Source: Bacteroidota bacterium
GTDB taxonomy: Bacteria; Bacteroidota; Bacteroidia; Bacteroidales; Prolixibacteraceae
Reading direction: 5' to 3'
NCBI GenBank assembly: GCA_021849365.1
Contig: JAJZSZ010000003.1
Coordinates: 1-41,392, forward strand
DNA length: 41,392 bases
Of the stretch, positions 1-41,392 are shown piece by piece. Under the pieces are notes generated by a model. It was not told the DNA's origin. It made no database searches and saw nothing but the letters and a program-made list of their open reading frames with translations. The translations under genes and the position numbers were made by a program. Within the stretch, counting starts at the first letter, position 1, and each line of letters opens with the position of its first letter.

Positions 1-810
1 CAGCATTTTAATACCCACAAAAATCAGGATAAGTGCCAAACCATAATGCAGGTATGTGAAATATTTCAGCGAACCGGCAAGGGCAAAATACAACGACCGC
101 AATCCCAAAATTGCAAAAACGTTGGAGGTATATACAATGAACGGATCGCTTGTTATGGCCAAAATTGCCGGGATTGAATCGACCGCAAAAATCAAGTCGG
201 TAGCTTCAATCAGTATAAGGACAAGCAACAGCGGGGTTGCATGCAGCTTCCCGCTAACCTTGACCAGAAATGACGATTTGGAATATTCGGAAGTCACCGG
301 CATGACCCGCCTCAATAATTTAAGCAAAGCATTATTTTCTACGTTGACTTTGGTTCCCTTGTCGCGGGCAATCTTGATTCCGGTAATAATCAGGAACACA
401 CCGAAAACATAAATAATCCAGTGGAATTTTGCAATGAGCGACACTCCGGCAAAAATGAATATCGCACGCATGATCAGCGCACCAAAAACACCCCAGAAAA
501 GAACCCGGTGCTGGTAGGCTGCCGGCACCTGAAACGCAGAAAAAATCAGAACAAAAACAAAAATATTGTCGATGCTCAGCGATTTCTCCACGATGTAACC
601 GGTCAGGAATTCGATGGCCTTCGTTTCGCCAAAATAATGCCAGATACCAGCATTAAAAATCAGTGCCAATCCGATCCAGACTACGCTCCAGGTCATAGCT
701 TCCTTAAATTTCACCTCATGCGAATGACGGTGAAATACGCCCAAATCGAGCGCAAGCATAATCAACACAAACACATTGAATCCAACCCACAGGAATATCG
801 AGTTTTCCAT
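1..810 (-). CDS. TerC family integral membrane protein (partial, runs off the left edge of the window)
   Basis: My reverse translation from the ATG at 810 gives MENSIFLWVGFNVFVLIMLALDLGVFHRHSHEVKFKEA...EATDLIFAVDSIPAILAITSDPFIVYTSNVFAILGLRSLYF, with typical TerC motifs. It is close to the complete TerC at 27426-28376. The stop lies outside the window. Confidence 0.93.
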   Translation of the reverse strand, partial: MENSIFLWVGFNVFVLIMLALDLGVFHRHSHEVKFKEAMTWSVVWIGLALIFNAGIWHYFGETKAIEFLTGYIVEKSLSIDNIFVFVLIFSAFQVPAAYQHRVLFWGVFGALIMRAIFIFAGVSLIAKFHWIIYVFGVFLIITGIKIARDKGTKVNVENNALLKLLRRVMPVTSEYSKSSFLVKVSGKLHATPLLLVLILIEATDLIFAVDSIPAILAITSDPFIVYTSNVFAILGLRSLYFALAGSLKYFTYLHYGLALILIFVGIKML

Positions 811-811
811 A

Positions 812-1681
812 TTATTGTTTTAATTTTTCACTTAATCTCTGAATATCGAATTTCAGACTGTCAATCTTTTGTTCCAAATCCGCCAGAAGTTGTTGTGTTG
901 CAGGTTCACTCTTATCATTTTTAAGTAAAACTCTCTTCATTTCTTCCTGACTTTCCTGCATACTGTTCATAATCACCCCGATGAAAAGATTCATGATAAT
1001 CATGGCTCCAATCAGGATAAACGAAACGAAATAAGCCACCGCACCATACGACGCCGGAACCGAATTTGCTTCGGCTGACGGATCGGCACTGCCGTAGAGT
1101 TGAATGTTCAACAGGTCAGTCCAGCCTTCCAACGTTAAAACCTTAAACAGCGAAATCATCGAAACATGAAGCGATCCGAAATGAACCGGATCTGTTTTTG
1201 AAAACAGAAAACTTCCAGCTACAGCATAAATGTAAAACACGATCGAAAGCAATACCACCACATAACCCATCGAGGGAATACTTTTCAATAAGGCATTTAC
1301 CAATATCTGCAACCTTGGCAATACCGAAATGAGCCTGAAAACCCTAAGAATTCGAGCCAACCTTAACACTGTAAAAAAGTGGGTGTCGGTATTCGGGATA
1401 AAGCAAACGGCAACAATAATGAAATCAAAAACATTCCATGGATCGGCAAAAAATCGCCAGAAACGGGGAGCTTGTGTCAACATTTTAAGTGTCAGTTCGG
1501 CAACAAATATCCAGATGATCAGTTGATCGATCAAATGGAAAAGGCTGAGATACTGGTTATGTAGTTCGGGATAAGTTTCAATTCCTACGATAATTCCGGA
1601 AAGAACGATCAGCCCAAGAATAAAATTCCGGAACCATGAAGAATTGACAATTGCAGATGAAAATTGGCGGATTCTTTCCAT
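812..1681 (-). CDS. Voltage-gated ion channel, single 6-TM domain (NaChBac/CavMr-like)
   Basis: 289 aa. S4-like repeat LRLARILRVFRLISVLPRLQ, pore motif TLEGWTDLL, C-terminal coiled-coil-like tail. Confidence 0.9.
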   Translation of the reverse strand: MERIRQFSSAIVNSSWFRNFILGLIVLSGIIVGIETYPELHNQYLSLFHLIDQLIIWIFVAELTLKMLTQAPRFWRFFADPWNVFDFIIVAVCFIPNTDTHFFTVLRLARILRVFRLISVLPRLQILVNALLKSIPSMGYVVVLLSIVFYIYAVAGSFLFSKTDPVHFGSLHVSMISLFKVLTLEGWTDLLNIQLYGSADPSAEANSVPASYGAVAYFVSFILIGAMIIMNLFIGVIMNSMQESQEEMKRVLLKNDKSEPATQQLLADLEQKIDSLKFDIQRLSEKLKQ

Positions 1682-1687
1682 ATCCCT

Positions 1688-2329
1688 TTAATTTTTCTTT
1701 TTCGAAATCATGATCTTCAACATGGGTGCTGAGGCGATCAGTACGAAGCCAATCAGGAAATAAACACTGTAGTTTATGATTTCGGGAAACGCATGGCCAA
1801 GGTAGTAACCCAGTGGAGCCAAAAGCCCAATCCAGGCGATGGCGCCAATTACGTTCAGGTAGCTGAATTTCACCGGCGATAATCCTGAGGCGCCAGCCAA
1901 CATTGGAATTAATGTTCTAATCACCGGCAAAAATCTTCCGGCAACAAACGCCCATACGCCATATTTTTCGTAAAAAGCATTTGTTTTTTCCAAATAACTT
2001 TGTTTGAAAATACGAGCATCAGGTTTGTTAAACAATTTTGGCCCCAGCCATTTACCTTTCAAAAAACCGGTAAAATCGCCTAGAATAGCTGCAGTCATCA
2101 TTAAAACAAGTAGTAACGGAAGCGAAACATCAAGGTAATGCGTACCGCAAAGTAATCCGGCAGTAAAAATCAAATAATCACCTCCTGGCAAAACAAGTCC
2201 CAGAAACACACCAGTTTCAAGAAAAATAATCAGCAAAAGGAGGAAAATTCCGCCATACTGTATTAAATGATAGGGATCTGAAAAAATCTGAAAGAGACTG
2301 TCTAATATTAACATGGAATTTTTAAACAA
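1688..2329 (-). CDS. DedA family (VTT/SNARE-associated) membrane protein
   Basis: 213 aa. ETGVFLGLVLPGGDYLIFTAGLL...FVAGRFLPVIRTLIPMLAGASGL is the DedA signature. Confidence 0.92.
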   Translation of the reverse strand: MFKNSMLILDSLFQIFSDPYHLIQYGGIFLLLLIIFLETGVFLGLVLPGGDYLIFTAGLLCGTHYLDVSLPLLLVLMMTAAILGDFTGFLKGKWLGPKLFNKPDARIFKQSYLEKTNAFYEKYGVWAFVAGRFLPVIRTLIPMLAGASGLSPVKFSYLNVIGAIAWIGLLAPLGYYLGHAFPEIINYSVYFLIGFVLIASAPMLKIMISKKKN

Positions 2330-2468
2330 AACTATTCCTGCAATTAACAGCCCATAGGGTTAAAAGGTTTGCTTTTATCTGTTGATTTTCATATAATCTT
2401 TCTGATAAAAATCAAGGGAAAATCCGGATTTCCTGTGTTCCTTTGTACTTCGACTAAAAACTCAGTAT

Positions 2469-3392
2469 ATGACTTTCCTTCCGAACGATAAAGTTTTCAG
2501 TGCTAAATGGTTTCGCGATTATAGCATGATCGTGATTGGTGCTTTTATTCTCGCTGTTGGGTTTGTATTTTTCATTTCGCCCCACCGTATAGTTCCGGGA
2601 GGAGTATATGGTATTGCCATTGTCGTGCACTATATGACGCAGGGAATGTTCTCCTTTTGGCCCGACGGTTTTCCGATCGGTTTATTCGGTCTAATCCTGA
2701 ATGTTCCGCTGACCATTGCCGGAATCAAGATCCTGGGACCTCGTTTTGGAGTAAAAACAGTGGTTGGATTCGTGCTTTCGTCGGTTTTTATGGACATGAT
2801 TACTTACATGCGCGTTGATGGCGATGCCCCGCTGGTAGCCGATATTTTGCTGTCGTGCGTTTTCGGCGGTGTGTTGGTTGGGTTCGGACTTGGATTGATA
2901 TTCAAAGCCCGCGCAACCTCGGGCGGATCGGACATTATTGCCATGATTATTGCCAAGTACACCCGCATCCAGCTTGGGCAACTGATGATCTACGTTGATT
3001 CGACCATCGTTTTGCTCAGTTTGGTAGCCTTCAAAGACTGGCAAATTCCACTCTATTCTTGGGTCGTGATTTACATTACCGGACGCGCCATCGACCTCGT
3101 GCTGGAAGGTAGTGATTACAACAAAGCTCTGATTATAATTTCAGAAAAACACGAAGAAATCAGCCATAAAATACTGATCGACCTTGAACGTGGCGGAACT
3201 TACCTGAAAGGAAGCGGTATGTTTACCGGAAACGACAAGCACATTATTTACACCGTGGTCAGCCGCCGTGAAGTTGCCATTCTCGAAGAATACATTAGCA
3301 CGATCGACCCCGATGCGTTTATCACTGTAATGGATACACATGAGATTCTGGGCGAAGGATTCCAGTCGCTGAAGCATAAAGTTCAGGAATAA
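2469..3392 (+). CDS. YitT family membrane protein (DUF161 + DUF2179)
   Basis: 307 aa. SPHRIVPGGVYGIAIVVHY, ARATSGGSDIIAMIIAKYT, and a C-terminal DUF2179-like GGTYLKGSGMFTGNDKHIIYTVVSRREVAILEEYI. Confidence 0.9.
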   Translation: MTFLPNDKVFSAKWFRDYSMIVIGAFILAVGFVFFISPHRIVPGGVYGIAIVVHYMTQGMFSFWPDGFPIGLFGLILNVPLTIAGIKILGPRFGVKTVVGFVLSSVFMDMITYMRVDGDAPLVADILLSCVFGGVLVGFGLGLIFKARATSGGSDIIAMIIAKYTRIQLGQLMIYVDSTIVLLSLVAFKDWQIPLYSWVVIYITGRAIDLVLEGSDYNKALIIISEKHEEISHKILIDLERGGTYLKGSGMFTGNDKHIIYTVVSRREVAILEEYISTIDPDAFITVMDTHEILGEGFQSLKHKVQE

Positions 3393-3400
3393 AAAAACAG

Positions 3401-3510
3401 GGATGTGAAAATTTGAGGATGAGAAGATTTGAAGATGAATCTACTGCCTGGAACATGGGGCTTGGGGCATGGGTTTCGGACTCGCAACTCGTATCCCGCA
3501 ACCCGCAACG
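3401..3510. repeat. Low-complexity composite repeat block in an intergenic region
   Basis: Three short repetitive motifs in succession: gatgtgaaaatttgaggatgagaagatttgaagatga; catggggcttggggcatggg; ctcgcaactcgtatcccgcaacccgcaac. Confidence 0.55.
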
Positions 3511-3540
3511 TTTTTCAACTCCGAACTTTAGTGCACCCAA

Positions 3541-3641
3541 GCGGAGAAATATCGAACTTTCGGCTTGAAGATTATGAGGCTGTACTAAAGTTTATGAATT
3601 CGGACATGCAAAAGAAAAAGCTCAAATTGAAAAATCAGTAA
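3541..3641 (+). pseudogene. Remnant homologous to the small ORF at 20900-21010
   Basis: Translation SGEISNFRLEDYEAVLKFMNSDMQKKKLKLKNQ aligns with EGEMSNFLLEDYNAVFKFMNAEALKKKLKL at 20900-21010, and the nucleotide similarity is also clear. Confidence 0.7.
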
Positions 3642-3644
3642 ATC

Positions 3645-3900
3645 AGACATGTCCTAAAAAAGCCTTTCGTTCAGTTGAAAGTTTTGCCAACGAGAAAGAT
3701 CTCACGGATATTCTCCACAGGTTAAATATTCGTGTTGAAATGAGTGTGGAAGAGATCCAATACCCGGTGGAACGCACGCTTGTAACCGAGAACTATTTCT
3801 CGGTGGTCCGCGCATTATCGGGTATATGAAGCGAATCAAAAGTCTCTCTGATGCATGCCAAAAGGACGCAGCCCAAAAGTACTACACAAAAACAGAATAG
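3645..3900 (+). pseudogene. Truncated nrdD (class III RNR) remnant: N-terminal fragment joined to the extreme C-terminal fragment
   Basis: KKAFRSVESFANEKDLTDILHRLNIRVEMSVEEIQYPVERTLVTENYFSVV matches NrdD KKAFLSVGSFASEEDLTNILHRLNIRDEMSVEDVQNQVERSLMAECYFSVA. It is followed out of frame by RIIGYMKRIKSLSDACQKDAAQKYYTKTE*, matching the NrdD C-terminus RIIGYMKRISSFSDARQKEAAKRYYETN. Confidence 0.9.
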
Positions 3901-3947
3901 AGCAGCCTTGTTTCTATTGTATATGAGAGTTCCTTTGGATTAAGTAT

Positions 3948-3977
3948 AAAGAGGCCATCCTTTTGGGTAGCCTCTTT
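3948..3977. terminator. Stem-loop, possible terminator
   Basis: AAAGAGGC-(14 nt)-GCCTCTTT, perfect 8-bp arms just after the nrdD remnant. Confidence 0.6.
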
Positions 3978-4094
3978 AGAAGTTTTCAGTGATCCTAAGG
4001 GAGAAAATACCAGATATTTCTGGATTAAAAGTTAAGAAAGATACTTTATTTCCATTTATTAATTTCTCATCCTTGTTTTCTGGGCGAATACTGA

Positions 4095-4592
4095 CTATTC
4101 AGTTGGCTTACCTGCAGCCACATTTTTGCTATGCTCAATCGACTGTAAAGCCAGATAGTTGTCGCCAAATTTCACTAGGTTTTCCATTTCTTTGTCGTAC
4201 TGACCAAAGTGGCGTTCTTCATCGTCAACCAAAGCTTCAAAAATCTTTCTTGAGGCCGAGTCGGCGTTCTGAGAGCATACGTTAGCCCATTCATTGTAAT
4301 CCTTCACGCTTCCGGTTTCCATTCCGGCAGCCGTTTCGAGCATTTGTTTCACATCGTGAATTTTCTGCACGTCTTGTGCTGCTTTCATTTCCACTTCGCC
4401 TTTCAGAAATAGGATACGGTCGGCCAGTCTTTCAACGTGCATCATTTCTTCAATAGCTGTGCGTTTGAAGAGATTAGACAGCAAGTCATATCCTTGATCA
4501 TCGCAATGAAAATGGAAGTACATGTATTGGTGTACTGCACTTAATTCGTCGGCAATAGCCTTGTTTAATAGTTCGATACTTTTTTCTCTCAT
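4095..4592 (-). CDS. Bacterioferritin / ferritin-like diiron protein
   Basis: 165 aa. LNKAIADELSAVHQYMYFHFHC, AIEEMMHVERLADRILFLKG, DDEERHFGQYDKEMENL: ferritin-like E...ExxH and EExH motifs. Confidence 0.88.
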   Translation of the reverse strand: MREKSIELLNKAIADELSAVHQYMYFHFHCDDQGYDLLSNLFKRTAIEEMMHVERLADRILFLKGEVEMKAAQDVQKIHDVKQMLETAAGMETGSVKDYNEWANVCSQNADSASRKIFEALVDDEERHFGQYDKEMENLVKFGDNYLALQSIEHSKNVAAGKPTE

Positions 4593-4843
4593 CTCTTTTA
4601 ATTTATCGATTTATGGTTCTTTATTTAAGTTTCCCGATTATTTGAGGTTTGGTATTTTCAATTCCAAAATTCGGAATTTTCCTGAAAATATTATGAAGTA
4701 AACTCACTTATTTTATTGATATAATAATATTCGGTGCAATCTCATTCGGGTAATGTTTTTGGGGATTGGATGATAAATAATCCCAATAAATAGTGATTGA
4801 TTTGTTTTGCAATACCGGATAGTTTTGTCTTTTTTAAGAGCTA

Positions 4844-6211
4844 ATGAAAAAACCAATACTTGCAATCGGCTGTGCGGTTCTTATCCTGTCGTGTACAGAA
4901 AATGACGATAATACTCCACGCAAACTGGAAGGTGAAAAGGCTGGTGGTGAAACCACCGTTTTCGTTAAAACAAGCCAGGCTTTCGGTTTGCCTGCAACGA
5001 ATCTTTCAGCCGAAAGCCTGGAAAAGCATCTGGCTGGAGATAAAGCTTTCGGAGCGCTTTTCGTAGCCAGCCCTGCCCAAAAGAACGGTGGTTTAGGTTC
5101 AATTTTCAACAACAATTCGTGCAACGGCTGCCATCCTTCCGACGGGCGGGCTTCGGTTCCAGAAAACCTCAATGGAATGAGCGGCTTATTTCTGAAAATA
5201 AGCATTCCCGGGACAGATGAGCATGGAGGGCCTGCACCGGTCCCGGGATTTGGCACCCAGCTTCAGCACCAGGCTATTTATGGCTATCAGCCTGAAGCCA
5301 AAATGAGTGTCAGCTATCAGGAAAAGAATTATACTTTCAGCGATGGTTCCACAATCACTTTGCAAAGGCCGGTTTATGCCATTGTGTCGCCATACATTCC
5401 TTTGCCTGGGAATGTGTTGGTTTCGCCGCGTATCGGGATGCCGGTGTTTGGCCTGGGGCTTCTCGAATCGATTCCTGAAAACGCGATACTGGCTCATGCC
5501 GATCTTGATGATAAGGACAAAGATGGGATTTCAGGAAAAGCGAATCGGGTTTGGGATTTCGTTTCAGGAACTGTAAAACTTGGGCGTTTTGGCTGGAAGG
5601 CAGGCACACCCAGCGTTTTGGTACAGTCGGCAGGTGCTTACAACGAAGATATGGGGCTGACCAATTACCTGAAACCCGTTGAAAGTTCTTTCAGTCAATC
5701 AAACAACGATCCAAGCTCAGTTTTACTGGAAGTGAGTCGTGAGGAACTGGAGAATGTAACTTTTTATTCCCTGACATTGGGGGTTCCGGCTGGCCGCGAT
5801 TTTGACGACCAAGAGGTAATTCTGGGTCATAAAATTTTTGAACAGATCAACTGTTCGACGTGCCATGTAGCATCATTTACCACCGGAACTTACGACGGAA
5901 TACCGGAGATCAGTAACCAGAAAATTTATCCATATACCGACATGCTTTTGCATGATATGGGTGACGATTTAGCCGACAACCGCACCGAGTTTCAGGCCAA
6001 CGGAAATGAATGGAAAACCCGCCCGCTTTGGGGAATCGGACTAACCGCCTTAACCAGCGGTCACACTAGTTTTTTGCACGACGGGCGCGCCCGCAACCTG
6101 ACAGAAGCCATTTTGTGGCACGGCGGAGAAGCTGAAAAATCGAGGGAAGAATTTCGGAAATTATCGACCAAGGATCGTGAAGCCTTGTTGAGATTTTTGG
6201 AATCACTTTAG
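4844..6211 (+). CDS. Di-heme oxidoreductase (DHOR, DUF1111-type 'thiol oxidoreductase'), lipoprotein
   Basis: 455 aa. Lipobox-like signal (ILSC), CNGCH and CSTCH heme motifs, C-terminal WGIGLTALTSGHTSFLHDGRARNLTEAILWHGGEAEKSREEFRKLS. Confidence 0.88.
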   Translation: MKKPILAIGCAVLILSCTENDDNTPRKLEGEKAGGETTVFVKTSQAFGLPATNLSAESLEKHLAGDKAFGALFVASPAQKNGGLGSIFNNNSCNGCHPSDGRASVPENLNGMSGLFLKISIPGTDEHGGPAPVPGFGTQLQHQAIYGYQPEAKMSVSYQEKNYTFSDGSTITLQRPVYAIVSPYIPLPGNVLVSPRIGMPVFGLGLLESIPENAILAHADLDDKDKDGISGKANRVWDFVSGTVKLGRFGWKAGTPSVLVQSAGAYNEDMGLTNYLKPVESSFSQSNNDPSSVLLEVSREELENVTFYSLTLGVPAGRDFDDQEVILGHKIFEQINCSTCHVASFTTGTYDGIPEISNQKIYPYTDMLLHDMGDDLADNRTEFQANGNEWKTRPLWGIGLTALTSGHTSFLHDGRARNLTEAILWHGGEAEKSREEFRKLSTKDREALLRFLESL

Positions 6212-6351
6212 CTATGAAGGCTAAGAATTCACTGAAATTTATCAGAATTGTATCAGTTTATTTCGACAAATATGCCGAAACTTGTGATCCTGTTACTAGT
6301 TGACTAAATTCGGCGACTGTTAAACTAACATTAGAACTGAAAGTAGAAAAG

Positions 6352-7755
6352 ATGAAAAGGAGAGATTTTCTAAACATAGGTGTCTTGGCAACCGTAGGCG
6401 GGGCTATTGCAACACCATCACTGGCCGGGCAATTAACCGGTAATTTGGAACTACCAGCAGAAGGTAAAGCAAAGAATATCATCTTTATGGTGAGTGACGG
6501 TATGAGCCATGGCACACTGAATATGGCAGACTTGCTGTTACAACGTAAGGAAGGCCGGTCTAGCAACTGGATTAAACTTTACCGCGAGCAAAAAGCCATG
6601 CGTGCCTACATGGACACAGCCTCGGCTGATTCGATGGTGACCGACTCCGCAGCCGGAAGTTCATCGTGGGGCGGTGGAGTGCGTGTCAAAAACGGAGCGC
6701 TCAATGTGGGTCCCGACGGCACGGCATACAAACCAATCCTTCAGAAATTTAAAGACGGCGGAAAAGCGGTAGGCTGTGTGACCACCGTGCCAATCACTCA
6801 TGCCACACCAGCCGGATTCTGTGTAAGTACCAAAAGCCGCGGAAGCCAGGAGGATATTGCAACCATGTACCTCGACCTGGAATTTGATGTGATGATGGGC
6901 GGCGGAACCGAATTTTTCAGTGCCGAAAAACGTAAGGATAAGCTGGATTTGTTTGCTGATTTTGCCAAAAGCGGTATTCAGGTTGCACGAACCAAAGCAG
7001 AGATGGACAATTGCAAAATGGGTATTCCCATGTTAGGTGTTTTCCACGAAGATGGTTTGCCCTATACGCTTGATCAAAAAGCTGATACTGGATTAATTAG
7101 CTCAATTCCTACATTGGCCGATATGACACGAAAAGCAATAGCCCAACTGAGCAAAAACCCCAAAGGATTTGTACTTCAGGTTGAGGGAGGAAAAGTAGAT
7201 TGGGGCGCTCATGCCAACGATTTAGGTGCGTTGATTTACGATCAGATTGCTTTTGACGATGCCATTGGGGTAGCCATCGAATTTGCCGAGAAAAATAATG
7301 ATACATTGGTTGTAATTACCACCGATCATGGAAATGCAAGTCCGGCGCTCATTAAGAGCCTAAAGGTTGATGAAAAATTTGATAAAGTTCAGAGGTTCAA
7401 ATACACAAACGAATGGGTACTTAATGGAATACGAAAAACAGATACTGCCCAGCAGGTAATCGACCGGATGTTTGAGGCTCAGGGATATGCTATAACCAAA
7501 GAAGAGGCAACTGAACTATTGACTCATTATTCTGATCTGGACAACGAAGGAATTTACAACGCGTACAAACTTCCGTTCAAACGGCTGGCACAGATTCAGC
7601 AGAATTATACTTCTGTAGGTTGGTCGGGCATGGATCATTCATCAGAATTTGTGGAATTGGGCATGTTTGGTCCGGGTAGCGAAAAACTTCCGCCTTTCGT
7701 AAAAAATACCGACTTGCACAATTTTATGTTAAAAGCCACCGGATTTATGGGCTAA
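6352..7755 (+). CDS. Alkaline phosphatase (PhoA superfamily), Tat-exported
   Basis: 467 aa. Twin-arginine leader MKRRDFLNIG; FMVSDGMSHGTLNMAD; TDSAAGSSSWGGGVRVKNGALN; VITTDHGNASP. Confidence 0.92.
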   Translation: MKRRDFLNIGVLATVGGAIATPSLAGQLTGNLELPAEGKAKNIIFMVSDGMSHGTLNMADLLLQRKEGRSSNWIKLYREQKAMRAYMDTASADSMVTDSAAGSSSWGGGVRVKNGALNVGPDGTAYKPILQKFKDGGKAVGCVTTVPITHATPAGFCVSTKSRGSQEDIATMYLDLEFDVMMGGGTEFFSAEKRKDKLDLFADFAKSGIQVARTKAEMDNCKMGIPMLGVFHEDGLPYTLDQKADTGLISSIPTLADMTRKAIAQLSKNPKGFVLQVEGGKVDWGAHANDLGALIYDQIAFDDAIGVAIEFAEKNNDTLVVITTDHGNASPALIKSLKVDEKFDKVQRFKYTNEWVLNGIRKTDTAQQVIDRMFEAQGYAITKEEATELLTHYSDLDNEGIYNAYKLPFKRLAQIQQNYTSVGWSGMDHSSEFVELGMFGPGSEKLPPFVKNTDLHNFMLKATGFMG

Positions 7756-7764
7756 TTTTTTCGA

Positions 7765-8370
7765 CTATATCGTTCGGTTAAAATCATCGGTATCGATTAA
7801 TTTATTAATTACGGCATAGATTGTCAAGCCTGAAACTGATTTGATTCCAAGCTTATTGGTAATGTTTTTCCGGTGCGAAATAACGGTGTGAATACTTATG
7901 AAAAGTTCTTCAGCAATTTCCTTGTTGCTTTTGCCAAGAGCCACCAATCGAATAACATCCAGTTCTCTCTGTGAAATAGCTACATCTTCATCCTGAACCT
8001 GAACGTCAGATTCAACTATTTTCTCGAGTTTATTAAAAATTTTCTCTTCATCGTCGTTGATATAGATGATTTCGTCGAACATCGATAAAAGGTGTTCGTC
8101 AAAATAAGCATATACCAAAGCAATCAACTTAAATCCAAAATTTATGGCTTCCTGACGGAGCAATTTAACCCGTTCGCCCTTGCTGTCGAAATAAGCTGAT
8201 GGATTAACCAACAAAATATCCACTTTTCCTGAACGCACCTTATCGTTGATTTCACGGGTATTGCTGGAAAAACATACTTCGTAATTGAATGATTGCGTTT
8301 TCAGAATCGAATGAATTCCCTGCCGGATAATTTCTGAATGGTCAACAACCAAAACTCTAGTTTTGTCCAT
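7765..8370 (-). CDS. LuxR/NarL-type HTH regulator with a degenerate receiver domain
   Basis: The ORF in the track begins at 8403; MDKTRVLVVDHSEI at 8370 is the more likely start. C-terminal ISQRELDVIRLVALGKSNKEIAEELFISIHTVISHRKNITNKLGI is a LuxR HTH. The receiver phospho-Asp region reads VDILLVNPSAYF. Confidence 0.9.
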   Translation of the reverse strand: MDKTRVLVVDHSEIIRQGIHSILKTQSFNYEVCFSSNTREINDKVRSGKVDILLVNPSAYFDSKGERVKLLRQEAINFGFKLIALVYAYFDEHLLSMFDEIIYINDDEEKIFNKLEKIVESDVQVQDEDVAISQRELDVIRLVALGKSNKEIAEELFISIHTVISHRKNITNKLGIKSVSGLTIYAVINKLIDTDDFNRTI

Positions 8371-9130
8371 TTGCTTTCGCTTCTTTTTCGAGGGTTCGAA
8401 CAATGGGAGTGAGTATTCTCTCTTCTAGTCCGTTGTGGTCGTTCAAATCGTATTCAAGGTCAAACAATTCAAATAATATCTGGTTCCGGTAAAACCGATC
8501 TTTGGTCGGGGGAAAATGCTTGATCAATAACTGTTTCAGGTCATCAAGTTTTTCCTCGATGTTCGAATGGTTGTCAATAAAATCGTCAATCCGGTAACGA
8601 AGAAGTTCCATACTCACTTCCTGTCCCTGCACTTTTTTGAAAAGTGAAAGGATGTAGGGAAAAACAGTTTTTTCTTCGAAGTTCATGTGTTCAATCACTT
8701 CATGCATATATTCCTTAAAGAAGGTGCGTAACAGGCGCGAATCCGGATTCTCTGTTTTTTCTATAAACCGGTCAATTAACTCATTAATGTACGGCAGCTT
8801 ATCCACCAAAAAATATTGGTGCCCGTTTTTCAGGTAATCGATTAGTTCTGGGATATACTCTTTTGATAAAAGTTCTGTGACAGAATAGGTATGGTCATTA
8901 AAAACATTAAGCACCAACAGCACAAACGAAGTGTTGAGATGATTCTTCTCGCAAACCTCTGCAATGTTTTTGTCACCAAAGCCAAGAGAAATGCCAAACC
9001 GCTCGATTACCAGCAGCAAACGCTGGTTGATCTGTATAATGTCGGCCATTCGCAAATCGCCGGTAATAAGTAGTTCACCGGTACGTGCCATATTGTCTGT
9101 TTTTTTTGCAAAATAACGAAATTTATCCAT
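8357..9130 (-). CDS. Hemerythrin (HHE) domain protein, probable sensor
   Basis: Metal-ligand-like motifs HEVIEHMNFEEKTVFPYI, NHSNIEEKL and HNGLEERILTPIV. The ORF is open from 9190; in-frame ATGs at 9130 or 9091 are more plausible starts. Its 3' end overlaps the start of the LuxR-type gene. Confidence 0.85.
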   Translation of the reverse strand: MDKFRYFAKKTDNMARTGELLITGDLRMADIIQINQRLLLVIERFGISLGFGDKNIAEVCEKNHLNTSFVLLVLNVFNDHTYSVTELLSKEYIPELIDYLKNGHQYFLVDKLPYINELIDRFIEKTENPDSRLLRTFFKEYMHEVIEHMNFEEKTVFPYILSLFKKVQGQEVSMELLRYRIDDFIDNHSNIEEKLDDLKQLLIKHFPPTKDRFYRNQILFELFDLEYDLNDHNGLEERILTPIVRTLEKEAKANGQN

Positions 9131-9363
9131 CTTGCCTGAATGCCGTTTTGACCTAAAGTCTGGCCTCGATTCTGAATTTTGAACCATCATAATATTCGAT
9201 AAGGTTGAGAAAGTGATTTATTAAATAGCTTGCCGGTATTGGTTTTATCAATTATTGTAATAGGGTATTATTATGGATTGACAACGAGTTAATTAGTTAG
9301 TTTTCAGGGCCTGGCAAACAGCTCCAAACGTATTGGAGTGATACCCGAATTGCCCGAGCCAAA

Positions 9364-9726
9364 CTAATTCAGGTGCCTCGGGGAGAAAGTCCCGAAATCG
9401 ACCTCTATTCTCGTAACGGAAATGAGCTCATTCTTGTTCCGATTTATGAAATTGCGGATTAAACTCTTGATCTCATCCAGCTCGCCCGAAGTAAAAAGTA
9501 GCTTCAATCCGCTATCGGGTATGGGAACCATTATCTTTCTACGATATACCGATACTTTATTTTGATGTTCGTAAAACAATCCGTCAATTTGCTCCAAATG
9601 ACTGAGAAAATGGTTCATCTTCATCTCAGACGAAAAATCATAAGAGAAGTTTCCGAATTCCAGATGAATTTTCTGACATTGGTTACAAGTAAAGATTTGC
9701 CCGTTTGCGCTGCTGTGTAAAATCAT
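9364..9726 (-). CDS. Conserved hypothetical protein with a CxxC motif
   Basis: 120 aa, begins MILHSSANGQIFTCNQCQKIHLEFGNFSYDF. Coding-like composition, no family confidently assigned. Confidence 0.65.
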   Translation of the reverse strand: MILHSSANGQIFTCNQCQKIHLEFGNFSYDFSSEMKMNHFLSHLEQIDGLFYEHQNKVSVYRRKIMVPIPDSGLKLLFTSGELDEIKSLIRNFINRNKNELISVTRIEVDFGTFSPRHLN

Positions 9727-10019
9727 AGTTCGAATTTTTCAATAATTATAGAGGCAAAAATATGCTGAATATGAAAAGGGATCAATCACTTAAAATAATG
9801 AAAAAGTCGATGGCAATCCCAACTAATGGTCATGCATTCCTCTGAAAAATTAATACAGAAACGAGTAGGCTTCACCTTACCACGCCTTGTTTCTATGCCA
9901 TTTATCTGCTTCAATCATAACATTTGGGGATAGCCCGAATTTATATCGCTATTAGTGGGGATTGATGCGAATTCCCCATTTCGGTTGCTTTGCCACAGAA
10001 ATTCAAACAACTGAAATCT

Positions 10020-11300
10020 ATGAAAAATATCGCAACCGGAATTCTGGTTTTACTGGCTGCCGGATGTCTGTCAGCAAATCCGGTTTATGGTCAGGAGCAG
10101 CCCGATTCGAGCCGGGTGGAACAAGGATTTAAGAAATACCGTTTTGGCGGGTATGGCGAAATATTATATCAGCACATGGATTATGGAGCCGACCGCTACA
10201 ATTACTCCAATGGCGCTCAACCCGACAATCGCTCACTAATCGGAATGCCACGTGCCGTCTTTTCGTTCGACTACAAGTTCCGAAACGACCTTATTTTTTC
10301 TACCGAGCTTGAATTTGAGCATGGCGGAACAGGTTCGGCAATGGAACTGGAATATGAAGAAGCCGGGGAATACGAAATGGAAGTGGAAAAAGCGGGCGAA
10401 GTGGTTCTGGAACAATTGCATTTTACAAAAATATTCAGGCCCTGGCTGAAAGTTCGCGCCGGGCACATGATTGTTCCGGTTGGACAAACCAACGCCCGCC
10501 ACGAATCGATTCGCTATTTTGGGACTTCCCGCCCGGAAAGCGAGACCAGCATCATTCCGCTCACCTGGCACGAAACCGGGATTTCTATACTTGGAAATTT
10601 CCGCAAGTGGTCGTATCAATTGATGCTCGTAAACGGATTGGATGCCAATGGCTTTACTTCGGCCTATTGGGTGAGGGAAGGCAAACAGGGCATTTTTGAA
10701 GAAGTAAAAATGACCGATCCGGCAGCCGTTGTACGCATTGAAAATTGGGGTCTGCGCCATTTGCGGCTATCGGCTTCGGCATACCTGGGAAACAGTACCG
10801 CCAACACCAGTAAATCCAGCGATATGAAAAAATACAATGGCCGGGTGGGGATCATTTCCGGTGATTTTGAATACAACAACCGCAAATTGATTGTCAGAGG
10901 AAACATCATCTCGGGCGACTTAAGCGATTCGTACCAGATTTCGGCCATCAATAAAACATTGTCGAAAAACATTCAGTATTCGCGCACCCCGGTGGCCAAA
11001 AATGCACTGGCTTACGGTGCAGAGGCTGGATACAGCTTCAGGCTTGGAAATTCAGGAGAGCGCATTATTCCGTTTGCCCGCTACGAATATTACAACTCGA
11101 TGGAAAAAACAGCAAGCGGAATGCATGCAGACGAACGCTTCAAGCGCGACCTTCTCACTGTTGGGCTCAACTACTACATAATGCCATCGCTGGCAATTAA
11201 AGCCGACTACTCTCACCGTCGCATTGGTTCAGGAAACTACAACAACGAAAATACATTGGGTCTGGCCCTTGTTTACACCGGCTGGATGCTTCAGAAATAA
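10020..11300 (+). CDS. Outer membrane porin-like beta-barrel protein
   Basis: Signal peptide MKNIATGILVLLAAGCLSANPVYGQ; KYRFGGYGEILYQH, FSTELEFEHGG, VRAGHMIVPVGQTN, alternating barrel-like strands, C-terminal aromatic-rich strands. ORF open from 9990. Confidence 0.85.
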   Translation: MKNIATGILVLLAAGCLSANPVYGQEQPDSSRVEQGFKKYRFGGYGEILYQHMDYGADRYNYSNGAQPDNRSLIGMPRAVFSFDYKFRNDLIFSTELEFEHGGTGSAMELEYEEAGEYEMEVEKAGEVVLEQLHFTKIFRPWLKVRAGHMIVPVGQTNARHESIRYFGTSRPESETSIIPLTWHETGISILGNFRKWSYQLMLVNGLDANGFTSAYWVREGKQGIFEEVKMTDPAAVVRIENWGLRHLRLSASAYLGNSTANTSKSSDMKKYNGRVGIISGDFEYNNRKLIVRGNIISGDLSDSYQISAINKTLSKNIQYSRTPVAKNALAYGAEAGYSFRLGNSGERIIPFARYEYYNSMEKTASGMHADERFKRDLLTVGLNYYIMPSLAIKADYSHRRIGSGNYNNENTLGLALVYTGWMLQK

Positions 11301-11323
11301 ATTCAAACTCAAAATTTACTACT

Positions 11324-12436
11324 ATGAAAAAATACCTCGGACTTTTTATTTTGCTAAATGTACTCTTTGTAGCTTGTTCTAAAGATGACGGTTCTGACAA
11401 CGAGGACAATGAAGAATACAATTACACCAGTATTCTGAACGACTACGTTGACAACACGGTGATTGCCACTTATGCTTCGATGAAAGATAATTCGAAAATT
11501 TTGCTGGCCGATGCGAAAAAATTTATAGCAAGCGGTTCACAAACCGACCTCGACGCAACCTGTGCTGCCTGGAAAGCAACCCGCAAACCCTGGGAAAGCA
11601 GCGAAGCCTTTTTATTTGGCCCTGCCGATTACAAAGACATCGATCCGCTGATCGACTCGTGGCCGCTCGACCAAACCCAGCTCGACCAGGTTTTGGCTGG
11701 GAAACAGGAATTGACGGCCGAATTTGTGCGCAATGGTTTGGGTGCCGGATTGCGAGGTTTTCATACCATCGAATACTTGATTTTCCGCGACGGATCGCCG
11801 CGCAACGCTGCCGAAATTACTGCCCGCGAAAAACAATACCTGACAGCGGTTACCGAAGTTTTACGCGACGATTGCATCACCCTTTGGGCATTTTGGGCTG
11901 GCGTAAAATCGGGATCAGAAGAAGCCGAAATACTGGAAAACATCGATGTTTCTGTTGGAACGCCTTATGCCACTGAGTTCAAAAACTCGGGGACAGCTGG
12001 TAGCCGCTATCTCTCGCAAACCAGCGCAGTGGAGGAAATTTTGCAAGGCATGATCGACATTGCCAATGAAGTGGGCAGCCAGAAAATTGCTGGTCCGGTA
12101 AAAAGTCAGAATGTGCTCGACGTGGAATCGTGGTTTAGCTGGAACTCGCTGACCGACTTCACCAATAACGTGCACAGCATCGAAAATGCGTATATCAACG
12201 GATACGATGGCTCAACTCCCGGAGCAAGCCTTTCTGCTTTTGTCAAAGAAATTGATGCAACAATCGATTCGGAAGTAAAAGCAAAGATTGCCGCTGCGAA
12301 AACCGCCATCAATGCCATTCCGGCTCCATTCCGCAACAGTTTAAACAATACCGAGAAAACCAGCGCGGCCATTGCTGCCATGAGCGATCTGGAAACGGTA
12401 TTGACACAAAAAGTACTGCCATTGGTGGTTGACTAA
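11324..12436 (+). CDS. Imelysin family lipoprotein (peptidase M75/EfeO-like)
   Basis: 370 aa. Lipobox VAC; canonical GxHxxE motif in GLRGFHTIEYLIF; imelysin-like helical C-terminus. Confidence 0.92.
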   Translation: MKKYLGLFILLNVLFVACSKDDGSDNEDNEEYNYTSILNDYVDNTVIATYASMKDNSKILLADAKKFIASGSQTDLDATCAAWKATRKPWESSEAFLFGPADYKDIDPLIDSWPLDQTQLDQVLAGKQELTAEFVRNGLGAGLRGFHTIEYLIFRDGSPRNAAEITAREKQYLTAVTEVLRDDCITLWAFWAGVKSGSEEAEILENIDVSVGTPYATEFKNSGTAGSRYLSQTSAVEEILQGMIDIANEVGSQKIAGPVKSQNVLDVESWFSWNSLTDFTNNVHSIENAYINGYDGSTPGASLSAFVKEIDATIDSEVKAKIAAAKTAINAIPAPFRNSLNNTEKTSAAIAAMSDLETVLTQKVLPLVVD

Positions 12437-12469
12437 TCTCCGTTTAAAAATAAAGTTATTCAAAACCGG

Positions 12470-13891
12470 ATGTTTAAGTATCATAAAATAGGTTTATTAG
12501 TATTTGTTATCTTTCTTTTTCTGGTGAGCCTGATTTTTCAGGCTTGCCAAAAGGAAGAGGAAAATGTTATTCTCACTCCCGGAGGACGAGTCGCATTGCC
12601 TTCTGAACTTTCAGCAGGAAACTCCACCATTTTCTCATCAACCAGCAAGGCTTTCGATACGCCAGCCAATTGGGTAACTGGCAGCCTGATGGATTTATTC
12701 CTGAAAGGCGATGCGTTGTACGACAATCCGCGTGTTTCAGGTGAAAATACAACCAGCGGTGGGCTTGGACCTGTTTATGCCGGGTATTCGTGCGCCAGTT
12801 GCCACAACGACGCGGGACGAACCCGCTCAACACTTTTTACCGCTGGAGGATCAGGCCCATATGGCTTTTCATCATTCTTGACATTTATTAGAACACCCAA
12901 CGACCAGAATTTCAGGCAATATGGACGAGTATTGCACGACCAGGCAGTTTATGGTTCAAAGCCTGAAGGAAAACTTCGGGTAACATATACAGAAAAAGAA
13001 TACAGTTTTCCCGATGGTGAAAAGTACAGCCTCATCACGCCACATTACGAAATCTACGATTGGTATGCCGATTCAATCCCATTGGATCAGATTGAATTAA
13101 GTGTTCGCGTGCCCTTACGCCATGTTGGCATGGGATTAATGATGGCGCTCGACCAAAACGAAATCTTACGATTAGCTACCATTCAATATCCCGAATACGG
13201 AATTTCAGGAAAAGTGAACTGGGTACCGGAACGAAACAAAAAATACCTCGGGTTGTCGGGACACAAGGCGCAACACGCTGATCTGACCGTAGAGCTTGGT
13301 TTTAGTTCTGATTTGGGCGTAACTAATGACCGGTTTCCACACGAAGTTGCGGAAGGACAAAGCCAGGTTAATGGAAATTATGGCATTCAGGCTACAACTA
13401 AAGAAATGGCGGCAGTCGATTTTTATATGCACGCGCTGGGCGTTCCGGCACGCCGGGCTGTTACCAATCCGGTGGTACAAAAAGGTGAAGAATTGTTCTA
13501 TCAGGCCAAATGCAACCTTTGCCATACGCCCACTTTACATACCAAAGCCGGAGGCGTTCAGTTGATCGACGGAACCAATGTGCCGTGGCTCGGAAGCCAG
13601 GTTATCCATCCTTATTCCGACTATTTGCTGCACGACATGGGTCCCGAACTGGGCGACGATTACTCGCAGTTTAATGCAACCGGTGACGAATGGCGAACCA
13701 CCCCTCTCTGGGGCGCCGGTTTGCAGGAAATAGTGAACGGTCACAGCAATTTTTTGCACGATGGCCGGGCCCGCAACTTTGTTGAAGCCATTATGTGGCA
13801 CGGCGGCGAGGGCGACGTGTCGCGCCAAAAATTCAGTAAAATGACCAAAGAAGAGCGGGAAACGCTGATCATGTTCCTGCGTTCGCTTTAA
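12470..13891 (+). CDS. Di-heme oxidoreductase (DHOR), lipoprotein
   Basis: 473 aa. CASCHND and CNLCHT heme motifs; WGAGLQEIVNGHSNFLHDGRARNFVEAIMWHGGEGDVSRQKFSKM. Paralogous to the DHOR at 4844-6211. Confidence 0.9.
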   Translation: MFKYHKIGLLVFVIFLFLVSLIFQACQKEEENVILTPGGRVALPSELSAGNSTIFSSTSKAFDTPANWVTGSLMDLFLKGDALYDNPRVSGENTTSGGLGPVYAGYSCASCHNDAGRTRSTLFTAGGSGPYGFSSFLTFIRTPNDQNFRQYGRVLHDQAVYGSKPEGKLRVTYTEKEYSFPDGEKYSLITPHYEIYDWYADSIPLDQIELSVRVPLRHVGMGLMMALDQNEILRLATIQYPEYGISGKVNWVPERNKKYLGLSGHKAQHADLTVELGFSSDLGVTNDRFPHEVAEGQSQVNGNYGIQATTKEMAAVDFYMHALGVPARRAVTNPVVQKGEELFYQAKCNLCHTPTLHTKAGGVQLIDGTNVPWLGSQVIHPYSDYLLHDMGPELGDDYSQFNATGDEWRTTPLWGAGLQEIVNGHSNFLHDGRARNFVEAIMWHGGEGDVSRQKFSKMTKEERETLIMFLRSL

Positions 13892-13926
13892 GCTCAATCA
13901 TACGAAAATAAAATCAACCTTATTCA

Positions 13927-15111
13927 ATGAATACATTTTTAAAAACTGAAACCAAATCACTTGTTTTCGATCAGGGACGATTTGACAATGCCATGGTTGC
14001 CTACTCGCGGTTCGATGGTGAAGATTCAACCGAATTTAATCTTATCGTTACTCCTGATTCAGGATACAGCTTTCCCGAGCAACTGACAGCCGTTGAAAAA
14101 ACGCTGAAGCATTTCTTGAAAGAACAGGAACTGAACGACGAATCGGTCGTTTTCAAGCGCTTTTTTGTGAGCGATTATTCCAACCAAGCCGAAATACATG
14201 ATCGGATCGACAGCTGGCGGTATGTTTGCGCCACATCAGTCGTTCAGCAAGTGCCCTTGTGTGGTGCAAAAGTGGTGCTTTGGGTGGTTTTGCTTGAAGG
14301 ATCGGTCACCCGCAAAAACCTGAACCCAAATAACCTGATCATGAGCCGAAACGGGTATAACCACCTTTTCACCACTCAAATGTTCGATGTGAAGGCCAAG
14401 GGAAGCTCATTTGGGCAAAGCCTGGAAATCTTTCAGGACTACCAGGAAACACTTCAGGAACAAAACCTTTCGATGGCCGAGAATTGCATCCGCACTTGGA
14501 TTTATGTGCGCGACATCGACAACAATTACGCCGGAATGGTAACTGCCCGAAACCAGATTTTTCAATCGGAAAACCTGACCAAAGACACCCATTTTATTGC
14601 CAGTACCGGAATTGAAGGACGACATGTCAACACCGATGTGCTGGTGTTGATGGATGCTTATTCGGTTGGAGGAATTGAACCGGAACAAATTACCTTTCTG
14701 AAAGCTCCAACCCATTTGAATCCGACTCACGAATACGGCGTGGCTTTCGAACGCGGAACGGTTGTTCATTACGGTGACCGAGATCATATTTTTATTTCGG
14801 GAACAGCAAGTATTGATAACAGTGGCCAAATTGTGCATACCGAGAATATCGCAGGACAAACAGAGCGCGCCTTTGATAATGTGCGTGCTTTGCTAGTAGA
14901 AGTCGGGGCTACTTTAAATGATCTTTCCCATCTGATTGTATACGTCCGCGATTTGGCAGATTCACCGCTTATCGAACAATACATCGAACTGAATTATCCG
15001 TTCATTCCGCGGGTCATTGTTCAGGCCCCGGTGTGCCGCCCCGGCTGGCTCATCGAGATTGAAGGAATTGCCATAAAAGCCACCCGTAATCCGAAATTCA
15101 ACAACTATTAA
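13927..15111 (+). CDS. RidA/YjgF-like (possibly tandem RidA/chorismatase-like) protein
   Basis: 394 aa. C-terminal IFISGTASIDNSGQIVHTENIAGQTERAFDNVRALLVEVGATLNDLSHLIVYVRDLAD...IPRVIVQAPVCRPGWLIEIEGIAI is RidA-like. The N-terminal half is a related-looking but divergent domain. Confidence 0.82.
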   Translation: MNTFLKTETKSLVFDQGRFDNAMVAYSRFDGEDSTEFNLIVTPDSGYSFPEQLTAVEKTLKHFLKEQELNDESVVFKRFFVSDYSNQAEIHDRIDSWRYVCATSVVQQVPLCGAKVVLWVVLLEGSVTRKNLNPNNLIMSRNGYNHLFTTQMFDVKAKGSSFGQSLEIFQDYQETLQEQNLSMAENCIRTWIYVRDIDNNYAGMVTARNQIFQSENLTKDTHFIASTGIEGRHVNTDVLVLMDAYSVGGIEPEQITFLKAPTHLNPTHEYGVAFERGTVVHYGDRDHIFISGTASIDNSGQIVHTENIAGQTERAFDNVRALLVEVGATLNDLSHLIVYVRDLADSPLIEQYIELNYPFIPRVIVQAPVCRPGWLIEIEGIAIKATRNPKFNNY

Positions 15112-15122
15112 ATCAACCTATT

Positions 15123-16361
15123 ATGTGTAAAATTTCAGGATTATTGGTTTTGCTGGCTTTTAGTTTATCTGCTTTTGCCCAAAATGCAATCGATAAAAAC
15201 AAACAAACCAACACCGACAAATACATTGAAAATGGTTTGATTTCCTTAGCCGGAAAAGATGGGGTGACCTGGCAAACCCGGGCAGGCGATTTTCTTTTCA
15301 AACCTTATACACTGATTCAGACACGCGGCATTTTTAACTATTACGACGATGAGGGATTGGATCTCGCCGAACAGGATAATGTGCTGAATACCGGATTCGA
15401 AATTCCGTACGCACTGGTAGGTTTCGCCGGAAAAGCATTCAATAAGATAACGTTCAATGTGGCCATCAATGCGGCAGCCTCAGGGGCCGTTTTGCTTAAC
15501 CAGGCCTGGTTCGATGTCAACCTGCGAGACGAACTCAGGTTCAGGATCGGGAAATTTAAAACGCCGTTCAACCAGGCATTTCTGGTTCAAAATGGCCAAA
15601 CGCTTTTTCCGATTTTGCCCGCTTCGCTCACCACACGGGTCAATCTGCCTTACGACATTAATTCGGTAAACCCTAAACTGTCAACCGGATTCGATATTGG
15701 TGTGCAAATGCACGGTTTGCTGAATAAAAAATTGGAATACCAACTAGGTATTTTTAACGGTACGGGCATCGACGTAAATACCGCGACCGGAACGCTCGGT
15801 GACGACAACGGTTTGCCCGCATTGCTTTATATGGGCAGACTGGCGTATATGCCGTGGGGTTTGATGCCTCAACACCAGGGCGATCCGTCGAACTTCGATA
15901 AAAAAGCGCTTTTGCTGGCGGCTTCGGCTGGCTATGGCGTTGAAGCCAACTACGAAAGTAGCAACGATTTTCATGCCGGGCTGGAATATTCGCTTCTTTA
16001 CAAACGCTGGTTTGTTTCAGGAGAAGCCTATTTGCTCAATATGGATTTTGTTGAACGACAAAAGGTATCTCCGGTTTACTCGTTCTGGGGAAGCTATATT
16101 CAGGCAGGCTATTTCCTGAATAAAAAGGTACAACCGGCTATCCGGCTTGATGTCATGGACCGCAACTCAGTTTCGAACAAAGGAATTTTGTACATGCCAG
16201 CCGCCGGATTTAATTACTATGTTTCGGGGCACAACCTGAAAATGCAGGCGATGTACCAATATCTCGGAAAAGCAGGGCAAAGTAGCGTAAGCCTGGCCAA
16301 CGACGACGATAACGGCATGTCGGAACACCAGTTTTGCCTTCAGTTCCAGTTTGCATTTTAA
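15123..16361 (+). CDS. Porin, phosphate-selective porin O/P-like
   Basis: 412 aa. Signal peptide; LFKPYTLIQTRGIFNYY, FDVNLRDELRFRIGKFKTPFNQAFL, C-terminal LQFQFAF. Confidence 0.88.
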   Translation: MCKISGLLVLLAFSLSAFAQNAIDKNKQTNTDKYIENGLISLAGKDGVTWQTRAGDFLFKPYTLIQTRGIFNYYDDEGLDLAEQDNVLNTGFEIPYALVGFAGKAFNKITFNVAINAAASGAVLLNQAWFDVNLRDELRFRIGKFKTPFNQAFLVQNGQTLFPILPASLTTRVNLPYDINSVNPKLSTGFDIGVQMHGLLNKKLEYQLGIFNGTGIDVNTATGTLGDDNGLPALLYMGRLAYMPWGLMPQHQGDPSNFDKKALLLAASAGYGVEANYESSNDFHAGLEYSLLYKRWFVSGEAYLLNMDFVERQKVSPVYSFWGSYIQAGYFLNKKVQPAIRLDVMDRNSVSNKGILYMPAAGFNYYVSGHNLKMQAMYQYLGKAGQSSVSLANDDDNGMSEHQFCLQFQFAF

Positions 16362-16372
16362 ACGGGCGCGCC

Positions 16373-17062
16373 ATGTTTCGAACAAACCAAATTCTACTTT
16401 CTTTATTCATGGCCTTTGCTTTTTACGCGTGTGTTCATGAATACGTTCCTGAAGAAAAGTCAAGCTGGAATATTAGGGCCGAACTTTCGTTTGCCGATGC
16501 GCAATATTGGCCATTGGGCCAGCAAATAAGGCTTGGCGCTTTTGCTTCGGGCGATACCAAAAATCCGGTTGCGAGCATTGGCATTGAAAAGCCAGTTTCA
16601 GGAAAGGCAGTAGTGGCCATTGGGGCCGTACCTGAAGGAACTTACCTGGTGAAAGTGTATGTTACCGAAAACACCGTTTTCAAAGCCGATATCGCCGATC
16701 TTGGCGAGTTCAACGTGAATTCGGATCAGGCTTTAACAAAAAATGACATTAAACTGGTAACATTCAGTCGGATACAGCAGCAAATATTGAATTCGTGCAT
16801 TTTATGCCACGGAGGATCAAGCGGCCAGCTCGCAGCCAACCTCAACCTGATGCCCGGGAAAAGCTACACCCAACTGGTAGGTATTCCGGCGTATAAAAAT
16901 GCTTCTTTTCTGCGCGTGCATGCCGGATCGGGCAACTACAGCTACCTGTATAAAGTGTTGAACAAAGACATCGATTTCGACCATGCGGCAAGCAGTTCGG
17001 CCTCTTCAGCCGATAAACAACTAATTTTTGACTGGATAAATGATGGTGCAAAAAATAATTAA
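16373..17062 (+). CDS. Small c-type cytochrome-like lipoprotein (one CXXCH)
   Basis: Begins MFRTNQILLSLFMAFAFYACVHE; heme motif NSCILCHGG; ends WINDGAKNN. The upstream ATG at 16334 would overlap the porin. Confidence 0.8.
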   Translation: MFRTNQILLSLFMAFAFYACVHEYVPEEKSSWNIRAELSFADAQYWPLGQQIRLGAFASGDTKNPVASIGIEKPVSGKAVVAIGAVPEGTYLVKVYVTENTVFKADIADLGEFNVNSDQALTKNDIKLVTFSRIQQQILNSCILCHGGSSGQLAANLNLMPGKSYTQLVGIPAYKNASFLRVHAGSGNYSYLYKVLNKDIDFDHAASSSASSADKQLIFDWINDGAKNN

Positions 17063-17420
17063 ACGAAACTGGCTTTTGCTGCTTTTTATGGGGTTGACAT
17101 CGCTTCAGGCTTGTTACTACGACGTGGTTATTGAAGCGGGCGAAGCCACCACTCAAACCCGAAGTTTTAGCAGCGATGTGTTGCCCATTCTGAAATCGAC
17201 CTGTGTCTCATGTCACGAGGGAACGACGACCTTGCCCGATTTACGTGATGCAAATGCTTACAAATCTATCGTGCGGGGAAATTACGTCTCCGTTTCTGAT
17301 CCAGAAAACAGTGCTCTTATCCAGAAAATTCGGTCAGGTCATCCTTATTCCAACGCTTTAACCGAAAGCGAGATTCAGCGAATAGTTGGTTGGATAAAAG
17401 AAGGAGCACAGAATAATTAA
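17040..17420 (+). CDS. Small c-type cytochrome-like lipoprotein (one CXXCH)
   Basis: 126 aa. LQAC lipobox; STCVSCHEG heme motif; ends WIKEGAQNN. Start overlaps the previous gene by 23 nt. Confidence 0.85.
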   Translation: MMVQKIIKRNWLLLLFMGLTSLQACYYDVVIEAGEATTQTRSFSSDVLPILKSTCVSCHEGTTTLPDLRDANAYKSIVRGNYVSVSDPENSALIQKIRSGHPYSNALTESEIQRIVGWIKEGAQNN

Positions 17421-17421
17421 A

Positions 17422-18312
17422 TTGATCCAGATGATTATCAGGAATATATATACGTTTTTTCTCATCGTTATAACTGGCTTGCTGACCTCAATCTCGGTGC
17501 AGGCACAGGACGATGCGCCAATTTCATGCATCTGGGGAGCCCGGCTGGCCAATCATCAAACAGCAGAGCTTAGCCACAAAGGCACCACTACGATGTTCAT
17601 TGTCCATTATTTTGATCTGATCACAGCCAACGGAATCGGTGATTGGTTTGGCGTTTACGGCTCATCGAATATCCAGATGGGTTTTGAACGCAGTTTTGGT
17701 AAGAACGTCTCGGCTTTTTACTATACCGAAAAGCTGAACAAAACACATGAATTGGGTGCGAGGTTTCAACTCACCCGCCAAACATTGAGCGATGCTTCGC
17801 CGGTAAGTTCAGCCTTGTCGTTTTCGGTTTCAGCCGATGCGCGCAATAAGAAGTTTTTTGGCGACAATTTCTATTTCATCAATCGCTTTTTCTTTACCAC
17901 GCAACTGGCCGTCTCGCGACAAATTTCGCCACGGGTGCAAGTCATGTCGAACACTACTTTTGTGCATTTCAACATTGTTCCCGACCGTTCGTATTCCGAT
18001 TTTTTGGCTGAAAGTTTTTCGCTGGCCTGGCGCGCCAACCGTAAAACATCGCTCTATGCCTCGTGCGATTTTCCACTGGGAGTGGCTTCTGCCGCCAGCG
18101 AAACACCTCAGAAACCTATGCCTGTTTATGCACTGGGAACCATTTTAGCAACCCCCACACATAATTTTCAGGTTTTTGTGAGCAACGCCAACCAAATCAG
18201 TATGGGGAAAGAATATTTAAACAATCATTCCGGGTTCTCGCTTGATGCGCTGCGCATTGGATTCAGTATTCAAGTGAAAATCGGGAAAAGCAAAAAAACA
18301 CACGCCTCATGA
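17422..18312 (+). CDS. Beta-barrel protein, DUF5777-like
   Basis: 296 aa. Signal peptide; ADLI-type barrel region HYFDLITANGIGDWFGVYGSSNIQMGFERSFGKNVSAFYYTEKLNKTHELGARFQL. Family assigned from memory of the pattern. Confidence 0.7.
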   Translation: MIQMIIRNIYTFFLIVITGLLTSISVQAQDDAPISCIWGARLANHQTAELSHKGTTTMFIVHYFDLITANGIGDWFGVYGSSNIQMGFERSFGKNVSAFYYTEKLNKTHELGARFQLTRQTLSDASPVSSALSFSVSADARNKKFFGDNFYFINRFFFTTQLAVSRQISPRVQVMSNTTFVHFNIVPDRSYSDFLAESFSLAWRANRKTSLYASCDFPLGVASAASETPQKPMPVYALGTILATPTHNFQVFVSNANQISMGKEYLNNHSGFSLDALRIGFSIQVKIGKSKKTHAS

Positions 18313-18917
18313 AAACAAACTGTTATTATAAATTCAGGATAATTGGCATTGCCGTTCGATTGGCAGGCCTGCTTTTGCTGATTCTTTGTCTGGGTTTTAC
18401 CTCACGTGTGAAGCAGCAAGCAAACGACAACGAAAAAGTAATCCCTCTGGAAGTGAAAACCGATTCGACCTCGTTTACACTTTCGCAGGTATTGGACAAC
18501 ACTGATAAAACGCTCTATTTTTACCGCGACATTGATCAGTTTCCGTGCGACGACTCGGTTTGCCAGCGCATGCAGGTTCGTATTTATTGGGACGTCAATG
18601 GAAAGTATACAAAACTAACAACACCAGAAGGTTTTGGCCTGACCAAGTTAAACCACAAGCCATTTACACCGAAAGACTATCAAAAACTTGACGAATTGTT
18701 GGGCAACCCGAAATCGTATCTGCGCTACTATAAGCTCGAAAACCTGACCAACAAAGCCGCCGAGAAGCACTATTATTCGGTTGATGCCATTTCGGGAGCA
18801 ACTGTAACCGAAGTGACATACGAAACGGTACGCGGAGCCGTAAAAACCTGTTTTGTACTGTGGAAAATTGCCAATGGCGATGCCCCAAAATACATACGCC
18901 AATTGGCAAAGAAGTAG
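18309..18917 (+). CDS. Membrane-anchored protein with an FMN-binding/flavinylation-like motif
   Basis: 202 aa. N-terminal TM helix; DAISGATVTEVTYETVRGAVKTC resembles the D-x-x-[ST]-G-A-T ApbE flavinylation motif. Confidence 0.75.
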   Translation: MKTNCYYKFRIIGIAVRLAGLLLLILCLGFTSRVKQQANDNEKVIPLEVKTDSTSFTLSQVLDNTDKTLYFYRDIDQFPCDDSVCQRMQVRIYWDVNGKYTKLTTPEGFGLTKLNHKPFTPKDYQKLDELLGNPKSYLRYYKLENLTNKAAEKHYYSVDAISGATVTEVTYETVRGAVKTCFVLWKIANGDAPKYIRQLAKK

Positions 18918-19013
18918 CTATCACGAGTATCAGGGATAAAAATTGAGACATCAACATTCATGTTCATTTATTGTTTATATGACTGATAGTAACATACAAC
19001 TTAATTCATCAAT

Positions 19014-20258
19014 ATGAGCGAGCTGATTAATAATTCAAAATTCAGAAAAGAAAAGCTGAAAGAGCTTATTCTGAAGCTCCATGAAGGACAAGACCCCCAT
19101 CATGTCCGTTACGAGTTGATCACCACCCTGAAGCAGATTCCTTACGGCGAAGTAGTGGAAGTTGAACAGGAACTCATTCAGGAAGGCCTGCCTGAATCCG
19201 AAGTTTTGCGTCTTTGCGATGTCCATGGCGAAGTGCTGGATGGTCATATTGACCAAAGCGGAGCTCAATCTATCCCAGAAGGCCATCCTGTAGATGTATT
19301 TATTCAGGAAAACAAGGAATTACGAAATGTCGTTTCAAAAGCAAAGCAATTGCTGGGTTCGCTTCATTCCGTTGCCGAAGAAACGTTCAAAGAGTATTCG
19401 CTGCAAATTCTTTCGTGCTTCAACCAGTTGATGGACGTTGATAAACATTACAAACGCAAGGAATATTTGGTGTTTCCGTATCTTGAGAAAAATGAAATTA
19501 CCGGCCCGCCCAAAGTAATGTGGGGAAAACACGATGAAATAAGGGAACAGCTTAAGGGATGTATTGAAATTCTTCGGACCGAGGAGCTGAAAAAAACAGA
19601 CCTTGAAGATGCACTCGACCTCTTGTTTTCTCCGGTGTTGAAAGCCATCGAAGACATGACTAAAAAGGAGGAAGACATTTTATTTCCGATGAGTCTGGAT
19701 GTGCTTACAACCGAAGATTGGTGGCAGATTCACAAACAAACCCTGGAATTTGGCTTTACTCTTTACGATCCGAACGTAGATTGGAAACCGGAAGGAATGT
19801 CTTACGAGATGTATGAAAACAAAGGTACACTAAGCGAAAATGGCTCAATTCAACTACCATCAGGCAGCTTTACAGCCAAAGAAATTATGGCTATTCTAAA
19901 TACCATTCCGGTTGATATGACTTTTGTTGATAAAGACGACAAAGTAAAATATTTCACGCAGGGAAAAGAACGCATTTTTGTACGTAACCGCTCTATCATG
20001 AACAGGGATGTTCGTTTGTGTCACCCTCCGGGAAGCGTTCACATCATCGAAAAAATTCTTGAGGACTTTAAATCGGGTCTGGCGTCTCACGCCCCGTTTT
20101 GGATACAGATGCACGGCAAATTCATTCATATCGAATACTTTGCACTCCGGGACGAAAATGGCGAATACCTCGGAACACTGGAAGTTTCTCAGGATATAAC
20201 TCATTCACGCCAGCTCGAAGGCGAACGACGCATCCTATCATACACCAACAAAAATTGA
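19014..20258 (+). CDS. DUF438 / hemerythrin / PAS domain protein
   Basis: 414 aa. DUF438-like N-terminus (KEKLKELILKLHEGQDPHHVRYEL), HHE region (HYKRKEYLVFPYLEK...KHDEIREQL...KKEEDILFPM), PAS-like C-terminus (IPVDMTFVDKDDKVKYFTQGKERIFVRNRSIMNRDVRLCHPPGSVHIIEKIL). Confidence 0.88.
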   Translation: MSELINNSKFRKEKLKELILKLHEGQDPHHVRYELITTLKQIPYGEVVEVEQELIQEGLPESEVLRLCDVHGEVLDGHIDQSGAQSIPEGHPVDVFIQENKELRNVVSKAKQLLGSLHSVAEETFKEYSLQILSCFNQLMDVDKHYKRKEYLVFPYLEKNEITGPPKVMWGKHDEIREQLKGCIEILRTEELKKTDLEDALDLLFSPVLKAIEDMTKKEEDILFPMSLDVLTTEDWWQIHKQTLEFGFTLYDPNVDWKPEGMSYEMYENKGTLSENGSIQLPSGSFTAKEIMAILNTIPVDMTFVDKDDKVKYFTQGKERIFVRNRSIMNRDVRLCHPPGSVHIIEKILEDFKSGLASHAPFWIQMHGKFIHIEYFALRDENGEYLGTLEVSQDITHSRQLEGERRILSYTNKN

Positions 20259-20262
20259 TGAA

Positions 20263-20781
20263 ATGGAGAAACTTATTATTACTCCAAAAACCAAGATATA
20301 CGATCTGCTTGAAGCTTATCCGCAACTGGAAGATGTGCTTATAAGCCTAGCTCCTGAATTTAAAAAACTGAAGAATCCGGTTTTGCGAAGAACAATTGCA
20401 CGGGTTGCCAATATTGCCCAGGCGGCAACTGTCGGAGGCGTGAATATAGATCAAATGGTAAATACGCTACGCGAAAAAGTAGGCCAGGACAGTATCGGAC
20501 AAATTGACGATACCGGCAACAAATATGTTACCGTTTGTCCAGAATGGTTTAAACCGGAATCGATTGTCAACTCGATTGACATCAGGGAAATGCTAAACCG
20601 AGGAGAACAGCCGGTTCACGAAGTGCTGTCGTCCATCCAAAAGCTGGGCGACGACGACATTCTGGAAGTTATTGCTCCTTTCGTCCCGGCGCCATTGCTC
20701 GATAAATCTTTAAGCCTTGATTATAAACACTGGCTCGAAAAAAAGGACGAAGGAGAATATTTTGTGTATTTTGCCAGGTAA
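20263..20781 (+). CDS. DUF1858 (plus DUF2249-like) protein
   Basis: 172 aa. ITPKTKIYDLLEAYPQLEDVLISLAPEFKKLKNPVLRRTIARVANIAQAA is DUF1858-like; the C-terminus LDIREMLNRGEQPVHEVLSSIQKL is DUF2249-like. 5 nt downstream of the DUF438 gene. Confidence 0.82.
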   Translation: MEKLIITPKTKIYDLLEAYPQLEDVLISLAPEFKKLKNPVLRRTIARVANIAQAATVGGVNIDQMVNTLREKVGQDSIGQIDDTGNKYVTVCPEWFKPESIVNSIDIREMLNRGEQPVHEVLSSIQKLGDDDILEVIAPFVPAPLLDKSLSLDYKHWLEKKDEGEYFVYFAR

Positions 20782-20899
20782 TGTAACTTATTGCAATAAT
20801 TGAAGTAACGGGATTGTTCAATAAGTGAAGCTAAATGATACTCAGACAACCAATCTGGCAGGTCTTACCGAATCAGTGCTTTATTTTTGATCTGCTCCG

Positions 20900-21010
20900 A
20901 TGAAAAAAAACACTGTCGAAGGAGAAATGTCGAACTTTCTGCTTGAAGATTATAATGCAGTGTTTAAGTTTATGAATGCCGAAGCACTGAAGAAAAAGCT
21001 CAAATTGTAA
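20900..21010 (+). CDS. Putative 36-aa small ORF, or the C-terminal remnant of a longer gene
   Basis: My translation is MKKNTVEGEMSNFLLEDYNAVFKFMNAEALKKKLKL*. A homologous sequence precedes the nrdD remnant at 3541-3641. Confidence 0.4.
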   Translation: MKKNTVEGEMSNFLLEDYNAVFKFMNAEALKKKLKL

Positions 21011-21255
21011 GAATTGATTTTGATATTCCAAGCCATGATATTTGTACCTGAATCTGTAACGTCGTTTTTAAAAGTTAGATAAAATACAAGTACAGGCGAT
21101 GAATAAGCGATTCTCAACTTGTGAGTAATCATTTCTGCTTGAAAGATTGGAAGACTTATTAACATACCCAACCCTCTTTATGTAAGCTACTTTAGTCGAT
21201 TAATCAATTATTTGTTTATAAGTCAAATAAGCAAACAACCGGTAAAAACTTTAAC

Positions 21256-21445
21256 ATTGTATCCGGTTGTTGGTTTGTCGTACAATTGTTCTTGTACGAT
21301 AATGAAGAGGGAATCCCGCGCAAATCGGGAGCTGTGCCCGCAGCTGTAAGTCCATAAAAGGTTTTTGACATACCCCGCCACTGTTTCGAGTGAAATCGGG
21401 ATGGGAAGGCGTCAAGGAAACCGGACGAGCCAGAAGACCTGCCAT
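21256..21445 (+). ncRNA. Cobalamin (B12) riboswitch
   Basis: Conserved elements in order: gagggaatcccgcgcaaatcgggagctgtgcccgcagctgtaag (B12-box region), accccgccactg, gggatgggaaggcgtcaa, gacgagccagaagacctgcc. Confidence 0.95.
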
Positions 21446-21642
21446 GACCAGTTTTTTAATTTAGACTTTCGGGAATAAAAGTCTGGTTCGTGATCGAATC
21501 CGTTTTCCTTATTTATAAAGCTATCGGTACATTCAGTCGTCGCACCTTTTTATTTTCTGAAAGATTTTTACTTAAGATAAACCTGAATCGTTGTCAGTAA
21601 AACTGCGTTCAGGTCTGAAAAACAGGGAAAAAATTTAAACTT

Positions 21643-23784
21643 ATGAGAGGCTCAGAATTAACCATTGTTAAAAGAGACGGAAAGAGGGTTTCATTTTCTA
21701 TCGATAAAATCAGAAATGCAATAAAAAAAGCCTTTCTTTCGGTCGGAAGCTTTGCCAGCGAGGAAGACCTTACCAACATTTTGCACCGTTTAAATATTCG
21801 CGATGAAATGAGCGTGGAAGATGTCCAAAATCAGGTGGAACGTTCGCTCATGGCCGAATGCTATTTTTCGGTAGCCAAATCGTATATGCTTTATCGCCAG
21901 AAGCACTCGGAAGACCGCGAAACCCGCGACCGTGTAAAATTCCTGATTGATTACTGCGCCGCCGGAAATGCTGCAACCGGGAGTAAATTCGATGCCAATG
22001 CCAATGTGGACAAGAAAAACATTGCTACGCTGATCGGTGAACTTCCCAAAGGAAATTTTATCCGCCTGAACCGGCGTCTGTTAACCGACAGGCTGACAGC
22101 GATGTTTGGGAAAGAGCTTTCCGATAAATACATCAGTTATTTGAACCAGCATTTCATCTATAAAAACGACGAAACAAGCCTTGCCCCGTATTGCGCCAGC
22201 ATCACCATGTACCCGTGGTTGTTGGAAGGGACCTCGAAAATCGGCGGGAATTCCACCGCGCCAACCAATCTGAAGTCGTTTTGCGGAGGTTTTATCAACA
22301 TGGTTTTCATCGTTTCGAGCATGTTGAGCGGAGCTTGTGCTACGCCTGAATTTTTGATGTACCTGAATTATTTCATCAGTAAGGAATATGGCGAAGATTA
22401 CTACAAACGCAGCGATGAGGTTGTTGACCTATCGAAAAGAAAACGCTCGATTGACAAACTAATTACCGATTGCTTCGAGCAAATCGTGTATTCGCTGAAC
22501 CAGCCAACCGGGGCGCGTAATTTTCAGGCAGTATTCTGGAACATCGCTTATTACGACAAATATTATTTTGAAAGCCTGTTCGGGGAATTTGTTTTCCCCG
22601 ATGGCAGCAAACCCGAATGGGAATCGCTGAGCTGGTTGCAAAAACGGTTTATGGCCTGGTTTAACAAAGAACGCACGAAAACCGTTTTGACTTTCCCGGT
22701 TGAAACAATGGCCTTGCTGGCCGAAAATGGCGATGTGAAAGATAAGGAATATGGCGATTTTTCGGCCAAAATGTACGCCGAAGGGCATTCGTTTTTTACC
22801 TACCTGAGCGATAATGCTGACAGTTTAAGTTCGTGCTGCCGTTTGCGAAATGAGATTCAGGATAACGGCTTTAGTTATACTTTGGGTGCAGGGGGCGTTT
22901 CTACAGGTTCAAAAAGTGTATTGACCATTAACCTGAACCGATGTGTGCAGCAGGCTAAAAGAGAACAGATATCCTATATCAATTTTCTGGAAGAGGTGGT
23001 CGATTTGGTGCATAAAGTACAATTGGGCTACAACGAAAACCTAAAGGAATTGCAGCAAAAAGGAATGCTCCCGTTATTCGATGCCGGATACATCAATATG
23101 GGACGTCAGTATCTTACTATTGGCGTGAATGGCTTGGTTGAAGCTGCTGAATTTCTGGGAATTGAAATTAATGATAATTCTGAATATGTGACATTCACAC
23201 GGGAAATACTAGGTTTAATTGAGACATACAATAAAAAATACCGCTCGAAAGATACTTTGTTCAACTGCGAAATGATCCCGGCAGAGAATGTGGGTGTAAA
23301 ACATGCCAAATGGGATAAGGAAGATGGCTATTTCGTTCCTCGCGATTGCTACAACAGTTATTTCTACATTGTAGAGGACGAGTCGCTGAATGTGATTGAC
23401 AAATTCCGGATTCACGGGAAAAAGTACATTGAGCATTTAACCGGAGGCTCAGCGCTACATGCAAACCTCGAAGAACATCTAAGCGAGATTCAGTATCGAC
23501 ATTTGCTTCGGGTTGCGGCGATGGAGGGTTGTAATTATTTTACATTCAATATTCCGAATACCGTTTGCAATGATTGCGGGCAAATCGACAAGCGCTACCT
23601 GAAAGAATGCCCGAAATGTAAAAGTAAAAATATCGACTACCTCACGCGCATCATCGGGTACATGAAACGCATCAGCAGTTTTTCGGATGCCCGCCAGAAA
23701 GAAGCTGCCAAAAGGTATTACGAAACAAACAATGTGAAACAGAAGGAAGAAAAACAGGTTGAAAAATATGCTCAAATATTATAA
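21643..23784 (+). CDS. nrdD: Anaerobic (class III) ribonucleoside-triphosphate reductase
   Basis: 713 aa. N-terminal ATP-cone; GGAGGVSTGSKSVLTINLNR-like core; zinc motif CNDCGQ...CPKCKSKN; glycyl-radical region TRIIGYMKR. Confidence 0.96.
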   Translation: MRGSELTIVKRDGKRVSFSIDKIRNAIKKAFLSVGSFASEEDLTNILHRLNIRDEMSVEDVQNQVERSLMAECYFSVAKSYMLYRQKHSEDRETRDRVKFLIDYCAAGNAATGSKFDANANVDKKNIATLIGELPKGNFIRLNRRLLTDRLTAMFGKELSDKYISYLNQHFIYKNDETSLAPYCASITMYPWLLEGTSKIGGNSTAPTNLKSFCGGFINMVFIVSSMLSGACATPEFLMYLNYFISKEYGEDYYKRSDEVVDLSKRKRSIDKLITDCFEQIVYSLNQPTGARNFQAVFWNIAYYDKYYFESLFGEFVFPDGSKPEWESLSWLQKRFMAWFNKERTKTVLTFPVETMALLAENGDVKDKEYGDFSAKMYAEGHSFFTYLSDNADSLSSCCRLRNEIQDNGFSYTLGAGGVSTGSKSVLTINLNRCVQQAKREQISYINFLEEVVDLVHKVQLGYNENLKELQQKGMLPLFDAGYINMGRQYLTIGVNGLVEAAEFLGIEINDNSEYVTFTREILGLIETYNKKYRSKDTLFNCEMIPAENVGVKHAKWDKEDGYFVPRDCYNSYFYIVEDESLNVIDKFRIHGKKYIEHLTGGSALHANLEEHLSEIQYRHLLRVAAMEGCNYFTFNIPNTVCNDCGQIDKRYLKECPKCKSKNIDYLTRIIGYMKRISSFSDARQKEAAKRYYETNNVKQKEEKQVEKYAQIL

Positions 23785-24235
23785 CTATGACATTGTTTTT
23801 CAGGAAATTCCCAACGAGGTTACCTTGGCGGTTAACATCACTAATTGCCCGAACCGTTGCAAAGGTTGCCACAGTCCACACTTACAAAATGACATCGGAG
23901 AGGAGTTGAATGAAGCGCGAATCATTTCGTTGATGGATAAATACGCCTCGGCAATCACCTGCTTTTGCTTTATGGGAGGCGATGCTGATCCGCAACAAGT
24001 GGCAATTTTAGCCAACTTTATACGCTTTCATTATCACGACGTAAAAATTGCCTGGTATTCGGGTTGTACAAAGTTGCCCGAAAGGTTTGATATCAAAAGT
24101 TTTCATTACGTTAAACTTGGAGGTTATGTAGAGGCATTGGGAAACTTGAAACGCGAGATCAGCAATCAGCATTTGTTTCAAATTCAGCAAAATGGAGGCA
24201 TGAAAGACATTAGCTATTTGTTTAAGGTGCTTTAA
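23759..24235 (+). CDS. nrdG: Anaerobic ribonucleotide reductase activating protein (radical SAM)
   Basis: 158 aa. CPNRCKGCH (CX3CX2C radical-SAM motif); overlaps the 3' end of nrdD. Confidence 0.93.
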   Translation: MKNMLKYYNYDIVFQEIPNEVTLAVNITNCPNRCKGCHSPHLQNDIGEELNEARIISLMDKYASAITCFCFMGGDADPQQVAILANFIRFHYHDVKIAWYSGCTKLPERFDIKSFHYVKLGGYVEALGNLKREISNQHLFQIQQNGGMKDISYLFKVL

Positions 24236-24609
24236 TTGCTTAGATATTTAAGATTTTACAAGCTTTAATGGACTTAAAGTTAATAAGTTATTGTATGTGA
24301 GGAGTTTAGTATCTACTTTTTATGCTTTTTTTGTCGTGAATAACCAATAATCAAATCAAATTTATTTCTGTAGTTTTATATTGACTTTTATTTTTGTCGC
24401 GTTAAATCGACACTAATGTGTGTTTTTTTGTTCGTATAACCTGAAAAAGAAGGTTATATCTAAAGTACAATAAAGCGATTCTAGCAAGAAACCCTTTAAT
24501 ACAGACAAAAGCTTACAGTCAACATTCAGGTATATTCAAAGGCAGATATATTGGACTGATTATAGGCAATTTTAACTTCAAATTCATTTTAATTATTCGT
24601 TAACATTCA

Positions 24610-24643
24610 TTTGGAAAAAGTTTCTGCTTAAATATTACTTTTG
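24610..24643 (+). promoter_or_regulatory. Candidate Bacteroidota-type sigma promoter
   Basis: TTTG at 24610-24613 and TACTTTTG (TAnnTTTG) at 24636-24643. Spacing of 22 nt is slightly long. Lies immediately before the ATG at 24650. Confidence 0.4.
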
Positions 24644-24649
24644 TTGGCA

Positions 24650-24952
24650 ATGAAAGTGTCAAAACACATATTATTCCGACTGCTGTTTCTGACGGCAGTG
24701 CTTTTTTGTTTAGGACTTGAAGTTTATACCTATTACAATACCCCCATTTGTAATACAGAACTTTTTTCAGAACAGAATTGCGAGGATAATAATGTTCTTT
24801 CAGAAGTTGATTCGTTTGAAGATGACCACATTAATCAGGTTCATGAACCTATCTATTTTGTTGAACAACTGATCGTCATACCTATTTCAAACGACTCGTT
24901 TTTATTAAAAGAGTTTTCCTTTTCGAGCTGGCAGCCGCCAAAATCTTCCTAA
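24650..24952 (+). CDS. Hypothetical protein with an N-terminal TM/signal segment
   Basis: MKVSKHILFRLLFLTAVLFCLGLEVYTYY...SSWQPPKSS. Cysteine-containing, short. Confidence 0.55.
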   Translation: MKVSKHILFRLLFLTAVLFCLGLEVYTYYNTPICNTELFSEQNCEDNNVLSEVDSFEDDHINQVHEPIYFVEQLIVIPISNDSFLLKEFSFSSWQPPKSS

Positions 24953-25147
24953 CTGGTATTTCCCTTTAATTCGATAAGTAATAATATTTCAGCCTATTTG
25001 TGAAACAAGTAGTGCCAGTTATTGCTTCTTCGACACATTCAATCTATTCTATTTCTTGATTTTCAAGGCTTTATTAAAAGCTCTTGTGTTTTTTATGAAT
25101 CATCTTAAAAAAATGATGCTTTAACTTATTATTAAAAACTTCCCGCC

Positions 25148-25498
25148 ATGGAACTTGATGACTTTTTTGGAAACAAAAGACAGGATAACAAAGGCTACCG
25201 CGACTACAGATATCAGGATAGCCCTGGTCAAGCCCGAAATTTCAGACATCCTTATCACAGGCATAATCCCAATTTTAGATGGGAATATTTTCTGGAAAAA
25301 TTAAAAAATAACAGGAAGCTGAAAGGACTTATCATATTTGCAGTAATTGTGATCTTGGCAATTGTTATTGCCCTGATTGCAATTTTACTGCCTCTAATCT
25401 TAAAACTTCTTAATTATATCAGCCAAAACGGAGTCCAGGGCATTCTCGAAAATGTAACCGGATTTCTTGATAAACTATGGAAAGGATCAGGAAAATGA
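25148..25498 (+). CDS. Hypothetical single-TM protein
   Basis: 116 aa. Charged/aromatic N-terminus MELDDFFGNKRQDNKGYRDYRYQD, then a long hydrophobic helix. Confidence 0.65.
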   Translation: MELDDFFGNKRQDNKGYRDYRYQDSPGQARNFRHPYHRHNPNFRWEYFLEKLKNNRKLKGLIIFAVIVILAIVIALIAILLPLILKLLNYISQNGVQGILENVTGFLDKLWKGSGK

Positions 25499-26001
25499 AA
25501 CCTGACCAGCCAGTTAATGACGAACATTTTCTTTTGAATATAAAATATAAATCACACAAAATGGACAAATTGGATTCACTCTCAGACTCAATAGTTATGG
25601 AAAATACAGAGTATTTCGTTCATCTGATCCGGATTGCATTGGCCGATGATGTTATAAGTACAAAGGAATTGGAATTACTGCACCGGGTAAGCAAAAAGCT
25701 TGGATTTACAGTCGAAGAAACCGATCACCTGATAAGGACAACCGGAAAGTCAGATTACACTCCACCTTCCGGGGTACGTGAACGTTTCAATCAGATTTAT
25801 GAGATTGTAAATATGACCCTTATTGATGGAGCAATCAACAAAAATGAAATGTATTTGGCAAGTAGTTTTGCAGCAAAATCCGGCTTTAATGAAAAAGAAA
25901 TTCCAACGATGCTGGTTCTGTTATTAAATGGTATTCGACAAGGTAAAAATATAGACGATCTTTTTAAAGAATTTCAAGGTAAAGTCATGAAACGTGCCTG
26001 A
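25477..26001 (+). CDS. TerB-like (tellurite resistance TerB family) protein
   Basis: YFVHLIRIALADDVISTKELELLHRVSKKLGFTVEETDHLI. An internal ATG at 25561 (MDKLDSL) is a possible start. Confidence 0.75.
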   Translation: MERIRKMKPDQPVNDEHFLLNIKYKSHKMDKLDSLSDSIVMENTEYFVHLIRIALADDVISTKELELLHRVSKKLGFTVEETDHLIRTTGKSDYTPPSGVRERFNQIYEIVNMTLIDGAINKNEMYLASSFAAKSGFNEKEIPTMLVLLLNGIRQGKNIDDLFKEFQGKVMKRA

Positions 26002-26030
26002 TTGTTCCACCAATTATTTCAAAAGTAGGA

Positions 26031-26645
26031 ATGAAGATCTGGCTTAAATCGCTACGCAACTGGGGAATGGAATGGGCAAACACCAAGTGGGGTGCATGGG
26101 CATTGTTTGTTTGTGCTTTTGCTGATGCATCGTTTTTACCGTTGCCCACTCCAATGTTTTTTATGGCTTTAACATTGCTCAATATCACAAAAGCCTATAA
26201 ATATGCTTTGTTTGGGACTCTGGGAACATTAACTGGAGCTTTAGCAGGATATTCAATAGGTCATTTTGCATGGCTTGATGCGAACGGCGAATTTACAGCC
26301 TTTGCCAGATTCGTGTTTGAAAATATCCCAGGATTTACCGAAGCGGTTTACCAATCTATTTATATTCAATTCTCCAAATGGGGCCTGGGCATTTTGTTTT
26401 TAGCCCCATTTGTTCCTGTTCCTTATAAGCTATTTTCAATTTCTTTCGGGGCGTTTGACATGAATATCTTCCTCTTTTCACTCGGAACTCTTATTGGTCA
26501 AGGGTTCAGGTTTTATCTATTTTCATTCCTGATTATCAAATTAGGTCCGGAAGTAAAAAAACTGTTTGAGTTTAATATGAAACCTGTTGCCATTCTGGCA
26601 ACCGCATGTATTGCCATTACAATTATCGCAATTAAAGTATTTTAA
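26031..26645 (+). CDS. YqaA/VTT-domain membrane protein
   Basis: 204 aa. ADASFLPLPTPMFFMALTLLN, GTLGTLTGALAGYSIGHFA, FLAPFVPVPYKLFSISFGAF. Confidence 0.85.
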   Translation: MKIWLKSLRNWGMEWANTKWGAWALFVCAFADASFLPLPTPMFFMALTLLNITKAYKYALFGTLGTLTGALAGYSIGHFAWLDANGEFTAFARFVFENIPGFTEAVYQSIYIQFSKWGLGILFLAPFVPVPYKLFSISFGAFDMNIFLFSLGTLIGQGFRFYLFSFLIIKLGPEVKKLFEFNMKPVAILATACIAITIIAIKVF

Positions 26646-26779
26646 TTTATACGAACAACCCAGACACAAACGGATGAGGTATTCGGGAATATTTTCTAAT
26701 TGCCATAAGTGGTGAGGAATTTAGCCCCAATAGGATTTAAAAATGAATATAATATTAACAAATAGATAATTAGGGTTTT

Positions 26780-27436
26780 ATGGAAATATCAAACAGCTTT
26801 TTTGAATTATTTCTTAATTTGGATAAACACTTGTTCATTTTGGTTACAGATTACAGGAATTGGACTTATCTGATTCTATTTTGTATTATTTTTTGTGAAA
26901 CAGGCTTAGTTGTAACACCATTTCTACCGGGCGATTCACTTTTATTTGCTGCCGGAGCAATCGCAGCTCTTGGCATATTAAATATTTGGATTCTGGTTGG
27001 GCTTTTGTGTATTGCAGCGATTCTAGGCGATAGTGTAAATTACTCACTCGGTAAGTTTTTAGGGGGAAAAGTATTCGAAAGAAACTATCGGTTGATCAAA
27101 AAAGAATATCTGTACCGTACTCAAGAATTTTACGAAAAACATGGTGGAAAAACCATTATCATAGCCCGTTTTGTGCCTATAATCCGAACTTTTGCCCCAT
27201 TCATTGCTGGTGTGGGATCAATGAATTATTTGAGGTTCATTTTGTTCAACATTATAGGAGGTATTTTGTGGGTATTCATTTGTTCATTTGGAGGATATTT
27301 CTTTGGCAATTTACCATTTGTTAAAAGCAACTTTTCAGTAGTTGTATTGGCAATAATATTCATTTCCATACTCCCATTGATTGTAGAGTACTTAAAACAC
27401 AAACTTAAACCTAAAAATTCTAATTATGGTTATTGA
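26780..27436 (+). CDS. DedA family membrane protein
   Basis: 218 aa. FCETGLVVTPFLPGDSLLFAAGAIAA...IIIARFVPIIRTFAPFIAGVGSM. Confidence 0.93.
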   Translation: MEISNSFFELFLNLDKHLFILVTDYRNWTYLILFCIIFCETGLVVTPFLPGDSLLFAAGAIAALGILNIWILVGLLCIAAILGDSVNYSLGKFLGGKVFERNYRLIKKEYLYRTQEFYEKHGGKTIIIARFVPIIRTFAPFIAGVGSMNYLRFILFNIIGGILWVFICSFGGYFFGNLPFVKSNFSVVVLAIIFISILPLIVEYLKHKLKPKNSNYGY

Positions 27437-28376
27437 TTTATATGTGTGGGCTGGATTTATTGCTTTTGTAATATTGTTATTAGCCATCGATCTGGGTATT
27501 TTTCACCGTAAATCGCACGAAGTAAAAATCAAGGAAGCCCTGATTTGGAGTGCTGTATGGATTTTGCTGGCATTAATTTTTAATTATGGCGTTTATGTCT
27601 TCTTAGGAAAAGAGAAGGCATTGGAATTCTTGACCGGATATTTGATTGAAAAATCGTTGAGTGTAGACAATTTATTTGTATTCATTATGCTTTTTACATT
27701 CTTCAATGTTCAACCAAAATACCAACACAAAGTACTTTTTTGGGGAATTATTGGCGCTTTAATTATGCGTGCTATCTTTATTTTTGCAGGTGTTGCACTC
27801 ATCAGTAAATTTCATTGGGTCATCTATATTTTCGGTGCATTTCTTGTTTTTACCGGAATCAAAATGCTCTTTCACAAAGACGATGAAATAGCTCCGGACA
27901 AAAATCCGCTGGTTAGGTTATTCAAAATGCTCTTTCCGGTTTCGGAACGGATGCATGGAGGAAATTTTTTCGTGAAAATAAATTCAAAAACCTTTGTCAC
28001 TCCATTATTTATTGTGTTGTTGGTTGTGGAATTTACTGATTTAATCTTTGCTGTCGATTCCATTCCGGCAATTTTGGCAATATCAAATGACGCGTTTATT
28101 ATTTTCACCTCAAACGTATTCGCCATTTTAGGGTTAAGGGCCCTGTACTTTGCCCTAGCCGGGATAACCAAGTATTTTCATTACCTCAAATATGGATTAT
28201 CGGCTATTCTCGTTTTTGTTGGGGTAAAAATGGTCATTGTCGGATTTTATAAAATCCCAATTGTCTACTCTCTTTTAACAATCCTTGGAATACTTTTAAT
28301 ATCAGTATTGGCATCGGTAATGTTTAAGAATAACAACAAAAATATTCTTGCTCTTGAAGAACAAGGCACTCAGTAG
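27426..28376 (+). CDS. TerC family membrane protein
   Basis: 316 aa. TerC motifs EFTDLIFAVDSIPAILAISNDAFIIFTSNVFAILGLRALYF; overlaps the DedA gene by 11 nt. Confidence 0.95.
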   Translation: MVIDLYVWAGFIAFVILLLAIDLGIFHRKSHEVKIKEALIWSAVWILLALIFNYGVYVFLGKEKALEFLTGYLIEKSLSVDNLFVFIMLFTFFNVQPKYQHKVLFWGIIGALIMRAIFIFAGVALISKFHWVIYIFGAFLVFTGIKMLFHKDDEIAPDKNPLVRLFKMLFPVSERMHGGNFFVKINSKTFVTPLFIVLLVVEFTDLIFAVDSIPAILAISNDAFIIFTSNVFAILGLRALYFALAGITKYFHYLKYGLSAILVFVGVKMVIVGFYKIPIVYSLLTILGILLISVLASVMFKNNNKNILALEEQGTQ

Positions 28377-28438
28377 TATTTTCATAGACTGTTTTTTGCA
28401 ATTTAAGTGGGGTACAATAAATTTAGAATAGAAAAATT

Positions 28439-28945
28439 ATGAGCAGTAAATTTGAAACGGTATTTGAGAAAGTAATTTTCTCAAGTCGGTGGATACAAGC
28501 GCCTCTGTATGCAGGTCTTATTTTAGGTGGAATGTTATACACCTACAAATATCTGGTCGAATTGATTCATCTCTTTACAAGCATAAACGAAATTAGTGAA
28601 ACCGTATTGATGCTCGGGGTGCTTACTTTGGTCGATATTACAATGGTAGCGAATCTCCTGATAATGGTTATCATTGGTGGTTATTCAACTTTTGTTAGTC
28701 GGCTTGATATCGATAGGCATGAAGATAAACCGGAATGGCTTCAGAAAATTGATGCCGGTTCATTAAAAGTAAAATTAGCCGGCTCATTAGTAGGTGTATC
28801 TGGGATTCATCTGCTACAAACCTTTATAAATATTAAAAATCATGAATCAGAACATGTCATGTGGCAAGTTATAATTCATGTAGTATTTCTATTTTCAGCC
28901 CTTATGCTTGCTTACACAGAAAAAATTCTACATCAAAAACATTAA
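28439..28945 (+). CDS. YqhA/UPF0114 (TIGR00645-like) membrane protein
   Basis: 168 aa. FEKVIFSSRWIQAPLYAGLILGG...LVDITMVANLLIMVIIGGYSTFVSRLD. Confidence 0.9.
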   Translation: MSSKFETVFEKVIFSSRWIQAPLYAGLILGGMLYTYKYLVELIHLFTSINEISETVLMLGVLTLVDITMVANLLIMVIIGGYSTFVSRLDIDRHEDKPEWLQKIDAGSLKVKLAGSLVGVSGIHLLQTFINIKNHESEHVMWQVIIHVVFLFSALMLAYTEKILHQKH

Positions 28946-28974
28946 CCCTAGTTAATAATTAAATATTTGAAATT

Positions 28975-29254
28975 ATGAACTGTCCAGTATGTAATATTGC
29001 CCTTGTTATGTCAGAAAAACTAGGCGTTGAAATTGACTACTGTCCCAAATGCCCGGTGAGTTTGGTTCGATCGGGGAGAGCTGGATAAAATTATTGAGCG
29101 ATCGACACCCGATGGCCAGAAACGGTTTTATGGTTCAAATCAGGCTTTTAATCAGCATCACAATTTTGATGATGACCATCATAAATACCCAAGAAATAAC
29201 AACCATTATCAACATCACAAACAAAAAAGCTGGTTGTCCGACTTATTTGACTAA
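28975..29254 (+). pseudogene. zf-TFIIB-like zinc-ribbon protein, frameshifted
   Basis: MNCPVCNIALVMSEKLGVEIDYCPKC in one frame, then WFDRGELDKIIERSTPDGQKRFYGSNQAFNQHHNFDDDHHKYPRNNNHYQHHKQKKSWLSDLFD* in another. The frame change falls near 29051-29064. Confidence 0.82.
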
Positions 29255-29310
29255 TTGATTATTTTAGCGGGCGGGAATCCATATTTCCGCCTTCATTTTA
29301 ATACCCATCT

Positions 29311-29868
29311 ATGGATTTTATTACAATTCTTCTAATTGCAGTTGGTCTTTCATTTGACACCTTTGCTGTATCTATTACTACAGGACTAACAATCAAGCAC
29401 ATTAAATTTTGGCAGGGGGTAAAAATTGCCTTTACACTTGCATTTTTTCAGGCTTTGATGCCCTTACTCGGATGGATTTTTGGCAAGCAGATTGAAAGTC
29501 TCATCAGTAACTACGATCACTGGATTGCATTTGGGCTTTTAGCTTTGCTTGGATTGAAAATGGTTTATGAAAGCTTAAGCAACGAAAAAGAGAATAGTAA
29601 CTTTAACCCGTTAGACCCGTTAATTCTGGTTGGTATGGCTATTGCCACAAGTATTGATGCTTTGGTAGTTGGCATTAGTTTCGCTTTCATCAATATGAAT
29701 ATCTACTGGTCAATTTTAATAATTGGAGTCGTCACGTTTATAGTATCGATGATTGGAATGTTATTTGGCAAAAAAATCGGCGGAAAACTTGGCAAAAGAA
29801 TGGAGATTATTGGCGGACTAATTCTAATAGGTATTGGTTTGAAAATACTCTTCAGTCACCTTTTGTAA
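29311..29868 (+). CDS. mntP: MntP-type manganese efflux pump
   Basis: 185 aa. AVGLSFDTFAVSITTGL...MAIATSIDALVVGISFAF: repeated D-containing motifs of MntP. Confidence 0.9.
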   Translation: MDFITILLIAVGLSFDTFAVSITTGLTIKHIKFWQGVKIAFTLAFFQALMPLLGWIFGKQIESLISNYDHWIAFGLLALLGLKMVYESLSNEKENSNFNPLDPLILVGMAIATSIDALVVGISFAFINMNIYWSILIIGVVTFIVSMIGMLFGKKIGGKLGKRMEIIGGLILIGIGLKILFSHLL

Positions 29869-29993
29869 GCAAAAAACTTTACAACGAATATTACCCAATG
29901 TTACGTGACTCCTTGCATACTATCATGGTTTTTTTTACTTTGGCCGGATATATTGCTTCAGATTCGATATTGCTCCTGAAAAAGTGATAATCT

Positions 29994-31208
29994 ATGGGGA
30001 AAACTGACAAATTATTAACGGAAACTCTAATGTTTATTGCTCAAAAGGGCTGGACGATAAATGAACAGGCATTTTATGATTCTCTTTCACTGTTTTTAGC
30101 TAAAAACCTTAATGTTGCCTACGTTATTATTGACAAACTTCTTCCTGACGGAAATTCAGCCGAGACATTATCATTTGTGGCATTCGATGAAGTAAAATCT
30201 AATGTTTTCTATCCGCTAAAAAATACCCCGTGCGAAAATGTAATGGGACGGAACCTCTGTTGTTACGTCAGGAATATTCAGGAATTATTTCCTGATGATG
30301 ACATGTTGGTTGACATGAATGCCGAAAGCTACATCGGCATTCCTCTTTGGGACACAAAAGGGAAACCAATAGGTCTAATTGCATTACTTGATACCAAACC
30401 CATTGATAATGCAACCAAGATCGAAACCATCCTTCAAATTGTAGCAGTAAGGGTAGCACACGAGATTGAGCGGAACAATTACGAACAGGCATTACTTGAA
30501 AAAAATAAAAAATTACTCGAAGCAGACCGCTTGAAATCTGCATTTCTGGCCAATATGTCACACGAAATACGTACACCATTAAATAGTATCGTCGGGTTTT
30601 CAGAGTTACTTGCGGATCGTGATTTTGATGACGCTCAGAAAAATTTCTTTATTCAGCAAATCATCACCAACGGGAATAACCTCCTCACCATTATCAGCGA
30701 TATTATGGATATCTCGATGATAGAATCTGGTGAATTAAAAATTTGCAAGAAGTTGATTAATGTTCAAAACGTTATCTCAAATATTGAGAAACAGTTTGCA
30801 TACCTTACCAAAGCGAAAGGGCTTAAATTTAAGGTAATCTATCAGGATAACGTTGAAATTGTGATTAATGCTGATGAGGACCGGCTTAGACAAATTCTCT
30901 ATAATCTGATCAATAATGCAACTAAATTTACCATAAGTGGTGGTCTTGAAATTGGCTACAAGCAAGAACACAATTTTGTGAAGTTTTACATCATGGATTC
31001 AGGCATTGGTATTCCGGCAGAATATCATGATAGAATATTTGATCGGTTTAGGCAGGTGGAGGATGCAAATACCCGGAAATATGGTGGTAATGGTCTTGGT
31101 TTAGCGATTACGCGAAATCTTGTCGAATTAATGGGTGGAAGGATTTGGGTTGAATCAGCATTAGGGAAAGGCTCAACGTTCTATTTCACTCTACCTGTGA
31201 TAAAATAA
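29994..31208 (+). CDS. GAF-domain sensor histidine kinase
   Basis: 404 aa. H-box FLANMSHEIRTPLNSIVGFSELL; N-box LYNLINNATKFT; G boxes DSGIGIP and GNGLGLAITRNLVELMGG. Confidence 0.95.
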   Translation: MGKTDKLLTETLMFIAQKGWTINEQAFYDSLSLFLAKNLNVAYVIIDKLLPDGNSAETLSFVAFDEVKSNVFYPLKNTPCENVMGRNLCCYVRNIQELFPDDDMLVDMNAESYIGIPLWDTKGKPIGLIALLDTKPIDNATKIETILQIVAVRVAHEIERNNYEQALLEKNKKLLEADRLKSAFLANMSHEIRTPLNSIVGFSELLADRDFDDAQKNFFIQQIITNGNNLLTIISDIMDISMIESGELKICKKLINVQNVISNIEKQFAYLTKAKGLKFKVIYQDNVEIVINADEDRLRQILYNLINNATKFTISGGLEIGYKQEHNFVKFYIMDSGIGIPAEYHDRIFDRFRQVEDANTRKYGGNGLGLAITRNLVELMGGRIWVESALGKGSTFYFTLPVIK

Positions 31209-31218
31209 TCGATTAAAA

Positions 31219-31249
31219 GTCTAACCATAGTCATAGACTATAGTTAGAC
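31219..31249. terminator. Bidirectional stem-loop between convergent genes
   Basis: GTCTAACCATAGTC-ATA-GACTATAGTTAGAC: 14-nt arms with a single mismatch, between the histidine kinase and HMA genes. Confidence 0.75.
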
Positions 31250-31259
31250 ATACAAAAAT

Positions 31260-31601
31260 CTATTTTCCTGGAGATTCGACAACCAGGGTTTTATACTCCT
31301 TTTCCGTAATCGGATTGGCTTCATACCCTAACTTTTTAATTCCCTTTGCCAAATTCTCAGGAGAATTTTTCTCCGACTTGTATACCACTTTGATGGTGTT
31401 GGATTTCAGGTCAACTTTCAGATCTTTCACCCCTTTTTCATATTTCAGGTAATTGGTTAGGGTTACCTGGCAGTCCGCACAATCCATTGTCGTTTTGTAA
31501 TAAACTGTTAGCAAGTCGTTTTTAGGCTCCTGTGCCTTTAATTCAGAAGCAAACAATACTGCAATAAAGCAAAGTACAATCAATTGAATAGTCTTTTTCA
31601 T
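31260..31601 (-). CDS. Exported heavy-metal-associated (HMA) domain protein
   Basis: 113 aa. Signal peptide; TTMDCADCQVTLTNYLKYEKGVKDLKVDLKSNTIKVVYKSEKNSPENLAKGIKKLGYEA. Confidence 0.85.
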   Translation of the reverse strand: MKKTIQLIVLCFIAVLFASELKAQEPKNDLLTVYYKTTMDCADCQVTLTNYLKYEKGVKDLKVDLKSNTIKVVYKSEKNSPENLAKGIKKLGYEANPITEKEYKTLVVESPGK

Positions 31602-31602
31602 T

Positions 31603-33810
31603 TTATTTAGTTTTATGGTTTAATGTAATTCTGATACCTGCATAAAATCTACGTCCCAGCACGGGACCCCAGATTCGGGTTGCATCAAACTCATTTCCAA
31701 AAGGACGTTCGGCATCCAAAACCGGATGATCCTGTGTGTAATCCAACAGATTTTCGGCTCCTGCATAAAGGTTCCAATACCTAAAATATCTGGTAACCTG
31801 GGCATTCATTACTGTATAGGATGGGAATTCGGTGGGTGAGTTTAACTGGCTGCCAACTACAATTGGCAAACGCCCGCTACCATTAAGCTGTGCATTGTAA
31901 TCGAACATCCATTTCTTCAACCGGTCAGTATAATTTATAGTAACTAACCCTTTATACTTGCTAACCAGTGGCTTGCGAACCAAGTCCTGATTAATGGTTT
32001 GCCACACATCGTTTACACGGTAGGCTGCCGTAATGTCGAGCCGGGGAAGCAATTCGTACTGAAACTCCAGTTGGTAGCTGTTTGCAAACGATTGGCCATC
32101 TAGCGCAGTCAATAAAATTTGACTGGCTGAACTTTCGCGATCTACAACCAACTGGTTTATAAAATCGGTCCTAAAATATTCGGCATTCAGGTTTAATGGC
32201 CTTACAGTCAAGGGTATTTTTAAGTTGACACTTGCACCATAATTCCAGGCTTCTTCCAAAATCTTGTTCTCAGTAAAATTCAGGGAACGGGAATTGGCCA
32301 GCAGGAAACTATTTTCGGCAAGAATCCGTGGCGACCGATATCCTTTTCCGGCAGAAACCCGGAAGGTCAGAAGTTCGTTGGGACCATATCGCAAATGAAC
32401 CCGAGGAGTTACAAATGTGCCGAACGTATTGTGAAAATCGGCACGTAAACCAGCCATCAGGGTAATCTTTGGGCTCGGTTTAAAAGTGTATTCGCTAAAC
32501 ACACCTGGAACGAAGTCATTGGTATTGATCGATTTCTGATTGAGGATTTCATCCGCCTGGTCAACAATTATGCTGGCCCCTGAATTTAATGAATGCACAT
32601 TCATCGGATCAATCGAAAAAGTATGGACCAAATTCCCATACATCGTGTATTCCTTTCCTGAATAGGTGCTTAATCCATAGTATGAGTCCATTTCGTGGTA
32701 CGTAAAATTCGAAATAAAGGCCAGGCTATGCCTTGATCCTTTAAAATCATAACCACCTTTAACGTACCCTTCAAATCGTTCGTTTTGCACATTTACCCCG
32801 TATGGGTTTAACGTATTCCGCTCCATATCTTTCCTGAAGTTGACCTGTCCACCAACCCGGTCTTCGTTCAGGTAATGAATGCCTGAATGAAGCATAAAGC
32901 CAGTTTCTGAGGTATATTTCCACTGGTTAAACAGGTGGATTTGCTTCATAAGTGGCTCATCCAGGAATCCATCCGCATTATTGTCAATCCGATTTTGAAA
33001 GTTAAAATTATGAACAAAAAATGCCGTTGATGTCTTTTCCGAAAGTTTCACCGAGAAATTAGAATTCACTTCGGTTCTCCCATCTGCTGATGAAAATACG
33101 TTAAAATGAAAAGCCTCAATACCATCAGTTTTTTTAAAGTTAGCATTTATCTGTCCTGTAATCGACTCATAACCATTCAGTACTGAAGCAGCCCCTTTCG
33201 AAACCTGAATGGATTCAAGCCAGGGCCCCGGAATATAAGTCAATCCGTAATTAGTAGCCAAACCCCTTAAATTCGGGAAATTTTCGGTTTGCAATTGCGA
33301 ATACGTGCCATCGAGCCCCAGTAGTTTAATCTGTTTGGCGCCGGTTATCGCATCGCTGTACGAAACATCAACCGAAGGATTGGTCGAAAAACTCTCAGAA
33401 AGGTTGCAACAGGCCGCTTTGTGCAATTCGGCCCCATTGATCTGTGTTGTGTAAATGGGATTGAGTCGGGAAATGTGCGTTCCTTTCTTCCTCTGAACAA
33501 CAGTAACTTCGTCCAGGTCCATATTCATATCCAGGACAGCATCAATTACTTTTTGCCCGCTCCATTTAATAGTGTCAGTTTTATATCCCACAAAACTGAA
33601 AACCAATAGATTGTTATCCTGAATGGATTGAATACTATACTCGCCATTCTCATTGGCAATTGTTCCCAAATTGGTACCAGCCCAATATATATTAGCGCCC
33701 GGCAAAATATTCTTCGCGCCGTTTTCGAACCCCAATACCTTTCCTTTAATCGGATTGGCGTAACCATATGCTGTTAAGAACATTAACAGCAAAACAATAA
33801 CTCTTTTCAT
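31603..33810 (-). CDS. TonB-dependent receptor with a carboxypeptidase-like N-terminal domain
   Basis: 735 aa. CarboxypepD_reg-like N-terminus; plug region with HKAACCNLSESFSTNPSVDVSYSDAITGAKQIKLLGLDG; C-terminal barrel. Confidence 0.92.
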   Translation of the reverse strand: MKRVIVLLLMFLTAYGYANPIKGKVLGFENGAKNILPGANIYWAGTNLGTIANENGEYSIQSIQDNNLLVFSFVGYKTDTIKWSGQKVIDAVLDMNMDLDEVTVVQRKKGTHISRLNPIYTTQINGAELHKAACCNLSESFSTNPSVDVSYSDAITGAKQIKLLGLDGTYSQLQTENFPNLRGLATNYGLTYIPGPWLESIQVSKGAASVLNGYESITGQINANFKKTDGIEAFHFNVFSSADGRTEVNSNFSVKLSEKTSTAFFVHNFNFQNRIDNNADGFLDEPLMKQIHLFNQWKYTSETGFMLHSGIHYLNEDRVGGQVNFRKDMERNTLNPYGVNVQNERFEGYVKGGYDFKGSRHSLAFISNFTYHEMDSYYGLSTYSGKEYTMYGNLVHTFSIDPMNVHSLNSGASIIVDQADEILNQKSINTNDFVPGVFSEYTFKPSPKITLMAGLRADFHNTFGTFVTPRVHLRYGPNELLTFRVSAGKGYRSPRILAENSFLLANSRSLNFTENKILEEAWNYGASVNLKIPLTVRPLNLNAEYFRTDFINQLVVDRESSASQILLTALDGQSFANSYQLEFQYELLPRLDITAAYRVNDVWQTINQDLVRKPLVSKYKGLVTINYTDRLKKWMFDYNAQLNGSGRLPIVVGSQLNSPTEFPSYTVMNAQVTRYFRYWNLYAGAENLLDYTQDHPVLDAERPFGNEFDATRIWGPVLGRRFYAGIRITLNHKTK

Positions 33811-33867
33811 CTCAATAATATTGAAATATTTATAATCTGATTGTAAACACGAACTGTTAAAACCTGA

Positions 33868-34464
33868 TTATGCGAAAAGAGCTATCTTATATTGCTTTAA
33901 GAAGTTAACTAATGTACGTCCAACCTTTTTAGTATCGGGTGGCGTGTAATAAGTGAAGTGAACGAATGATTTTTCCGGAAGTAATTGTTCTACTGTTTCG
34001 ACAACAGCAACATTCTGGAGACTGATTATTTTAGCCAATGAATACTCAAGAGTTGAGTCCTCTCCCAAATGTCTGGATAATTTCAGGTAAATGAGGACTG
34101 GCAAATCACATCCGCATGCTTGTTGTATTATATCCAGTTGAAAGTTGGCAGGTTTCGATTCTGTTGAACAGCAAAAGGCTTCAGCGGTTGTATGGTCAAT
34201 CAGTTCTTGGGCTGCAAACAATGAGACTTTGCTGCTCCCCAAACATTCACAATGAGTTTGATACAGCATCACTCCGGTTGATAAGAACAGAAATAAAACC
34301 GAAAGTCCAATTACCGCTATTTTTCTGAGAGTTCTCACACGGCAAAAGTACGATTCTGTACTAAACTTTAAATGCTCTTTAGATATATTAACAAAACCGG
34401 ATTTTTGTCGGATGAGCATCAAAACATTTATCAAATCCAACCCGCAAATCTTGTTTAAGTTCAC
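33868..34464 (-). CDS. HYC_CC_PP-like cysteine-rich membrane protein (true start uncertain)
   Basis: Hydrophobic helix AVIGLSVLFLFLSTGVMLY followed by THCECLG, EAFCCSTE, CGCDLP and YYTPPDTKK. The likely start is a GTG at VRTLRK rather than the ORF-track ATG. Confidence 0.7.
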   Translation of the reverse strand: MNLNKICGLDLINVLMLIRQKSGFVNISKEHLKFSTESYFCRVRTLRKIAVIGLSVLFLFLSTGVMLYQTHCECLGSSKVSLFAAQELIDHTTAEAFCCSTESKPANFQLDIIQQACGCDLPVLIYLKLSRHLGEDSTLEYSLAKIISLQNVAVVETVEQLLPEKSFVHFTYYTPPDTKKVGRTLVNFLKQYKIALFA

Positions 34465-34666
34465 TTTTAACTATTTTAAAGATAGGCTATAAATCTTACT
34501 GAAGCAGAAAAGTATGATTATTACCATATGCGATTTTCGTAATATTTAGACATCAGAGAAAAAACAAGGAGATGAGTTGTTGGTTCTAGGGTATTATTTA
34601 ATGTTTTTTATTAAATTTAATATGGTGAATGTCTCGTATATACAAACAATTTAAAAAATTGGAGCA

Positions 34667-34822
34667 ATGAAAAACGAATGGATTATTATCGCTGTGATTT
34701 TGGTTTGTTTAATCGCTTTCGCTTTATATCTGATTAGACGGAATCAGAAAGATAAAGAAGAATATGCAAGGTTCTTAAATGAAACTGAAATTAAACACAA
34801 GTCTAGACCGGAAGAAGAATAA
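34667..34822 (+). CDS. 51-aa single-TM small protein
   Basis: My translation: MKNEWIIIAVILVCLIAFALYLIRRNQKDKEEYARFLNETEIKHKSRPEEE*. Preceded by a GGAGCA-like ribosome-binding sequence. Confidence 0.65.
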   Translation: MKNEWIIIAVILVCLIAFALYLIRRNQKDKEEYARFLNETEIKHKSRPEEE

Positions 34823-34955
34823 CTGCAGCCCAGATTAAAATTCAGCAAGAAAAAGCATCACAGGTAGGATATTTGAATCAATATTAACAGTAACAAATAT
34901 CAGCGAAAAAATTGTAATCCAAAATAATTGGATTTAAGTAAGAACTGTTTGAATT

Positions 34956-36065
34956 TCATTTTCTGATCTTCCACCAAATAAGAAAACCAGTTACCGGTAA
35001 GCTGGCCACAATCAACCCGATCAGGAAAACGATGATTTTCCCAGGCAGTCCGCCGATGGCTCCAACGTGAATATCGTAATTCATACGGATCAGTTTATCG
35101 CCAAAACCGGAATCCTTCAACCTTCCATAAATATGGTTTGCCTTAACTTCGGCAAGAGTATATTGATCGAAATAGCGATAATCAGTTTTCCAATAGGTTC
35201 CGGCGTTGGCATTCGCATTTGCCGCAATCGACGATTTTTCATTCTCCGGAGGATGAACCTCAATGCTTTTGGCATTCGGGTATTCTTTCTGCATCATTAT
35301 CCAAATGCTGTCAATTGGAGCATTGATTATCGCAGGTTCATTTCCCTTTTTTGTTGACCCCGGGTCTTCGTACATTAGCGACTTCTGGCCTCCGGCCATT
35401 TTATACCAACCGTTGGCAAACCACTGAAATCCCCAAACCAGTCCAGTTAAAGACAGAACAAGCGCCAGCAGGCAAACATAGAAACCGAGGATGTTGTGCA
35501 AATCGAAAATCTTCTTCTTCCAGTGTGTGCCGTTTTTCCATGAAATTGTCACATTTCGTCGGAGCTGGTTTTTATTCCGGGGAAACCACAAAATCAAACC
35601 TGAAATCAGGATAATTACAAAAATCAGGGTTGAGGTAGCTACCACCGGTTGCCCAATTTCTGGAGGAAGCCAAAGGTAAAAATGACCATCCAGTACAAAA
35701 TGGAAAAAACCTGATTCATTATCTCTAACCTTCAGGACTTGCCCGCTGTAAGGATTGATAAAAACAGAATAGTAATAATGCTCTTCAAAATTGTAAAATA
35801 TGGCCTCGGTAGCCTTCCCTTTTTCGCGGTACTTTATCGAATGCAGCTGCCTTCCTGGCAGTTCTTTCTGCGCAATAACCTGCAATTTCGAAGGAGGTAA
35901 AAAAGGTTTGTTCTCAGCAACAACCTCGCGATAAGGTTGGGTCATTTGCTGCATTTCTTCCTGAAAAGCATACAGGCAGCCGGTTATCGCAATAACAAAC
36001 ACCAGCAGCCCGGTAGGAATACCGAGCCACAGATGAATTTTTCCTATTATTTGTCTGTTAGTCAT
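34956..36065 (-). CDS. PepSY-associated TM protein (siderophore utilisation type)
   Basis: 369 aa. IHLWLGIPTGLLVFVIAITGCLYAFQEE; FFHFVLDGHFYLWLPPEIG; WKKKIFDLHNILGFY; MNYDIHVGAIGGLPGKIIVF. Confidence 0.92.
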   Translation of the reverse strand: MTNRQIIGKIHLWLGIPTGLLVFVIAITGCLYAFQEEMQQMTQPYREVVAENKPFLPPSKLQVIAQKELPGRQLHSIKYREKGKATEAIFYNFEEHYYYSVFINPYSGQVLKVRDNESGFFHFVLDGHFYLWLPPEIGQPVVATSTLIFVIILISGLILWFPRNKNQLRRNVTISWKNGTHWKKKIFDLHNILGFYVCLLALVLSLTGLVWGFQWFANGWYKMAGGQKSLMYEDPGSTKKGNEPAIINAPIDSIWIMMQKEYPNAKSIEVHPPENEKSSIAANANANAGTYWKTDYRYFDQYTLAEVKANHIYGRLKDSGFGDKLIRMNYDIHVGAIGGLPGKIIVFLIGLIVASLPVTGFLIWWKIRK

Positions 36066-36070
36066 TCTAG

Positions 36071-38425
36071 TTAAAATTTATAATTGATGGTCAGTCTGAA
36101 GTTGCGGTATGCTTCGGCCTGCCAGTAATAGAACTGACTCCATGAATAATAAGCGCCCGAATAGAGGTACTGACTCAAAATGTTGTTGACATTCATGGAC
36201 ACTCCGAACTTATTGAACTGGTATGAAATAGCACCGTCAACGCGGGTATAGTCGGGCATCATCTGCGACGAGTTATCATAAGCGCCGTACCAGTTTGAGC
36301 GATCCCCGAGGTATTGTACTCCACAGGCCAGTCCCAATCCTTTGGCTGCACCGGTGGGAAAACGATAGCTTAACCAGGCGTTGGCAATATTTTTTGAAGT
36401 TCCCGGAATTTGGCCGCCAACCTGTTTCGGGTCGGTGTCTTTGGTAATCTGCCCATCGGTGTAAGCATAATTGAAAGTCAGATCAAGCCCTTGGGTTATC
36501 TGTCCGCGAATGTCAAATTCAAGACCGCGGGTACGTGTTTGTCCCAGTTGTTTCGAGAAAAACTGATGATCCGGATCGGAGGTCAATACATTGTTTTTGG
36601 TAATCTGGTAAGCTGCAACCGAAGCCGTCCACAACCCGTCGAGCCATTCTTTTTTCAGCCCTAGTTCCAGGTTTTCCCCGGTAATCGGGTCAAAACTATT
36701 CCCGTTGAAATCTGAGCCGGTCTGGGGGACAAAAGCTTCGTCGTAAACAGCGTAGGCGCTGGTGTTTTTATTCAGCGAATAACTTAACCCGACACGTGGA
36801 GTTATTTTTTCGGCATTGCCTGAACCTGAATACGGATCGGCATCGCTAACCGTGGTGTACCGCCCGGCAAGGGTTAAACGCAGTTTATCCTGAAAGATTC
36901 GGATTTCATCCTGCACATAAACCGCCGAATATTTGTTCGAATAATAAACTCCCCGTTCGCGTATATCCAAACTGCGGTCGTAAACCGGATAGCTTGATCC
37001 GGGAACCTGACCATAAACCGGCTTGTAAATGTTAAAACCCGTGCTGCCTTTAACTGGTCCGGACTGTGACCAGTCGTGGTAGAAGTCTTTGTCGCCCATG
37101 TCGATTCCGGCCAAAATTCGGTGACCAATGTTCCCGGTTTTAAAGTCGCCGTTCAAGAAAAATTGCCCCACTTTAATCAATCCAAGCACATCCCAGTTGG
37201 AAAGGCCGCGACGAAGGGTATCGCCATTTTCAGAGAAACCTGTTGGCCACAAACTTTGTCCAACCTGATCGTATTTCATGAAGGCAATTTGCCCGGTAAA
37301 TTTCCAGTGGTCGTTAATGGTATGCGCCAATGTTACAAATAAGGATTGATCGTTGATGTTTGTTGGAGTCATGTTCGGTTCGGCCGTTGTAAAATCAACA
37401 GGCAGATCGGCGAGTTTTTTTGAAGAAAAGGCGTAGTTTGAACCGATGGCTGACATCTGGATAAACTGGTAAGTATATTCGGTGGTCAGCGATGTGTTGG
37501 GCGTAAACTGGAATTTAATTACCGGCGCTACCGAAACGCGGTTGTTAAACTCGTAATCGCGGTGCGAACCTTTCATTTGTCCCATCAAATTCAGGCGGTA
37601 CAACACTTTTCCATCTTTGCTCAGTTTGCCATCAAAATCGAATGCCGAACGATATGTATCAAAACTACCGATGGTCATGTTGGCTTCGCCTTTGGTTATT
37701 CCGGTAGGTTTTTTGGTAACCACGTTGTAAAAACCGCTGGGTTCGCCGTTTGCCAGCATAAATCCTGCAGGGCCTTTCACGAATTCGATGCGTTCCACCA
37801 TGCTCATATCCTCAGTAAGCGGCCCCCAGGTCGATTGTACATTCATCCCATTGCGGAAACCAGCAATCTGCGATCCGCGCATGTTTATCTGGGCATAATT
37901 GTCCCAATGCTCCACGCGTTGGGCCCCGCTCACATTACGGGTAATACCTTCGAGCATGTCGAATATCTGCTGGTCCTGAATAACCTGTTTGGTAACCACC
38001 TGAATATTCTGCGGAACTTCGAGCAGCGGGGTCTTCAAGCGAAGCGTAACAGAAGGATAGTCAGTCACATATTTGCTCGGATTAGCAATAACGACAACTT
38101 CTTTCAGTTCCTCACTGTTTTCATTCAGAACAAAATCAGCGTTGATGGTTTTACCGTCCTCTACGGTAATTTGTTTGTTCTGGGTGAGTAATCCCACCAA
38201 ACTTGCCCGAAGCGTGTATGATCCAGCTTTTATGTTTTTCAGTTCGTAATGTCCTTCAGCGCCAACAATTACACCTTTGTTTGTTCCAACCAATATGATG
38301 TTGACAAATTCGGCAGCATTGCCATCGGAGGTAGTTGCTTTACCGATTATAGTACCTGTTTGCGCAAAAAGCGCACTTGTAAGTATGCTGAATAAAATTC
38401 CAAGTAAAAGTTTTTTATGTGCCAT
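36071..38425 (-). CDS. TonB-dependent siderophore receptor
   Basis: Begins MAHKKLLLGILFSILTSALFAQTG; plug LLEVPQNIQVVTKQVIQDQQIFDMLEGITRNVSGAQ; IEFVKGPAGFMLANGEPSGFYNVVTKKP; C-terminal FRLTINYKF. Confidence 0.94.
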   Translation of the reverse strand: MAHKKLLLGILFSILTSALFAQTGTIIGKATTSDGNAAEFVNIILVGTNKGVIVGAEGHYELKNIKAGSYTLRASLVGLLTQNKQITVEDGKTINADFVLNENSEELKEVVVIANPSKYVTDYPSVTLRLKTPLLEVPQNIQVVTKQVIQDQQIFDMLEGITRNVSGAQRVEHWDNYAQINMRGSQIAGFRNGMNVQSTWGPLTEDMSMVERIEFVKGPAGFMLANGEPSGFYNVVTKKPTGITKGEANMTIGSFDTYRSAFDFDGKLSKDGKVLYRLNLMGQMKGSHRDYEFNNRVSVAPVIKFQFTPNTSLTTEYTYQFIQMSAIGSNYAFSSKKLADLPVDFTTAEPNMTPTNINDQSLFVTLAHTINDHWKFTGQIAFMKYDQVGQSLWPTGFSENGDTLRRGLSNWDVLGLIKVGQFFLNGDFKTGNIGHRILAGIDMGDKDFYHDWSQSGPVKGSTGFNIYKPVYGQVPGSSYPVYDRSLDIRERGVYYSNKYSAVYVQDEIRIFQDKLRLTLAGRYTTVSDADPYSGSGNAEKITPRVGLSYSLNKNTSAYAVYDEAFVPQTGSDFNGNSFDPITGENLELGLKKEWLDGLWTASVAAYQITKNNVLTSDPDHQFFSKQLGQTRTRGLEFDIRGQITQGLDLTFNYAYTDGQITKDTDPKQVGGQIPGTSKNIANAWLSYRFPTGAAKGLGLACGVQYLGDRSNWYGAYDNSSQMMPDYTRVDGAISYQFNKFGVSMNVNNILSQYLYSGAYYSWSQFYYWQAEAYRNFRLTINYKF

Positions 38426-38473
38426 AGTTTGATTTTTAATAGGGCACAAAGGTGGCTCAGCGAAAAAAATTCT

Positions 38474-38497
38474 AAAATCCCCAATTGTTGGGATTTT
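38474..38497. promoter_or_regulatory. Palindromic operator-like element upstream of the siderophore receptor
   Basis: AAAATCCC-CAATTGTT-GGGATTTT: perfect 8-bp inverted repeat about 50 nt upstream of the receptor start. Confidence 0.5.
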
Positions 38498-38507
38498 TGT
38501 GTTTCCC

Positions 38508-38648
38508 GGCTGTAACTGGCAATACATTTCGAAATATCACATCACTGTTATCTGGATTTAGATTTGGCAGGAATAATTTGAATAAGTTTATGATGAGCAT
38601 AAATTCCGGCAAACGATTTGAACCCCGAAATATCAGACCAATAGCGCT
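38508..38648 (+). pseudogene. Truncated duplicate of the Fur-family gene 5' end and its upstream region
   Basis: taactggcaatacatttcga...ggatttagatttggcaggaata...MMSINSGKRFEPRNIRPIA matches 40808-40945 (MMNTNSNKRFETRNIKPTAM), then homology stops. Confidence 0.8.
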
Positions 38649-38755
38649 CCGCTCTCGGGCGTATAACTTTTCTTCAGAGAATGAACTTATTGCCCCAGAT
38701 AAAGGCCAGCACCATCAACATAGTGAGCTGAAACCAGCGTTTCGTAGAATGAGAT
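38648..38755 (-). pseudogene. Fragment resembling the N-terminus of an EamA/DMT transporter
   Basis: Minus-strand reading HSTKRWFQLTMLMVLAFIWGNKFIL, then MKKSYTPESGALLV after a one-base frame correction. It abuts the Fur remnant. Confidence 0.5.
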
Positions 38756-38795
38756 TTTTAAAAGCGAAAAGATAGCAGAAAATGAAAAGTAAAGA

Positions 38796-38832
38796 AAAAG
38801 GGTTATCTACACTTTGTACAGATAACCCTTTT
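38796..38832. terminator. Strong stem-loop, likely rho-independent terminator
   Basis: AAAAGGGTTATCT-(11 nt)-AGATAACCCTTTT: perfect 13-bp arms downstream of the lipoprotein gene. Confidence 0.85.
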
Positions 38833-38857
38833 GTAATTGAATGTCTATAAATTCTGA

Positions 38858-39598
38858 TTAATCATCGTCATGATCATCATTTTTGTCTCCATGATCATCG
38901 TATTCCACGTCTTCACACGACGAAATCTTACTCTTTATCTTCAGGTAAATATTCGGATTTGAAGTCGCATTAACGATTATTTTCCCGTCAGTTAAGGTTG
39001 CAGCGCCAAGTTCCGATTCTGAAACACCACTTATCAGCAGGGCCAGGTTAAGATTAACCAGCGCTGAATAATCATTGGTTCCATCAAGTGTTGTTCCTTC
39101 TTTTTCAACCTTAAATTCGAAATCTTCGTTCATGGTAATTTCGATTGGAATTACAGTTCCCTGAGCATTGGTGTAGGTGCCCGCTAAATAAAAAACAGGA
39201 ACTGTGGAGCTTTGTGATTTGGCAGCTTCAATTTCCAGTTCAATTTCATCGTAAATTCCCGGATCTAGTGTGATATCTCCGATTACTGAAGATGCATCGA
39301 AGAGATCAACAACTTTCGATCCTCTCCATTCGTAACTAACTTTGTATGAATTTTGAGCATTCTCGGTCTCTTTTCCTTCAGCCTTAAACTCAATGTGTGA
39401 GACATTCATGGTGCAAACATTCCAGTTGAATAACGGGGTAGCAAGAGTTGCCGATTTAAGAATCGTAGAACTTTTGTTGGTTGCCTGTATTTTTACCTGT
39501 AAGGCCGACCCTGAATCGGTATTATTCTTTTCACAGGAAAACAACAGCACACCTAAAAACAATAACATTACTGCACTGATTCGTTTCATAGCTTTCAT
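38858..39598 (-). CDS. DUF4382-like lipoprotein with an Asp/His-rich C-terminus
   Basis: 246 aa. Lipobox LLFSC; VIGDITLDPGIYDEIELEIEAAKS; C-terminal CEDVEYDDHGDKNDDHDDD. Confidence 0.78.
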   Translation of the reverse strand: MKAMKRISAVMLLFLGVLLFSCEKNNTDSGSALQVKIQATNKSSTILKSATLATPLFNWNVCTMNVSHIEFKAEGKETENAQNSYKVSYEWRGSKVVDLFDASSVIGDITLDPGIYDEIELEIEAAKSQSSTVPVFYLAGTYTNAQGTVIPIEITMNEDFEFKVEKEGTTLDGTNDYSALVNLNLALLISGVSESELGAATLTDGKIIVNATSNPNIYLKIKSKISSCEDVEYDDHGDKNDDHDDD

Positions 39599-39792
39599 CT
39601 TTTAATTAAACCTTAAAATTGTCTATGTGTCTGGCTATTTTTACTAACGCAGGATTATCTGTTTTCTCCCTTAAAGACAACGTGTTTAAACACTGCGTTG
39701 AGAACAAGTGATAGCCATTTTTCTGTTTTTATACAATCGTTAACTGAAATACCCTACCAAACCTGACTAAATTTGTAATTGGCAGGAACTCT

Positions 39793-40497
39793 TTAATTGA
39801 TGTCCTGTTCATACTGGACGTCCTCGCATAAAAGTATATTCGTTTTTATTTTTTGGTAAAGAACTCCGTTTGATGTTGCGCTAATGATCATTTTCCCGCC
39901 AGTCAGTGTCGCGGCATCAAGTTCAGTTTGTAGAATACCATACATTAATAGAGTTAGGTTAAAATTAATCAAAGCTGAATAATCATTCGTTCCGTTAAGT
40001 ATAGTCCCTTCCTTTTCTACCTCGAATTGAAAATCCTCGTTGATAGTAATTTCAACCGGGACTTTTGTTCCGGCAGCATTGGTATAACTGCCTGCTAAAT
40101 AAAATACAGGTGTAGTAGCATTTTGCGATTTGGAGGCTTGAATTTCTAATTCGATCTGGTCGTATATTCCCGGATCGAGAGTGATATCTCCAATAACCGA
40201 AGCAGAGTTAAATAGGTTGATAGCCTTGGATCCTTGCCATTCATAACTGACTTGATAAGAACCCTGTGAGTTTTCATCTTGCTTTCCCTGGGCCTGAAAT
40301 TCGATCTGTGAAACATTCATGGTACACACATCCCAAGTGACCAACGGAGTTACAAGATTTGCTGACTTAAGAACCGAGACGCTTTTGTTGGTTGCCTGCA
40401 TTCTAACCTGCAAAATCGAGGAGGAATCGTTATTCTTTTCACAAGAAAAGAATAGTACCCCTAAAAATAATAACATTACTGCATTGATGCGTTTCAT
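39793..40497 (-). CDS. DUF4382-like lipoprotein (paralogue of the preceding gene)
   Basis: 234 aa. MKRINAVMLLFLGVLFFSCEKNN; VIGDITLDPGIYDQIELEIQASKS; lacks the Asp/His tail. Confidence 0.78.
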   Translation of the reverse strand: MKRINAVMLLFLGVLFFSCEKNNDSSSILQVRMQATNKSVSVLKSANLVTPLVTWDVCTMNVSQIEFQAQGKQDENSQGSYQVSYEWQGSKAINLFNSASVIGDITLDPGIYDQIELEIQASKSQNATTPVFYLAGSYTNAAGTKVPVEITINEDFQFEVEKEGTILNGTNDYSALINFNLTLLMYGILQTELDAATLTGGKMIISATSNGVLYQKIKTNILLCEDVQYEQDIN

Positions 40498-40884
40498 AGT
40501 TTTTTTTAGTGTTTCATTTTTTTATTAAAACTTCAGCTAGCTGACTATTTTTACGAACGTAGAATTATTTGTTTTGTTTTATCCCCGAAAAAAGGGGTGC
40601 ATGCGCTACGTCGAGAAAAGGTGACAGCCATTTTTCTGTTTATATACAATCGTTAACTGAAATACCCTACTTAACTTGACGAAATTTGTAATCGACAGAA
40701 ATTTTTACCTTATCTATTATACACAACTGCGCGACTGAATTTTTGCATCTCCCTTAATTTCATTTTATTGAATTAAGGGGATTACTAATTTTCGTTTACC
40801 GTATAATAACTGGCAATACATTTCGATATATTCACATCACTTTTATATGGATTTAGATTTGGCAGGAATATTTTCAATAAATTT

Positions 40885-41301
40885 ATGATGAACACAAATT
40901 CCAACAAACGGTTTGAAACCCGAAATATCAAACCAACAGCTATGCGCGAATTGGTTTTGAAGGTTTTAAGCGAGCAGAAGGCTGCCATTAGTTTGGCCGA
41001 TCTGGAACAAAAATTTGATAAAGTTGATAAAGTTACTCTCTACCGAACACTCAAAACCTTTGAAGAAAACAAACTCATTCACAGTATTGATGATGGTACA
41101 GGTTCTGTAAAATATGCCTTGTGTCGGGAAACTTGTCAGTGCAACCCGGAAGATCTTCATATTCATTTTCTTTGCACCAAATGCAAGCAAACGTATTGTT
41201 TAAACGACATTCTTGTCCCTTCTGTAAACCTACCGGCTCATTTTACTCTCGAAAATATTAACATGGTAGTAAAGGGGGTCTGTTCAAATTGTCAACTGTA
41301 A
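40885..41301 (+). CDS. Fur-family transcriptional regulator
   Basis: 138 aa. LADLEQKFDKVDKVTLYRTLKTFEENKLIHSIDDGTGSVKYALC; HIHFLCTKCKQTYCLND; C-terminal GVCSNCQ. Confidence 0.92.
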   Translation: MMNTNSNKRFETRNIKPTAMRELVLKVLSEQKAAISLADLEQKFDKVDKVTLYRTLKTFEENKLIHSIDDGTGSVKYALCRETCQCNPEDLHIHFLCTKCKQTYCLNDILVPSVNLPAHFTLENINMVVKGVCSNCQL

Positions 41302-41392
41302 ATTTGCAACTCGGTTACATAAACTTTTTCTCTATATTTGCCGGTATTAAAATAAAATAGTTTTATCAGGTGAATTTGAAGAAACAACATAT

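Follow-up and report, generated by a model that had tools for sequence, protein, structure and literature searches.

A conserved Bacteroidales envelope operon of imelysin, di-haem oxidoreductase and chorismatase-fold genes and its probable role in iron acquisition

We analysed a window of 41,392 nucleotides from a Bacteroidota bacterium (Prolixibacteraceae) and found that a nine-gene cluster in this stretch is an environmental form of an envelope operon spread over gut and marine Bacteroidales. The cluster is probably an iron-acquisition system, because its operator is the same as that for FeoAB, the main ferrous-iron importer. On this basis we favour, with reasonable though not high confidence, the reading that the cluster is transcribed as a single unit within a Bacteroidales iron-acquisition regulon and would supply FeoAB by way of Fe(III)/Fe(II) redox at the cell envelope. 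The original prediction of an envelope redox or metal-handling system is thereby supported and narrowed to iron, through the operator common to feoAB and other iron genes. Its description of the system as undescribed did not fully hold, since a 2011 study had already tied operons of imelysin with DUF1111 (di-haem oxidoreductase, DHOR), including the Bacteroides and Parabacteroides imelysins, to iron uptake (PMC3143127).

Layout and conservation of the operon

The ORF coordinates confirmed nine plus-strand genes side by side in the window (Table 1), with gaps of 23 nt between porin1 and imelysin, 33 nt between imelysin and DHOR, 35 nt between DHOR and the 'RidA-like' gene, 11 nt from there to porin2 and 14 nt from porin2 to cyt1. 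In the tail, cyt1 and cyt2 overlap by 23 nt, a gap of 10 nt separates cyt2 from the DUF5777 gene, and the latter overlaps the FMN_bind-like gene by 4 nt. The predicted run with short or overlapping junctions was borne out by coordinates and Pfam, and the gene set stood, but three details of the gene models required revision: porin1 starts at ATG 10020 and the TTG at 9990 falls inside the promoter, the start of cyt1 was corrected to 16376, and the RidA-like identity was not retained. A scan for sigma-70 promoters and terminators was uninformative.

A conserved core of porin1–imelysin–DHOR–porin2–mono-haem lipoprotein–'RidA' is found again among Bacteroidales, and each of its genes was found in 53–57 of the 57 named Bacteroidales loci with sufficient flanking sequence. 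Median gaps at the common junctions are 3–76 nt, and recurrence of the core order with such gaps places the gene grouping far beyond chance; loss of this order in relatives had been named as the outcome that would speak against the cluster, and we found the order kept. Gut species usually carry an extra CcsBA cytochrome-c maturase or a hemerythrin and LuxR pair in the operon, and the cyt2–DUF5777–FMN tail is a variant of a few environmental relatives only. The flavin protein, cyt2 and DUF5777 were therefore ruled out as core members, and the proposed chain from flavin to cytochrome to DHOR would not be what the operon conserves. The last tail protein scored 17.3 bits for FMN_bind, below the Pfam cut-off of 22 bits, and contains the flavinylation motif DAISGAT; SGAT is conserved in two relatives (L049 and L050) and reads SSAT in a third (L052), and ApbE is encoded outside the cluster, elsewhere in the same genome (contig C302, 2e-82). 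Its motif suggests that this protein is probably flavinylated, and the second cytochrome, the DUF5777 barrel and this flavin protein would be additions to the operon in the window's lineage.

Table 1. Positions of genes and regulatory sites in the window
Feature	Position	Strand	Evidence
Operator-like site, 46 bp upstream of second DHOR gene (4844-6211 +)	4780..4797		Genome scan, 2 mismatches
LuxR/NarL-type (GerE) regulator, degenerate receiver (Asn at phospho-Asp site)	7765..8370	-	Pfam; alignment
Hemerythrin-domain partner of LuxR regulator, conserved His/Glu iron ligands	8357..9190	-	Pfam; alignment
Operator palindrome ATCGCTA-TTAG-TGGGGAT, upstream of porin1	9945..9962		Leave-one-out 14.5, reached by 0.2% of shuffles; genome scan
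-7-like element TTGCTTTGC (Bacteroidales TAnnTTTG type)	9985..9993	+	22 nt after operator
Porin1, Porin_O_P-like outer-membrane barrel	10020..11300	+	Pfam; kept in 56/57 loci
Imelysin (M75) lipoprotein	11324..12436	+	Pfam; 4ECG and 3N8U relatives; metal-site residues
DHOR/DUF1111 lipoprotein, two CXXCH	12470..13891	+	Pfam; 56-67% identity to operon homologues
Chorismatase-fold protein (earlier 'RidA-like'), predicted	13927..15111	+	AlphaFold, Foldseek, residue alignment
Porin2 (Porin_O_P)	15123..16361	+	Pfam 2.3e-28; kept in 53/57 loci
cyt1, mono-haem c-type lipoprotein	16376..17062	+	Conserved C19, C141, C144, H145; model pLDDT 94
cyt2, second small mono-haem lipoprotein, accessory	17040..17420	+	Weak cytochrome matches; 3' of cyt1 in L049, L052
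DUF5777 outer-membrane barrel, accessory	17431..18312	+	Pfam 8e-32
FMN_bind-like exported protein, DAISGAT, accessory	18309..18917	+	FMN_bind below cut-off; SGAT motif
Operator-like site, 51 bp upstream of TonB receptor start (ATG 38425)	38477..38494		Genome scan, 1 mismatch

Envelope proteins and the chorismatase-fold protein

The imelysin (PF09375, 1.6e-61) carries GFHTIE, of the GxHxxE type, at residues 145–150, and its acidic metal-site residues E91, E94, D107 and D111 are kept (cf. PMC9174327); the Bacteroidales IrpA/PIBO imelysins (PDB 4ECG and 3N8U) are close homologues. It is the single M75 protein in its own draft genome (91% complete), and no second imelysin with GxxxxE was found in that draft. 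The DHOR (PF06537, 1.8e-69) had no sequence match among solved structures; its gene adjoins that of the imelysin, and this adjacency is kept in relatives. Both porins match Porin_O_P, porin1 weakly (25.4 bits against a cut-off of 20.9), and cyt1 and cyt2 have one CXXCH each. The model of cyt1 consists of an N-terminal beta-sandwich and a C-terminal CXXCH, and structure search returned only weak matches to carbohydrate-binding-module-like beta-sandwiches, which were uninformative.

An M75 imelysin beside DHOR/DUF1111 is likewise present in Pseudomonas aeruginosa PA4370-PA4373 and in Vibrio VC1264-type operons, for which regulation is iron-linked (PMC3143127), and the present operon extends this known theme. 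It differs from these systems in that the window cluster has no second GxxxxE imelysin, adds two porins, a mono-haem lipoprotein and the chorismatase-fold protein, and has a TACCTA-N4-TAGGTA palindrome as operator. The 2011 paper described a Bacteroidales imelysin together with an operon resembling those of other bacteria (PMC3143127); our literature searches turned up no account of the complete operon, nor any of its chorismatase, porins, CcsBA, operator or regulator. The EfeUOB/M ferrous-iron transporter shares the M75 domain with HxxE and acidic metal site as well as a haem-protein partner, but the window cluster has no EfeU (FTR1) permease and has DHOR in place of the DyP-type EfeB, and the window imelysin reached 27.5 bits against a cut-off of 270 for the curated EfeO model.

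For the 'RidA-like' protein, PF01042 covers only the C-terminal third (Pfam). Its AlphaFold model (pLDDT 92) matched FkbO/Hyg5 over the full chain in Foldseek at E about 1e-19 (targets 4bps, 5a3k and 5ag3, E 1e-17 to 1e-19, TM 0.67-0.72 by target), and the protein is thus predicted to be a full-length two-domain chorismatase fold. Alignment to the reference residues Glu334, CH-II Gly173, Gly240 and Cys327 (Hyg5 numbering, derived from PMC7170507) placed the catalytic Glu at E377 and the signature residues at G228, G292 and C370; among 35 homologues E377, G292 and C370 are invariant and G228 is present in at least 90%. The protein shares the full-length fold and these residues with the chorismatases FkbO, Hyg5 and XanB2, but is only 18-19% identical to them and is encoded in an iron operon instead of a polyketide or pigment cluster, and it missed the cut-off of the curated chorismatase model TIGR04444 (51 versus 325 bits). 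Three relatives (L052, L054 and L109) encode DAHP synthase, the entry to chorismate, either inside the operon or directly after it. An imine deaminase that acts against reactive enamines, with no link to chorismate, would account for the C-terminal PF01042 domain and for the many RidA matches by sequence; we judge it unlikely, because chorismatases are the best structural match over the whole chain and because the substrate-binding Arg of RidA (E. coli R105), although present at position 362 of the window protein, is not conserved in the family, in contrast to the chorismatase Glu and signature residues, and the DAHP synthase linkage also argues against it. Hence, RidA deaminase was rejected as the main reading of this gene, which the original prediction had left with no obvious role. 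The chorismatase-fold protein may instead yield a chorismate-derived, hydroxybenzoate-like aromatic, used as ligand or reductant.

In the mechanism that we propose, iron or small complexes of it would enter through the two porins and the imelysin lipoprotein would bind iron in the envelope. DHOR and the mono-haem lipoprotein, with maturation by a co-encoded CcsBA in gut species, would move electrons to or from this iron, most likely to hold it in the ferrous state for FeoAB. Against iron binding, thermofluor of the B. ovatus imelysin PIBO detected no specific binding of ferric ion or haem (PMC3143127).

Operator, regulator and alternative readings

Almost every porin1 promoter contains a palindrome with the family consensus ATACCTA-N4-TAGGTAT. 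The EM motif reached a log-likelihood of 347 in these promoters versus 42-51 in shuffles, and 39 of 65 promoters hold a site with at most 3 of 14 mismatches, versus 1.5% of shuffles; the spacing from operator to -7-like element in the window is also the commonest in relatives. The window's own genome has a variant of this site, at a distance of 46-58 bp upstream of porin-FeoAB, of porin-FMN_bind, of each of two TonB-PepSY pairs, of the second DHOR gene and of the nine-gene cluster (a PepSY gene follows the TonB receptor that starts at ATG 38425; Pfam). The site at the porin-FeoAB operon, on contig C277, is perfect, and feoA on contig C419 has none. Perfect palindromes are present 5' of feoAB in two Parabacteroides genomes, and about half of feoAB promoters have no strong site. 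Scans for ATACCTA-type sites with two mismatches gave noise, as hits were no commoner than in the reversed control, which was higher; thus for genomes scanned in this way we relied on sites with 0-1 mismatch or on promoter-anchored scores. Rubrerythrin or flavodoxin genes are close to some of the operator-like sites. The sequences show an operator-like palindrome common to feoAB and other iron-uptake genes.

The hemerythrin and LuxR genes are adjacent in 28 of 30 loci (script) as well as in the window, and the pair adjoins feoAB in four loci (L206, L208, L210 and L214); in one relative (L057), FeoAB lies within the operon, directly 5' of the pair. Strong feoAB-promoter sites were present in 22 of 47 hemerythrin-containing Bacteroidales genomes and in 1 of 23 lacking it (Fisher 2e-4, uncorrected for phylogeny). 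The LuxR gene of the window may resemble CdhR of Porphyromonas gingivalis, which also belongs to the Bacteroidales. CdhR is a LuxR-family regulator of hmuYR, for haem uptake (PMC9666725). Iron/haem starvation of P. gingivalis raises FeoA/FeoB, flavodoxin and a LuxR gene together (PMC10913741). The operon is probably under the hemerythrin–LuxR regulator, not Fur: iron or O2 would be sensed through the di-iron hemerythrin, and the NarL-like 7-2-7 palindrome would be the binding site of its LuxR-type partner. Tentatively, and with rather less than even confidence, we propose that the pair is a non-Fur, di-iron-based regulator of FeoAB, TonB-PepSY and the imelysin-DHOR-chorismatase operon through this palindrome, and that the operon makes a small molecule from chorismate that serves to reduce or bind iron.

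Fur is the usual bacterial iron regulator, a Fur-family gene is located inside the window (40885-41301; Pfam), and many operon loci have no hem-luxR within 10 kb. It is thus possible, though on balance doubtful, that the Fur-family protein binds the operator and that hemerythrin–LuxR is a bystander, which would leave the assignment of the operon to iron unchanged; the 7-2-7 layout fits the linked GerE domain, feoAB sites track the hemerythrin gene, and hem-luxR adjoins both target loci. Moreover, Fur of P. gingivalis was described as non-canonical (PMC10913741). The function itself could also be read differently. A system for periplasmic redox or peroxide defence, with DHOR as a di-haem peroxidase, imelysin as its structural partner and the iron link reduced to co-regulation under oxidative or iron stress, would suit the family name of putative peroxidase (Pfam), the nearby hemerythrin genes and the sites at rubrerythrin or flavodoxin; this we hold improbable, as the sites are mainly 5' of iron importers (feoAB, TonB-PepSY), feoAB lies within the operon in L057 and the imelysin metal-site residues are conserved. 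The porins, cytochromes and flavin protein look like electron conduits, and the imelysin-like Algp7 binds Cu2+ in the crystal (PMC9174327), but handling of another metal (copper, manganese) or respiration of extracellular electron acceptors seems quite improbable, given that regulatory and positional links lead to FeoAB and TonB-PepSY genes.

In Bacteroidales, including dominant gut commensals, the route of inorganic-iron uptake and the iron-sensing protein are poorly settled. The iron-acquisition reading would connect FeoAB, by way of a single operator, with an envelope operon that is widespread, give the orphan RidA-like gene a candidate enzyme activity and name a candidate regulator. The role of imelysin and DHOR, a question since the 2011 structures, would also become accessible to experiment in the genetically tractable Bacteroides and Parabacteroides.

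Gene content and conservation of the cluster

All nine genes of the original prediction, which had read them as a candidate envelope redox or metal-handling system, are there and closely packed, and profile matches bore out the assigned gene families, with three corrections. We moved the porin1 start to an ATG because TTG 9990, rejected as the start, falls within the promoter; the cyt1 start was also revised, and the RidA-like protein is far larger than a RidA domain alone. The surrounding window is rich in iron genes.

Features of the window and of two other loci
Feature	Position	Strand	Remark
Ferritin-like protein	4095-4592	-
Second DHOR	4844-6211	+
LuxR/GerE regulator (luxR)	7765-8370	-
Hemerythrin (hem)	8357-9190	-
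DUF6686 gene	9364-9726	-	between cluster promoter and hem
Operator palindrome	9945-9962
Porin1 (por1) start, ATG	10020	+
RidA-like gene (rid)	13927-15111	+
cyt1 start	16376	+
Hemerythrin-DUF438-PAS, then DUF1858/DUF2249 protein	19014-20781	+	on the cluster's strand, 96 bp past its end; possibly an independent unit
Cobalamin riboswitch	21254-21460	+	Rfam RF00174, 97.9 bits; upstream of next gene
Apparent anaerobic ribonucleotide reductase	21643
Fur-family protein	40885-41301	+
rid-hem-luxR tandem duplication	L071:13367-19185		Parabacteroides gordonii, 3′ of core operon
por1-like porin and FMN_bind SGAT protein	L301:1686-3467		own genome, downstream of perfect operator

A first search with the RidA-like protein against 198 Bacteroidales genomes, with neighbourhoods retrieved, showed that the gene set recurs in several families, and a DHOR alignment added 80 named loci, nearly all labelled Bacteroidales (including Bacteroides, Parabacteroides, Phocaeicola, Dysgonomonas, Alistipes, Prevotella, Paludibacteraceae, Muribaculaceae, Saccharicrinis, Labilibaculum and Plebeiobacterium). 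Two MAGs among them carry a Flavobacteriaceae label; because their contigs (L050, L051) hold a Bacteroidales-type operon with a DHOR 72–73% identical to the window's, these labels may be wrong. Among 57 loci with enough flank, DHOR was present in 57, por1 and imelysin in 56 each, rid and cyt1 in 54 each and porin2 (por2) in 53, and the common junctions had median gaps of 3–76 nt. The commonest gut order was por1-imel-dhor-por2-cyt1-rid-ccsBA, in which ccsBA encodes a ResB-CcsA fusion (Pfam); at other loci the hemerythrin-LuxR pair takes its position. The window's order, with rid immediately 3′ of DHOR, is common to loci L049–L052, L054 and L072, and the cyt2-DUF5777-FMN tail is present in L049 and L052 and partial in L050. 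The operon-type DHOR occurred in 7 of the 198 genomes of the order, sampled mostly at one per genus, and is thus widespread yet patchy. It was not found in a phylum-level sample of 147 Bacteroidota genomes, where full-length relatives are closer to the window's second DHOR than to the operon DHOR and likewise adjoin an imelysin.

The por1 operator and its candidate regulator

An EM motif search on 64 por1 upstream regions returned the palindrome ATACCTA-N4-TAGGTAT (log-likelihood 347 versus 42–51 in shuffles), whose end most frequently lies 22 nt from a TAnnTTTG box (16 promoters). The window's palindrome, ATCGCTA-TTAG-TGGGGAT, is followed 22 nt on by TTGCTTTG, and its leave-one-out score was attained by 0.2% of shuffles. 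The NarL heptamer pattern is TACYYMT in 7-2-7 spacing, which the palindrome's layout fits, and the linked LuxR gene encodes a GerE domain (Pfam), of the NarL-type DNA-binding family. By script, 28 of 30 sampled loci, besides the window itself, have hem next to luxR, and the pair touches feoAB in four. Alignments showed that the hemerythrin His/Glu ligands are kept, and that the LuxR receiver of the window and most relatives has Asn in the usual phospho-Asp position; hence control of the LuxR partner by the hemerythrin, not by a kinase, is plausible.

Perfect palindromes lie immediately 5′ of feoAB in two Parabacteroides genomes, and a one-mismatch palindrome lies ahead of flavodoxin-DUF2023 in P. 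gordonii. Sites scoring >12 (shuffle rate 0.45%) preceded feoAB in 22 of 47 Bacteroidales genomes with the hemerythrin gene versus 1 of 23 without it, a comparison that ignores kinship and whose hemerythrin-positive genomes include those with the closest feoAB. At locus L057, FeoAB is within the operon, with rid on one side and hem-luxR on the other. In the window's own genome (GCA_021849365.1), the ATCCCYA variant outnumbered the reversed control, 26 versus 9. Five of seven sites at 0–1 mismatch stand 51–58 bp 5′ of genes (OprB-porin-FeoAB, a porin-FMN_bind pair, two TonB-PepSY pairs and the nine-gene cluster), and the other two look like chance. A two-mismatch site lies 46 bp 5′ of the second DHOR, and three of these sites fall within the 41-kb window. 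The porin and FMN_bind pair behind a perfect operator at L301 suggests that a porin-flavoprotein module belongs to the same regulon as the cluster.

The chorismatase-fold protein and a proposed role in iron supply

The AlphaFold model of the RidA-like protein (pLDDT 92) matched chorismatases 4bps, 5a3k and 5ag3 over the whole chain in Foldseek. In Hyg5, Glu334 is catalytic, and Gly173, Gly240 and Cys327 are CH-II residues (PMC7170507). These four align with E377, G228, G292 and C370, which are kept across 35 homologues, and we infer chorismatase activity. A gene for DAHP synthase, the first step of the path to chorismate, lies 3′ of cyt1 in L054, 3′ of DUF5777 in L052 and just past ccsBA in locus L109. 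Other Bacteroidales genomes (L029, L032, L033, L034) also have chorismatase-fold homologues, 44–47% identical to the window's, that are not part of the cluster.

Xu et al. tied imelysin-DUF1111 operons, including Bacteroides and Parabacteroides imelysins, to iron uptake (PMC3143127), and EfeM work supports metal binding by M75 (PMC9174327). The cluster extends these known iron operons; our literature searches turned up no paper on the operon, nor on its operator or regulator, and the regulator is therefore potentially new. The core codes for two lipoproteins, one of the iron-binding type and one with a single haem, as well as a di-haem enzyme and two porins; in gut species the operon also codes for its own haem-attachment machine. 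This core content, together with FeoAB co-regulation, favours a model, whose electron direction, small molecule and regulator signal we infer, in which the core operon would carry out Fe(III)/Fe(II) redox in the envelope and so supply ferrous uptake.
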